Below, piece after piece: positions 1 to 52,577 of a stretch of 52,577 nt of DNA. The stretch spans positions 1-52,577 of the forward strand of contig NZ_CAMAYF010000013.1 of assembly GCF_945862485.1 (NCBI RefSeq). Reading direction: 5' to 3'. The stretch comes from Sphingorhabdus sp. EL138 (GTDB lineage Bacteria; Pseudomonadota; Alphaproteobacteria; Sphingomonadales; Sphingomonadaceae). The position numbers were made by a program, and so were the translations under genes. The notes beneath the pieces are model-generated. The model searched no databases, had not been told where the DNA came from, and was given only the letters and a program-made list of their open reading frames with translations. Position 1 is the first letter of the stretch. Each line of letters opens with the position of its first letter.

Positions 1-66
1 ATACAACAAAAACGGTGCTGAGTTTCGCTTATTTTTCCAAAACCATATTGATTTATTGAGAAAAAA

Positions 67-142
67 TGGTGCCGCTTATAGGATTCGAACCTACGACCCC
101 TTCATTACGAATGAAGTGCTCTACCAACTGAGCTAAAGCGGC
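67..142 (-). tRNA. tRNA-Thr (anticodon CGT)
   Basis: Read on the minus strand this is a complete 76-nt cloverleaf with an encoded CCA. The acceptor arms GCCGCTT and AAGCGGC pair fully, the anticodon stem CTTCA/TGAAG pairs fully, the loop is TTCGTAA (anticodon CGT, reading ACG threonine codons), and the T arm GTAGG-TTCGAAT-CCTAT is intact. A run of T follows the CCA, as in a simple terminator. All stems are self-consistent, so both halves evolved together; this matters because a broken tRNA-Thr(CGT) of different sequence lies 1.4 kb away at 1572-1611, beyond the integrase gene. Confidence 0.96.
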
Positions 143-206
143 AATGGCGCTTCCATTAGCGGGAATGCGCCCGATTTCCCAGCCTTTTTTTGACCCACCT
201 ACATCT

Positions 207-1478
207 TCAATCGTCGATGGCGCCGCTCTGTAATTGAGCAATATTCATCTCGGCAGTGAGATGCTTGGCATAGAACCGATCTATCATCTCGACAGAGGTT
301 CGTGCGCTGCGGGCAATTGTAAGCAGATCAATGCCTTCTCCATGTATCATGCGGAACATGATACATGTATGCCTCAAGCTATAGAGCGTCCTTGCATCAC
401 CGTTTGGACCTGTTTTTAACCCAGCGACCTTAAGCACTTGATCAAACTGCCGTGTGATATCCCGCAATGCATAATCACGGTTCAACTGCTGTGGACAAAA
501 CAGATAGTCATCTGGCTTCCCAAAGCCTTCTGCCTTTTGACGCTCCAATAACTTATCATACACCTCAACCGCTCGTTTGAGCGTCACTACTGGGCTTCCA
601 TGACCCTTTGTCGGTGGATGAGTCAGACGCAGATAAGTGTCCTTGCCGCGAATAATCGCAACATGCTTATGCTGAAGTACCTTAATGTCAGTTGGACGAA
701 TGAACGCGTTCGTCATGAAGATGATGAGATCATACACATCTTGTGTAATCTCGACATTGCGCAGGAACTTTCCAGCCTTTGTATCTACCCGTATTTTCGT
801 GCCAATGCGTGACCTACAGACGGAATGAAGCGTACTATACTCTTTGCTGTTGAACCAAGGACGGGCTGTGTCAGTCGTTTTGAGACGCGGGAACGCTGGA
901 AGCCCAGTTATCACTCCAACTCGCTGAGCGTACTTTAATATCGTCTTGATATGCGACAGATGTATCTTGAGGGTGTTGATCGTAAGCGGACGATCTGGAG
1001 TACTGAGCTTGTTGATGTAATCGCTGATGACGCTGTAATCTATGTCCGCAATCTCATACTTTCCAAAGTGCGGTAGCAAGTCAGCTTCCAGTCGCCCTGC
1101 GTCATAACTAATCTTCTGCTTTGATAATTCACCACGCTTGAACCGTGCATCATTCTCTTTGGCAAGACCACGAGCGCAAACTTCAAAGCCACTCGTTTTT
1201 GTGAACGGCAGATTGTTCATCTTGCGATGCTTGAGATCCACAAAGACCTTCTTGGCAGCTTTGATCGCTTCCTTTTTGTCAGCAACCTTCAAACTACGAC
1301 GAACGATTTTTCCGTCCTCATAATAGCGCGCATACCAGAATGGAGACGCTGCCATTCTGTAAATCGTGAGCGTACCGAACCCCGTCACCTTCTGTAGCGA
1401 ACTTGGGATTGGCTGCGTGCGGTCACGCATTGTCGGGTCAACACGACTTTGGCTAGCGTTTACAATGCCTTTGCTCAT
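207..1478 (-). CDS. Tyrosine recombinase (phage-type integrase)
   Basis: A 423-residue site-specific recombinase that would catalyse integration or excision of a mobile element. The N-terminal part (about 30-130) looks like an arm-binding and core-binding region; the catalytic domain is in the last ~200 residues. Visible catalytic landmarks are an Arg in NAFIRPTD, the box-II segment TLYSLRHT (Tyr in place of the first His, as in a common integrase subclass) and the nucleophile Tyr in MIDRFYAKH near the C-terminus. Base composition is clearly more AT-rich than the rest of the window, which fits recent transfer. The gene lies between an intact and a truncated tRNA-Thr(CGT). No Shine-Dalgarno is obvious; an 11-bp dyad sits only 5 nt before the ATG. 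No other element genes are visible, so the cargo is either left of the window or lost. Confidence 0.9.
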   Translation of the reverse strand: MSKGIVNASQSRVDPTMRDRTQPIPSSLQKVTGFGTLTIYRMAASPFWYARYYEDGKIVRRSLKVADKKEAIKAAKKVFVDLKHRKMNNLPFTKTSGFEVCARGLAKENDARFKRGELSKQKISYDAGRLEADLLPHFGKYEIADIDYSVISDYINKLSTPDRPLTINTLKIHLSHIKTILKYAQRVGVITGLPAFPRLKTTDTARPWFNSKEYSTLHSVCRSRIGTKIRVDTKAGKFLRNVEITQDVYDLIIFMTNAFIRPTDIKVLQHKHVAIIRGKDTYLRLTHPPTKGHGSPVVTLKRAVEVYDKLLERQKAEGFGKPDDYLFCPQQLNRDYALRDITRQFDQVLKVAGLKTGPNGDARTLYSLRHTCIMFRMIHGEGIDLLTIARSARTSVEMIDRFYAKHLTAEMNIAQLQSGAIDD

Positions 1479-1483
1479 GAAAT

Positions 1484-1509
1484 TGTTGTATAGTAAAAAC
1501 TATACAACA
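1484..1509. promoter_or_regulatory. Perfect dyad before the integrase start
   Basis: An 11-bp perfect inverted repeat (arms TGTTGTATAGT and ACTATACAACA, spacer AAAA) lies immediately upstream of the integrase start codon. Its position over the expected ribosome-binding region and promoter suggests an operator or a recombinase arm/core site; which one is inference. The first 8 bases of the window (ATACAACA) repeat the end of the right arm, so a second copy may lie just outside. Confidence 0.55.
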
Positions 1510-1571
1510 GCAAGCGTGTCTAAATCACTGTAAGTACTGCATTTCTGGGAAAAATAGGGTGTTCGCCAACA

Positions 1572-1611
1572 CATTACGAATGCGATGCTCTACCAACTGA
1601 GCTAAGGCGGC
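1572..1611 (-). pseudogene. Truncated tRNA-Thr (CGT), 5' half only
   Basis: On the minus strand the sequence starts GCCGCCTTAGCTCAGTTGG and runs through the D arm into the anticodon loop TTCGTAA, then stops resembling a tRNA: the following TGTGT does not restore the anticodon stem and no T arm or 3' acceptor strand follows. It would need a 3' strand AGGCGGC, which the nearby intact tRNA-Thr does not have (AAGCGGC). This is the remnant of a resident tRNA gene cut at the anticodon loop, as expected at a tyrosine-recombinase attachment site. Confidence 0.75.
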
Positions 1612-1684
1612 ATATGGCGCTTCGGCCGAGGCTCGCATAGCCAACAGCGCCGGTGAGTTCAAGTGGCCTTTGTGCGGGGCGGGG

Positions 1685-2557
1685 TTAATCGCCCGAAAGC
1701 ACCCAGCCGACGCTGATCTGCTTGGCGGCCAATGGAACGTCAAGCCGCGCCTCGCTAAAATCGACCTTTGCGCCGGGCGCAAGCGTGCTTGCCTTTGCTT
1801 TCATTTTCCAACTGTAAACCGGTCTGCCACTGGCATCCTTTAGCGTTACCAACATGTCGGGCACATTTTGCTGCACCCCGGTCGGGTTCACTATGCTGCC
1901 GCTGGCGATAAAATAAGGTGTGCCGTCTTCACGCTGGTTCAGTTCCAGATTTTCGTTAAGTACGATTGTCAGGTCGGGTTCGTCTGTTGTGCTGGAAAAA
2001 CCGATATTTGGCATACCAAAATAGGAAATAGCCGTGCCAGTGAAGGTGACCGTCAGCGCGAAGATGATAGCAACCAAAGTCCATATTTTCGCAGGGCTGC
2101 GGCGTTGATTGAACGGTGGTTCATGCGCAAAACGGCTTTGCTTTGGTTCTGTTTCGGCCCATTTACCTGCACTTAACGACGGGTCGACATATACAGGGGC
2201 CGGATCAGGCGTGGCCGCACGCTCGGGCGCAAATCGAGGGAAATCGGGCTGCGCGTCATCCGTATCCGTGTCTGCAACCCTGAATCGTGGAGCGGGGGCT
2301 GGGGCGCTTTCTGCCGGCTCTGCACCTGCTGGTGGCATTTGTGCGGGAGCAGCAGCCTCTGGCAGGGCGACAGTGGGCGCCGGATCGCTCGGTTCGGCGG
2401 GGGCGGGGATGGAGGGTGTTGGCGCCGTCGGGGGAGCCGCCGCTTCTTGAAACCATGCATGCTTGCAATTGGCGCAGCGTACTTGGCGGCCATCAACACC
2501 AACGGCATTGTCAGGAACATTGTAACGTGTGCGGCAGGAAGGGCAAACAAGCAGCAT
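1685..2557 (-). CDS. MJ0042-type zinc-ribbon, DUF3426 membrane protein
   Basis: The protein is 290 residues from the ATG at 2557, chosen because the family begins directly with the zinc ribbon (MLLVCPSC, then CANC near residue 30); an upstream in-frame extension to 2704 has no family features. After the two CxxC pairs comes a long Pro/Ala/Glu-rich linker (about 40-160), one membrane-spanning segment ([14 protein letters not shown] region, about 160-185) and a C-terminal DUF3426-like beta domain (about 190-290, with the typical NPTG and SVGW segments). The family is widespread in proteobacteria; its precise function is unknown. The topology implies a cytoplasmic zinc ribbon and a periplasmic C-terminal domain. 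It stands alone on the minus strand, divergent from the YdcF-like gene. Confidence 0.85.
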
Positions 2558-2857
2558 GGAAAAGACTAAACAGCAGCATCTTGTGACTTGCAACCCTGCT
2601 GGTGAAAAATGCTGTGGACGACGCGTTTTCGGTTGATGACTCGACCAGGAATAGCCCTTAACCCGTCCTGCCTTTATGCCATTTATCGCTGCGATGTTGC
2701 ACATATAGGCGTTTGACAGGCTGGGACTTCAACCAAATCGCAGCCTTGCAATATCGGTATCGGGCTGGGTCACCCGTGCGCGCATTCCGCTTGCTGTGAA
2801 GACGCTTGCTATGCTTAAATCGTGCTTCACGGTGGTTACTGTGTTAAAGAAGAATTT
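2558..2857. other. Intergenic region between divergent zinc-ribbon and ydcF-like genes
   Basis: About 300 bp without a supportable gene. It should hold the two divergent promoters, but I could not pick convincing -35/-10 pairs. In sphingomonads known to me, ftsE and ftsX lie between a zinc-ribbon gene and the YdcF/PlsC pair; no trace of either coding sequence is readable here. Confidence 0.4.
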
Positions 2858-3388
2858 ATGATCAGTCGCTCTATCGCTTTCCTATTGTTAATTTGGATGC
2901 TGGGTTTTGCCTGGTTTGCATTGCTGTTGCCGCAGCCAGCGTCCATCACGCCAACCGATTGCGTTGTCGTGCTGACAGGTGGCGCCGACAGAATTGATCG
3001 CGGCCTTGAAATATTGGAATCGGGCAAGTCCAAAAAATTGCTGATTTCGGGTGTAGACCGCGATGTGAAGCCGCCTGAGCTTGAGGCACAATACCCAAAA
3101 TCTGCCAAATATTTCGAATGCTGCATTGCGCTGGGTTTCCAATCGGTAGACACGCGCTCCAATGCGTTAGAAACGGCGGCATGGGCAAAGCGGAACAATA
3201 TGCGCAGCATTCGACTTGTTACGCATGATTGGCACATGCGCCGCGCACGCTTTGAATTGGACCGGGCCTTGCCCAATGGTATCACCGTCACCAATGACGC
3301 AGTGTCGACACAACCGTCGCTTGGCGGCTTGTTCAAAGAATATAATAAATATTGGTTGCGCGCTGTCGCGTCGCTTCTTGGGCTTTAA
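2858..3388 (+). CDS. YdcF-like DUF218 membrane protein
   Basis: A 176-residue protein from the ATG at 2858, which follows a purine-rich AAGAAG and opens with a hydrophobic anchor (about 4-23, ISRSIAFLLLIWMLGFAWFA region); an upstream GTG at 2822 would add only non-conserved residues. The DUF218 fold is recognisable in CVVVLTGGADRI, KLLISGV, SNALETAAWAKR and VTHDWHMRRA, the last with the conserved His and Arg of the family. Members such as E. coli YdcF, SanA and ElyC act at or near the cell envelope; ElyC affects peptidoglycan precursor and lipid-carrier use, but no activity can be assigned here. The stop codon is 3 nt before the acyltransferase start, so the two are probably co-transcribed. 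Confidence 0.85.
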   Translation: MISRSIAFLLLIWMLGFAWFALLLPQPASITPTDCVVVLTGGADRIDRGLEILESGKSKKLLISGVDRDVKPPELEAQYPKSAKYFECCIALGFQSVDTRSNALETAAWAKRNNMRSIRLVTHDWHMRRARFELDRALPNGITVTNDAVSTQPSLGGLFKEYNKYWLRAVASLLGL

Positions 3389-3391
3389 GCC

Positions 3392-4081
3392 ATGATGGCA
3401 GTCATCCGGTCTGCTGTGTACATCGTGATATTTTACACCATATCGGTGTTTTTTGTCGTGACCGCATTCTTGGCACAATGGTTCTCCATCCCGCTGATGC
3501 AGTGGGCCGTGCGTGGCTGGTCGCGCTGGCAATATACCTGCTACCGCCGGATATTGGGCATCAACATCAAGATTGAGGGCGCATTGCCGCAAAAGCCCGT
3601 TCTCTATGCTATCAAGCATGAAAGCATGTTTGAAACCATCGACATGCCTCGCATGTTTCGCAAACCCGCGGTGGTGACGAAAAAAGAGCTATTCGACATT
3701 CCCTTTTGGGGCCCAGCCGCACGGGCCTATGGCATGATCCCTGTTGACCGCAATGGTGGCGCGGCGGCGCTGCGGGCCATGCTGGTTCTCGCCAAAAAAA
3801 TGATCGCCGACGGACGACCAATTGTGATCTTCCCCGAAGGTACCCGCGTTGCCCCCGGCCACCGGCCGCCATTGCAGTCGGGCTTTGCGGGACTGTATAA
3901 GCTTATCAACCTACCCGTTGTGCCCATTGCGGTGGACAGCGGCACGTTAAGCCCGCGCAAAGCGGGTATCTGGAAATCAGGGACGATTACCTACAAGGTG
4001 GGGGAAGAACTTCCCACGGGCCTACCGCGCGCGGAAATTGAGGCGCGCGTGCATGCGGCCATTAACGCGTTGAACGTGTGA
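3392..4081 (+). CDS. plsC: 1-acyl-sn-glycerol-3-phosphate acyltransferase (PlsC family)
   Basis: A 229-residue lysophospholipid acyltransferase expected to transfer a fatty acyl group to lysophosphatidic acid in membrane phospholipid synthesis. It has an N-terminal hydrophobic segment (about 5-28), acyltransferase block I as KHESMFETID (His followed by Glu rather than the usual Asp, a variant I know from alphaproteobacterial PlsC proteins), block II around GMIPVDRNGG and block III IFPEGTR. Length is normal. It follows the YdcF-like gene with a 3-nt gap and is convergent with tyrA, whose stop is 4 nt beyond its own. The exact acyl acceptor is inferred from family only. Confidence 0.88.
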   Translation: MMAVIRSAVYIVIFYTISVFFVVTAFLAQWFSIPLMQWAVRGWSRWQYTCYRRILGINIKIEGALPQKPVLYAIKHESMFETIDMPRMFRKPAVVTKKELFDIPFWGPAARAYGMIPVDRNGGAAALRAMLVLAKKMIADGRPIVIFPEGTRVAPGHRPPLQSGFAGLYKLINLPVVPIAVDSGTLSPRKAGIWKSGTITYKVGEELPTGLPRAEIEARVHAAINALNV

Positions 4082-4085
4082 CGGC

Positions 4086-4991
4086 TTAATGCTTGCGTCC
4101 GAAATCGGGCGCGTCATCATCCTGGCCCTGTTCAACAATCGACCGCCGGATATTGCGGGTGCGGGCAAATAACGCCTCAAGCTCATCGCCTTTATCGTAC
4201 CGGATCGCGCGTTGCAGGGCGCTTAAATCTTCCGAAAAACGCTGAAGCATTTCAAGGACAGCGTCCTTGTTGGACAAAAACACATCGCGCCACATCACGG
4301 GGTCGGACGCGGCGATACGCGTAAAATCCCGGAAACCACCGGCGGAATATTTGATGACCTCGCTTTGTGTCACGCCTTCCAAATCATCAGCTGTGCCAAC
4401 GATGGTGTAGGCGATCAAATGCGGCAAATGGCTAGTGACGGCAAGGACCATGTCATGATGGCGGGCATCCATAATCTCAACATCGGCGCCAAGCTGCTGC
4501 CAAAAAATGCGCAGCCGCTCAATAGCGGCCTCGGGCGCATTTTCGGGCGGCGTTAATATGCACCAGCGGCCCTTGAACAAGGTCGAGAAACCCGCATCGG
4601 GACCGCTTTTTTCGGTGCCCGCTACCGGATGGGCGGGAATGATGATTGCGTTCGGCAGCACCGCGCCGAGCGCCTCTGCCACGCTTTGCTTGCAGGAACC
4701 GACATCGCTGACAATCACATCGGCAGGCAGGTCGGCGGCAAATTCCGCAGCCACCGCGCCCATCGCGCCAACGGGCACGCACAATATGACAAGGTCAGCG
4801 TCCAGCACCGCCGCGCCCGAGGTGTCCGTCACATCGTCGCAGATACCCAGCGCAACCGCGCGTTCACGCACAGCCGGGTCCGCGTCATGCCCGGTGATCC
4901 GCACCGCGGGCATCTGCGCCCGGACCGCGCGCGCGACCGATGAGCCAATGAGACCCAGGCCAATGATTGTCAGGCGCGCAAAGGGTAACAT
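4086..4991 (-). CDS. tyrA: Prephenate/arogenate dehydrogenase
   Basis: A 301-residue NAD(P)-dependent cyclohexadienyl dehydrogenase for tyrosine synthesis, oxidatively decarboxylating prephenate (or arogenate). The N-terminal Rossmann fold shows LTIIGLGLIGSSVARA (7-22) and an acidic GHDAD after the second strand; the family motif HPVAGTEKSGPDAG is near residue 120 and the all-alpha dimerisation domain follows (SHLPHLIAY, GGFRDFTRIA). There is no fused chorismate mutase or ACT domain, so feedback control through such a domain is not expected. The start codon overlaps the hisC stop codon by one base (TAATG), implying translational coupling in a hisC-tyrA operon. Substrate preference cannot be read from the sequence. 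Confidence 0.92.
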   Translation of the reverse strand: MLPFARLTIIGLGLIGSSVARAVRAQMPAVRITGHDADPAVRERAVALGICDDVTDTSGAAVLDADLVILCVPVGAMGAVAAEFAADLPADVIVSDVGSCKQSVAEALGAVLPNAIIIPAHPVAGTEKSGPDAGFSTLFKGRWCILTPPENAPEAAIERLRIFWQQLGADVEIMDARHHDMVLAVTSHLPHLIAYTIVGTADDLEGVTQSEVIKYSAGGFRDFTRIAASDPVMWRDVFLSNKDAVLEMLQRFSEDLSALQRAIRYDKGDELEALFARTRNIRRSIVEQGQDDDAPDFGRKH

Positions 4992-6088
4992 TACGCGTTC
5001 GCGTCCAGGATATGGCGCAAGGCCGACATAATGCCGCGATTTTCCTCTTCGGTACCGATGGTGACGCGCAGGCCGTTGCCAAGCCCCTGCCCCGGCAACC
5101 AGCGCACGATATAGCCTTCGGCCATGAGTGCGTTAAACGCTGTCTCTGCGCTGCATGCACCTTCAAACAAGACCATCAAAAAGTTGGCCCAGGAGGGAAT
5201 GACCTGCAATCCATGGTTGGATAACGCAGCAAATTCTGCGGCCATCCAGTCGCGCCATTCGGCATTATGCTGACGGCTACGCATCACGAAATCTGTGTCC
5301 GCAAGCGCAGCGATAGCCGCTGCCTGTCCCGCGGCTGTCACATTGAACGGCGCACGCACGCGGTTGAGCGTCGCGATAAGGCCAGCATGGCCATAGCACC
5401 AACCAATGCGTTCTGCCGCGAGGCCGTAAATTTTAGAGAAAGTCCGGGTGATCAGGACATTGTCGTGGCGGCGCGCCAGTTCCATTGCGGCGGGACCGTC
5501 ATCTTCAAGATATTCGCCATACGCTTGGTCCAGCACGAGCACACAATTGCTCGGCAAGCCCGCATGCAGCCGCACAATTTCGCTGTCGTCGGTATATGTG
5601 CCCGTCGGATTATTGGGGTTCGCCACAAAGACCACGCGCGTTTTGTCGGTCACCAGCGCCAGCAGGGCATCGACATCGGTGCCATAATCCTTGTCCGGCG
5701 CGACAATCACATTGGCCGCCGCTTTGCGGGCCGCAATGTCATAGACCGAGAAACCATAGCGGACATAAATGATATCATCGCCTGCGCCTGCATAGCCCAT
5801 GGCAATGAGGTTCAGCAGTTCATCCGAACCCGTGCCGCAGACGATTTGGTCGCTATCAATCTCATAGGCCGCGCCCAATGCTTCGCGCAAAGCACTGCAG
5901 CCCGGGTCAGGATAGCGGGCCAAAGAAGCGCTTTTGTTCACCAGTGCCGCCGACGCGTCAGCACTGCACCCCAAAGGGTTTTCATTCGCTGATAATTTAA
6001 TCAGCACGCGGCCATCGTCCGACTTTGCTTTGCCGGGGGTGTAGGCGCTGATCGCTTCAATCCATGGTTTGGCTATGGGTGTGTTCAT
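4991..6088 (-). CDS. hisC: Histidinol-phosphate / aromatic aminotransferase
   Basis: A 365-residue class I/II PLP aminotransferase of the HisC family. Starting at the ATG at 6088 gives the usual N-terminus (MNTPIAKPWI); two earlier in-frame starts add a low-complexity Ala/Gly tail and are less likely. Key residues are visible: ANPNNPTG (about 157-164), Asp187 in VLDQAY, the PLP lysine 219 in RTFSKIYGLA, and a C-terminal Arg in GLRVTIG. HisC enzymes convert imidazole-acetol phosphate to histidinol phosphate. Because it is coupled to tyrA rather than to other his genes, a role in transaminating prephenate or 4-hydroxyphenylpyruvate in tyrosine and phenylalanine synthesis is equally plausible. 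Confidence 0.92.
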   Translation of the reverse strand: MNTPIAKPWIEAISAYTPGKAKSDDGRVLIKLSANENPLGCSADASAALVNKSASLARYPDPGCSALREALGAAYEIDSDQIVCGTGSDELLNLIAMGYAGAGDDIIYVRYGFSVYDIAARKAAANVIVAPDKDYGTDVDALLALVTDKTRVVFVANPNNPTGTYTDDSEIVRLHAGLPSNCVLVLDQAYGEYLEDDGPAAMELARRHDNVLITRTFSKIYGLAAERIGWCYGHAGLIATLNRVRAPFNVTAAGQAAAIAALADTDFVMRSRQHNAEWRDWMAAEFAALSNHGLQVIPSWANFLMVLFEGACSAETAFNALMAEGYIVRWLPGQGLGNGLRVTIGTEEENRGIMSALRHILDANA

Positions 6089-6140
6089 GCCCGCGGCCAT
6101 AGCGGCGGCAGCGCCGAAGCGCAACGTGTCGCCAACGCAC

Positions 6141-6182
6141 TAGGGTCAGGACCACTTAAATATTTAAGTGGTCCTGACCCTA
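6141..6182. repeat. Perfect 42-bp palindrome between hisC and metX
   Basis: Two 21-base arms, beginning TAGGGTCAGGACCACTT, are exact reverse complements meeting at TTAAATATTTAA with no spacer. The palindrome lies 53 bp before hisC and 46 bp before metX, in the middle of their divergent promoter region. It has no T-run on either side, so it is not a standard terminator. GTCAGGACC-type palindromes are, to my recollection, seen near Y1/RAYT-type transposase elements; that link is inference. An oversized operator is the other reading. Confidence 0.85.
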
Positions 6183-6227
6183 ACACTTCTTTTGCGAGTT
6201 TCTGTTGTTTCGCACGAAACCGCTGAT

Positions 6228-7361
6228 ATGGCGGTCAGCATGCAGAATGATACGCGTTTCGGTCTGGATAGAAAGACACAGTTGCTTGGGCCAGTTCAGC
6301 TCGACAGCGGTGTAGAGTTTGCGCCTGTCGACTTTGCCTATGAAACTTATGGTACATTGAACGCCGACAAATCCAACGCCATCCTGATTTGCCACGCGCT
6401 GACCGGTGACCAATATGTGGCATCAAACCATCCCGTTACGGGCAAAGCAGGCTGGTGGACGCGGATGGTTGGTCCCGGCAAGCCCATCGACCCCGCGCGC
6501 CATTGCATCATCAGCATAAATGTTTTGGGCAGCTGCATGGGGTCATCTGGCCCTGCCAGCATCGATCCGGCAACGGCCGCGCCTTATGCGATGGGTTTTC
6601 CCGTTATCACTATCGCCGACATGGTCCGTGCGCAGGCGCTTTTGCTGAACCATCTGGGCATCGAAACATTGGAGGCCGTGGTCGGCGGGTCGATGGGCGG
6701 GATGCAGGCATTAAGCTGGGCGGCCTTATATCAAGAACGCGTCCGTTCGGCGGTCATCATTGCATCGACGGCGCGGCATTCGGCACAGAACATCGCCTTT
6801 CACGAGGTTGGGCGTCAGGCAATTATGGCGGACCCGCGCTGGAACAATGGCGCTTATTATGGGCATGAAGCGCCCGCTGCTGGGCTTGCCGTGGCCCGCA
6901 TGGCGGCGCACATCACCTATTTGTCGGAAGCCGGCCTGACCGAGAAATTCGGTCGTCGTTTGCAAAATCGCGATGCCAAAAGCTTTGGCTTTGATGCTGA
7001 TTTTCAGGTCGAAAGCTATTTGCGCCATCAGGGCCTTAGCTTCGTCGATCGCTTTGATGCCAACAGCTATCTCTACATTACCCGCGCGATGGATTATTTC
7101 GATCTGGCCGAGCCGCATGACGGCGTGCTTGCCAAGGCCTTTGCCGGCACTAAAACGCGTTTCTGCCTCATCAGTTTTGACAGCGACTGGTTATATCCAA
7201 CAGCGGAATCGCGGCGTATTGTGCATGCCCTGAACGCCGCTGGCGCGGCGGCGAGTTTTGTTGAACTATCGAGTCCCTTTGGCCATGACGCATTTTTGTT
7301 GGAAGCGCCCGAAATGAACCGCATCGTCGACGGCTTTTTGCGTGCAGGTGAAAGCCGGTGA
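6228..7361 (+). CDS. metX: Homoserine O-acyltransferase
   Basis: An alpha/beta-hydrolase-fold enzyme of about 377 residues that acylates homoserine in the first committed step of methionine synthesis. The catalytic triad is clear: Ser155 in VGGSMGGMQ, Asp320 in SFDSDWLYP and His353 in FGHDAFLLE (numbered from 6228). The ATG at 6240 is an alternative start; the longer open frame to 6168 runs into the palindrome and is unlikely. Whether the acyl donor is acetyl-CoA or succinyl-CoA cannot be settled by eye. Its stop codon overlaps the metW start, the usual metX-metW pairing. No SAM-II riboswitch is recognisable in the short leader. Confidence 0.93.
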
Positions 7362-7951
7362 CAGCGCTGCGCTCCGACCTTGCGATTATCGCCCGCGAAG
7401 TGCGCGCAAACGCACGTATCTTGGATGTCGGCTGCGGCGATGGCCTGTTGATGGCGGCCTTGCGCGACAGCAAAGATGCCGATGCGCGCGGGTTGGAGCT
7501 GGATGCCCGCGACGTTGCGACTGCGGTCGCGCGCGGCCTATCGGTGGTTCAGGGCGATGCGGATACCGACTTGGCCGATTATCCCGATGGTAGCTTTGAC
7601 TATGCGATTTTAAGCCAGACGCTGCAGACCACCAAAAGGCCCGATCTGGTCTTGGACCATCTTGTGCGGATCGGGCGGCAAGCCTTTGTCTCCTTCCCCA
7701 ATTTTGCGCAATGGCGCATGCGTTTGGCCCATATGTTTGGCGGACGCATGCCCGTGACGGAGCAGCTTCCCCACCGTTGGTATGACACGCCCAACATCCA
7801 CCATGTGACCATTGACGATTTTCGCAGTTTTCTGGCCGAGCGCGATATTCGCATAGAAGGCCAATGGTTTTTGTCGGGTGATAAGCCGCGCAATGAACGC
7901 CTCGCTAATCTGTTGGCGGAACATGCTGTGTTCCTGCTGCGGCGCGATTAG
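7358..7951 (+). CDS. metW: MetW, methionine biosynthesis protein
   Basis: A 197-residue methyltransferase-fold protein with motif [16 protein letters not shown] (about 21-35), an acidic residue after the second strand (GLELD), and the MetW signatures [23 protein letters not shown] and [13 protein letters not shown]. MetW forms a complex with MetX in other proteobacteria and is needed for full homoserine acyltransferase activity; no methyl acceptor is established. The GTG start sits in GTGA, sharing four bases with the metX stop, so the two are translationally coupled. Confidence 0.93.
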
Positions 7952-8029
7952 GCCGCGGCGAAACCATAATGCCTGTTGCGCCTGCCTACACGCTTTGCTA
8001 GGGGCCGCCTCCTACCTGTCTAGGCGCGT

Positions 8030-8116
8030 GCGGCCATGGCGGAATTGGTAGACGCGCAACGTTGAGGTCGTTGTGGGCGAAAGCCCGTGGAAGTTCGAGT
8101 CTTCTTGGCCGCACCA
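8030..8116 (+). tRNA. tRNA-Leu (anticodon GAG)
   Basis: An 87-nt class II tRNA. Acceptor arms GCGGCCA and TGGCCGC pair; the D region has GGAATTGGTAGACGC; the anticodon stem CAACG/CGTTG encloses TTGAGGT (anticodon GAG, reading CUC and CUU); a variable arm GTGGGCGAAAGCCCGT and T arm with TTCGAGT follow; CCA is encoded. A short T-run comes right after it. Confidence 0.96.
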
Positions 8117-8199
8117 TTTTTCAATCTGTCGATCGTAGGCAAAGATATTGCCTCAAGGCGTTGATCGCCAAATGTTACCTTCGGCTTATCCTAAATGGA

Positions 8200-8793
8200 T
8201 TAGTCTGCTGCGCGCAGCAGCTTTGTTATTTCGGCATCATCCCATTCAACGCCGCCCGTAAGCCGCCAAACCTCTTTGCCTGCGCTGTCGTACAAAATGG
8301 TCGTGGGTAGCCCGAGGCTGTTGTTGAACGCGGCCAAAATCGAGTTGTCAGCGTCGGTATAAGGCTCCAGATTCTGGACCTTAGTCTCGTTGAAAAAGGC
8401 CAAGACAGGCGCGCGGCCATCAAGGTCTTGGGATACTGCGATGACCGCTATCCGATCCTTTTCCAGCTTTGCCAGCGCGTCCAGCGTCGGCATTTCGGCC
8501 CTACATGGTGGACACCACGTCGCCCAAATATTCAGCAACAATGGCTTGCCTTCAAAATCTGCCAAAGTCACATCCTGCCCGTCGGCGTCCGCAAAGGGCG
8601 CAGTCGGCGCCATTTGCCCAGCGAATTTGTAACTCAGCATCGCGCGGGCGCCATTTGCACTTTCCAGCATGATATCGGCCTTGCCCGCGATATCAGAGTT
8701 TTCAGCAGATGCGGGTTGCGCTTGCCCCTGGGGTAGGGTTTCTTTATCGCACCCGGTTAACACCAGAAGGATTAGGGCAATTACAAAGCGCAT
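8200..8793 (-). CDS. TlpA-like thioredoxin-fold lipoprotein
   Basis: A 197-residue protein from the ATG at 8793, chosen because it gives a short lipoprotein signal ([15 protein letters not shown], lipobox LTGC) behind a GGA Shine-Dalgarno-like element. The redoxin domain occupies about 70-195, with the active site [12 protein letters not shown] and the cis-Pro segment GLPTTILYD. Such proteins are periplasmic thiol reductants or oxidoreductases, for example in cytochrome c maturation or cysteine repair; the partner here is unknown. It is divergent from argH and their start codons overlap in one CATG, so each promoter must lie inside the other gene's 5' coding region, unless argH starts at 8810. 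Confidence 0.88.
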
Positions 8794-10180
8794 GTCGAAT
8801 TCCAATAGCATGTGGGGCGGCCGGTTCGGCGAAGGCCCCGGCGCAATTATGCGCGAGATAAATGCCTCCATCCCATTCGACAAGCGTCTTTGGCAAGAGG
8901 ATATAGCGGGCAGCAAAGCGCATGCCGATAACTTGGCCGCGAACGGCATCATTTCGGATGCGGACAATGCCGCTATCCAAAAGGGGCTCGACGCAGTCCA
9001 CGCCGAATATCAAGCCAATGGCGTGCCCGTTGATCTCACGCTTGAAGATATTCACATGGTCACAGAAACGCGCCTGCGGGAGCTGATCGGCGAACCTGCT
9101 GCGCGCCTGCACACCGCCCGATCCCGCAATGATCAGGTGGCGACCGATTTCCGTCTGTGGGTGCGCAATGCCACTCTGGAGATTGATGCGGGCCTACGCG
9201 CGTTCCAATTAGCGCTCGTCGCCCGCGCCGATGAACATGTCGGCAGCATCATGCCCGGCTTCACGCATTTGCAAGTGGCGCAGCCCGTGACACTGGGTCA
9301 TCATTTGATGGCTTATTATGAAATGGCAAAACGCGACCGCAGCCGCTTTGCCGATTGTCGCAGCCGCCTGAATCATTCGCCTTTGGGAGCTGCCGCCTTG
9401 GCGGGCACATCCTTCCCCATTGATCGCGCCGCCACCGCCGCTGCGCTTGGCTTTGACGGCCCGATGGGCAACAGCCTGGACGCCGTATCCGACCGTGACT
9501 TCGCTTTGGAGTTCCTGACGGCAGCGGCGCAAACCGCCTTGCATCTGTCGCGTCTGGCCGAAGAGATGATCTTATGGGCATCGCAGCCCTTTGGCTTCAT
9601 CGCCTTGCCCGATGCGTGGTCAACGGGCAGCTCGATCATGCCGCAAAAGCGCAACCCTGACGCGGCCGAGCTGGTGCGTGGCCATGCCGGGCGGATTATG
9701 GGTTGTATGAATAGCCTGATGATCACCATGAAGGGTCTGCCCTTGGCCTATTCCAAAGATATGCAGGACGACAAACCTCCGGTGTTTGAAGCGTATGACC
9801 TGCTCGCTTTATCAATTGCGGCGATGACGGGCATGGTTGCCAATGTGACGTTCAACACCCCGCGCATGCGCGAAGTCGCAGATACCGGATTTTCTACGGC
9901 AACCGATTTGGCAGACTGGCTGGTGCGCGCATTTGCCATGCCCTTTCGTGATGCGCATCATGTGACCGGAAGCGTCGTGAAGGCGTGCGAGGCGCGCGGC
10001 ATGGGCCTGTCGGAGATTACCGCTGACGACCTTGCCGCGATCAACCCCATGCTCGCAGGCTGTACTTTGCCGGACCTGTCGATTGATGGTTCTGTCGCCA
10101 GCCGCACCAGCGCGGGCGGCACCGCGCCCGTGCGCGTGAAAGAAGCGATAGCGGCTGCAAAAAAGGAACTTGAGGCATGA
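8792..10180 (+). CDS. argH: Argininosuccinate lyase
   Basis: A 462-residue fumarase/aspartase-superfamily enzyme that splits argininosuccinate into arginine and fumarate, the last step of arginine synthesis. Seen here are [10 protein letters not shown] at the start, [18 protein letters not shown]-like [16 protein letters not shown] (catalytic His), and the flexible-loop signature [12 protein letters not shown]. Two ATGs are possible, at 8792 and 8810; both overlap an in-frame ATG of the opposite tlpA-like gene. Length is normal. The stop codon overlaps the next start (ATGA), and argH appears to lead a run of eight tightly packed genes up to 15870. Confidence 0.95.
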
Positions 10181-10482
10181 CATTGCAACGCGTCCTGTTG
10201 GTGTTCGGTATCGCATTAACGACCACCGCGTGCGGCTTGGTTGGCGACCTTGAACCGCGTTCGGGCAATGCCATGCCGCCGCAGGCCTATGGCCAGACAG
10301 CCGAGCAAAGCGCGGGCGGGTTAACGACACCATCGGTGCAGGCGCGGCCCGGGCGTACCGATGAATTGCTGAAACGTTCAGAACGGCGAGAGGATGATCC
10401 CTTTGACATCGCACCGGGGGAGCAGCCCAAGCCTTTAAACCCCGAAGCGCAAACGCCACCTTCCAAAACTGATCCTGAATAG
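10177..10482 (+). CDS. lptM: LptM-like small lipoprotein
   Basis: A 101-residue lipoprotein with a hydrophobic signal (about 5-18) and lipobox [13 protein letters not shown]. The CGLxGxL start of the mature protein matches LptM (YifL), a small outer-membrane lipoprotein that assists maturation of the LptD/LptE lipopolysaccharide translocon. The remainder is Pro-, Gln- and charged-residue-rich and looks disordered; it is longer than E. coli LptM (67 residues). Context supports the call: yifL sits before dapF in E. coli, and here the gene lies just before lysA in the same lysine pathway. It overlaps argH by four bases and precedes lysA by 6 nt. The symbol rests on motif and context only. Confidence 0.65.
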
Positions 10483-10488
10483 AACCCA

Positions 10489-11751
10489 ATGAACCATTTT
10501 CACCTTATCGATGGCGTGTTGCACGCCGAAAACGTGCCGTTGGCCGACATTGCGGACGCCGTTGGTACGCCCGTCTATGTCTATTCACGGGCCACATTCG
10601 AACGACATGCGCAGGTATTTCGGGCTGCTTTGTCAGGACTGGATAATCCGCATTTGGCCTTTGCGGTAAAGTCGAACCCGAACCTTGCCGTCTTGAAAGT
10701 TCTGGCGCGGCAGGGCTATGGCGCCGATGTCGTCTCAGGCGGCGAAATGGACCGCGCGCTGGCCGCCGGCATGGCAGCCGAAGATATTGTCTTTTCCGGC
10801 GTTGGTAAAACTGCCGAAGAAATGACCCGCGCCTTGAAGGTGGGCATTGGCCAGTTCAACATTGAATCCGAAGAAGAAGGGCAAGAGCTGGCAGCGCTAG
10901 CCGCGGCGCTCGGCCTAACCGCGCAGGCCGTATTGCGTATCAACCCCGATGTGGACGCAGGCACACATGGCAAGATTTCAACGGGCAAGGCGGACAATAA
11001 ATTCGGCGTCGGCATTGACCGCGCACCGGGCATTTACGCACGGCTAAGCACTTTACCGCATCTGCACATGCGCGGTGTCGCGCTGCATATCGGCAGTCAG
11101 TTGACGAGCCTTGAGCCGCTTGAAACCGCTTTCCAAAAGGTGGGCGTGCTGTTGCAAGAATTGCGCGGCGCAGGCCATGAGGTCACGCATGTCGACTTGG
11201 GCGGCGGCCTTGGCGTGCGCTACCGTGACGGTGACAATCCGCCGGAGCCTGCCGCATATGGCGCTATGGTTGCGCGCGTGACCAAGGATTGGGGCGTGCG
11301 GTTAATGTTCGAACCCGGCCGCGTGATCGCGGGCAATGCGGGCGTCTTGCTGACGCGGGTCATTCGCGTGAAGCCCGGCGCCGGTAATGCGCCATTCGTT
11401 ATCGTTGACGCTGCGATGAACGACCTCGCCCGCCCTGCGCTCTATGATGCATGGCATGATTTTGAGGCGGTCGCACCCAATGGGCAAAAGATGATGGCCA
11501 ATATTGTGGGCCCGGTATGCGAAACCGGCGACACCTTCGCCATGGGCCGCGAGATTGATCCGGTTGTCGCCAATGACCTTGCCATTTTCCGGACCGCCGG
11601 CGCTTATGGTGCGACGATGGCAAGCACATATAATAGCCGTGGATTGGTGCCCGAAGTCCTCGTCGATGACGACAAATTCGCGGTCGTCGCAGAACGCATT
11701 GCACCCGAGACGATATTGGCGGCGGAGCATGTGCCCGACTGGCTGAAATAG
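10489..11751 (+). CDS. lysA: Diaminopimelate decarboxylase
   Basis: A 420-residue fold-type III PLP enzyme that decarboxylates meso-diaminopimelate to lysine. The PLP lysine is Lys61 in FAVKSNPN; other landmarks are the HIGSQ loop, DLGGGLGVRY, FEPGRVIAGNAG (phosphate and substrate binding) and the cysteine of GPVCETGD that contributes to the partner subunit's active site in the dimer. Length is as expected. It sits 6 nt after the LptM-like gene and 9 nt before the siroheme synthase-like gene, inside the argH operon. Confidence 0.95.
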   Translation: MNHFHLIDGVLHAENVPLADIADAVGTPVYVYSRATFERHAQVFRAALSGLDNPHLAFAVKSNPNLAVLKVLARQGYGADVVSGGEMDRALAAGMAAEDIVFSGVGKTAEEMTRALKVGIGQFNIESEEEGQELAALAAALGLTAQAVLRINPDVDAGTHGKISTGKADNKFGVGIDRAPGIYARLSTLPHLHMRGVALHIGSQLTSLEPLETAFQKVGVLLQELRGAGHEVTHVDLGGGLGVRYRDGDNPPEPAAYGAMVARVTKDWGVRLMFEPGRVIAGNAGVLLTRVIRVKPGAGNAPFVIVDAAMNDLARPALYDAWHDFEAVAPNGQKMMANIVGPVCETGDTFAMGREIDPVVANDLAIFRTAGAYGATMASTYNSRGLVPEVLVDDDKFAVVAERIAPETILAAEHVPDWLK

Positions 11752-11760
11752 GAACGCGCT

Positions 11761-12540
11761 TTGGACCAGCTACCGATTTTTGTGAATTTGAAAGGCCGGA
11801 ATGTCATATTGGTCGGTGCAGGCGAAATGGCGGATGCCAAACGGCGGCTGATCGAACGCGCGGGCGGTATATCTGTGGATGCGGGTGATACCGACGCTCG
11901 GATTGCTTTTGTCGCCATCGCCGAAGAAGACGAAGCCTGCGCTGCTGCCGATGATTTGAAAGCGCGCGGTTTGCTCGTCAATGTCGTGGATAGGCCTGAA
12001 ATATGCGATTTCAACACGCCAGCGATTGTCGACCGGACACCCGTTTTGGTGGCGGTCGGCACCGGCGGCGCGTCGGCGGGCATGGCAAAGGCCATTCGCC
12101 AACGCATCGAGACCTTTTTGCCCGAAACCTTAGGCCCGCTGGCCAACGCGATATCTGGCGCGCGCGACAAAATCCGCGCACGCTGGCCCGAGGGACCACA
12201 GCGCCGCCGTGCATTGGATCAAGGATTTGCCGCAGGTGGCCTGCTCGACCCGTTTGGCCATCACGCGCCCGACACTGTCGCGCATTGGTTGAAAGTCGCC
12301 GACGAACCCAAAAGCGACCGCATCATTGAAATCACGTTACTTTCGGATAATCCCGATGACCTGACCTTGCGGACCGCGCGTTTATTGGGTGAAGCAGACC
12401 ATATTTTCCATGACGCCAATGTGCCAGCGGCTATCCTCAACCGTGCCCGCGCTGACGCGGTACGCCACGCAAGCCCGCCACCTTCACCCGCGCCCGCGGG
12501 CCTGTCCTTGTTCCTACGGTTGCCGTCCACGCAGGGATAG
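11761..12540 (+). CDS. Siroheme synthase-like precorrin-2 dehydrogenase with methyltransferase stub
   Basis: A 259-residue protein with a TTG start behind a good AGGAA. Residues 1-150 match the precorrin-2 dehydrogenase/ferrochelatase module of CysG and Met8p: a short Rossmann fold (NVILVGAGEMADAKRRLI), GTGGASAGMAKAIRQRIE, then a helical dimerisation part. The last ~75 residues contain NPDDLTLRTARLLGEADHI, which resembles the very beginning of the uroporphyrinogen-III methyltransferase domain of full-length CysG (GDPELLT, LLxEAD), but the rest of that ~260-residue domain is missing. It would make siroheme for sulfite reduction. A separate methyltransferase would have to be elsewhere. The open frame ends cleanly, with proC 14 nt downstream, so this is a settled short form rather than a frameshift visible here. 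Confidence 0.75.
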   Translation: MDQLPIFVNLKGRNVILVGAGEMADAKRRLIERAGGISVDAGDTDARIAFVAIAEEDEACAAADDLKARGLLVNVVDRPEICDFNTPAIVDRTPVLVAVGTGGASAGMAKAIRQRIETFLPETLGPLANAISGARDKIRARWPEGPQRRRALDQGFAAGGLLDPFGHHAPDTVAHWLKVADEPKSDRIIEITLLSDNPDDLTLRTARLLGEADHIFHDANVPAAILNRARADAVRHASPPPSPAPAGLSLFLRLPSTQG

Positions 12541-12554
12541 GGCATGAGGTTGGC

Positions 12555-13388
12555 TTGAACAGTAGCAAGGTCGTCCATTTGTCCGCTTTTCCATCCAAAA
12601 TCTGTTTCTACGGCTGCGGCAATATGGGCGGCGCGATGCTGCGCGGTTGGCTGGCTGCGGGCGTGTCGCCGGACATTTTCCATGTGGTTGACCCTGTCGC
12701 CACAAATCTGCCCGCGGGCGTTGCGATTTCACGGTCGCCGCAAGAGGTGCCGCAGCGGTTCGATGTACTGATATTAGGTATAAAGCCCCAGCTTCTATCA
12801 TCGCTCGCCGCCGACATTGCGCCATTGATTGCCCCCGGCGCATTGGTGATTTCTATACTCGCGGGCACCACAACGCATACTTTGTCGGAAGCCTCTCCTA
12901 ATGCGCGGATCGTCCGGCTGATGCCCAATTTGGCGGCCGCTATTGGTAAGTCCCCCTTGGGCGTGTTTGCGCCCAATGAAACGGCATTGGCCAAGACGGA
13001 CATTGCCGCGTGGCTCACGCCATTGGGGACAGTCATCTGGATCGACGATGAAGCGCATATGGATGCGGTCACGGCGCTGGCGGGGTCAGGCCCTGCCTTT
13101 ATCTACCGCGTCATTGATGCGCTGACCAAAGGCGGGGAGGCAACGGGACTGCCACCAGCGGTTGCCGCGCAACTGGCTATATCCATGACTGAAGGCGCCG
13201 CGATTTTGGCCGCAACGTCGCCCGAAACACCGGAGGCACTCGCCGCGCGCGTCACCAGCCCGGGCGGCACAACCGCCGCTGGCCTTGCGGTGCTGGACGC
13301 AGATACGGCTTTAGATAGATTGATGACGCAGACCCTGCGCGCGGCACGCGACCGGGGGGCGGAATTGGCCAAGGGAGAGGTCAAATGA
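12555..13388 (+). CDS. proC: Pyrroline-5-carboxylate reductase
   Basis: A 277-residue NAD(P)H-dependent reductase for the last step of proline synthesis. The N-terminal nucleotide site reads ICFYGCGNMGGAMLRGW; the middle has GIKPQ and RLMPNLAA; the C-terminal domain carries the ProC signature (ALAGSGPAFIYRVIDAL, then TSPGGTTAAGL). No in-frame ATG lies near the start: an upstream ATG at 12544 terminates at once. A TTG at 12555 preceded by GAGGT is the best start, and a TTG at 12579 is an alternative. The stop overlaps the amidase start by four bases. Confidence 0.92.
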   Translation: MNSSKVVHLSAFPSKICFYGCGNMGGAMLRGWLAAGVSPDIFHVVDPVATNLPAGVAISRSPQEVPQRFDVLILGIKPQLLSSLAADIAPLIAPGALVISILAGTTTHTLSEASPNARIVRLMPNLAAAIGKSPLGVFAPNETALAKTDIAAWLTPLGTVIWIDDEAHMDAVTALAGSGPAFIYRVIDALTKGGEATGLPPAVAAQLAISMTEGAAILAATSPETPEALAARVTSPGGTTAAGLAVLDADTALDRLMTQTLRAARDRGAELAKGEVK

Positions 13389-14989
13389 AATTGAAATTCA
13401 TATTGGCCCTATCTTGCGCTTTGGCACAGCCAGCCACCGCATCGCCAGCCACCCCGCCATCGACTGCACAGGCCAATATGAATCTGGCCAAAGCGGGACC
13501 CATGGACAGTCTGGACCTGTCGCAACTGGCAGACGGCATCAATGATGGCACGTTCAACAGCGAAGCGGTAACCGCCGCTTACCTCACGCGGATTGCTGCC
13601 ATTGATGACAGCGGGCCGACGCTGAACGCGGTCATCGCCACATTCCCCGACGCGCTCGACCAAGCCCGCGCCATGGACGCCGAATTGCGCGCGGGCCGTT
13701 ATCGCGGTCCGATGCATGGCATCCCCATTTTGGTGAAGGACAATGTGGAGGTTGCAGGCCCGCTCCCAACGACCGCCGGATCACTGGCACTTGCGGGCAA
13801 TATCACCAATCGTGATGCGCCCTTCATTGCGCGCTTACGCGCGGCGGGAGCCGTGATTTTAGGCAAAACCAATTTGAGCGAATGGGCCAATATCCGGTCT
13901 CGCAGTTCCACCAGCGGCTGGAGCGCGGTGGGCAGCCTAACCAAGAACCCGCATGCGCTTGACCGCAACAGTTGCGGCTCCTCCAGCGGCAGTGGCGCGG
14001 CGGCAGCAGCGGCTTTGGCGGCGGGCACGATTGGTACGGAAACTGATGGCTCCATCACTTGTCCCGCTGGCGTCAATGGCGTGGTTGGGTTCAAACCGAC
14101 CGTCGGCTTGGTCTCGCGCCATTTTGTCATACCGATCAGCCACAGCCAGGATACCGCAGGGCCGATGACGCGCTCAGTGCGTGATGCGGCCATCATGCTC
14201 ACGGCTATGGCGGGTACAGATCCGCAAGACGCCGCAACCGTAGATGCGGACAAATGGCGCGGCGATTACAGCAACGGTCTATCCATTGACGGCCTGAAAG
14301 GGATGCGCATTGGCGTCCTGCGCGCACCCAATGCCGACGCTGTCTTATTCGACGCTGCCATCGCCACATTGAAGACTGGCGGCGCGGAAATCATCCTGCT
14401 CGATGCCAGCAAAATTGACCGGCAAAAAATCGGACAAGGTGAATTTAAGGTCTTGCTGACAGAACTTAAAGCGGACCTTGCGTCTTATTTGCAGGGCTTG
14501 CCGGACGGTTTAGTCCCGCACAAAACGCTCGCGGACATCATCGCGTTCAACAAGGCGAATGCCGACAAGGAATTGCAGCATTTTGGACAAGACACGTTTG
14601 AGGCGGCGGACAAGGAAAAAGGGCTGGATGACCCAGCTTATCTGGAGGCGCTCGCAACGTCACGCGGGCTTGCGACCGATGCGCTGAACCAGATATTTGC
14701 CAGCAACAAGGTCGATATCATCATCGCGCAGACCAACGGTTCTGCCTGGGTGTCGACATTGGGCAAGGGTGATGCCTTTTCCGGGCCAAGCGCCAGCCAA
14801 TTGCCCGCCGTTGCCGGCTTTCCGCATTTGACCGTGCCCATGGGCCTATCTGGCGGACTGCCGATTGGCCTCAGCTTCATTGGCCCAAAATGGCATGACC
14901 ATGCTGTTCTGAAAACGGGCTTTGCGTATGAGCAGCTTTCAAAGGCGCGCGTGTCACCAAAATTTCGACCAAATGTAGAGAGCCGTTAA
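13385..14989 (+). CDS. Exported amidase-signature hydrolase
   Basis: A 534-residue amidase-signature enzyme with an N-terminal signal peptide (MKLKFILALSCALAQPATAS region), so it acts in the periplasm or outside. The Ser-cis-Ser-Lys triad is readable: Lys118 in ILVKDN, the cis-Ser in SCGSSSGSG (about 199-200), and nucleophile Ser223 in ETDGSITCPAG. It resembles secreted amidases related to peptide amidase and Glu-tRNA amidotransferase subunit A, but the signal peptide argues against a tRNA role. Natural substrate unknown; peptide amides or other amides are plausible. It overlaps proC by four bases and is directly followed by a hotdog thioesterase. Confidence 0.87.
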   Translation: MKLKFILALSCALAQPATASPATPPSTAQANMNLAKAGPMDSLDLSQLADGINDGTFNSEAVTAAYLTRIAAIDDSGPTLNAVIATFPDALDQARAMDAELRAGRYRGPMHGIPILVKDNVEVAGPLPTTAGSLALAGNITNRDAPFIARLRAAGAVILGKTNLSEWANIRSRSSTSGWSAVGSLTKNPHALDRNSCGSSSGSGAAAAAALAAGTIGTETDGSITCPAGVNGVVGFKPTVGLVSRHFVIPISHSQDTAGPMTRSVRDAAIMLTAMAGTDPQDAATVDADKWRGDYSNGLSIDGLKGMRIGVLRAPNADAVLFDAAIATLKTGGAEIILLDASKIDRQKIGQGEFKVLLTELKADLASYLQGLPDGLVPHKTLADIIAFNKANADKELQHFGQDTFEAADKEKGLDDPAYLEALATSRGLATDALNQIFASNKVDIIIAQTNGSAWVSTLGKGDAFSGPSASQLPAVAGFPHLTVPMGLSGGLPIGLSFIGPKWHDHAVLKTGFAYEQLSKARVSPKFRPNVESR

Positions 14990-15463
14990 ATGACGACCGG
15001 AACAACCGACATTGGAACCCTAGCCCCTAATGGTGGCGGCTTTGACCCTGCCTTGGTGAACAAATTGATGGGTAAATTCGGCCATGGTGGATTTCTCAAC
15101 ATGGAATATGTTGGCCATGGCGATGACTGGGTTGAGCTTGCGATTGATTGGCGCGAAGACCTTGTTGCGGACCCCGAAACCGGCATATTGGCTTCCGCGG
15201 TGATCATCAGCCTCATGGATAACGCCACCAGCATGTCGATTTGGACCAAGCTGAATGAATTCCGGCCGCAAGCCACGATGGACCTGCGCATCGATTATCT
15301 GCGCCCGTCACCATCTGGACAGCGCGTTTATGGCCGGGGCATCTGCTATCATTTAACCAACAGCATCGGCTTCGTGCGCGGATATGCCCATAATGGCAAT
15401 CCTGACCAGCCATTGGCCCATGCCAGCGGCACGTTCATCAGGACTGGTGGGCAAGCGGCGTGA
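14990..15463 (+). CDS. PaaI-type hotdog thioesterase (first of a pair)
   Basis: A 157-residue single hotdog-fold protein of the PaaI/4HBT type. The segment SAVIISLMDNATSMSIW is the central helix with the Asp-Asn usual at the active site, followed by the beta strand TMDLRIDYLRPSP. Such enzymes hydrolyse acyl- or aryl-CoA thioesters; the substrate is not predictable. The ATG comes directly after the amidase TAA, and its own TGA overlaps the GTG of a second, divergent hotdog gene, so the pair may form a heteromer. That is inference. Confidence 0.83.
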   Translation: MTTGTTDIGTLAPNGGGFDPALVNKLMGKFGHGGFLNMEYVGHGDDWVELAIDWREDLVADPETGILASAVIISLMDNATSMSIWTKLNEFRPQATMDLRIDYLRPSPSGQRVYGRGICYHLTNSIGFVRGYAHNGNPDQPLAHASGTFIRTGGQAA

Positions 15464-15870
15464 GTGCATTATATACCGCGTTGCCCCCATATGCACGGGC
15501 GCTCGATATGACCGTCGTTGACGAAATTAATGGCGCGCCCGTGATCGGCATGCCCTTTGCCGACCGCGTTCAGGGCCGTCCCGGCCTTCTACATGGTGGC
15601 GCGATATCCGGCATGCTCGAAATTGCTGCCATCGCCGCCATTCATCAGGCGCTTAGGGCCAAAGGTAGCGATTCCAATATTAAACAGGTCAATGTCACCG
15701 TCGATTTCATGCGCGGTGGCCTAAACCAAATGACGTTTGCCGTTGGCGAAGTGACCCGCCTTGGTCGAACTATGGCCAATGTAGAGGCCCGAGCATGGCA
15801 GGAGGACCGGGATAAGCCCATCGCCATGGGCTATATGCATTATTTGATTAAGGCAAAACGCGAAGGTTAG
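15460..15870 (+). CDS. PaaI-type hotdog thioesterase (second of a pair)
   Basis: A 136-residue hotdog-fold protein with PaaI landmarks: RPGLLHGGAISGMLEIAAIAA (His-Gly-Gly and the following acidic residue of the active-site helix) and VTVDFMRGG. The GTG start lies in GTGA shared with the preceding thioesterase gene. It is the last gene of the argH-led operon and is convergent with the ybjN-like gene, with only 5 nt between the stop codons. Confidence 0.85.
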   Translation: MSALYTALPPYARALDMTVVDEINGAPVIGMPFADRVQGRPGLLHGGAISGMLEIAAIAAIHQALRAKGSDSNIKQVNVTVDFMRGGLNQMTFAVGEVTRLGRTMANVEARAWQEDRDKPIAMGYMHYLIKAKREG

Positions 15871-15875
15871 CGCCC

Positions 15876-16388
15876 TCAAGCTTCGCCATGCGTTTCGATA
15901 AGCGCACTGGCGATAGCCTCTTCCGGCGTTTTATCACCCCAGATGATGAATTGAAACACGGGATAGAAACGCTCACATTCGTCAATCGCAACGTCAATGA
16001 TGGTCTGTGCTTGGTCGACACCCAACAACCCATTGGAGGCCATCAGGCTGCCATGGCGGAACAACAATATGCCATTGGCCGACCACATGTCAAAATGGCC
16101 AAGCCATAATTGTTCATTGATCAGACCAAGCGCCGTGTACACACTCGCCCGCTTGTCCGTGGGAACCGTGATGTCCGGCAAAATGATCAGTTGAAGCGCA
16201 TTATCTTCCTCACGCCAGATCGCGCGCAGCTGATAGCTCGCCCAACTGCCCTTATATTCGGCGGTGATTTCGTCTTCACCATCCAGTTCAAATGACCATC
16301 CGCGCGCTTCGAACAAAGCCGCAAGCATGTCTACGGGCGCGGATTCATCGCGCTCGAATTGCTCATATTGTTCGTCTGCGTCGTGCAT
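15876..16388 (-). CDS. YbjN domain protein
   Basis: A 170-residue soluble protein from the ATG at 16388; residues upstream of it (to 16484) are not family-like. The YbjN fold is recognisable in PVDMLAALFEARGWSFE, AIWREEDNALQLI and the C-terminal helix region FQFIIWGDKTPEEAIASAL. YbjN-family proteins resemble type III secretion chaperones in fold, and in sphingomonads and relatives this stand-alone type is common; its function is unknown. It is the last gene of a minus-strand series (peptidase M16, small unknown, tspO, ubiK, ybjN). Confidence 0.8.
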   Translation of the reverse strand: MHDADEQYEQFERDESAPVDMLAALFEARGWSFELDGEDEITAEYKGSWASYQLRAIWREEDNALQLIILPDITVPTDKRASVYTALGLINEQLWLGHFDMWSANGILLFRHGSLMASNGLLGVDQAQTIIDVAIDECERFYPVFQFIIWGDKTPEEAIASALIETHGEA

Positions 16389-16495
16389 GATGATCGCGCC
16401 TGTCGTGTTGGTTCGAGTCTGCCCCCTGACGGACTCGCACGCAAGGGCCTTGCGGCAACGCGCAACATTAGGCTGTGGGCCCACTGTGGAAAAGT

Positions 16496-16813
16496 TTAGG
16501 CGGAGCGCTTTGCCGACTTGGTCGCTGGCTTCGCCTTGGCCGGGGCGACGCCGCCTTTTGCCTGCAACGCAGCTTCTAAGGCAGCGACCCGCTTACCAAG
16601 CGCATCGGCTTCGGCGCGGGCGTTCGCTGCCAATGTTTTGACGGCGTCAAACTCTTCGCGGGACACAAGATCCAGTCCGCCAGCCCATTCGCGTGCACGT
16701 TCGCGCATGCTTGCCTCAGCCTCACGGCCCATGCCCGCCACGGTTCCGGCAACGCCGTTCAAAACCTTAGCTAAATCATCAAGAATGCGCTTTTCGCTTT
16801 GCATGTCATTCAC
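16496..16813 (-). CDS. ubiK: BMFP / UbiK-type accessory factor
   Basis: A 105-residue protein of the DUF526 (BMFP) family: an amphipathic N-terminal helix (KRILDDLAKVLNGVAG), then SREEFDAVKTLAANARAEA and a leucine-rich coiled coil (about 50-87), ending in a Lys/Ala-rich basic tail. E. coli UbiK assists ubiquinone synthesis through the Ubi protein complex and also has membrane-fusogenic activity in vitro. The ATG at 16813 or at 16804 may be used. The symbol follows the family; direct involvement in ubiquinone synthesis in this organism is inference. Confidence 0.75.
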   Translation of the reverse strand: MNDMQSEKRILDDLAKVLNGVAGTVAGMGREAEASMRERAREWAGGLDLVSREEFDAVKTLAANARAEADALGKRVAALEAALQAKGGVAPAKAKPATKSAKRSA

Positions 16814-16841
16814 TCCATTGCGGTCAGGGGATGGACCAACA

Positions 16842-17393
16842 TCACCCTATTTGGGAAGTTACAGCCGGAACGTAAAGGCTTTCCGCGTCAGGATTAAGCT
16901 GGTCAATTTGAAAATTCAAAATGGCTGCGAAGCTGATCCACACCAAATAGGGCACCATCAACCACGCCGCAGCCTTGCGCACCCGCGCAAAGGCAAAGGT
17001 CGTCGCGATGGCAATACCCAGCATGACGAGGATAATGAAAAAGGCAGCTGTCACCTGATGCGCACCAAAAAATATCGGCGACCAAGTGAGGTTTATCAAG
17101 AATTGGGATACAAAGAGGAGAATGGCCTTATTGCGATCCCGCGTCCCGCGCGCGTTCAGTACCATCGCCAATGCCAACCCCATCATAAGATATAAAGTGG
17201 GCCAAACGACGCCGAATACCCAACCTGGCGGCTGAATATCGGGCTTAAGCAATGTTTGATACCATGCGTTGTCGGCCGTTGATCCCGACATGGTGCCGGA
17301 GAGAAAACCCAGAAACATGATCGTCGGGATCACAAAAAGCGCCCAACGTGCCAAGGACATCCGTGACTGCGTTGGAGGAACAAACTGGTTCAT
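16842..17393 (-). CDS. tspO: TspO/MBR family membrane protein
   Basis: A 183-residue protein with five hydrophobic segments and TspO hallmarks: WYQTLLKPDIQPPGWVFGVVWPTLYLMMG (loop and helix 2), NLTWSPIFFGAH, and a late W/Y-containing helix PYLVWISFAAILNF. TspO proteins bind tetrapyrroles and modulate porphyrin-linked regulation or stress responses in alphaproteobacteria. The ATG at 17393 leaves an N-terminal soluble stretch of about 15 residues; the frame is open further upstream but without family similarity. It is followed within 30 nt by ubiK. Confidence 0.88.
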   Translation of the reverse strand: MNQFVPPTQSRMSLARWALFVIPTIMFLGFLSGTMSGSTADNAWYQTLLKPDIQPPGWVFGVVWPTLYLMMGLALAMVLNARGTRDRNKAILLFVSQFLINLTWSPIFFGAHQVTAAFFIILVMLGIAIATTFAFARVRKAAAWLMVPYLVWISFAAILNFQIDQLNPDAESLYVPAVTSQIG

Positions 17394-17541
17394 GACGTGG
17401 CCCCGATCTGGGTCATCGCGATTCGGAGGAACCGCGTTCGGACTCAACATAAGCATTGCCGCCATATAGAACAAGGCCGCCTACCCGGTGGGATAGACGG
17501 CCCGTCAATTGCGTATCAGCGCAAACCGCGCGCTGCAGCCT

Positions 17542-17841
17542 TTACTTGCGTGTGCCGGTCAAGCCCATCGAACCAAAGGCACCAGCCTTGACTTCGCCGG
17601 TCATGGCATCGCCCGACACGGTAGCTGTCGCGTTCAAATGCATCGGCATAGGCACAGTGATGTCCATGCCCCAGCTCAACGTATCACCATCGACAGTGCC
17701 GCTGGCGATATCCATGGAACCCAGTCCACCGGACATCTGCCCTGAAAAGCTGCCGCCGTCGCTGTTGACGGTCAGCACCGCTTTTTGATCACCCATGGGG
17801 CTTTTGATTGTTACGTCCCAATCACCATCAACTGCTGCCAT
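17542..17841 (-). CDS. Small conserved beta-rich protein of unknown function
   Basis: A 99-residue acidic protein without signal peptide or membrane segment. It consists of alternating short strands rich in Gly, Asp, Ser and Thr (DWDVTIKSPMGDQKAVLTV, FSGQMSGG, TLSWGMDI, GEVKAGAFG), as in a small up-and-down beta-barrel. I have seen similar small proteins in other bacteria but cannot name a function. The start is 11 nt after the stop of the M16 peptidase gene, so it is probably co-transcribed with it. Confidence 0.7.
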   Translation of the reverse strand: MAAVDGDWDVTIKSPMGDQKAVLTVNSDGGSFSGQMSGGLGSMDIASGTVDGDTLSWGMDITVPMPMHLNATATVSGDAMTGEVKAGAFGSMGLTGTRK

Positions 17842-17852
17842 ATCCTTGCTCC

Positions 17853-20732
17853 TTATTTAGCATTGTTGCTTGCACTGGTGTTAGCAGCTTCCTTCGCCAT
17901 TTCAATTGGCAATCCTAGTGCTTCCAGCTGCGGTTTCACCTTCGCCGCATCGCCCACAACGAGCCAAGTGACCTTCGAAGGATCCACCTTGACCCGCATG
18001 GCGTCATTCAATGCCTGCGCGGTCAGCGCATTATAGCGGCCCGCCAATGTTTCGGCATAATTGAAAGGCCGTTTGTTCAGGCGGTCTGCCTGCATTTGCC
18101 CCAGCACCGCCGAAGATTGTTCGAAGTTACCGGGCAGTTTGAGGACATTGCCCTTGATGGTCTTTTCCAGTTCCGCCGCCGTGACCGGCTTGGCGCCGTT
18201 AAAGTCCTTCAATTGATCGATTAAGACTTTGACCGATGGCCCGGTCTGGTTGGTCTGCACTGGCGCGAACATGTAAAATGGTACGCGGTCCTCGGCACCA
18301 TTGATTTGGCTGCGCACGCCATAGGACCAACCCTTGGTTTCACGCAGGTCCATGTTGATACGCGACAGGAAGTCACCGCCGAAAATCTCGTTCGCCGCGC
18401 GCAGGGTCAGCAAATCGTCCGATCCCTTTGCATCGAGCACAAGGCCAGCAAGCACCAAGGATTGCGGTGAATTTGGACGGTCGATCAGCAGAATTTTTGA
18501 TTCAGGTGCTGGCAATGCAACCGCGAAATTCTTCGCCGGCGCGGCGGCTGCTTCAGGCTTCCATTTGCCAAAACGCTGCTCCAGCATGGGCTTGATTTCT
18601 TTCAGGCTGGTATCGCCGACAACAAAGATTTCCGCCTTCGATGGGTGCATCCATGACTGATGGAAATTGGCAACATCGGCGCGGCTGATTGTTGCAACGG
18701 TTTCTGCATATCCGCTACCAGTCTGTGGTCCACCATATGGATGCGCTGCGCCATACAGCAAGGGCGGCAGGCGGCGCACGGCAATGCCCTGCGGCTGGTT
18801 ATTCTCCGACTTGATCCGGGTCAGTTGCTGAACGCGGACACGCTCCAGTTCCTTTGTGGCAAAGGCCGGATTTTTGATAACATCCGCAAGCAGATCAAGC
18901 GAAAGGCCAAGATTTGGTTTGACCGCACGCAGGCTTGCGACTGTCCGGTCGAGTGATGAACCGACACTGACGTCAGCGCCCAATTTCTCTTCGGTTTCGG
19001 CGATTTGGGTCGAGGTCAGCGACGTTGTGCCTTCCATCAGCATGGTCGACATCATGGACGCTATGCCGCGCTTGTCGGCTGCGTCAGCCGCATAGCCCGC
19101 ATTGAAACTCACCGCGACCCGGACCGTTGGTACCGCAGCGCGGCGCGCGAAGAACACCTTAATGCCATTGCTTAAGGTTGTTTCTTCCACTGTCGGAAAA
19201 TCGAGCGCAGGCGTGCTTGTCGGTTCAGGGAATTTGCTGCGATCCTGAAAGGCGACGGGTGCCGATACCAATACATCGTCGGCACCTGGAGGCGCATAAA
19301 ATGCAGGTGCCGTTAACGTGCCTGTGCGGCTACCTGATCCCGCAGCGACTTCTTTATAAGCTTCGCGCTCACCGGGTTCGACGCGAATTTCGAGCACAGG
19401 GCGCGTCAGCCATTTCTGCATCGCGGCCTTCACCGTTTCTGGCTTTGCCGAAGCAAGACGCTCCAGTTCCTTTTTGTAGAAGGACGAATCCCCCACATAT
19501 AGTTCGCCTTCGGCCAAAGCGACGGCTTTGCCGCCAAAGCCACCGACTTGTTCGAGACCATCGATTTGCTGGGCAATGTTGCTTGCGGCAACGCGCTGCA
19601 CCTCTTCGGCGGTTGGGCCGGTTTTGATATAATCGGCCAAGATTTCATCGAGACGCTTCGCTACCGCATCGGCATCGCCGCCGGGTTTCACATCGGCTTG
19701 AATGTTGACCAAGCTGCCATGTACGAACGGAATGAGGTAAGCAGAAACGCCCACAACGCTCTGTTCTTGACGCACCAAAATATTATCGAGACGTGAGCTC
19801 GACAGGCCGCCCAGCGCGCTCATCGCAATGAACAGCGAATTGGCATCGGGGTCAGCAAGACCTGGTACAACCCAGTTGCGATAGATACGCGTGGTCGGCA
19901 CCTTGTCCTTCATGACGATCTTCACGTCTTTTTCGAGCGTTGGCACGGGTGCATTAACAGGCGCAACCTGCTTGCCACGCTTGATGCTTCCGAACCATTT
20001 TTCCACCAAAGGCTTTGCTTGCGCCGCATTGATGTCGCCGGCCAAAACCAAAATCGCATTGTTCGGGCCATAATGGTCGATGAACCAGTTTTTCATATCA
20101 TCGAGCGACGCCGCTGACAGGTCTTCTAAGCTACCAATCGTGCTGTGATGATATGGATGGCCCACGGGGAAAAGCGTCCCTGACTGCGTGTAACTGACCA
20201 AACCGAAGGGCTGATTGTCGCCCTGACGCTTTTCGTTCGAAACAACGCCGATCTGGTTATCCAGCTTTTCCTTCGTCACGGCGTTGAGCAAAAAGCCCAT
20301 ACGGTCGCTTTCGAGGAACAAAGCAGATTCAATCGCTGTTGTCGGCACGGTCTGGAAATAATTGGTACGGTCTAACCATGTGGTTCCGTTCAAGTCGGTC
20401 GCGCCGATTTTCTTGGTATATTCAAAATAATCGCCCGGCGCATTTTCGCTGCCGTTGAACATGATATGTTCGAACAAATGGGCATAGCCCGTTTTGCCCT
20501 TTGGTTCGTTCTTGGATCCGACGCCATACCAGATGGACACGGCCACAATCGGGGCCTTGCGGTCTTCATGCACCAAAACAGTCAGGCCGTTGTCGAGTGT
20601 GAATTTTTCATGCGGAATATTGACCGCCTCGACCAATTTCGAAACGGGCGCCGCCGACTGCGCGAAGGCGGGTGTCTGCGCGGCGAGCACCGAGCCCGAC
20701 ATCATAAGGGCGAGGGTTAATTTACGGATCAT
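17853..20732 (-). CDS. Exported M16 family zinc metallopeptidase (two-domain)
   Basis: A 959-residue protein with a cleavable signal peptide (MIRKLTLALMMSGSVLAAQTPAFA region). The first M16 half has the inverted zinc motif HLFEH (85-89) with a downstream Glu in the VSNEKRQ region; the second half (from about 500) has the M16 fold (FNAGYAADAADKRGIASMM) but lacks HxxEH, as normal for the inactive partner half. Fused two-half M16 proteins of this size are common in sphingomonads and Bacteroidetes and act in the periplasm or outer membrane as peptidases that enclose short polypeptides. Substrate unknown. It heads a minus-strand run and is preceded by a gene for an S45 acylase. Confidence 0.93.
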   Translation of the reverse strand: MIRKLTLALMMSGSVLAAQTPAFAQSAAPVSKLVEAVNIPHEKFTLDNGLTVLVHEDRKAPIVAVSIWYGVGSKNEPKGKTGYAHLFEHIMFNGSENAPGDYFEYTKKIGATDLNGTTWLDRTNYFQTVPTTAIESALFLESDRMGFLLNAVTKEKLDNQIGVVSNEKRQGDNQPFGLVSYTQSGTLFPVGHPYHHSTIGSLEDLSAASLDDMKNWFIDHYGPNNAILVLAGDINAAQAKPLVEKWFGSIKRGKQVAPVNAPVPTLEKDVKIVMKDKVPTTRIYRNWVVPGLADPDANSLFIAMSALGGLSSSRLDNILVRQEQSVVGVSAYLIPFVHGSLVNIQADVKPGGDADAVAKRLDEILADYIKTGPTAEEVQRVAASNIAQQIDGLEQVGGFGGKAVALAEGELYVGDSSFYKKELERLASAKPETVKAAMQKWLTRPVLEIRVEPGEREAYKEVAAGSGSRTGTLTAPAFYAPPGADDVLVSAPVAFQDRSKFPEPTSTPALDFPTVEETTLSNGIKVFFARRAAVPTVRVAVSFNAGYAADAADKRGIASMMSTMLMEGTTSLTSTQIAETEEKLGADVSVGSSLDRTVASLRAVKPNLGLSLDLLADVIKNPAFATKELERVRVQQLTRIKSENNQPQGIAVRRLPPLLYGAAHPYGGPQTGSGYAETVATISRADVANFHQSWMHPSKAEIFVVGDTSLKEIKPMLEQRFGKWKPEAAAAPAKNFAVALPAPESKILLIDRPNSPQSLVLAGLVLDAKGSDDLLTLRAANEIFGGDFLSRINMDLRETKGWSYGVRSQINGAEDRVPFYMFAPVQTNQTGPSVKVLIDQLKDFNGAKPVTAAELEKTIKGNVLKLPGNFEQSSAVLGQMQADRLNKRPFNYAETLAGRYNALTAQALNDAMRVKVDPSKVTWLVVGDAAKVKPQLEALGLPIEMAKEAANTSASNNAK

Positions 20733-20826
20733 ATTCTGCTCCTATAGCTAAAAATCATTGCCGCTAAAGATAGCGGCGACACAGGCAAACACAATGTAAG
20801 GCCAAAAAATTTTCGACAAACGGCGT

Positions 20827-22935
20827 TCAGGGCCGATAACGGCGTTTTGCATTCTTGACGGCGTCGGCCCATTCGAAATGTACAGGCTTATACCCGCCAG
20901 CAACGAACAATTTCATCTGGTCGGTATAATGCGGCGATTCGGGCCGTGTGGTCGCTGAACCATAAGGCTGGATCGATTCCGATTGCACCTTGCCCTCCTT
21001 GTCCCATCGCATCAGCATGATGTAACTATCGCCATGCCGGACGCGCATTTTGCCATCGGCTTGCTCGGCATCCCATATTGTTGTGGCGCGCAACGCGTCG
21101 CTGCCGCCAAGCATCGCCAAATCGACATCGCCGCGCCGCAAGCGTTGAATGTCGGCAAGCGGCGGATCAATCCGTCCGAAGCGATCTTTAAACTCTGTGA
21201 CAGCCTCCTGCAGCGTTTCGCGGGGATCGGGCATTTTTTCCCCGCGCCAATTTCGCCGCGCGCCAAAGCGGATGATACGTTCGGCAAGGGCATCAGCGCG
21301 GCCCTTGCCATCGCTTGACCAATCCCAACTGTTGAGCAGCTTCTGCGCTTCGGCAAGCTCGGGCGCATCTTTCAAATCCAGCGCAGCAAAGGATGCCATC
21401 CACGCCCCGACCCAGCTTTGCTTGCTGTACATCATGTCCATCTTGATCGCGAGCAGCTCTTGCGGCGTGATCAATGTATCGGCGGCCAACAACTCGGTTG
21501 CACGTAAGCCGCGGTTGGTCATGCCAAGCTCAATGCCCAAATACGGCGAGTAAGCCGCAGGGTTCATTTCCGAACCCGGACCCGCCGCCAGAAACGGGGT
21601 GTTATTGGCGTTCTGAACAAAGCCCGATGCAGGATTCACAATCTTGGGATAACGGTCAAAGCCAACCGGCCCTTTCCACATCGCCGCCGATGTGTCGCCC
21701 GGAAGCAATTTGGTATAATCATAGCCCGGCTTACGGTCGGGGAAGAGGGCATTGTAAATATAGGCAACGCGGCCAGTCTTATCGGCATAAATGAAATTCG
21801 TTGCCGGAATGCCGCCAATCGCCATCGATTGGGTCCATTCATCCCAATTCGTCGCCTTAGTGTTGCGATAATATTGTTCAACGACTTTGACATTATCGAT
21901 GCCCGCATAGCGGATCGCGAAATAGCCCTTGTCATTTTTGATGACCGGTCCGTGGATGGAGCGATATACCGTCTGCGGCACGGGCAGGTTGAATGGCCCC
22001 ATTTTCACCGGCAACCAAACCCGCTTCGACGACAAAGGCATCCATTTGCCATCATAACGATATTGGTCGCCTGCTTTGTTCATCACCAATTTATAGACAT
22101 CGATCAGGTCAGGGCGGTTGACGGTATTGGTCCAGCCCAAATGACGGTTGTGGCCAAGCAGGACAAAAGGCGATCCGGGGAACAAGGCGCCTGCCATATC
22201 CAGCCCCTCACCCGAATGGGTCACGGCTTCGTACCAAGCAACTTGCCCTTCATAAGGCTGGTGCGAATTGGAAATCAGCCAGGTCTTGCCATCGGCCATA
22301 CGCTTTGGCGCAATGGCAAAGGCGTTCGAACCGTTCATTTCCGGATCGCGCCCGATGGGGGTCATCGGCGCAGCACTTTCCTTTGGCAACGGTTTGCCTT
22401 CGGTCAACGCGCCAATGGCGGCATCCAGGCCATAAAAGAACGGCGCGCGCAGCACGAAACCTGTAACAATATCTTGTCCGGTTACGGGAAACAGCTTCGA
22501 CAGGCGGACTTCTTCGGGATGTTTTGACGCATAATGGTTCACACCTGCGGCATAAGCCTCTGCCACCGCGCGGACTTCGGGCGACAATTCCATATAGCGC
22601 GTCTCGGCAGTCTCCCGTGCACCCAAAAGATGCATCACATAATCGACCTTGGCCCCATCGGAGCCTGCAAGCGCGCCATAGCGCCCACGTGTCATGGCAA
22701 CGACATCCTGTATCGTCGCAAAATCATCTTCTGAATGGGCAAAGGCGAGGCCGTAAGCGGTGTCGGCATCGGTCTTGCCGTTAATGTGCGGCACGCCAAA
22801 TTCATCGCGCACAATTTCCACATCATAGCTGCGCTTTGGCATGTCATATCCGGTGGCCGCCAACGGCTCCCACAACGCGCCTGCACCCGCAACGACACCG
22901 ACAAGCGCCAAAGACGCCCACAAAAATTTCCGCAT
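20827..22935 (-). CDS. Penicillin acylase family (S45) amidohydrolase
   Basis: A 702-residue Ntn-hydrolase precursor. The ATG at 22935 has an excellent GGGGGGAAG ribosome site and begins a signal/anchor (MRKFLWASLALVGVVAGAG region). The alpha chain (VEIVRDEFGVPHI, AYGLAFAHSEDDF) is followed by the autoprocessing site, with Ser203 of EMNGSNAFAI becoming the N-terminal nucleophile of the beta chain; beta-chain residues include NSHQPYEG, LGHNRHLGWTNTVN and the Asn in VQNANNTPF. This arrangement is nearest to the acyl-homoserine-lactone acylase/aculeacin-type branch, so quorum-signal or lipopeptide deacylation is possible, but substrate cannot be read from sequence. It is divergent from the leucyl aminopeptidase gene. 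Confidence 0.9.
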   Translation of the reverse strand: MRKFLWASLALVGVVAGAGALWEPLAATGYDMPKRSYDVEIVRDEFGVPHINGKTDADTAYGLAFAHSEDDFATIQDVVAMTRGRYGALAGSDGAKVDYVMHLLGARETAETRYMELSPEVRAVAEAYAAGVNHYASKHPEEVRLSKLFPVTGQDIVTGFVLRAPFFYGLDAAIGALTEGKPLPKESAAPMTPIGRDPEMNGSNAFAIAPKRMADGKTWLISNSHQPYEGQVAWYEAVTHSGEGLDMAGALFPGSPFVLLGHNRHLGWTNTVNRPDLIDVYKLVMNKAGDQYRYDGKWMPLSSKRVWLPVKMGPFNLPVPQTVYRSIHGPVIKNDKGYFAIRYAGIDNVKVVEQYYRNTKATNWDEWTQSMAIGGIPATNFIYADKTGRVAYIYNALFPDRKPGYDYTKLLPGDTSAAMWKGPVGFDRYPKIVNPASGFVQNANNTPFLAAGPGSEMNPAAYSPYLGIELGMTNRGLRATELLAADTLITPQELLAIKMDMMYSKQSWVGAWMASFAALDLKDAPELAEAQKLLNSWDWSSDGKGRADALAERIIRFGARRNWRGEKMPDPRETLQEAVTEFKDRFGRIDPPLADIQRLRRGDVDLAMLGGSDALRATTIWDAEQADGKMRVRHGDSYIMLMRWDKEGKVQSESIQPYGSATTRPESPHYTDQMKLFVAGGYKPVHFEWADAVKNAKRRYRP

Positions 22936-23028
22936 AAAACTTCCCCCCCTGCAATGAGACCTTGTCACATCGGTTCATTTGCTTACATAACTGGCATAAC
23001 CAAGATTTACGGAAAGGAAAGTCCCTCT

Positions 23029-24591
23029 ATGTTTCGCAGCTTCTTAGCCCTTGCACTGGCAAGCGCCGCAATCACTCCCGCATTTGCGCAGGCCGATGTC
23101 ATTGGATCGGGGGTCGCACCGTCGACAGCTGCGCATTCGCAAACACGGCCCATCAATTTTGCGGCAACAGCGCCAACGTCCGGCGCTTTGGTAATATTGA
23201 TGCGCAATGCGACATTGCCAGCCAAACTGGTTGATGCAACCACGGCGCAAGCATTGAACGCGGCAATCGCTTCGGCAAAGTTTGAAGGCAAAGAGGGCAG
23301 TTCCTTGTCGCTACGCGGCATTGGCGGTTATGCGCGCATCCTATTGAGCGGTGTTGGCGAGGAAGGTGACCGCATCACCCATATCCGCAACGCATCGGGC
23401 AAAGCCGCACAGGATTTGCGCGATGAAGCCCAGCCCGTCACCATCACAGGCGGCCTCAACCAAGACGAAGCCGCGGCCGCCGCTTTGGGCTATGCTATGG
23501 GCCAATATCGGTTTGACCGCTATAAAACCGCCGACCGCAAAACGCCGCCCACAAACCCCGTGACCATCGTGAGCAGCGATGCGGGCAGCGCCGAAACTTT
23601 GTGGAAGTCGCGCCATGCGGCCTTGGCCGAAGGCGTGGCCTTATCGCGCGATCTGGCAGCTGAGCCTGCGAATGTGATTTACCCCGAAACCTTTGTGGAG
23701 CGCGTACGCGCCGCATTTGGCAACACTGCCAATGTCAAAATCGAAGTTCTAGACGAGCCGATGATGCGTAAATTGGGCATGGGGACGATACTTGGCGTGG
23801 GCCAAGGGTCGCGCCGTCCATCCCGGATGATGATCGTCGAGTATCGCGGCGCTGGTGATACTGCGCCATTGGCGATGGTCGGCAAAGGCATTACTTTTGA
23901 TTCCGGTGGCACATCGCTCAAGCCCGGTGCGGGCATGTGGGAGATGAAGGCAGACATGTCTGGCGCGGCCAGCATCATGGGCGCTGTGTTGTCACTTGCA
24001 AAGTCAAAGGCATCGGTGAATGTCATCGGCGTTGCCGCGCTGTCGGAAAATATGCCCGGCGGCAATGCGCAGCGTCCGGGCGACGTCGTGCGCACAATGA
24101 GCGGCAAGACCATTGAGATCCTCAACACCGACGCCGAAGGCCGCTTGGTAATGGCCGACGCCAATGAATATGTAATCGCCAATAAAAAACCCGGCGCTTT
24201 GGTGAACATGGCAACGCTGACAGGCTCAATCGTTGGCGCCCTCAACGACGAATATGCAGGCCTATTCAGCCGTGACGACAAATTGGCCGCAGCGGTTACC
24301 GCAGCGGGCACCGCAACAGGTGAAGATGTGTGGCGCATGCCGCTCCATAAAAATTATCTCGATGATATGAAATCCGACATTGCCGACATTAAAAACGTCG
24401 TTGAGGGCGGAGGCCCCGGCGCAGGTCTAGGCGCGACCTTTGTTGGCTATTTCGTCGATAAAAATATTCCTTGGGCGCATCTTGATATTGCTGGCGTCAA
24501 CTGGGCGGACAGGTCCGGCCCAGTGACGCCGAAGGGCGCATCGGGCTGGGGCGTGCAATTACTGGATACGCTCGCCCGCAATTGGAAATAA
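23029..24591 (+). CDS. Exported M17 leucyl aminopeptidase
   Basis: A 520-residue M17 aminopeptidase. The ATG at 23029 follows GGAAAGGAAAG and starts a signal peptide (MFRSFLALALASAAITPAFAQ), so unlike cytosolic PepA this enzyme is exported. The N-terminal domain is short and divergent; the catalytic domain shows GKGITFDSGGTSLKPG (two-metal site with Lys and Asp), MKADMSGAA, and the M17 signature NTDAEGRLVMADA. It would release N-terminal amino acids from peptides outside the cytoplasm. With the S45 acylase and M16 peptidase next door it suggests a local set of exported peptide- and amide-degrading enzymes, though they are not one operon. Confidence 0.92.
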   Translation: MFRSFLALALASAAITPAFAQADVIGSGVAPSTAAHSQTRPINFAATAPTSGALVILMRNATLPAKLVDATTAQALNAAIASAKFEGKEGSSLSLRGIGGYARILLSGVGEEGDRITHIRNASGKAAQDLRDEAQPVTITGGLNQDEAAAAALGYAMGQYRFDRYKTADRKTPPTNPVTIVSSDAGSAETLWKSRHAALAEGVALSRDLAAEPANVIYPETFVERVRAAFGNTANVKIEVLDEPMMRKLGMGTILGVGQGSRRPSRMMIVEYRGAGDTAPLAMVGKGITFDSGGTSLKPGAGMWEMKADMSGAASIMGAVLSLAKSKASVNVIGVAALSENMPGGNAQRPGDVVRTMSGKTIEILNTDAEGRLVMADANEYVIANKKPGALVNMATLTGSIVGALNDEYAGLFSRDDKLAAAVTAAGTATGEDVWRMPLHKNYLDDMKSDIADIKNVVEGGGPGAGLGATFVGYFVDKNIPWAHLDIAGVNWADRSGPVTPKGASGWGVQLLDTLARNWK

Positions 24592-24629
24592 TATCGACGT
24601 CGTCGCATTTCCGCTGAATGGTCGCAGCA

Positions 24630-24661
24630 CTTGTGTTGCGAAAATGCCGCACTACATTCTG
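24630..24661 (+). promoter_or_regulatory. Possible heat-shock (sigma-32-like) promoter of clpB
   Basis: CTTG at 24630-24633 and, 18 bp later, CTACATTCTG at 24652-24661 resemble the alphaproteobacterial RpoH pattern (CTTG, 17-18 bp, CYTATnTnnG) only partly. The position, 56 bp before the clpB start, is right for a gene usually under RpoH control. Weak match. Confidence 0.3.
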
Positions 24662-24716
24662 TGTAGATATGGAGTCTTTGTGAACAAAGGCTCCATTGGC
24701 TTTTAGGAAATAGCGC

Positions 24717-27293
24717 ATGAACCTCGAAAAATTCACGGACCGCGCCAAGGGTTTTCTCCAAAGCGCGCAAACCGTCGCCATCCGCATGAGCCATCAGCGG
24801 ATCGGGCCTGAACATCTCTTAAAAGCTTTGCTGGAGGATGAGCAAGGCATGGCGTCTGGCCTCATCAAAGCCGCTGGCGGCGACGCGGCGACGGCTTTGC
24901 GTGAGACCGACGCCGCGCTCGCGAAGGTCCCTGCCGTATCGGGTGGCGGCGCACAGCAGACCCCCGGCCTCGATAATGACGCGGTGCGCGTGCTCGATGC
25001 CGCCGAACAGGTCGCGCAAAAGGCCGGCGACAGCTATGTCACCGTTGAACGGCTTTTGCTGGCGCTGGCACTCGCCAAGACCAGCACAGCAGGAAAAGCG
25101 CTGGCCGTCGCGGCCGTCACCGCCGAAGGGTTGAACGCCGCTATCAACGCACTGCGGGGCGGCCGCACCGCCGACACATCGGGCGCAGAGGACCGTTATG
25201 ACGCGCTGAAGAAATTTGCCCGCGACCTGACCGAAGTCGCGCGCGCCGGAAAGTTAGACCCCGTCATCGGCCGCGACGAAGAAATCCGCCGCACGATCCA
25301 GATCCTTGCGCGCCGCACCAAGAATAACCCCGTGCTGATTGGCGAACCCGGCGTCGGCAAAACCGCCATTGCCGAGGGGCTGGCCTTACGTATCGCCAAT
25401 GGCGACGTGCCCGACAGCCTGAAGCATCGCAAATTGCTGTCGCTCGATATGGGCGCATTGATCGCCGGCGCAAAATATCGCGGCGAATTTGAAGAGCGTC
25501 TCAAGGGCGTGCTGGATGTGGTCAAGCAGGCCGAAGGTGACATCATCTTATTCATCGACGAAATGCATACGCTTGTCGGCGCGGGCAAAGGCGAAGGCGC
25601 GATGGATGCCGCCAACCTGATCAAGCCTGCTTTGTCGCGTGGCGAATTGCACTGCATTGGCGCAACGACGCTGGATGAATATCAAAAACATGTCGAAAAA
25701 GACCCTGCCCTACAACGCCGGTTTCAGCCGATTTTTGTCGGCGAACCTACGGTCGAGGACACGATTTCCATCCTGCGCGGGTTGAAGGAGAAATACGAGC
25801 TGCACCATGGCGTGCGCATTACCGACGGCGCATTGGTGAGCGCTGCCACGCTGTCGCACCGTTATATTGCCGACCGTTTCCTGCCCGACAAAGCCATCGA
25901 CCTGATGGACGAGGCTGCATCGCGTCTGCGGATGGAGGTGGAATCCAAGCCGGAAGAGATTGAAACGCTCGACCGCCGGATCATCCAGTTGAAGATTGAG
26001 CGCGAAGCGTTGAGCAAGGAAAGCGACGCCGCATCCAAAGACCGTCTAGCCAATTTGGAGGGCGAGCTTGCCAATCTAGAGCAGCAATCGCTGGAACTGA
26101 CGCAGCGCTGGCAGGCCGAAAAAGACAAGATTTCTGCCGAAGCCAAAATCAAAGAACTACTTGATGGCGCGCGCATCGAATTGGAACAGGCGCAGCGGTC
26201 GGGTGACCTCGCCAAGGCAGGCGAACTGCAATATGGCACGATCCCGGGCTTGGAAAAGCAACTAGAGGACGCAGAGGCAGCCGCGGGCAATGCGATGCTA
26301 CGCGAAGAAGTCACCGCGCAAGATATTGCCAGCGTTGTCAGCCGCTGGACCGGCATCCCCGTCGATAAAATGTTGGAAGGCGAACGCGACAAGTTGCTCA
26401 ATATGGAGCAGCTTATCGGCGCGCGCGTCATTGGCCAGAAGGACGCAGTGGAAGCCGTGTCCAAGGCGGTGCGCCGTTCGCGCGCGGGGCTTCAAGACCC
26501 GAACCGCCCGCTGGGTTCCTTCCTGTTCCTTGGGCCGACGGGTGTCGGCAAGACCGAATTGACCAAGGCACTCGCGTCTTTCCTGTTCGATGACGACAAT
26601 GCAATGGTCCGCATCGACATGTCCGAATATATGGAAAAGCACAGCGTCGCACGGCTGGTCGGCGCGCCTCCGGGCTATGTCGGTTATGAAGAAGGCGGCG
26701 TCTTGACCGAAGCAGTTCGTCGGCGGCCCTATCAGGTCGTCTTATTTGATGAAGTCGAAAAGGCCCATTCGGACGTTTTCAATATCCTGCTGCAGGTATT
26801 GGACGATGGCCGCCTGACTGATGGCCAAGGCCGCACGGTAGACTTCTCCAACACGCTCATCATCCTGACATCCAATCTGGGCAGCCAGCATATGGCCGCA
26901 TTGGAAGACGGGCAGGATGTGAAAGACGTGGAACCACAAGTCATGGAAATCGTGCGTGCCCATTTCCGGCCTGAGTTCCTGAACCGCTTGGACGAGGTCA
27001 TCTTGTTCCATCGCTTGGGCGCCGACCATATGGCCCCAATTGTCGATATTCAGGTGCAGCGCGTGCAAAATCTGCTCAAGGATCGCAAGATTACCTTGTC
27101 CTTGTCCGACGAAGCCAAAGCATGGCTGGGACGCGTCGGCTATGACCCTGTATATGGCGCGCGCCCCCTGAAACGTGCCATCCAACGCTATTTACAGGAC
27201 CCGCTGGCGGATATGCTCCTGCGCGGCGGCATCCCCGATGGCGCCATGGTGACAGTGGAAGAGGGCGATGGGGGGTTGGTATTGGCGGTGTAA
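24717..27293 (+). CDS. clpB: ClpB disaggregase
   Basis: An 858-residue Hsp100 chaperone that, with DnaK, pulls polypeptides out of aggregates. The order is complete: N-terminal Clp repeat domain (1-145, [16 protein letters not shown]), AAA-1 with Walker [10 protein letters not shown] (about 205) and Walker [11 protein letters not shown], the ClpB-specific coiled-coil M domain (about 410-525), AAA-2 with GPTGVGKTE (about 605) and [10 protein letters not shown], and the C-terminal domain ending in a short acidic tail. The M domain distinguishes it from ClpA and ClpC. An AGGA ribosome site precedes the ATG. Monocistronic by spacing. Confidence 0.97.
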
Positions 27294-27424
27294 GCGGCAT
27301 GTTGTACCGAAAACATTCGGGTTGCTGAGGCATGCGCTGGCCACCCCGAATACACCAAAATAGTCAGGCACCGGCTTTTGAGCGTCGCAAATTAATCTCC
27401 GGCATATTTCTGGTAAAAGCGGCT

Positions 27425-27712
27425 TTACTGACCGCCGGGCCGGGAGGTTCCATCCTCGACCAAGCGACGGGCGAGTTCATTGCCGGAATCTGTCATCTGG
27501 CGCCACTGCGCCAATGTCTTGCACACCTTCCCTTTTTTCACCAGCGACCCAGTCACCCGAACGGTACGACAGCTGATGGTTTGGTCTGGATCGGAAGCTT
27601 TGTCACTGGATGCGTTGGAGCCGTTATCGGTTCCCGATGCCTGAGCTGGTGCTTGGGCCGAAGCCGATGACATTAAGCCAATAGACAATATTGCAAGTAA
27701 GAGAGTGCGCAT
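27425..27712 (-). CDS. Small secreted two-cysteine protein, unknown function
   Basis: A 95-residue protein with a typical signal peptide (MRTLLLAILSIGLMSSASAQ), a Ser/Asn/Asp-rich linker and a short C-terminal module, SCRTVRVTGSLVKKGKVC followed by KTLAQWRQM. The two cysteines in this module could form a disulfide in the periplasm. I recognise this type as a common small sphingomonad protein (variants with RTGTRL and CKTKAEW) but no function is known to me. It is isolated, convergent with clpB and upstream of nothing on its strand. Confidence 0.7.
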   Translation of the reverse strand: MRTLLLAILSIGLMSSASAQAPAQASGTDNGSNASSDKASDPDQTISCRTVRVTGSLVKKGKVCKTLAQWRQMTDSGNELARRLVEDGTSRPGGQ

Positions 27713-27761
27713 GAAATATTCCTTAATTATTTCTGCTCACTAACACATCTTAGGAGCACCC

Positions 27762-28964
27762 TCAACGCGCAAGTTTCAACCCTGTTGCGTCAGCGGCCGT
27801 GTAATAACGGGCGATGACGTTTTGTTCTGCGACCGTTAAATGCGGATTCCATACGTCAAAGATAAGAACGGCACGATACTTATCGCTATCATTCCACGCT
27901 TCATGTTCGATGGTATCATCAAAGGCAAAAGCCTTCCCCACTTGCCATTCACGGGTTTCCCCGCCGACGCGGAAGCCGCAATTTTCCGGCACGATCAACG
28001 GTAAATGCACAATCGCACGGGTATTCGTCACGCCTGTATGTGGCGGAATTCGGGTGTGCGGCTTCAATATGGAGAAAAACGCACTGGGCGCACGATCTGG
28101 CAGCGTGGTGGTCGGTAAGCGGGCCAAGGCAGCCGCTGTGTGCGGGCAGCGGTCCAAAACCGCCTGATTGGGTTGCCCATATTCCCATAAAAAGCATGCG
28201 CCCCAATCGAGGGACTGGTCGAGCGCAGACCATTTATTTTCCGGAACCCCTGAATCCATCCGAACATATGGCCGCAACGCATCACCCGGATCAGCAAGCA
28301 GCGCCTCTAATTCTTTGCGTATGTCGTCAGTCGCAGCTTCAATGGCGGGCATCCATGGGAAATGATGCCTGTCAAAAAATTCATCCGCCGGAAGAAAGGG
28401 ATAATATAGGCCTTCGCATGTGTTTACATAGGTCCGTCGACGCCCCAATGCGCCGTCAACAAATGCCTTACTTCGGCGCAGCTCTGTCGCATCCATAGCA
28501 GCGGATAAGGGTGCGAGTTCGGTGCTAACCGCATCGGCAATCTGAAGCGTCGCTTGCGAAATAAATGCCTGGCCCTTTTGCAATGCAGCGGCAATATCCG
28601 GAGATAGGTCTGATGCATGCGCCGCCATTTGAAGTACGCCGCTCCAAGCGACCAAAGCTGGCGCCTTTTCACCTAGACGTTCATGCAATTCAGCCTTGCG
28701 GAGCCACCCCATGAAATCGCGGCGGTCGATGTTAATTGCGGCGTCTAGCGCCTGCATTTCTCCATCGTCATCGCCTTGCGCGCGCCGTGCGGTTGCAACA
28801 TTTCGCCACAGCGCGCTCGACATAGTGTCATGCATAACCGCCGCCACGAACAGGCGCTCCGCCTCGGCATAATTTCCGGCGCGCAGTGCAAGCATGCCTT
28901 GGCTGTTCAGTTGGGCCGCTTCGGCCGGTGGTGCGCAATTGTTCATAAGGCGAATGCTTGCCAT
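27762..28964 (-). CDS. TPR-containing aspartyl/asparaginyl beta-hydroxylase
   Basis: A 400-residue cytosolic-looking protein (393 if the ATG at 28946 is used). Residues ~10-120 are tetratricopeptide-like (NSQGMLALRAGNYAEAERLF); the C-terminal ~200 residues are an aspartyl/asparaginyl beta-hydroxylase domain, a 2-oxoglutarate/Fe(II) double-stranded beta helix. Visible landmarks are HTRIPPHTGVTNTRAIVHLP (first iron His and Arg), FRVGGETREWQVGKAFAFDD and IEHEAWND (second iron His), then VLIFDVWNPHL. Such enzymes hydroxylate Asp/Asn or related residues in proteins or peptides. The gene is divergent from a sulfotransferase-like gene with only 32 bp between the start codons, implying shared control. 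Confidence 0.87.
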   Translation of the reverse strand: MASIRLMNNCAPPAEAAQLNSQGMLALRAGNYAEAERLFVAAVMHDTMSSALWRNVATARRAQGDDDGEMQALDAAINIDRRDFMGWLRKAELHERLGEKAPALVAWSGVLQMAAHASDLSPDIAAALQKGQAFISQATLQIADAVSTELAPLSAAMDATELRRSKAFVDGALGRRRTYVNTCEGLYYPFLPADEFFDRHHFPWMPAIEAATDDIRKELEALLADPGDALRPYVRMDSGVPENKWSALDQSLDWGACFLWEYGQPNQAVLDRCPHTAAALARLPTTTLPDRAPSAFFSILKPHTRIPPHTGVTNTRAIVHLPLIVPENCGFRVGGETREWQVGKAFAFDDTIEHEAWNDSDKYRAVLIFDVWNPHLTVAEQNVIARYYTAADATGLKLAR

Positions 28965-28996
28965 TTACCGTCAGAAACGGCAAGGTCGATGATGTC

Positions 28997-30013
28997 ATGG
29001 CAATCAATAATAGCGACATTTGGAACGACGGCGCGTGGCTAGCGCATCGCTATGACGCGTCCGCAGATGCCTTTCATCTGCGTCATGTAAGCCGTCCAGC
29101 GCACAATGCCGCCACCTTCCTCACCGATGAATATCTTGGCGCGGAACAAAGCCCGATGGTCCTTTCGCGGCGCGACGCAAAAGGCCGCAGCGCACACAGT
29201 GCCAATCTGCATTTTATTTTGCATTCCGCCTTTTGTGCATCGACCATGTTCGCCAACGGGTTTGATTTGCCGGGTCTATCGATGGGTTTGAAGGAACCCG
29301 TTTTGCTGAACGACATTGTCGGCTTTCGCCGTCGCGGCGCGCCAACTCTGGCGGTGGCCGAACGGCTGGGCGATGCACTGGATATGCTCGCGCGTCCCTT
29401 TGCGGACGATTCTGCAGTGGTAGTAAAACCGTCCAATATCTTCAATGCGCTTGCCCCCGCATCGCTTGCCATGCGGCCGTCTAGCAAAGCCATTATCGTG
29501 CATGCCCCACTTTCGATGTTCCTTTTGTCTGTCGCCCGCAAGGGTCTTTGGTGCCGGCTATGGTGTCGCGAATTATTGGAGGGGCAAATAGCCGACGGCA
29601 TTGTTGATCTTGGTTTTGAGCCGGGAGATTTTTTCCGGCAGACCGACTTACAAATCGCCGCGGTCGGTTGGCTGGCGCAGCAAAAGCTGTTTCATGACAT
29701 GACGCAAAAGTTCGGACCTGAACGTATCGCGACGCTGGACAGTGAACGGCTGACCGCCAATCCCGGCAAGGCTCTTTCCTCTGGAGCGTTCCACTTCGAA
29801 CTGGGCGAGCATGCCGCAGCGAATGACGCGCACCCCGCGTTCGGTACACATAGCAAATTTGGCGGAAATTTCCGGACAGAGGACCGGCACGCCGAATATG
29901 CATTGGCGCAGACCGCGCATGGCGATGAGATTGAAAAGGTCCTGATTTGGGCTGAAGCCGTTGCCAAATCTGCCAACATCCCACTGACTTTGGAACATCC
30001 GCTTCATTTTTAA
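28997..30013 (+). CDS. Sulfotransferase-like P-loop protein
   Basis: A 338-residue protein from the ATG at 28997 (the frame is open 13 codons further up, into the divergent gene). I do not find a textbook sulfotransferase site, but FILHSAFCASTMFANGFD fits the loop that binds the 5'-phosphosulfate in the sulfotransferase fold, and VVVKPSNIFNALAPASL, then KAIIVHAPLSMFLLSVARKG fit the 3'-phosphate-binding region with the Ser in the second helix. No signal peptide or membrane segment. It could transfer sulfate, or be a nucleotide-binding relative with another role. Head-to-head with the TPR/aspartyl hydroxylase gene and tail-to-tail with a TonB receptor gene. Confidence 0.55.
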   Translation: MAINNSDIWNDGAWLAHRYDASADAFHLRHVSRPAHNAATFLTDEYLGAEQSPMVLSRRDAKGRSAHSANLHFILHSAFCASTMFANGFDLPGLSMGLKEPVLLNDIVGFRRRGAPTLAVAERLGDALDMLARPFADDSAVVVKPSNIFNALAPASLAMRPSSKAIIVHAPLSMFLLSVARKGLWCRLWCRELLEGQIADGIVDLGFEPGDFFRQTDLQIAAVGWLAQQKLFHDMTQKFGPERIATLDSERLTANPGKALSSGAFHFELGEHAAANDAHPAFGTHSKFGGNFRTEDRHAEYALAQTAHGDEIEKVLIWAEAVAKSANIPLTLEHPLHF

Positions 30014-30120
30014 GGCCGCTTGCCAGACCTATTAGGGGCCGGACTTTACCTAAACTCACATAACCCAGCATTGCGGGGCATGCTTGCGCGCCTTGGTTCG
30101 GCGTCATGTTATGGCATAAC

Positions 30121-30152
30121 AAAAGGGGCGGGCATTGCTGCCCGCCCCCTTG
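30121..30152 (-). terminator. Rho-independent terminator for the TonB receptor gene
   Basis: A perfect 10-bp stem (arms GGGGCGGGCA and TGCCCGCCCC, loop TTGC) at 30125-30148. On the minus strand it is followed by TTTTGTT, so it terminates the receptor gene 25 nt after its stop. On the plus strand the tail CTTGTTCC is poorer, though it may also serve the convergent sulfotransferase-like gene. Confidence 0.85.
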
Positions 30153-30173
30153 TTCCTTTAACTGCTCTTCAGA

Positions 30174-33100
30174 TTAGAAGCGCAGCTTTGCCGTTACAGC
30201 ATAACGACGACCCAACGCATCATATGTCGATGGGAAGGTGTTGCCGCTGTTATACGATGTCGAACCAGCATTGTTGCCGGTTACTGGCGGCTCCTTGTCC
30301 AGCAAGTTCTGCACCGAGAGGGTGAGAGTCAGATTTTCGCTGGCATTAAGACGCGTCGACAGATCAAAATAATTATAGGACTTGATCTTGCCGAAGTTAA
30401 TCGTCCGGCCGCCAACGCCCAAGACTGACGCGCCAATGGTTCCGTTGAAGAACGCACCACCGTCAATCACGTCAAGTGGCTCTTGCTCCATTCCGGAGAT
30501 ATGGCGCCACAACAACGAAACGTCGATCTTGTCGTACGACACTGTTGTACGCTGCGACCATGAATAGTCTGGTTGCAGTGAACCACAGTTCGAGCTGAAA
30601 TATCCGGTGCAATCACGATTGATCGATTCCGGGTTGAGCACGAACGCGTTGAACGCCGATTTTAACGTGTAGTTGCCATTGAAGGACAATGCCAAAGCGA
30701 TTTTGTCGGTAAGATCCGTCTTGTAGTTCAAGATCAAGTCGATGCCGTCAGTTTCAATCGCACCTGCGTTCGACAGAACTGAAGGCAGACCTGTGAAAAC
30801 GTTCGGATCACCGCTCAGACCGCCATCGGCTGGGCTACGGCGAATGCTTGTACACGCCGACGTGGTCGATGCTCCAGCAGCTGGGCTGAATACGTTCGAT
30901 CCAAAGCAAGCTGCAATTACGTCACCAGGGGTTGGCGACGAAATCGCACCCGTTACCTTGATGTTGTAATAATCGAGCGATGCAGTGAAACCAGGGATAA
31001 TCGCTGGCTGGAAGATCGCACCAACAGTGAAGCTGTCCGACTTTTCAGGCTTAATGTTGACATTACCGCCACCAGTCGAGTTCACTTGGCCTGCGTTAGG
31101 CTGGGGAATCGAGTTGATGTTGCCCAAATTGGCACCTTGCGCCAAGCAGACAGCACGAAGCTCACCGGTTGGACCAGAAGCTGGACGTCCTGGCAACACA
31201 GCGCCAGCTGTCGTCAACGTCGCGCAAGGATCGGTACCAAGGTTGGTCAATCCAGTGTTCACTGGCGAGAACAGTTCACCAATGTTCGGCGCACGAACGG
31301 CACGCGCGAAGTTACCGCGAAGAGCGAGGCCTTCGACAGGCTCCCAAGTACCGCCAGCCTTAAAGGTTGTGGTGTTGTACGATGGGTTACCTGGTGCGTC
31401 GACTGTGTATGACGAATAACGAAGGCCGCCTTCAACAGTCAGGCTGTTAAAGAATGGCTTGTCGCTAACGACTGGCACAACAAGTTCACCAAAGGCTTCA
31501 TAAACATCGAAACCACCTTTGATGTCTGGTGTTGCACCACCGGCACCACCAAGATCGCCGCCTTTGGCAAGCGCATCGGCACCCTGACGGGCAGTATATT
31601 TACGAAACTCACCGCCGACTGCAAATGCCACGGGATCTTCAGCAAATGGGCTGGTAACGCCCGCATCGCCGTTGATGGTTCCCTTAACTTGTGCCAGCGA
31701 GGTTTTCGTAAAGCTGGTGCTTTCCTGAACCAAGAACGGAATTGCTTGTGGCTGAATGGTACCAAAGACATTTGCGGCAACGCATCCATTTGATGTGTCG
31801 AAGCAGACTGGCGCCGCAGCTGTTCCGCCTGCGCGAAGCGACTGACGGAAACGCGAGTTCAAGGTGTAACCCTTAATCGTCTGGATGTTTTCACTTTGGC
31901 CATAGGCACCGGTGATATCCCAGTCGATTGAGTCGGTGATCGAACCACGGGCACCCAAACGGTAATCGAATACGGTCGTGACATATTCGGAAATACGTGG
32001 GCCGGCTTCAACTGCGCGACGGGCAAACAATGATTGCGGGTTAGGGTTGTAACCTTCACCTGCTTCAATCACACCATTGCCGTTAACGTCGAATGGCTGC
32101 CATGCTTGCAATACAGCAAGACCGTTGCCCGACGTCGTAGCAGTTGCAGACGCGCCACCGGTACCGATTTCAAGATAACCAGCCTGACCAGGACGCAAGT
32201 TGGGGTTAGCCGCGGCATCGCACTGCGCTTGCGTGAAGCGTGGGGTATAAACCGTCGCGCTTGGGTTCACGTCGAATGCGCAGAACTGGTTACGCATAGC
32301 GGCAGGCAAGAACGGGTTGTTCAAAGGAATGTTCACGCCGATGCTGAACGCGCCCGAAGGTGCGATGATCGTGTTTACAGTGTTCTTTGAGAACAAACCA
32401 CGCGAGTAAACTTCTATCGCATCACTGACTTCGTAACGCGCTTGACCGAACATGTTGAAACGCTCGAACGGTGTCTGGAAGACGTTATAGGGGTTAAAGT
32501 TGAACGTCGAGAAGGTCGGAACGAGCTGACCTGCCTCGTTAATCTGGTTGGTACCGCCGTTGCCCGTACCAGCTACAAGACGACCGCCCGAGAAGCGCGA
32601 CGGGAACGCCGTGCCTGAACCAAGCGCTGTACCAGCGTAGGTTTCTAGGGTAGTCAGCGATACATCGCGCGCGCCTTGATAGACTGGGTCAGCTTGCTGA
32701 TAGCCAACGCCAAATACGGCATTACCGCGACCATCGTCGAAGTTTGCACCGATTGTCACATCAGCGCGGAAAACGTTGCCGTCACCTTTTTCGGTGAGCT
32801 GCTCCGAAACCTGAGCTTCCAAACCAGAGAAATCATTCTTCAGAATGAAGTTAACAACACCACCCACAGCGTCAGCGCCATAAGTCGTGGATGCACCACC
32901 GGTAAGAACGTCAACGCGCTCAACCAGAGCGAGCGGAATGTTGTTCAAATCGACCTGGCCACCAAAACCGGCGGGTACGATACGATCACCGTCCAACAGA
33001 ACGATGTTACGGTTTGAACCAATGCCGCGCAAGTTAACGTAGGACGCGCCGCCGTTACCGTTATTGACCGCGGAACCGATCGAAGCAACAACACCTGGGA

Positions 33101-33347
33101 TTTCACGAAGAACTTCTTCGGCCAAGTTGGACTGAAGCAGTTCCATTTCCTCGGAGGTGGTCACGTTCACCGGAGCCGAACGCTCAAGGTTCGGATTGGT
33201 AATGAGCGAGCCGGTAACGATGATTTCGCTTGCCGCCTCTTCTTCGGCTGCCGCATCCTGGGCGAACGACGGCGTTGAGATCAACGCCAAGCCCAATGCC
33301 AGCGGTGCCGCTGCATATTTCAAATTGCTGATACGTGTGTTTTTCAC
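30174..33347 (-). CDS. TonB-dependent outer-membrane receptor
   Basis: A 1057-residue receptor from a GTG at 33347, preferred because AAGGGGC lies at the right distance and the product then starts with a normal signal peptide (KNTRISNLKYAAAPLALGLALISTPSFAQ region, cut near FAQ). After a short acidic stretch comes the TonB-box/plug region (SEIIVTGSLITNP; SNLAEEVLREIPGVVASIG; VEVLTGG-like RVDVLTGGASTTYGADAVGG), then a long beta-barrel ending in the aromatic RYAVTAKLRF. It resembles the large sphingomonad/Caulobacter receptors for carbohydrates, peptides or other nutrients. Substrate unknown. No FecI/FecR-type regulator is adjacent; the nearest genes are the sulfotransferase-like and hydroxylase genes. 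Confidence 0.93.
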   Translation of the reverse strand: MKNTRISNLKYAAAPLALGLALISTPSFAQDAAAEEEAASEIIVTGSLITNPNLERSAPVNVTTSEEMELLQSNLAEEVLREIPGVVASIGSAVNNGNGGASYVNLRGIGSNRNIVLLDGDRIVPAGFGGQVDLNNIPLALVERVDVLTGGASTTYGADAVGGVVNFILKNDFSGLEAQVSEQLTEKGDGNVFRADVTIGANFDDGRGNAVFGVGYQQADPVYQGARDVSLTTLETYAGTALGSGTAFPSRFSGGRLVAGTGNGGTNQINEAGQLVPTFSTFNFNPYNVFQTPFERFNMFGQARYEVSDAIEVYSRGLFSKNTVNTIIAPSGAFSIGVNIPLNNPFLPAAMRNQFCAFDVNPSATVYTPRFTQAQCDAAANPNLRPGQAGYLEIGTGGASATATTSGNGLAVLQAWQPFDVNGNGVIEAGEGYNPNPQSLFARRAVEAGPRISEYVTTVFDYRLGARGSITDSIDWDITGAYGQSENIQTIKGYTLNSRFRQSLRAGGTAAAPVCFDTSNGCVAANVFGTIQPQAIPFLVQESTSFTKTSLAQVKGTINGDAGVTSPFAEDPVAFAVGGEFRKYTARQGADALAKGGDLGGAGGATPDIKGGFDVYEAFGELVVPVVSDKPFFNSLTVEGGLRYSSYTVDAPGNPSYNTTTFKAGGTWEPVEGLALRGNFARAVRAPNIGELFSPVNTGLTNLGTDPCATLTTAGAVLPGRPASGPTGELRAVCLAQGANLGNINSIPQPNAGQVNSTGGGNVNIKPEKSDSFTVGAIFQPAIIPGFTASLDYYNIKVTGAISSPTPGDVIAACFGSNVFSPAAGASTTSACTSIRRSPADGGLSGDPNVFTGLPSVLSNAGAIETDGIDLILNYKTDLTDKIALALSFNGNYTLKSAFNAFVLNPESINRDCTGYFSSNCGSLQPDYSWSQRTTVSYDKIDVSLLWRHISGMEQEPLDVIDGGAFFNGTIGASVLGVGGRTINFGKIKSYNYFDLSTRLNASENLTLTLSVQNLLDKEPPVTGNNAGSTSYNSGNTFPSTYDALGRRYAVTAKLRF

Positions 33348-33687
33348 GATATAGCCCCTTATAAAAAGCCAAAGATTCACGGTTTCCCAGTAACCAATGG
33401 CGGTTCAACTCCCCAGCTTTTCCACCATCACTGCACGCGCCTTAAGCACGTAAAGCGCGATGGAAACCCTCCGGGTTGCGTTCGCTTTGACGGAAATCCA
33501 GTATTTGCGCAACAAATTGAGCATAAATTTCAATATTATTGCAATGGTGTATCAATTACGCAACAGTGCCCTGGTGGGCAGTCGTCTGAATCGATAGGCC
33601 TTGCGTCGCAGGCACAAAAATCGTTCATGACAGCGACAGCGTGGTTCGTTAAGGAGGCCTCATCCGGTTTTCAGAGGCACTTCATAC
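33348..33687. other. 340-bp intergenic region between TonB receptor and cyclophilin genes
   Basis: No credible gene. The middle (about 33500-33570) is markedly AT-rich, with repeated TTGCGCAA/TTGCAAT-like words, and must contain the receptor promoter and probably its control sites; I cannot assign a regulator. The right end has a perfect AAGGAGG at 33651-33657, but this is 30 nt before the cyclophilin ATG, too far for normal use, while AGAGG at 33675 is better placed. Confidence 0.45.
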
Positions 33688-34329
33688 ATGTCCGTACGTT
33701 CTTTAGTTTCGAAGCTCCTATTACTCTTGTCCGGCATTCTTGCCTTTGCCGTTTCGCCGGCCTTCGCGCAGACGGCTGCGCCGGCGCCCGCCGCGCCAGA
33801 CCTTGAGAATGTTTTGGTTTTGGATCTTTCCACGGGCGGCCGTGTGACGATTCAAATGTTTCCAACCGATGCCCCTGCCCATGTCGAGCGTATCAAGACG
33901 CTGACGCGGCAAGGCTTTTACAATGGCGTCGTCTTTCACCGCGTGATTGACGGCTTCATGGCACAAACCGGGGATCCAACAGGCACGGGGCAAGGCGGAT
34001 CGGAGCTTCCCGACCTCAAGGCCGAATTTAACAGAATTCCGCATTTGCGCGGCACGGTCTCGATGGCGCGCACGAACGAGCCGGATACCGCCAACAGTCA
34101 GTTCTTCATCTGCTTCCAACCGCGCTTTAATCTTGATAACAAATATACGGTCTTTGGCCGCGTGACGTCGGGCATGCAATTTGTCGACGCTATTGAACGT
34201 GGCGAGCCGCCTTTGAACCCAGCCAAGGTGCTTCAGGCCTCTATCGCGGCCGATAATGTGCCGCCCCCTGCGTTTACGTCGGCACCGGCCGAAGCGCCCA
34301 TCACCGTTGACCAATTAAACGCGGGATAA
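33688..34329 (+). CDS. Exported cyclophilin-type peptidyl-prolyl isomerase
   Basis: A 213-residue cyclophilin with a signal peptide ([27 protein letters not shown] region), hence periplasmic. The catalytic core has [22 protein letters not shown] (active Arg and the Phe/Met pocket), [18 protein letters not shown] and [14 protein letters not shown]. It would speed proline isomerisation in envelope proteins. It lies 17 nt upstream of queA on the same strand; the ppi-queA pair is common in alphaproteobacteria. Confidence 0.92.
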
Positions 34330-34346
34330 GCGCGCAGCACTCCCCC

Positions 34347-35375
34347 ATGCGCGTCGATCTATTTGATTTCGAGCTTCCGCCCGAGCGGATTGCTTTACGG
34401 CCCGTGTCGCCGCGGGATTCCGCGCGCATGTTATGTGTAAGCGGAGACGCTGCACTGGCAGACCGCTCGGTACGCGACCTGCCGCAAATGTTGCGCAAGG
34501 GCGATTGCCTAATCTTCAATGACACACGGGTCATTCCAGCGCAGTTGCAGGGGAAGCGCGGCGATGCGTCCATCGGGGCGACCTTGCACAAACGGATCGA
34601 CCTGCGCCGGTGGCAGGCGTTTATCCGCAATGCCAAACGCCTACATCCCGGCGATGTGATTGATTTTGGCGCAGGCGTCACGGCCATATCCGAAGAACGC
34701 CATGACGACGGCAGCTTCACTTTGTTTTTCGAAGGGGAGGAGGCCGTTGAAATCCTACTTCACCGCGCAGGCACCATGCCCTTGCCACCCTATATCGCGG
34801 GCAAGCGGCCGACCGACGAACGCGATGCGCAAGATTATCAAACGATGTTCGCGCAAAAGGATGGCGCGGTGGCCGCGCCGACAGCTTCCCTCCACTTCAC
34901 GCCCGAATTGATGGCGGCAGTGCACGCAGCGGGCATCGAAACGGCGACCCTGACGCTGCATGTCGGTGCGGGCACATTCCTGCCGGTCAAGGCCGATGAC
35001 ACCACCGAACACCGCATGCACAGCGAATGGGGCAGCATCGACGCCGCAACCGCGCAGCGCCTCAACAGCATACGCGAGGCTGGTGGGCGTTTGATCGCGG
35101 TCGGCACAACGTCACTACGTCTTGTTGAAAGCGCGGCGGACGACAATGGCGTGGTTCATCCGTTTGAAGGCGACACCGATATCTTCATTACGCCCGGTTA
35201 CCGTTTCAAGGCGATTGGCGGCCTGATGACCAATTTCCATCTGCCCAAATCGACTTTGTTCATGCTGGTCAGCGCCTTAATGGGGCGCGAGACCATGCAA
35301 GCGGCTTATGCTTATGCCATCGCCAGCGAATATCGTTTCTACAGCTATGGCGACAGCAGCCTGCTCCTGCCCTAA
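34347..35375 (+). CDS. queA: S-adenosylmethionine:tRNA ribosyltransferase-isomerase
   Basis: A 342-residue enzyme that transfers the ribosyl part of S-adenosylmethionine to 7-aminomethyl-7-deazaguanine in tRNA, making epoxyqueuosine at position 34. Family segments seen: [27 protein letters not shown] at the start, [58 protein letters not shown], and [16 protein letters not shown] near the end. The usual partner tgt is not adjacent; the next gene is pyk, convergent. Confidence 0.95.
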
Positions 35376-35390
35376 TCGTGCCGCTGGCGC

Positions 35391-36839
35391 TTAATGCCCT
35401 TTTAATTCGTCACCCGTCAGGCGCACGATATGCAGCACATTGGTTGACCCCGGCGTCCCGAACGGCACGCCTGCCATGATGATGATCCGGCCACCGGCGA
35501 CGCCCAGATGGTAGCGCAGCGCCATGCGCTTGCCCTTGGCGACCATTTCTTCGAACGAACCAATGTCCTTGGTGCGCACGGCAAAGGCGCCCCATAATAG
35601 CCCCAAGCGCCGCGCGGTTATCTGGCTTGCGGTGAGCACTAACAAAGGCACGGCAGGGCGTTCACGCGAAATCCGGCGCGCTGTTGAACCTGACGATGTG
35701 AAGCAGACGATGGCGCTGGTTTCCACGGTGTCGACAATACGCCCACTCGCCTCCGCCAAGGCATCGGCGGTCGTGCCATCGGCTGGGGTTTCGGTGAAAT
35801 GGATGCGTTTGAAGAAATCCGGGTCGCCCTCCACCTGTTGCGCAATGCGGTCCATGATCGACACCGCCTCAATCGGCCAAGCACCCGCGGCCGTTTCCGC
35901 AGATAACATCACGGCGTCTGCGCCATCGTAAATGGCCGTCGCCACATCCGAAACCTCTGCCCGTGTTGGTGAGGGCGAAACGATCATCGATTCCAGCATT
36001 TGCGTTGCCACCACGACGGGCTTGCCCATGCGCCGTGCGGTGGACACAATCTTCTTTTGCAGCGGCGGCACTTGTTCGGGTGGCAATTCCACGCCCAAAT
36101 CGCCGCGTGCAACCATAACCCCATCGGCCAGCTCAAGGATTTCTTCCAACCGTCGAATCGCCGCAGGCTTTTCGATCTTGGCCAACAAAGCCGCCTTGTT
36201 GCCGATGAGCTTCTTGCCTTCGGCCACATCCTCAGGCCGTTGGACGAAGGACATCGCGATCCAGTCCACCCCTTGCTCCAGCGCAAAGGCAAGGTCTGAA
36301 CGGTCCTTCTCCGTCAACGCCGCAATCGGCACCACCACATCGGGGACATTCAGCCCCTTGCGGTTCGATAGCATCCCGCCAACTTCAACTATGGTATTAA
36401 TATATTCAGCGCCAATCTCCGTAACGCGCAAGACCAGCTTGCCATCGTCGAGCAACAAGCGCGCGCCAACCTCCAACGCGGCAAAGATTTCCGGATGGGG
36501 TAAGTGAACACGATGCGCGTCACCCGGTGCCGTGTCGGTATCCAGTCGGAAATTGTCGCCCGTGTGCAACTCGACCTTATCATCGGCAAAGGTTCCGACC
36601 CGCAATTTCGGGCCTTGCAGGTCAACCAATATCGTCGTTGGCCGATTATACGCTTTTTCCAGTGCACGGATGTTGGCAATCAACTGCGCCTTGTCGGCCT
36701 GATCGCCATGGCTCATGTTGATGCGGAAAGCATCCGCACCGGCCCGAAACAATTTTTCGATCATCTCGGGCGTATCGCTCGCGGGGCCCAAGGTGGCCAA
36801 TATGCGGACCTTGCGCATGCGGGGTTTATGATATTGCAT
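35391..36839 (-). CDS. pyk: Pyruvate kinase
   Basis: A 482-residue enzyme making pyruvate and ATP from phosphoenolpyruvate and ADP. The barrel starts at RKVRILATLGPAS; DAFRINMSHGD, the active-site LLAKIEKPAAIRR (catalytic Lys and Glu), MVARGDLGVELPPEQVP (metal site) and MLSAETAAGAWP are all present, followed by the C-terminal regulatory domain. GGAG lies 8 nt before the ATG. In sphingomonads pyk, the DUF1244 gene and gapR are usual neighbours, as here, with the latter two divergent from pyk. Confidence 0.96.
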   Translation of the reverse strand: MQYHKPRMRKVRILATLGPASDTPEMIEKLFRAGADAFRINMSHGDQADKAQLIANIRALEKAYNRPTTILVDLQGPKLRVGTFADDKVELHTGDNFRLDTDTAPGDAHRVHLPHPEIFAALEVGARLLLDDGKLVLRVTEIGAEYINTIVEVGGMLSNRKGLNVPDVVVPIAALTEKDRSDLAFALEQGVDWIAMSFVQRPEDVAEGKKLIGNKAALLAKIEKPAAIRRLEEILELADGVMVARGDLGVELPPEQVPPLQKKIVSTARRMGKPVVVATQMLESMIVSPSPTRAEVSDVATAIYDGADAVMLSAETAAGAWPIEAVSIMDRIAQQVEGDPDFFKRIHFTETPADGTTADALAEASGRIVDTVETSAIVCFTSSGSTARRISRERPAVPLLVLTASQITARRLGLLWGAFAVRTKDIGSFEEMVAKGKRMALRYHLGVAGGRIIIMAGVPFGTPGSTNVLHIVRLTGDELKGH

Positions 36840-36918
36840 GAAAATGGCTCCGCGATATGGATTTTAAACGTCAAACGCCCCATAACGCGGCAAGCCAGCA
36901 ACGGGAAGGGCGCATAGC

Positions 36919-37221
36919 ATGCAACAGGAAATACAAATCTCAGACGCCGCCGCCGCCGCCGCATTTCGCCGCCTTGTCGCGCATTTGCAGCACCGGCATG
37001 ATGCGCAGAATATCGACCTTATGGGCCTTGCCGGCTTTTGCCGCAATTGCCTGGCTGATTGGGTGATGGAGGCGGACGGGCAGCTGACGAAAGATGAAGC
37101 GCGCGAAATCATACACGGCATGCCCGCCGCAGAGTGGAAGGCAAAGTATCAAAGCGAAGCAACGCCGGCGCAATTACAACGGATGCAGGAAAGCGTGGCG
37201 AAAAACGCCCCTTCGCATTAA
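36919..37221 (+). CDS. DUF1244 family protein
   Basis: A 100-residue soluble protein. The conserved DUF1244 block is FRRLVAHLQHRHDAQNIDLMGLAGFCRNCLADWVMEA, with an invariant CRNC cysteine pair that may bind a metal or be redox-active. Function unknown; the family is typical of alpha- and some gammaproteobacteria. Divergent from pyk, 58 nt upstream of gapR on the same strand. Confidence 0.9.
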   Translation: MQQEIQISDAAAAAAFRRLVAHLQHRHDAQNIDLMGLAGFCRNCLADWVMEADGQLTKDEAREIIHGMPAAEWKAKYQSEATPAQLQRMQESVAKNAPSH

Positions 37222-37279
37222 GGCGCTGTCAACGTGATTCGGGGGTTTTGCCCCCAACCAACACCACAGGGAGAATATC

Positions 37280-37522
37280 ATGGCTGAAGGCAATATCGCC
37301 GCTGACCAACTGCGTCTGTTCATTGAGCGCATCGAGCGTTTGGAAGAAGAGAAAAAGGGCATCGCTGACGACATTCGCGACGTATATTCGGAAGCCAAGA
37401 GCCAGGGCTATGACGCAAAAATCATGCGCCAGATCGTCCGCTTGCGCAAAATGAGCCAAGACGACCGTCAGGAAATGGAAGCGATCCTCGACACCTATAA
37501 ATCGGCGCTTGGGCTGGCGTAA
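37280..37522 (+). CDS. gapR: GapR, nucleoid-associated protein (DUF2312)
   Basis: An 80-residue all-helical protein, almost all of it the DUF2312 domain: [30 protein letters not shown] (long coiled-coil helix) and [33 protein letters not shown]. In Caulobacter GapR tetramers clamp overtwisted, AT-rich DNA ahead of replication and transcription and stimulate topoisomerases. GGGAG is well placed before the ATG. Essential or near-essential in some relatives; that is known for the family, not seen here. Confidence 0.92.
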
Positions 37523-37638
37523 GGCCTAGGCTTTCCCAAACCTTGGTGCAGCAGCGTTAAAGCACATGGCTTGCCCAATGGCGTGTGCCTGATGTAAGGG
37601 CGCTGCTTCATATCCTTTAGCCAGAGAAGAGTAGAGCC

Positions 37639-38382
37639 ATGGCAGGCCATAGCAAATTCAAGAACATTCAGCATCGCAAAGGCGCGCAGGACAAGAAGCG
37701 TTCCGCGCAATTTTCCAAGCTGTCGCGTGAAATTACTGTGGCGGCGAAGATGGGCATGCCCGATCCGGACATGAACCCGCGCCTGCGTCTCGCGGTCAAT
37801 GCCGCAAAGGCGCAATCGATGCCCAAGGACAATATCCAGCGCGCCATTGATAAGGCGGCGGGCGGGGACGCCGAAAGCTATGATGAAATGCGCTACGAAG
37901 GCTATGGTCCCGGCGGCGTTGCGATCATCGTTGAGGCATTGACCGACAACCGTAACCGCACCGCGACCAATGTGCGCACCGCGTTCAGCAAAAATGGCGG
38001 CAATCTCGGCGCGTCCGGCGCGGTGAGCCACGGCTTCGACCGCATGGGTCTGATCACCTATCCCGCGAGCGCAGGCGACGCAGACAGCGTGTTTGAAGCT
38101 GCATTGGAAGCGGGCGCTGAGGATGTGGAGTCAACCGAGGACGACCACAGCATCTGGACCAGCATGGATGCGCTGCACGAAGTCGCCAAAGCGCTGGAAG
38201 CCACGCTTGGAGAAGCCGAAAGCGCCAAGCTTGCGTGGAAACCACAGCTTTTGGTCGAAGTTGACGAAGCCAATGCGGCAACCTTGCTCAAAATGATCGA
38301 CGCTTTGGAAGAGGATGACGACGTCCAAACCGTATGGGGCAATTACGACGTGTCCGACGAGGTGATGGCGAAATTGGGATGA
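37639..38382 (+). CDS. yebC: YebC/PmpR family regulator
   Basis: A 247-residue member of the YebC family with the standard start [20 protein letters not shown] and the following segments [47 protein letters not shown] and [20 protein letters not shown]. Members bind DNA as regulators and, in recent work, assist translation at difficult proline stretches. Its stop overlaps the ruvC start (ATGA), the classic yebC-ruvC arrangement. Confidence 0.94.
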
Positions 38383-38849
38383 TCATCCTTGGGCTTGACC
38401 CCGGCTTGGGGACCACCGGCTGGGGCGTTATCCGCAAGGAAGGCAATCGTCTTTCTCATATCGACAATGGCGAGATTGTAACCGACGCCAAGCTGCCATT
38501 GGCGAACCGCCTCGTGCTTTTGGACGAGAAGCTGAGCGTGGTGCTTGATCACTTTCGCCCCGATTACGCGGCCGTCGAAGAGGTGTTCGTTAACAAAAAC
38601 CCGCAATCGACGCTAAAGCTTGGGCAAGCACGCGGCGTCGTGCTTTTGGGTGCGGCGCGCAACCGCACCCCCGTCACCGAATATGCCACGCGGCTCGTAA
38701 AAAAATCCGTCGTTGGCACCGGCAAAGCGGAAAAGGAGCAAGTTCAAGCCATGCTGCGCATCCTGTTGCCGGGCTTGAAACTCGCAGGGCCCGACGCGGC
38801 CGATGCATTGGCGGTCGCCATTACCCATGCGCATCATATCAGGCTTTGA
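38379..38849 (+). CDS. ruvC: Holliday junction resolvase RuvC
   Basis: A 156-residue endonuclease that cuts Holliday junctions as a dimer with RuvAB. The four acidic catalytic residues are visible: Asp7 in [14 protein letters not shown], Glu in [12 protein letters not shown], and the two Asp of [16 protein letters not shown] near the C-terminus. The ATG overlaps the yebC stop; an earlier in-frame start lies inside yebC and is unlikely. An SOS-type promoter for ruvA follows, so ruvC and ruvAB may be separately expressed. Confidence 0.95.
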
Positions 38850-38879
38850 CCGGTTCACTTCGAGAAAAAGCTCCCCCCT

Positions 38880-38894
38880 GTTCACGCGATGTTC
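38880..38894 (+). promoter_or_regulatory. LexA (SOS) box upstream of ruvA
   Basis: GTTC ACGCGAT GTTC is an exact match to the alphaproteobacterial LexA operator, a direct repeat GTTC-N7-GTTC. It lies 44 bp before the ruvA ATG, in the 88-bp gap after ruvC, where a promoter for ruvAB is expected. Repression by LexA and induction after DNA damage follow from established knowledge of this operator. Confidence 0.8.
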
Positions 38895-38937
38895 TCTTTT
38901 GCTTGCTGATTTGAAATCGAACAGCTAACCCACAAAC

Positions 38938-39546
38938 ATGATTGCAAAGCTGTATGGCCGGATTGATGAAACGGGCGTTGACCATCTGGTGATTGACGTC
39001 AACGGCGTCGGCTATCTGGTGCAGGCCAGCGCGCGGACGCTATCGGCCTTGGGCAAGACCGATGATTTCGCCACCGTCTTCACCGAAATGCAAGTGTCGG
39101 AGAACGACATGCGCCTCATCGGCTTTGCCACCCGCGAAGAACGCGACTGGTTCCGCCTGCTGACGGGCGTGCAAGGTGTCGGCGGTAAGGTTGGCCTCGC
39201 TATTTTGTCCGCGATCGAACCCGCCGACCTCGCGCTTGCCATCGGCAGCGGCGATGCCGCGATGGTCGCGCGCGCCAATGGCGTCGGACCAAAATTGGCC
39301 AGCCGCATCGTCAATGAATTGAAGGACAAGGTCGGCGCTTTGGCCGGCATCGGCGGCGGCGCAAAGCTGATGGCCACAGCCGCCGCAAACGGCAACCACG
39401 CACAAGACGCCATGTCCGCGCTTGCTAACCTTGGCTTCAAACACGGCGAAGCTGGCAATGCTGTAGCGCAAGCCGTCGAAGAACTCGGCCCCGATGCAAC
39501 CTTGGATGCGCTCGTCCGGCTGGCATTGAAACGGGCGTCGCGATGA
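38938..39546 (+). CDS. ruvA: Holliday junction DNA helicase subunit RuvA
   Basis: A 202-residue protein with domain I ([20 protein letters not shown]), the two helix-hairpin-helix motifs of domain II ([19 protein letters not shown] and [20 protein letters not shown]), an Ala/Gly linker and the C-terminal domain III that contacts RuvB ([20 protein letters not shown]). It binds the junction as a tetramer and directs RuvB. It follows the SOS box; the normal ruvB partner is displaced 552 nt downstream by a repeat-flanked nuclease cassette. Confidence 0.96.
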
Positions 39547-39570
39547 CATCTTACCCCGCCGCGCAAAACC

Positions 39571-39607
39571 GTCACCCTGAACTTGTTTCAGGGTCCATCG
39601 CGCAATT
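39571..39607 (+). repeat. REP-like repeat, copy A
   Basis: A 37-bp unit: GTCA, arm CCCTGAA, loop CTTGT, arm TTCAGGG, then TCCATCGCGCAATT. The arms form a 7-bp hairpin. It begins 25 bp after the ruvA stop. All 37 bases recur in the same orientation at 40038 (copy C). The GIY-YIG gene's stop codon (39606-39608 on the minus strand) overlaps its last bases. Confidence 0.92.
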
Positions 39608-39923
39608 ATTCTTGCGCTATCGGCGGGAAACCCAGCCCAACCGCCAAATCCACCCAATACGGATTTTCGGCGTTAAGCAGATTGATTTTCCAAGCCCGAT
39701 GCCAATTCTTCAATTGTTTTTCACGCGCAATCGCGGCCTCCATCGTGCCAAAAACCTCAAAATGCACCAGCCGGTAAATCGCATATTTGGACGCATGTCC
39801 TGGCGTCATGCCGCCCCGATGTTGCGAAAGCCGTTTGAGCAGGTCAGAGGTGACGCCGATGTACAGCGATCCGTAAAGCTTGCTTGCAAGTATGTATACA
39901 CAGGGAGTTTTTTCATTTCTCAC
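39606..39923 (-). CDS. GIY-YIG nuclease inserted between ruvA and ruvB
   Basis: A 105-residue single-domain GIY-YIG protein: PCVYILASKLYGSLYIGVTSDLLKRLSQH contains the paired Tyr motifs and catalytic Arg, EAAIAREKQLKNWHRAWK follows with the catalytic Glu region, and the family's short C-terminal tail NPYWVDLA is present. The family acts on DNA (homing, repair or restriction nucleases); the role of these small stand-alone versions is unknown. The start is uncertain: I use GTG at 39923, because the expected ATG at 39918 followed by A-residues (MKKTPCVYIL in relatives) is out of frame by one base (six A instead of seven). The gene lies entirely between inverted REP-like repeats, opposite to ruvA and ruvB, and looks like a cassette. 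Confidence 0.82.
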   Translation of the reverse strand: MRNEKTPCVYILASKLYGSLYIGVTSDLLKRLSQHRGGMTPGHASKYAIYRLVHFEVFGTMEAAIAREKQLKNWHRAWKINLLNAENPYWVDLAVGLGFPPIAQE

Positions 39924-39944
39924 GCGTTGGACAGTGCGGCAAAA

Positions 39945-40003
39945 TGGACCCTGAAACAAGTTCAGGGTGACGTAAATTGTTATCAGGGTGACGTAAATTC
40001 TGG
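39945..40003 (-). repeat. REP-like repeat, copy B, plus 21-bp tandem tail
   Basis: 39945-39971 is a 27-bp copy in inverted orientation to A (TGGACCCTGAAACAAGTTCA, then GGGTGAC). It lies 22 bp upstream of the GIY-YIG start. Its end is tandemly duplicated: TCAGGGTGACGTAAATT occurs at 39962 and again at 39983 (period 21 bp). Confidence 0.88.
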
Positions 40004-40037
40004 CAAAATGTTCCGCATGAATTCAAACCTCCACGCC

Positions 40038-40074
40038 GTCACCCTGAACTTGTTTCAGGGTCCATCGCGCAATT
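40038..40074 (+). repeat. REP-like repeat, copy C
   Basis: Identical over 37 bp to copy A and in the same orientation, ending 24 bp before the ruvB start. Recombination between A and C would delete exactly 467 bp including the nuclease gene and leave one repeat between ruvA and ruvB. Confidence 0.92.
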
Positions 40075-40098
40075 CAAAACTGACGTTGAGATGCCCGC

Positions 40099-41124
40099 AT
40101 GACTGACGACGACCGCCTCACTACACCCGACAAACGGCCCGAGGATATTGACGCCGCGTTGCGGCCTAAAACGCTTGCCGAATTTATCGGGCAAGCCGCC
40201 GCGCGCGACAATTTGCGGGTGTTTATTGAGGCGGCGAAGGGGCGGGGGCAGCCGTTGGACCATGTGCTGTTCTTTGGCCCGCCGGGTCTTGGCAAGACCA
40301 CGCTGGCGCAGATTGTCGCAAAGGAAATGGGCGTCGGTTTCCGCGCCACCTCCGGCCCGGTCATCGCCAAATCCGGTGATCTGGCCGCCTTGCTCACCAA
40401 TTTGGAAGATGGCGACGTCCTGTTCATTGACGAAATTCACCGCTTGAGCCCCGTGGTTGAGGAAATTCTCTACCCCGCTATGGAGGATCGTGCGCTCGAT
40501 ATCATGATCGGCGAAGGGCCTTCGGCGCGGTCGGTGCGGATTGATTTGCCTGCGTTTACGCTTGTCGGCGCGACCACGCGGCAGGGGTTATTGACCACGC
40601 CCTTGCGTGATCGCTTTGGTATTCCGGTGCGGCTGAATTTCTATACCCATGCGGAGCTGGAGCTGGTGGTCACCCGCGCCGCGCGGTTGCTCGATTTGGG
40701 CATCGCCCCTGATGGCGCGAACGAAATTGCCAAGCGCGCGCGCGGAACGCCGCGTATTGCCGGACGCTTGCTGCGCCGTGTGCGCGATTTTGCCAATGTG
40801 GCTGGCGAACCCGTTGTCACCGCCAAAATCGCCGATAGCGCGCTCAACCGGTTGGAGGTTGATGCGCTTGGGCTAGATGCGATGGACCGGCGTTATTTGC
40901 ATATGATCGCCGACATTTATCGCGGCGGTCCCGTGGGCGTTGAGGCTTTGGCCGCCGGCCTGTCCGAGCCGCGCGACACGATTGAGGATGTGGTCGAGCC
41001 TTATTTGCTCCAGCTGGGCCTAATCGCGCGTACCGCGCGTGGCCGCTGCCTCAATGCGCCGGGTTGGAAACATCTTGGCCTCAACCCGCCCGCCGGGTCA
41101 CAGGACGGATTGTTTGACGCATAG
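40099..41124 (+). CDS. ruvB: Holliday junction DNA helicase motor RuvB
   Basis: A 341-residue AAA+ ATPase that drives branch migration with RuvA. Features: [12 protein letters not shown] at the start, Walker [13 protein letters not shown] (59-70), Walker [11 protein letters not shown], sensor 1 [18 protein letters not shown], sensor 2 [17 protein letters not shown] and the C-terminal winged helix ([21 protein letters not shown]). Length normal. Reads through from ruvA only if transcription crosses the repeat cassette. Confidence 0.97.
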
Positions 41125-41214
41125 GACGTGCCGAGTCCCTCAAGCGACTAATCGCACGTTCGCTTGCTAAAACCCCTTCCCGCCGGACTCCACAAAGGTT
41201 AAGCAAAGAGCGCA

Positions 41215-41667
41215 ATGTCCATGCCTCAACCCTATCAAGGCCATTTTGACGGCACGCGGCACCTGTTTGCCGTGCGCGTCTATTTTGAAGACACCGATTT
41301 TTCGGGCGTGGTCTATCATGCGCGCTATTTGCATTTCATGGAGCGGGCGCGTTCCGATATGCTGGCATGCGTCGGCATAGACCAGCGCAAGGTGCATGCC
41401 GAAGGGCAAGGCGCATATGCCGTGACCGACATGCACATCAAATATCGCCGCGCTGCCCATTTTGACGATGCGTTAGTGATCATCAGCACAGTGGAAGCCG
41501 TCCGCGCGGCCAGTTGCGACATTCATCAAACCGTCATGCGCGGCGACCAAATACTCACCGAGGCGCGGGTCACCGCGGCCTTTGTTTCACCCGACGGCAA
41601 GGCTCGCCGACAACCTGCGCATTGGGTTGCCGCGTTCCAGCCGATACTTCATCGACCCGCAGAATAG
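41215..41667 (+). CDS. ybgC: YbgC-type acyl-CoA thioesterase of the tol-pal cluster
   Basis: A 150-residue hotdog protein with the family active-site segment VRVYFEDTDFSGVVYHARYLHFMERAR (Asp in EDTD, then Tyr-His). YbgC hydrolyses acyl-CoAs or acyl-ACPs and is encoded at the head of tol-pal operons in most proteobacteria. It begins MSMPQP (first or third codon may be the start) and ends 7 nt before tolQ. Confidence 0.92.
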   Translation: MSMPQPYQGHFDGTRHLFAVRVYFEDTDFSGVVYHARYLHFMERARSDMLACVGIDQRKVHAEGQGAYAVTDMHIKYRRAAHFDDALVIISTVEAVRAASCDIHQTVMRGDQILTEARVTAAFVSPDGKARRQPAHWVAAFQPILHRPAE

Positions 41668-41674
41668 GATATCC

Positions 41675-42367
41675 ATGAGCCTGCTTATCGCGACCCAAAA
41701 TATGGGCTTTTCACCCGTTGATTTGTTTATGGACGCCGACTTGGTGGTCAAATCAGTCATTGTCGGCCTGGCGTTGTCGAGCGTCTGGGTATGGACAATC
41801 ATCATCAGCTTCACGGTCAAAATGTTAGGCATCAACCGAAAAAGCGAAGCGTTTGAACGTGAATTTTGGGGCAGCTCGGACATTGCTGCATTTTCCAAGG
41901 CACATGCCCAAAATGAATTGCCGGTGGCGAAGGTCTTCGCTGCAGGCATGGCCGAATGGCGGCTGTCAACCAAGGGCAAGCACATTGACCGCGCCGGAAC
42001 GCGGGAACGGCTGGCCACGGCGATGGATGCCACCATTGCCGCGGAAACCGACCGCCTTGCCAATCGCCTGAACTTTCTCGCCACCACGGGCTCGGTCGCA
42101 CCGTTCATTGGCCTGTTCGGCACGGTATGGGGCATCATGCGCAGCTTTGCCGCGATTGCAGCTGAACAAAATTCCAGCCTCGCGGTTGTCGCGCCGGGTA
42201 TTGCAGAGGCGTTATTTGCCACGGCCATTGGCCTGTTTGCCGCCATTCCAGCGGTTATCGCTTATAACCGATTCTCCCACCGCCTGAACCAATATGAAGC
42301 GCGCATGGGCCGCTTTGCCGACGGCTTTCATGGCACGTTGAGCCGCGAATTGGAGCTTGAGGCGTAA
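41675..42367 (+). CDS. tolQ: Tol-Pal inner-membrane motor subunit TolQ
   Basis: A 230-residue MotA/ExbB-family protein with three membrane segments: near 25-48 (VIVGLALSSVWVWTIIISF), ~130-155 and ~165-190. The typical proton-channel helices carry ATTGSVAPFIGLFGTVWGIM and VAPGIAEALFATAIGLFAAIPAVIAYN. With TolR it harvests proton motive force to energise TolA during outer-membrane constriction at division. The ATG at 41675 gives the standard N-terminus; the longer frame overlaps ybgC. Confidence 0.95.
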   Translation: MSLLIATQNMGFSPVDLFMDADLVVKSVIVGLALSSVWVWTIIISFTVKMLGINRKSEAFEREFWGSSDIAAFSKAHAQNELPVAKVFAAGMAEWRLSTKGKHIDRAGTRERLATAMDATIAAETDRLANRLNFLATTGSVAPFIGLFGTVWGIMRSFAAIAAEQNSSLAVVAPGIAEALFATAIGLFAAIPAVIAYNRFSHRLNQYEARMGRFADGFHGTLSRELELEA

Positions 42368-42369
42368 AC

Positions 42370-42834
42370 ATGGCGATGAACACCTCATCTGGCAGCAGCG
42401 GCGGCGGACGCGGGCGGCGGCGGAGCGGCCGACGTGCGCCGATGGCGGACATCAACGTCACGCCCTTTGTCGACGTCATGCTCGTTCTGCTCATCATATT
42501 CATGGTCACCGCGCCCTTGTTGGTAACGGGCGTGCCCGTTGAGTTGCCGGAAAGCCGTGCCAATGCGCTCGAACAGCAGGATGAACCCATCGAAATCGCG
42601 ATTGACCGCGATGGCGTGACGTTCATCGATGGCACCGAGGTCGCGCCCGCGGACCTCGCCGTTAGGCTGGACGAAATCGCCGCCGCGCAAACCCAAGACA
42701 AGCCACGCCAGATCATGCTGCGCGGCGATACCGCGATCAGCTACGGCCAAATGATGCGCGTCATGGGCGAATTAAACCGCGCGGGATTGAACAGCGTAAG
42801 CTTAGTCACCACCGGTTCATCCAACGACACCTAA
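42370..42834 (+). CDS. tolR: Tol-Pal motor subunit TolR
   Basis: A 154-residue ExbD/TolR protein. A basic, Gly/Ser/Arg-rich cytoplasmic tail (1-24) leads into MADINVTPFVDVMLVLLIIFMV, the single membrane helix with the channel Asp (VDVMLV); the periplasmic domain follows (VELPESRANA, IAIDRDGVTFIDG, MRVMGELNRAGLNSVSLVT). Two nucleotides after the tolQ stop. Confidence 0.95.
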   Translation: MAMNTSSGSSGGGRGRRRSGRRAPMADINVTPFVDVMLVLLIIFMVTAPLLVTGVPVELPESRANALEQQDEPIEIAIDRDGVTFIDGTEVAPADLAVRLDEIAAAQTQDKPRQIMLRGDTAISYGQMMRVMGELNRAGLNSVSLVTTGSSNDT

Positions 42835-42838
42835 GCAG

Positions 42839-43684
42839 ATGGCAATGGATCGCGCGGAAATATTGGGATTTGGCGCTGCACTTTGCGCCCATGCCTTATT
42901 ATTGGGCGTGTTCGCGCTTGGGCTAATGGCCTCTACAAAAACCCCGCCTAAGCCAGAGTCTATTTCCGTTTCCCTTGTCGGTGAAATTGCCGATGTGTCG
43001 AGCGCGCCGGATGCCATCCAAGAAGAATCTGCGCCACCTGCTGCCGGCGAGACCGCGCCAGCAGAGCCACCGCCTGCCCCGACACCCGTTATGAAGGTCG
43101 AAAAGACAGTGGAGAAGCCGCAGCCCAAGCCACTGCCTAAACCCGCGAAACCAGAAACGGCCCCCACTGTGACTAAGGCCGCAGCCAAGCCCGTAAAAAC
43201 CGCTACCGCCGCTCCACCCAAAACCGTCAAAGCGCCGACAGTCAGTGGCAAAGGCACGACACCGGCCAAGCCCGGCGGCCTCAGCCGCAGCTTTGAAGAC
43301 AGCATCAACAATATCGGCAAGGCCCTGGGCGCGGGTAAAGCGGTGGGCACGCCCGCCACCAAAACCGCCACCGAAGTGCGGCGCTCCGTGGGCGTTAGCA
43401 TCGCTGGCCAAATCCGCGGTCGCGTGCGTGCCTGCGCGCCATCTGGTGTCGACATCAACAAAATCGAAACCTTTGTGACGCTCAGCCTTGAACCATCAGG
43501 CAGATTGGCCTCCGTGCGTTTTGATAGGCAAACTGGCATAAATGAAAGCAACCAGCCGCAGGCGGGCCTGTTGAAGGATTGCATTCTGCAAGCGGTGCGC
43601 GCAGCATCACCCTATAACGGACTTGATCCTGAATATCATGACGTTTGGAAAAACCACGCGCTGCGTTTGCGCGCGACGGGATAA
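42839..43684 (+). CDS. tolA: TolA, energy-transducing envelope protein
   Basis: A 281-residue TolA. A short cytoplasmic N-terminus (MAMDRAEILGFG) precedes one membrane helix (about 12-32, ALCAHALLLGVFALGLMAS), then a Pro/Lys/Ala/Thr-rich periplasmic spacer (about 60-155), and a C-terminal domain (about 175-281) with the disulfide-type cysteines (RVRACAPSG and LKDCILQAV) and SPYNGLDPEYHDVWKNHALRL. It connects the TolQR motor to TolB and Pal. The spacer is much shorter than in E. coli (421 residues in all). Confidence 0.88.
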   Translation: MAMDRAEILGFGAALCAHALLLGVFALGLMASTKTPPKPESISVSLVGEIADVSSAPDAIQEESAPPAAGETAPAEPPPAPTPVMKVEKTVEKPQPKPLPKPAKPETAPTVTKAAAKPVKTATAAPPKTVKAPTVSGKGTTPAKPGGLSRSFEDSINNIGKALGAGKAVGTPATKTATEVRRSVGVSIAGQIRGRVRACAPSGVDINKIETFVTLSLEPSGRLASVRFDRQTGINESNQPQAGLLKDCILQAVRAASPYNGLDPEYHDVWKNHALRLRATG

Positions 43685-43697
43685 AGGAATGAGATAT

Positions 43698-45053
43698 ATG
43701 TCACTCATCGCGTTCAACCGGAAACTGGCGTCTTTCCTTTTGTTATTCCTCGGCACGCAAGCTGCGATGGCGCAGACACTGCCGCCTGCAACAGATGAAC
43801 CGGAATTGGTCGAATTTGACACCGCCAAAACCCGCTCCATCGCGGTCCCTGCCTTAGTCGCGCCATCGCCTGTGGACACACCCGCCGGCAACAGCGCGGC
43901 GCTTGGCCGCCAAATTGCGGAAGTTATTTCCGCCAACCTGCGCGCATCGGGCGTGTTTGAAACCCAAGGGCCAAATGGCCTGCGCGTGATTGGCTTGCCC
44001 GAAGTGACCGCGCCGCAATTTGGGTATTGGAAAGCGCGTCCGGTGGAACAACTGGTGCAAGGCTTTGTCCGCGTTGGCGGCGATGGCAATTTGACCGTTG
44101 GCTGTTATTTGTATGATGTTGGCTTTGGCAGCGAAACCACACGGCTTGGCTTTAACGTACCGCCGCGCGACTGGCGCAGGGCCGCGCATAAATGCGCCGA
44201 TGCTATTTATTCACGGTTGACGGGCGAACTGCCCTTTTTCGACAGCCGCATTGCCTATATCGCCGAAAGCGGGCCTAAGAATAAGCGGATTAAGCGGTTA
44301 GCGATTATGGATTCGGATGGCGCAAACCACCGTTTCATCACCAATGGCCAATCAACCGCACTGACGCCGCGCTTCTCGCCCAACTATAAATCGATCCTGT
44401 ATTTGTCCTATGTCGACGGCAACCCGCGCATTTATGTCTATGACATTGATGCCGGACGGCAGCGCCTGATTACACAGTCCAAGAGCCCGACATTTGCGCC
44501 CCGCTGGTCGCCGGATGGCCAGACGATACTATATTCAATGGCGGTTTCGGGGAATACCGACGTCTACAAGATTTCGGCGAGCGGCAACGGCACGCCTGTG
44601 AAGCTCACCAGCTCGCCCGGCATTGATGTCGGCGGCAGCTTTTCTCCCGATGGCCGTCAGATTGTCTTTGAAAGCGACCGTTCGGGCAGCCAGCAAATCT
44701 ATGTGATGAACGCCGACGGCAGCAACCAACGCCGGATCAGCTTTGGCGGAGGCCGTTATGCGACGCCCGAATGGAGCCCGCGCGCGGACTTGATTGCCTT
44801 TACGCGCATCGCAGGCGACTTCCGCGTGGGTACAATGCGGCCCGATGGTTCGGGCGAGCGGCTGCTGACCAATAGCTGGCAAGATGAGGCACCGACTTGG
44901 GCGCCCAATGGCCGCGTTATCCAATTCTTCCGCACGGCCAAAGGAAGTGGAAAAACAAGCATCTGGCAAGTGGACCTAGCCGGTTCCAACGAACGCCGAT
45001 TGCCCACGCCCATCGATGGTTCCGACCCAGCATGGGGACCCGTATTGCCCTAA
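43698..45053 (+). CDS. tolB: Periplasmic beta-propeller protein TolB
   Basis: A 451-residue protein from the ATG at 43698, which is about 9 nt after AAGGA; the ATG at 43689 is too close to it, and the longer frame overlaps tolA. A signal peptide (MSLIAFNRKLASFLLLFLGTQAAMAQ) precedes the alpha/beta N-terminal domain (to ~165) and a six-bladed propeller marked by TolB repeats (TPRFSPNYKSILYLSY, APRWSPDGQTILYSM, GGSFSPDGRQIVFES, TPEWSPRADLIAF, APTWAPNGRVIQFF). TolB binds Pal and TolA. Confidence 0.95.
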   Translation: MSLIAFNRKLASFLLLFLGTQAAMAQTLPPATDEPELVEFDTAKTRSIAVPALVAPSPVDTPAGNSAALGRQIAEVISANLRASGVFETQGPNGLRVIGLPEVTAPQFGYWKARPVEQLVQGFVRVGGDGNLTVGCYLYDVGFGSETTRLGFNVPPRDWRRAAHKCADAIYSRLTGELPFFDSRIAYIAESGPKNKRIKRLAIMDSDGANHRFITNGQSTALTPRFSPNYKSILYLSYVDGNPRIYVYDIDAGRQRLITQSKSPTFAPRWSPDGQTILYSMAVSGNTDVYKISASGNGTPVKLTSSPGIDVGGSFSPDGRQIVFESDRSGSQQIYVMNADGSNQRRISFGGGRYATPEWSPRADLIAFTRIAGDFRVGTMRPDGSGERLLTNSWQDEAPTWAPNGRVIQFFRTAKGSGKTSIWQVDLAGSNERRLPTPIDGSDPAWGPVLP

Positions 45054-45076
45054 CAGCGTTTCACACACATTTATAT

Positions 45077-45093
45077 CCCGACCGAATGTCGGG
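45077..45093 (+). promoter_or_regulatory. Hairpin in the tolB-pal intergenic leader
   Basis: CCCGAC, loop CGAAT, GTCGGG: a 6-bp stem between tolB and pal, with AAGGAGAAG and the pal ATG following within 25 nt. It has no T-run. It could stabilise a pal-containing mRNA end or modulate pal translation; Pal is usually needed in much larger amounts than TolB. Function is inference. Confidence 0.5.
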
Positions 45094-45113
45094 CAAAGCC
45101 CAAGGAGAAGATC

Positions 45114-45650
45114 ATGACGAAGAATACGATCAAAATGGAAGCCCTTTTGCTGGTATCGACCGCTTTTGTTGCGGGTTGCGGCAAGAAGGAAGTCGATACC
45201 CTGCCACCTGCCGCCGAAGGCACCGATTATGGCCAGACGCCGACGGCAGACCCGAACGCTAATGGCGCTGGCCAGATCACCCCCGGCAGTCAGGAGGATT
45301 TCCTGCAACAGCTTGGCCAATATGGTGACCGCATCTTGTTTGAAACCGACCGTTTCAACATTGATGCCGAAGATCAGGCGACACTCCAGCGTCAAGCGCA
45401 GTGGTTGGCGCAATATCCCAATACCCGCATCACCGTCGAAGGCCATGCCGATGAACGCGGCACGCGCGATTACAACCTTGCTTTGGGTGAGCGCCGTGCA
45501 AACTCCGCTAAGAATTTCCTCGTGTCCATTGGCGTCGATGCCAGCCGCATTCAAACCGTCAGCTATGGCAAAGAACGGCCATCGGCCTTGGGATCAGACG
45601 AGCAGGCCTGGGCACAAAACCGCCGCGCGGTGACCGTCACCGTTCGATAA
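45114..45650 (+). CDS. pal: Peptidoglycan-associated lipoprotein Pal
   Basis: A 178-residue outer-membrane lipoprotein with a signal (KMEALLLVSTAFVAGC; lipobox FVAGC) and, after a Pro/Ala/Asp linker, an OmpA-like peptidoglycan-binding domain (about 70-178): ILFETDRFNIDAEDQATL, ITVEGHADERGTRDYNLALGERRANSAKNFL and RRAVTVTVR. It anchors the outer membrane to peptidoglycan. Preceded by a strong AAGGAG. No cpoB/ybgF gene follows; a terminator does. Confidence 0.96.
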   Translation: MTKNTIKMEALLLVSTAFVAGCGKKEVDTLPPAAEGTDYGQTPTADPNANGAGQITPGSQEDFLQQLGQYGDRILFETDRFNIDAEDQATLQRQAQWLAQYPNTRITVEGHADERGTRDYNLALGERRANSAKNFLVSIGVDASRIQTVSYGKERPSALGSDEQAWAQNRRAVTVTVR

Positions 45651-45669
45651 AGAACTAGCTATTAGCGAT

Positions 45670-45715
45670 GCGTCGGTTGGCTGCCGTCAGCCGCCGACGC
45701 GCCTTCCTTTTCGTT
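45670..45715 (+). terminator. Terminator of the tol-pal operon
   Basis: Stem GCGTCGG/CCGACGC extended inward by GGCTG/CAGCC (small bulges between, loop CCGT), 45670-45700, followed by a T-rich tract CCTTCCTTTTCGTTTCC. It begins 20 nt after the pal stop. Confidence 0.75.
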
Positions 45716-45831
45716 TCCATTGTCGTTCGCCGAACGCTGGGTTCGCGTTGTCGAACGGGTGATGCGGGCTTGCAGTCTGTCGCTAGGCATGACAGCTTGT
45801 AAGATAACAAAAATGGCAGGGGGGCCAATCC

Positions 45832-48800
45832 GTGAAAAATTACATTAAATCTGTCTTGCTGCTGAGCGCGGCTATCCTACCGACGAGCGCATTTGCCCAA
45901 GCGCCAGCCGCTGCGGACGACAAAGCGCCGAAATGGGATGTTGCCGCGCCGCCGGGCCTAACCCTGCGGCAGATCAACATCAACACCGATGAAGGTTCGT
46001 GGATGAACCTAGACGTCAGCCCCGATGGCAAGACGATAGCGTTCGATCTGCTCGGCGATATCTACACCATTCCTGTAACGGGTGGCACGCCCACGCGCAT
46101 AGCCGAAGGCCTGCCCTTTGAGACACAGCCGCGGTTTTCGCCGGACGGAAACCGCATTGCCTTTACCTCTGACCGGGGCGGCGGCGACAATATCTGGATC
46201 ATGAACCGCGACGGTTCGGACAAACGGCAATTGAGCAAAGAGGATTTCCGCTTGCTCAATCAGCCAAGCTGGAGCCCCGATGGCCGCTTCATCGCCGCAA
46301 AAAAGCATTTCACCACCGGTCGTTCGCTCGGGACGGGTGAAGTCTGGCTCTACCATGTGTCCGGCGGTGCGGGCGTCTTGTTGGTAAAGCGGCCCAATGA
46401 GCAGCATCAGAAGGAACTGGGCGAGCCTATCTTTGCGCCTGATGGCAAGCACATCTATTACACGCGCAACATCACGCCGGGCCCGATTTTCCAATATGCG
46501 CAGGATTCCAACGGCCAGATTTTCGATATTGAAAGCTATAACATCGAAACCGGCAAGACCGAAACAGCGGTATCAGGCGTCGGCGGATCGGTCCGCCCAA
46601 CGCCTTCACCCGATGGCCAAAAAATCGCCTTTGTCCGCCGTGAGCGGACACAGTCCAAATTATATGTGAAGGACCTCAGCACGGGCGAAGAGCGCAAGAT
46701 TTACGATGCGCTGGATCAAGATGTGCAGGAAACCTGGGCTGTAACGGGCGTCTATCCCAATATGGATTGGTCGCCCGACAGCAAGACCATCTATTTCTGG
46801 GCCGGTGGCAAGATCCGCAAGGTTGATTGGCCCAGCGGCGCGTCGAGCGTCATCCCGTTCCGTATTTCGGATACGCGTGATATGATTGACCCGCCGTTGC
46901 CGCAAATTGAAGTTGCGCCGACCAGCTTCGAAACCAAAATGCCGCGTGGCCCAGTCACCGCGCCAGATGGGCGTACGGTGCTGTTTGAAACCATGGGCAA
47001 ATTATGGGTCAAGTCCGCATCAGGCGGCACCGCACGGCGCCTGACCTCTGCCGATACAGGTATGGAGGCCTATCCCACTTGGTCGCGTGACGGCAAAACC
47101 ATTGCGTATGTGCATTGGACCGATAAGGGCCTTGGGAATATCCACACCATCAGCGCCAGCGGCGGCACGCCCAAAAAGGCAACGGCGCAGCCCGGCCATT
47201 ATGCCCGCCCGCGTTTCTCCCCCGATGGCAAGACAATCGTCTTTGAAAAGCAAGAGGGCGGCGGACTGACGTCGCCCTTGCGTTCAGACCAATCGGGCAT
47301 TTACCGTATGCCGGCAACGGGCGGCGCAGCGACACGCATCACCTCGGCGGGCACCACACCGCATTTCGGTGCGTCCAACGACCGGATGTTTTACACTGAA
47401 TCGGGGGCAAACAAGCGCATGCTCGTCAGCGTGGATATGAACGGCGAAGCCAAGCGCACCCATGCCAGCGGCGAGCTAACCACGATTTACGAAGTATCGC
47501 CCGACGCCAATAACTTCGCCTTCCGCCAAAATTACGAAGCCTTTGTCATGCCGCTGATGCCGGGCACGCAGGACGTGACCGCTTCAGCATCGGGCAGCGC
47601 GCTTCCCGTCGTAAAGGTCAGTAAGGGCGGCGCGGATTATATGCATTGGAGCCGCAATGGTGACGCCTTGCATTGGGCGATTGGGCCAACGCTCTATTCG
47701 GCGCAGACCAACGCCTTTTACCCCAATGGCCCATTGGCCAAGGACGCAAAGCCCGTCAAATTTGCCCCGCCGAAGGAAGGCATTTCGCTTTCCTTGTCGG
47801 TTACCTCCGACCGGCCAACAGGCATCCTTGCCTTCACCGGCGCGCGCGTTGTGACCATGGCGGACAAGAGCGGCGGTATAATCGACAATGCCGTCATCTT
47901 GGTCGAAAATGACCGGATTAAGGCCGTTGGCAAGGCAGGTGACTTCGCCATTCCGGCGGGCGCAAAGACTGTTGACGTCGCTGGCAAGACAATCATTCCC
48001 GGTCTTGTCGATGCGCATGCCCACGGCCCTTATGGCGTGGATGAAATGACCCCGCAGCAAAATTGGGTGAATATGCTCAACCTCGCCATGGGCATTACCA
48101 CACGGCATGACCCATCGAGCAGCGCCGCCACCGTGTTCCCAGCGTTGGAAATGCAGCGGGCTGGCTTGTTGCTTGGGCCCCGCTCCTTCTCGACGGGCGA
48201 GATTGTCTATGGTGCCAAGGCCGCGGACGTCTACGCCGAAATCAACGGTCTGGATGATGCACTGGCGCATGTCCGCCGGTTGAAGGCGCAAGGCGCGCAC
48301 AGCGTCAAAAACTACAACCAGCCGCGCCGTGAACAGCGTCAGCAGGTGGTCGCCGCCGCGCTGCAGGAGAATATGCGTTCGGTGGCCGAAGGGGGTTCGC
48401 TGTTCGGGATGGACATGAACCTGATCGCCGATGGCAACACCACCGTCGAACATAATGTCCCGCTCGACATCTTCTATGATGATGTGCTGCAATTCTTCTC
48501 CAAGTCGAAGGTGGGTTATACGCCGACGCTTGTGGTGACCTATAGCGGCCCAGCGGGTGACCCGTATTGGCGGTCACACACCGATGTGTTCCGGCATCCG
48601 TTAATGGCAAAGCATTACCCGCCGACTGAGCTTGCGGCCAATAATGCCCGCCGCGAAATTGCGCCGGAAGAGGATTATGTCGACGACAATAGCGCGCGTG
48701 AGGCACATAAGCTTGCCAAGCTGGGGGTCCCTGTCTCCATCGGCGCGCATGGCCAAGAGGCCGGCATTGCCGCGCATTGGGAGCTGTGGTCCTTCGTCCG

Positions 48801-49059
48801 TGGCGGCATGTCACCTGTTGAGGCGCTGGCCGCTGGTACCATCGAGTCCGCCCGCTCGCTGGGCTATGACAAGGATGTAGGCTCCATCGCCGCAGGCAAG
48901 CTTGCGGATCTCGTCATCTTGGACGCTGACCCCAGCGTGGACATCCGCAATTCAGACAAGGTCGCAAAGGTCATGATTGGTGGTCGTCTTTATGACGCCG
49001 CCACGCTGAATGAAGAGGTGACAGGAACGCGCAAGCGCATGCCTTATTATTGGGAATAA
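45832..49059 (+). CDS. Exported TolB-like beta-propeller / amidohydrolase fusion
   Basis: A 1075-residue protein with a GTG start behind AGGGGGG and a signal peptide (KNYIKSVLLLSAAILPTSAFAQ). Residues ~50-650 are PD40/TolB-like propeller blades (DVSPDGKTIAFDLLGDIY, QPRFSPDGNRIAFTSDRGGG, YPTWSRDGKTIAYVHW, ARPRFSPDGKTIVFEKQ); residues ~680-1070 are a metal-dependent amidohydrolase (GKTIIPGLVDAHAHGPYG with the HxH pair, TVEHNVPLD, VSIGAHGQEAG, then LADLVILDADPS). Such fusions are often annotated as amidohydrolase or Tol-Pal component; the domains suggest an exported hydrolase of peptides or cyclic amides. It lies directly after tol-pal but behind a terminator, so co-transcription is unlikely. 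Confidence 0.9.
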   Translation: MKNYIKSVLLLSAAILPTSAFAQAPAAADDKAPKWDVAAPPGLTLRQININTDEGSWMNLDVSPDGKTIAFDLLGDIYTIPVTGGTPTRIAEGLPFETQPRFSPDGNRIAFTSDRGGGDNIWIMNRDGSDKRQLSKEDFRLLNQPSWSPDGRFIAAKKHFTTGRSLGTGEVWLYHVSGGAGVLLVKRPNEQHQKELGEPIFAPDGKHIYYTRNITPGPIFQYAQDSNGQIFDIESYNIETGKTETAVSGVGGSVRPTPSPDGQKIAFVRRERTQSKLYVKDLSTGEERKIYDALDQDVQETWAVTGVYPNMDWSPDSKTIYFWAGGKIRKVDWPSGASSVIPFRISDTRDMIDPPLPQIEVAPTSFETKMPRGPVTAPDGRTVLFETMGKLWVKSASGGTARRLTSADTGMEAYPTWSRDGKTIAYVHWTDKGLGNIHTISASGGTPKKATAQPGHYARPRFSPDGKTIVFEKQEGGGLTSPLRSDQSGIYRMPATGGAATRITSAGTTPHFGASNDRMFYTESGANKRMLVSVDMNGEAKRTHASGELTTIYEVSPDANNFAFRQNYEAFVMPLMPGTQDVTASASGSALPVVKVSKGGADYMHWSRNGDALHWAIGPTLYSAQTNAFYPNGPLAKDAKPVKFAPPKEGISLSLSVTSDRPTGILAFTGARVVTMADKSGGIIDNAVILVENDRIKAVGKAGDFAIPAGAKTVDVAGKTIIPGLVDAHAHGPYGVDEMTPQQNWVNMLNLAMGITTRHDPSSSAATVFPALEMQRAGLLLGPRSFSTGEIVYGAKAADVYAEINGLDDALAHVRRLKAQGAHSVKNYNQPRREQRQQVVAAALQENMRSVAEGGSLFGMDMNLIADGNTTVEHNVPLDIFYDDVLQFFSKSKVGYTPTLVVTYSGPAGDPYWRSHTDVFRHPLMAKHYPPTELAANNARREIAPEEDYVDDNSAREAHKLAKLGVPVSIGAHGQEAGIAAHWELWSFVRGGMSPVEALAAGTIESARSLGYDKDVGSIAAGKLADLVILDADPSVDIRNSDKVAKVMIGGRLYDAATLNEEVTGTRKRMPYYWE

Positions 49060-49085
49060 GCATTTTTAGATAACTGCAATTTTCT

Positions 49086-49119
49086 GGCCCGGGTGCATTT
49101 CCCGGGCTGGAATCTTTTT
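49086..49119 (+). terminator. Terminator after the propeller/amidohydrolase gene
   Basis: Stem GCCCGGG/CCCGGGC with a 7-nt loop (49087-49107), followed by TGGAATCTTTTT. It ends just before the gloB stop codon on the other strand. Confidence 0.75.
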
Positions 49120-49124
49120 GGATA

Positions 49125-49847
49125 TCAGGCGGCGTCCTTCGCCGCGCGGCGTGCGGCAAGTTCCTCCACCGATGCCGCCCGCATGAACGGGTTGGTTGCG
49201 CGCTCCAGCGCAATCGTCGTCGGCACGGTCGCCTCGCCACGGTCGCGCAAAGCAATGACATCAGCCAAACGCGCGGCGAGATCGGCATTGTCCGGCTCGA
49301 CTGTCACCGCAAAACGGGCATTGCTAAGCGTATATTCATGCGCGCAATAAATCGCGGTCTCGTCGCCCAAAGCCTCCAGCTTGCGCATATTGTCATACAT
49401 CTGCGCCGCGGTGCCTTCAAACAAGCGGCCACAGCCCATCGCGAATAAGGTATCGCCGACAAAGGCGGCTTGCGCGGTCGCGAAATGATAGGCGATATGC
49501 CCCGCAGTATGGGCGGGCACGTCCAGCACCGTCGCGCGCAATTCGCCCAATTGGACGACATCCCCGCCGCGCACATGCACATCCAGTGTGGATATCCGCG
49601 CGGCTTCGTCCGCAGGCCCGGTGATGACGCAGCCCGTTGCGGCCTTAATCTCAGCATTGCCGCCGACATGGTCGGGGTGCCAATGCGTGTTCCAGATTTG
49701 GGTGATTGTCCACCCACGCGCCTCGGCCGCCGCCAAAACAGGCGCCGCCACCGCCGGATCGACAACCAAGGTCTCCCCACTATGCGCCTCATGCACCAAC
49801 CAGACATAATTGTCCGACAACACCGGAACCCGCAGTATCTCGAGCAT
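49125..49847 (-). CDS. gloB: Hydroxyacylglutathione hydrolase (glyoxalase II)
   Basis: A 240-residue metallo-beta-lactamase-fold enzyme hydrolysing S-lactoylglutathione. The binuclear metal site is plain: THWHPDHVGG (HxHxDH), His in HTAGHIAYH, Asp in AFVGDTLFAMGCGRLFEG and His in YCAHEYTLSNARFA; the C-terminal helical part ends with NPFMRA. The ATG at 49847 is 2 nt after the stop of the glyoxalase I-like gene, so the two consecutive steps of methylglyoxal removal are coupled in one operon. Confidence 0.94.
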   Translation of the reverse strand: MLEILRVPVLSDNYVWLVHEAHSGETLVVDPAVAAPVLAAAEARGWTITQIWNTHWHPDHVGGNAEIKAATGCVITGPADEAARISTLDVHVRGGDVVQLGELRATVLDVPAHTAGHIAYHFATAQAAFVGDTLFAMGCGRLFEGTAAQMYDNMRKLEALGDETAIYCAHEYTLSNARFAVTVEPDNADLAARLADVIALRDRGEATVPTTIALERATNPFMRAASVEELAARRAAKDAA

Positions 49848-49849
49848 GC

Positions 49850-50290
49850 TCACCACACCCCAACATTGGGCATGCTCGCCCATGGTTCCGCAGGCGGAAG
49901 ATTACCCTCTTGCAGCAGCTCAATCGAAATACCGTCGGGGGTCCGCACAAAGGCCATATGCCCATCGCGCGGCGGGCGGTTGATTGTCACCCCTGCATCC
50001 ATCAGCCGCTGGCAGGTCGCGTAAATATCATCGACGCGATAGGCCAAATGGCCGAAATTCCGTCCGCCGTCATACACTTCCGGCGCGCTGCCATCTGCCG
50101 GCGGCCAGTTATGCGTCAACTCTACCTCGGCAAGGCCTGCCTGCCCCGGTGCCGCCAAAAAGATCAGCGTGAACCGCCCTGCTTCGCTGTCAAAGCGGCG
50201 CACTTCCTCCAACCCGATCAGCTTAAAAAAAGCGACCGTTGCGTCGGGGTCCGTGACACGGATCATGCTGTGCAGATAGGAAGTGGGCAT
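49850..50290 (-). CDS. gloA: Lactoylglutathione lyase-like (glyoxalase I, VOC family)
   Basis: About 146 residues from the ATG at 50290 (GGA six bases upstream); ATG 50296 and GTG 50305 are alternatives. Metal-ligand positions of glyoxalase I are all visible: His in YLHSMIRV, Glu in LAEVELTHNW, His in FGHLAYRVDD and Glu in GISIELLQ. It would isomerise the methylglyoxal-glutathione hemithioacetal, feeding gloB directly downstream. Confidence 0.9.
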   Translation of the reverse strand: MPTSYLHSMIRVTDPDATVAFFKLIGLEEVRRFDSEAGRFTLIFLAAPGQAGLAEVELTHNWPPADGSAPEVYDGGRNFGHLAYRVDDIYATCQRLMDAGVTINRPPRDGHMAFVRTPDGISIELLQEGNLPPAEPWASMPNVGVW

Positions 50291-50369
50291 TTTCATTCCA
50301 TTCACAAAAGCGCGTTATTTGCCGCAACATCATGAACCTTGGCCGCTATCCACGCAAGGGGTGGCGCGC

Positions 50370-51155
50370 CTATCTGGATTGCGCCTCATCCTTAGGGGCT
50401 GGTGTCGCCGCCGCTAAAGCCGCAAGTTGCGCCCTTGCCGTTGTGGCTTGGCGGCTATTGGGCGCGATCTTAATCGTCTGTTCCCATTGCTTGCGCGCGG
50501 TGTCGTCATCGCCAGCGGCAATCGCGATATTGCCCGCCTCCAACGCCACCGCAGGATCACTGGGCAGCACCGCCGCCGCAGTTTGAATGAAGGCCAGCGC
50601 ATCGGGCAATTTGTTCAATCGCCGGGCCAAGGTTGCCGACAGCAACCATGCCGCACCATTTTCGGGCGCCAACTGCCGCGCGGTTGCCAAGGCGGCCTCG
50701 CCATCGGCATTTTTGCCCAAGGCCACGAACGCCCGCGCGCGGTCCACTTCGCTATCGGCGCGTTCGTTATTATCGAGAGTATTCGATGCCAGCGCCTTGC
50801 CAAGCGCATCCACGGCAATATCCGCCTGCCCCGCCGCAATCGCGGCATTGCCCGCTTGTGCCCAAAAACGCGCGGCGCGTGGGTCGCCTTTTGCTTCCGC
50901 CAAGGTCGCCGCCTCGCTCAAGATTGGCACCGCAAGATCAAATTTAAAATCGGTCGCCAGCGCAAAGCCATGGCAGGCGCGGGCCAAATAACCGCCCTTT
51001 TGCTGCGCCCATAGACTAGCGCTGGAAATTGCGGACGCGGGATCTTTGCTAGCCAGCGTCAGGCATTCTGCAAACTGCACTTCGTCCAAAGTCGGGAGCG
51101 GTTGCGCAGCGACGAGAGAGGCGGCCTGGAGAAAAAAGAGGGGAAAGAGAAGCAT
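50370..51155 (-). CDS. Periplasmic tetratricopeptide-repeat protein
   Basis: A 261-residue protein with a signal peptide (MLLFPLFFLQAASLVAAQ) and a series of TPR-like helix pairs (for example AARFWAQAGNAAIAAGQADIAVDALGKAL, ARAFVALGKNADGEAALATARQLAPENGAAWL, ALEAGNIAIAAGDDDTARKQWEQTIKIAP). Two cysteines (FAECL, RACHG) lie in the first third. Probably a scaffold in the periplasm; no specific partner can be named. It is not cpoB by position, since tol-pal is 5 kb away, though that cannot be excluded by fold. Confidence 0.78.
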   Translation of the reverse strand: MLLFPLFFLQAASLVAAQPLPTLDEVQFAECLTLASKDPASAISSASLWAQQKGGYLARACHGFALATDFKFDLAVPILSEAATLAEAKGDPRAARFWAQAGNAAIAAGQADIAVDALGKALASNTLDNNERADSEVDRARAFVALGKNADGEAALATARQLAPENGAAWLLSATLARRLNKLPDALAFIQTAAAVLPSDPAVALEAGNIAIAAGDDDTARKQWEQTIKIAPNSRQATTARAQLAALAAATPAPKDEAQSR

Positions 51156-51175
51156 GGAGAATCCTAAATAAGGCC

Positions 51176-51263
51176 GTCACCCTGAACTTGTTTCAGGGTC
51201 CATTGACCAACCTGAACTGCCAGTCGCGTGGTACGATGGATGCTGAAACGAGTTCAGCATGAC
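51176..51263. repeat. REPIN-like pair of inverted REP repeats (copies D and E)
   Basis: Copy D (51176-51202, plus) is the 27-bp core of the repeat at 39571. Copy E (51237-51263) is its inverted partner, but the stem reads TGCTGAA/TTCAGCA instead of CCCTGAA/TTCAGGG: two base pairs changed on both sides, one loop base changed. The two copies face each other across 34 bp with no gene, the same topology as copies A and B around the nuclease. Confidence 0.85.
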
Positions 51264-51266
51264 GGG

Positions 51267-52025
51267 TTAAATCCTAATGGACCTTGCCAACTTACCAACA
51301 ACATCGATCAGCAACGCAATATCCTGATCCCGGGAAAGCCGGTGGTCGCCATCCTTGACGCATATCGTCTGCACATCGGATGAACGAAGCGCCGCTGCGA
51401 GCTTCAACGACGTTTCCCATGGCACATCGGGGTCGCATTGCCCGTGAATCAACCGCACGGGACAATCAATCGCAACCTGCCCCGCCAACCGTAAATTGGC
51501 TTGCCCCGATTGCCAAAAATCTAGGGTGATGACCATGGCGTCATAGCCATAATCGCTGGGCCGTTCGATGCGGCCCGTGGCGGCAATGATCGCGCGGTCG
51601 GCGGCATCAAAATCCCAGTCGGTAAAATCGGGTGCGGCGGCAATGCCCACCATCGCGGCGACTTGGTTCCCAAGCTTTTCGGCCACCAATAGCATAAGCC
51701 ACCCGCCCATGGACGAACCAATCAAGATAAGCGGCCCAATTTTGGCCTCCGCAAGCACCGCCAAAACATCGTCGCGCCAGATATCGAGCGTGCCGTCTTC
51801 AAACCTGCCGCCGCTCTCGCCGCAGCCGGAATAATCCATCCGCAGCATGGCCACGTCGTGCGCCGCCGCCCATGCCGCGAGCGCCTGCGCCTTACCGCCC
51901 TGCATGTCCGATTTATACCCGGGCAGAAAAACCAAAGTGGGTCCGCGCCCCGGCGAATATCGATAGGCCAGTCGAACGCCATCGGCGCGCGTGGCAAATT
52001 GTGCAGCTAATTCCAACAGCGTCAA
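51267..52025 (-). CDS. Alpha/beta hydrolase (ABHD10-like)
   Basis: A 252-residue hydrolase. Start is a TTG in TTGA overlapping the preceding stop; no in-frame ATG exists nearby. Fold landmarks: LVFLPGYKSDMQGGKA (oxyanion region), MLRMDYSGCGESGG, nucleophile elbow LIGSSMGGWL, acid in HGQCDPDVPW and His in KDGDHRLSR. Closest in style to alphaproteobacterial proteins related to mammalian ABHD10 (acyl-thioesterase or glucuronide esterase); substrate unknown. Ends just downstream of the REPIN-like repeat. Confidence 0.87.
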   Translation of the reverse strand: MTLLELAAQFATRADGVRLAYRYSPGRGPTLVFLPGYKSDMQGGKAQALAAWAAAHDVAMLRMDYSGCGESGGRFEDGTLDIWRDDVLAVLAEAKIGPLILIGSSMGGWLMLLVAEKLGNQVAAMVGIAAAPDFTDWDFDAADRAIIAATGRIERPSDYGYDAMVITLDFWQSGQANLRLAGQVAIDCPVRLIHGQCDPDVPWETSLKLAAALRSSDVQTICVKDGDHRLSRDQDIALLIDVVGKLARSIRI

Positions 52026-52276
52026 ATCACCCAGTCAACGGTCAGCATCTGCGTCACATCCTGCCCCTTGGCCCGGCGTTGTTCGACCATGATCATGTTC
52101 AACCTTTTCACTGTATCACTGCCCGATGTGATGCATAGGCCAGGGATGACCGCATGGACCAAAGCCTTCATCCCGCCCCATATCATCGTAAAGCCAAAGC
52201 GGCTGGCGACGCCAAAATGTGCACCGTAACTTTCATCGACGCTTTTGGGATGATCGACAAACAGGCGGTTGAACAT
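52022..52276 (-). CDS. DUF6356 family small protein
   Basis: An 84-residue protein with the family start MFNRLFVDHPKSVDESYGAHF, a hydrophobic central helix (WGGMKALVHAVIPGLCI) and TSGSDTVKRLNMIMVEQR. Typical of sphingomonads; function unknown, probably membrane-associated. Overlaps the hydrolase start by four bases, so both are translated from one transcript. Confidence 0.85.
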   Translation of the reverse strand: MFNRLFVDHPKSVDESYGAHFGVASRFGFTMIWGGMKALVHAVIPGLCITSGSDTVKRLNMIMVEQRRAKGQDVTQMLTVDWVI

Positions 52277-52398
52277 ATTAGGCTCCTTATCGGATGCTGC
52301 GGTGGGCGATTGGCTTTCGTGTAACCCGAACCTTAGTTAAAATCAAAGCCGAAGCCCGATTTCGCTTTGCGATCTTGCGCGCATTAAGAAAAGTCGTG

Positions 52399-52421
52399 GG
52401 TTACGGGAGTAGGATTTCAAG
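52399..52421 (-). repeat. Partial copy of the tRNA-fMet 3' end
   Basis: GGTTACGGGAGTAGGATTTC matches the first bases of the tRNA-fMet 3' end region (52533-52555, plus-strand reading) with 20 of 23 identical, including 14 in a row, same orientation, 134 bp apart. It has no tRNA structure by itself. This is the usual footprint of a tRNA-directed integration site, or a decayed duplication. Confidence 0.6.
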
Positions 52422-52500
52422 GCTTCGCCATGGTCTCCGCAATGGCGTTGCCATTGCTCCGGCTGAACAAGCTTCCAATCCAGCCCTTGCCACAGCCAAC

Positions 52501-52524
52501 AAAAAACCCGGCACTAGGCCGGGT
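52501..52524 (-). terminator. Terminator of the tRNA-fMet gene
   Basis: Stem ACCCGGC/GCCGGGT with loop ACTAG. On the minus strand the stem is followed by TTTTTTGTTGG, 8 nt beyond the tRNA CCA end. Confidence 0.88.
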
Positions 52525-52531
52525 CTTTTGT

Positions 52532-52577
52532 TGGTTGCGGGAGTAGGATTTGAACCTACGACCTTCAGGTTATGAGC
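52532..52577 (-). tRNA. Initiator tRNA-Met (CAT), partial at window edge
   Basis: Minus-strand reading gives GCTCATAACC, TGAAGGTCG, T arm GTAGG-TTCAAAT-CCTAC and TCCCGCAACCA: the anticodon (CAT) to 3' CCA part of initiator tRNA. The TTCAAAT loop and GCTCATAACC are typical of fMet rather than elongator Met or Ile2. The 5' half is outside the window. Confidence 0.9.

Follow-up and report, generated by a model that had tools for sequence, protein, structure and literature searches.

A GIY-YIG nuclease gene between inverted CGTC-tagged REPs at ruvA-ruvB points to an enzyme partner for a bacterial repeat class

Why does a small nuclease gene lie between two inverted hairpin repeats in the gap that separates ruvA from ruvB, and does its product read the very repeat that encloses it? 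The locus that raises this question is part of a stretch of 52,577 nucleotides from Sphingorhabdus sp. EL138, referred to as the window, with the following features:

38938..39546, + strand: ruvA (NCBIfam)
39569..39607, + strand: REP copy A; its CGTC tag points outward and is followed by an 8-bp stem, a 5-nt loop and an inward CCA tail
39570..39972, no strand: complete 403-bp cassette, measured tag to tag and comprising REP, nuclease and inverted REP
39606..39923, - strand: coding sequence of the GIY-YIG nuclease (105 aa), opening with GTG; its stop codon falls at the inner edge of copy A
39944..39972, - strand: REP copy B, inverted relative to A, its tag facing outward
39962..39999, + strand: tandem duplication of TCAGGGTGACGTAAATT adjoining REP copy B, seen in the sequence
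40036..40074, + strand: REP copy C, the same as copy A in 39/39 bp, 24 bp 5' of ruvB
40099..41124, + strand: ruvB (NCBIfam)
51175..51264, no strand: ordinary gene-free REPIN of that class, made of two inverted CGTC REPs

The identities of ruvC, ruvA and ruvB were supported by NCBIfam, and the nuclease gene occupies the gap between ruvA and ruvB in antisense orientation to both. An initial annotation had described a nuclease between two inverted REP-like hairpins that runs opposite to ruvAB, which we could confirm by the open reading frame, the PF01541 match and the repeat alignment. Copy B is a perfect 29-bp inverted copy of copy A; copy A overlaps the stop codon of the nuclease, and the start codon is found 20 bp from the end of copy B. 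The identity of copies A and C, claimed over 37 bp, was borne out and extends slightly further, over 39 bp. Folded as DNA, the REP consists of a 4-nt tag, an 8-bp stem, a 5-nt loop and a 4-nt tail. A 19-nt REP pattern allowing up to two mismatches gave four matches in the window versus 0.13 expected by chance.

The sole Pfam family in the 105-residue protein is GIY-YIG (PF01541), matched with E = 5.3e-16 and 59.1 bits against a curated cut-off of 22.6. Residues Y10, Y21, R31, E68 and N87, which we take to be the catalytic-type residues of the GIY-YIG superfamily, are invariant in 27/27 aligned nucleases. An AlphaFold2 model of the nuclease reached a mean pLDDT of 82.6, and its weak PDB matches include Slx1; the UPF0213, Slx1 and UvrC GIY-YIG proteins share the same fold, with weak matches and low identity to the window nuclease. 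A homing endonuclease was considered and rejected, as the gene sits in the ruvA-ruvB gap rather than inside an intron, an intein or a gene that it would cut.

The source genome, a 2.18-Mb draft of 96.6% completeness, is rich in the same hairpin. Exact palindromes of the form CCCTGAA-N3to8-TTCAGGG occur 32 times, versus none for the reversed pattern, and the 17-nt REP core with up to two mismatches is present in 70 copies versus 2. Twenty-two of the 23 neighbouring REP pairs less than 100 nt apart are inverted with their tags outward, the exception being the pair B-C, and these tag-outward dimers are spaced by 31-42 or 60-62 nt. At spacings of 100-500 nt, the nuclease cassette (374 nt) is the only pair, and it has the same orientation as the dimers. 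Because the cassette shares the orientation of the short dimers and has a spacing of 374 nt, it looks like a REPIN whose spacer is a gene. The repeats moreover show the traits of the CGTC REP superfamily, i.e., a CGTC tag, a stem of 8-9 bp, a loop of 4-5 nt, a CCA tail and one main kind of inverted dimer. According to Di Nocera and colleagues (2013; PMC3733652), such REPs form inverted dimers, occur mostly in Alphaproteobacteria and are reported without a dedicated enzyme; the string 'giy' is absent from the main text of that paper. With their CGTC tag, 8-bp stem, 5-nt loop and CCA tail, the window REPs fit the stem and loop lengths given there for CGTC-2; in contrast to the CGTC-REPs described in that paper, they have a nuclease partner.

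Further observations concern the repeats themselves. The ordinary REPIN at 51175-51264 is found in some close relatives and is missing from others, with no clean boundary. Six CTGAA REPs (two in locus L001, then L281, L283, L306 and L307; also L305) share one split point, CTGAACTTGTTT^CAGG, where 20-22 nt interrupt them; by sequence, these inserts belong to two families, CACC..GGTGACT..ACGTTC and GTGCTCTGCA..CGGCTC. These inserts could be marks of a cut site, or REP variants copied to new places. REP splits at other positions resemble two adjoining partial repeats. In a further genome (G118:C6:79137-81728), ruvB has REPs on both sides, and the genome's top nuclease match is on another contig (C13).

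How general is the arrangement? Since the fixed CTGAA motif covers both sides of only 32 of the 110 family loci, a motif-free search was needed; inverted repeats were sought between the two flanks of each nuclease gene, counting scores of at least 12, with windows displaced by 600 nt as control. The family set comprised 110 loci, our own included, at E <= 3.0e-21 (30 + 80 fetched, weaker matches left out), and the class set 27 of 28 new loci (L125 was dropped as a duplicate, and most listed class matches lie outside the set); to these we added the best 80 of 568 matches in a genome collection and 9 of 29 records in a plasmid collection. Flanking inverted repeats were found at 98/110 family loci (displaced windows, 0/110), 21/27 class loci (0/27), 68/80 loci of the genome collection (best 80 of 568; 2/80) and 24/29 genus loci (0 displaced), where a few control windows are short at contig ends and score 0 (e.g. 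L084, L100, L120) and the genus, family and genome-collection sets share species and are not independent. A clear repeat pair was absent from 12/110, 6/27, 12/80 and 5/29 loci of the family, class, genome-collection and genus sets, respectively. The initial annotation had named homologues without the repeat as the outcome that would speak against it; with 12 misses in 110, the result came out in its favour.

The orientation of the repeats is equally consistent. Hairpins with the tag outward stood on both sides in 69/110 family loci (inward 11, displaced 0), 10/27 class loci (inward 1, displaced 0), 56/80 loci of the genome collection (best 80 of 568; inward 15, displaced 0) and 17/29 genus loci (inward 5, displaced 1), and the inward hits stem at least partly from whole REP dimers adjoining the gene. 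Among the 17 loci of the genome collection that count as non-alphaproteobacterial by their titles, 11 reach the score and six do not; those that do include Gammaproteobacteria, Burkholderiales, a Syntrophobacter and a planctomycete. Tagged repeats were also present on the flanks of seven of the nine plasmid-collection loci (400-nt flanks), including a homologue from Neisseria gonorrhoeae, and a tagged pair was absent at the Planktothrix and Rhizobium homologues. The homologue on Planktothrix agardhii plasmid p1 (L335) is flanked by genes annotated as type IIL MmeI and DISARM DrmA. Several plasmid-collection records of more than 2 Mb (L334, L337 and L340) resemble chromosomes filed as plasmids.

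If the enzyme reads its repeat, related nucleases should be accompanied by related hairpins. We compared the two over 86 of the 110 family loci, from 54 genomes (inverted repeat at least 14, tag nearby), and obtained a rho of 0.342 between nuclease identity and hairpin identity; after shuffling of hairpins within genomes the maximum was 0.294, and 0/2000 shuffles reached the observed value. As nuclease lineages have preferred addresses, the test was rerun on pairs that differ in both genome and gene context (3454/3655), which yielded a rho of 0.313 against a shuffle maximum of 0.275 (0/2000). Linkage was thereby rejected as the cause of the match. In the 74 of these 86 loci used for class counts, the nearest nuclease in another genome has the same hairpin class in 65 cases, and the nearest one that differs in both genome and gene context does so in 64, where a fraction of 0.24 is expected. 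Paralogues within one genome share a hairpin class in just 5/34 pairs. On the nuclease tree, most forks of which are poorly supported, hairpin class changes 12 times versus 41.6 in shuffled data. Thus, the hairpin class follows the nuclease lineage across genomes and gene contexts. The alignment columns that vary most with hairpin class are 75 and 73, with 40, 49, 8, 57 and 98 above 81 and with 70 fourteenth, as a ranking only; columns 70, 73, 75 and 81 are situated around the Glu68-bearing helix and the helix after it. Possibly, the hairpin code is read near the end of the Glu68 helix and the start of the next one.

These data bear on the simplest account, namely that REPs pile up in intergenic gaps with small genes and that nucleases merely inherit their neighbours. 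REPs are generally extragenic, and the preferred addresses of the nuclease lineages would suit this account as well. Yet just 2/137 other ORFs in the same family loci reach the inverted-repeat score, against 98/110 nucleases, and nuclease and hairpin still match when the loci compared differ in context. A second GIY-YIG gene in the source genome, a 657-aa frame that we take to be uvrC from its length, has no CTGAA hairpin in its fetched locus. We therefore regard chance or linkage as exceedingly improbable.

A dedicated enzyme should also leave its trace in the number of repeats. The 30 genomes with a CTGAA-flanked nuclease contain a median of 26.5 CTGAA hairpins versus 9 in the other 89 (p = 5e-8, kinship ignored), and for TTCCCGC hairpins the corresponding values are 7 in the 11 genomes with the cognate nuclease and 1 in the other 108 (p = 2e-4, kinship ignored). 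A two-way dissociation test, which likewise ignores kinship, was significant for TTCCCGC (p = 0.025) and not for CTGAA (p = 0.10). CTGAA hairpins reach a median of 8 in the 31 genomes that lack any nuclease match; for the reversed pattern the median is 3. Single genomes are REP-rich and have no nuclease match (G070 with 34 CTGAA hairpins, G032 with 32), and G068, G069, G114 and others are REP-rich with no CTGAA-flanked nuclease among their fetched loci. Because association, nuclease-hairpin matching and copy number agree, the nuclease very probably recognises its own repeat, and the corresponding proposal of the initial annotation gains from the same three lines of evidence.

REPs might instead be spread by an IS200-like RAYT or another transposase, with the nuclease genes caught between them. 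CGTC-bearing species often encode tyrosine transposases according to PMC3733652, and the RAYT domain PF01797 is matched in 21/119 family genomes. It is unmatched in the source genome and 97 others, among them the REP-richest family genome, G066, and such catching would not yield nuclease-specific hairpin classes. Such a separate spreader is accordingly very improbable.

The arrangement nevertheless invites comparison with RAYTs. In PMC2817692, RAYTs are described with flanking inverted REPs, with co-evolution of enzyme and REP and with enzyme presence correlated with REP abundance, and the window system is alike in all three respects. It is alike, too, in being an old resident within the genus and in having short inverted dimers that are possibly non-autonomous. 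The RAYT enzyme differs in being an HUH/Y1 tyrosine transposase (PF01797) whose REPs carry a GTAG tag, against GIY-YIG and a CGTC tag here. RAYTs are moreover vertically inherited single-copy genes, as stated in PMC8049555, whereas many family genomes hold several GIY-YIG nucleases, where examined mostly with different REPs, and vertical inheritance of that style is matched by the nuclease only within the genus. As neither PF01797 nor the GTAG tag was found, the window system is RAYT-like in its working and no member of the RAYTs. The earlier suggestion that the nuclease has taken the place of a RAYT is supported in that inverted REPs of its own class flank it and the source genome has no PF01797 match.

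The nearest known enzyme is probably the Neisseria nuclease Ssn, reportedly a site-specific GIY-YIG endonuclease of single-stranded DNA. The gonococcal homologue noted above is 51% identical to the window nuclease and lies among CGTC hairpins; we take it to be Ssn and the hairpins to be dRS3. In PMC3733652, dRS3 is listed as CGTC-1. None of the listed matches among open-licence papers links GIY-YIG enzymes with REPs. Both Ssn and the window protein are stand-alone small GIY-YIG proteins, and the site-specific cutting of single-stranded DNA alone that is reported for Ssn is predicted for the window protein. Of the claim that the cassette is a new kind of element, the use of a GIY-YIG enzyme in the place of a RAYT stood, and RAYTs and Ssn as precedents temper the claim.

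Does the position between ruvA and ruvB matter? Among 30 genus ruvA-ruvB junctions, 29 were readable; nine hold the nuclease, our own included, and it is absent from 20, where ruvA and ruvB overlap or the gap holds a different insert or a 27-nt remnant. In L148 and L150, both without the nuclease, ruvA and ruvB overlap by ATGA. The 27-nt remnant, found in L146 and L153-L155, matches the insert of L147 and L152 at its 3' end; as judged from this match, it shows that inserted DNA was lost, not necessarily the nuclease. In two further genus genomes the nuclease stands beside ruvB by position. Neither the genus ruvA-ruvB junctions nor the REPIN 51175-51264 yielded a clean empty site, which would show excision from tag to tag together with a duplicated target.

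Across ten genus genomes (45 pairs; one of the ten, G409, carries the gene elsewhere), the median dN/dS of the nuclease is 0.097, and its dS tracks that of ruvB with r = 0.78 and a median ratio of 1.15. Since dS follows ruvB and dN/dS is about 0.1, the nuclease within the genus is, by these rates, old and kept under purifying selection and no fresh insertion. The proposed selfish element thus found no support as a recent insertion at ruvAB, given a pace close to that of ruvB and no clean empty site. Nor did we observe one insertion shared by every relative with its nuclease degraded, the other outcome named initially as speaking against the proposal: the occurrence is patchy (nine of 29 junctions) and the compared nucleases are intact. 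In G409 (L281, contig C1), the nuclease copy is situated inside a tandem array of near-alike REP dimers with similar spacers, resembling a BIME-like cluster.

The address recurs outside the genus. At 13 family loci from 12 genera the nuclease is antisense at ruvA-ruvB, 11 of them with both genes inside the fetched stretch; at a further locus, L041, it is 5' of ruvB in the same sense. In the genome collection (best 80 of 568), 29/80 nucleases lie antisense between ruvA and ruvB. Over 28 ruvAB loci nuclease distances agree with those of RuvA (rho 0.65) and RuvB (0.62), which is due to the close genus group: with this group out except L205 the values are 0.30 and 0.23, and over the 20 loci outside it 0.11 for RuvA and 0.06 for RuvB (values reached in 243 and 331 of 1000 permutations), compared with 0.49 between RuvA and RuvB at the same 20 loci. 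These low values give no clear sign of vertical descent of the nuclease at ruvAB across genera, and the recurring address may reflect repeated arrival, transfer or a signal lost in a short protein.

In a survey of family ruvA-ruvB gaps that left out the known nuclease carriers except G050, 61/69 were readable; 36 of the 61 contain inserts of more than 250 nt, one of them with a nuclease (L343). The gap appears as a frequent place for inserted DNA in the family (L343-L411; in the genus, L145-L173). By eye, the inserts in L157, L167 and L169 resemble ParDE toxin-antitoxin genes. Other nuclease subfamilies have other addresses (genes by Pfam), namely rplT-pheS at 10 loci, sucD at six, biotin carboxylase at five and a portal gene at four. 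A functional place between ruvA and ruvB, where the nuclease would resolve hairpins or aid RuvAB at Holliday junctions, would agree with the recurrent antisense address and with Slx1 among the weak PDB matches, but the other addresses, the other inserts in the gap and the 20 genus junctions without the nuclease make it very improbable. The Holliday-junction link seen initially is accordingly weak.

Taken together, the reading that we consider probable is that the cassette represents a CGTC-superfamily REP/REPIN system in the form that carries its enzyme, where the nuclease would recognise and nick the hairpin and thereby keep up the REPINs. The CGTC-tagged hairpin would be recognised in single-stranded DNA, as on the lagging strand, in repair gaps or in incoming DNA, and would then be nicked; repair or template switching at the nick could copy or convert REPs, and the short dimers would be non-autonomous derivatives kept going by the nuclease. 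We infer both the cutting of single-stranded DNA and the upkeep of REPIN populations from the arrangement of genes and repeats. Within the genus, the nuclease would act as a RAYT-like old resident rather than as a roaming transposon.

A host-serving, restriction-like role is possible, if clearly less so: the nuclease would cut single-stranded DNA at REPs and so control the uptake or recombination of incoming DNA, the REPs being targets or self-marks that are not spread. Ssn is said to control incoming DNA by cutting its single strands, and the homologue of N. gonorrhoeae among CGTC hairpins, the purifying selection together with the recurring address and the homologue between annotated MmeI and DISARM DrmA are consistent with this. 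PADLOC returned weak, partial matches to the nuclease (best E 0.003), and a host-serving role alone leaves the packing between inverted repeats of its own class unexplained.

Many related nucleases in other bacteria are enclosed by matching hairpins of their own, which suggests that they are the long-missing partner enzymes of a widespread repeat class. In its broadest form, which we judge to stand at even chances, stand-alone GIY-YIG nucleases would serve the CGTC-REP superfamily as a whole as its dedicated enzymes, forming a second and independently evolved class of REP-bound enzymes that reads a tagged hairpin in single-stranded DNA, with REPINs replicating from preferred addresses and each lineage having its own hairpin code. 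If work on Ssn already reports widespread flanking targets, the novelty would be the match to the CGTC-REP superfamily and the lineage code. The nuclease lineages and hairpin classes form a matched set that is directly testable, and a natural table of small nucleases with their predicted target hairpins that would be useful if the cutting of single-stranded DNA is site-specific. For the biology of these repeats, the GIY-YIG nucleases would thus be a convergent partner to the RAYTs.
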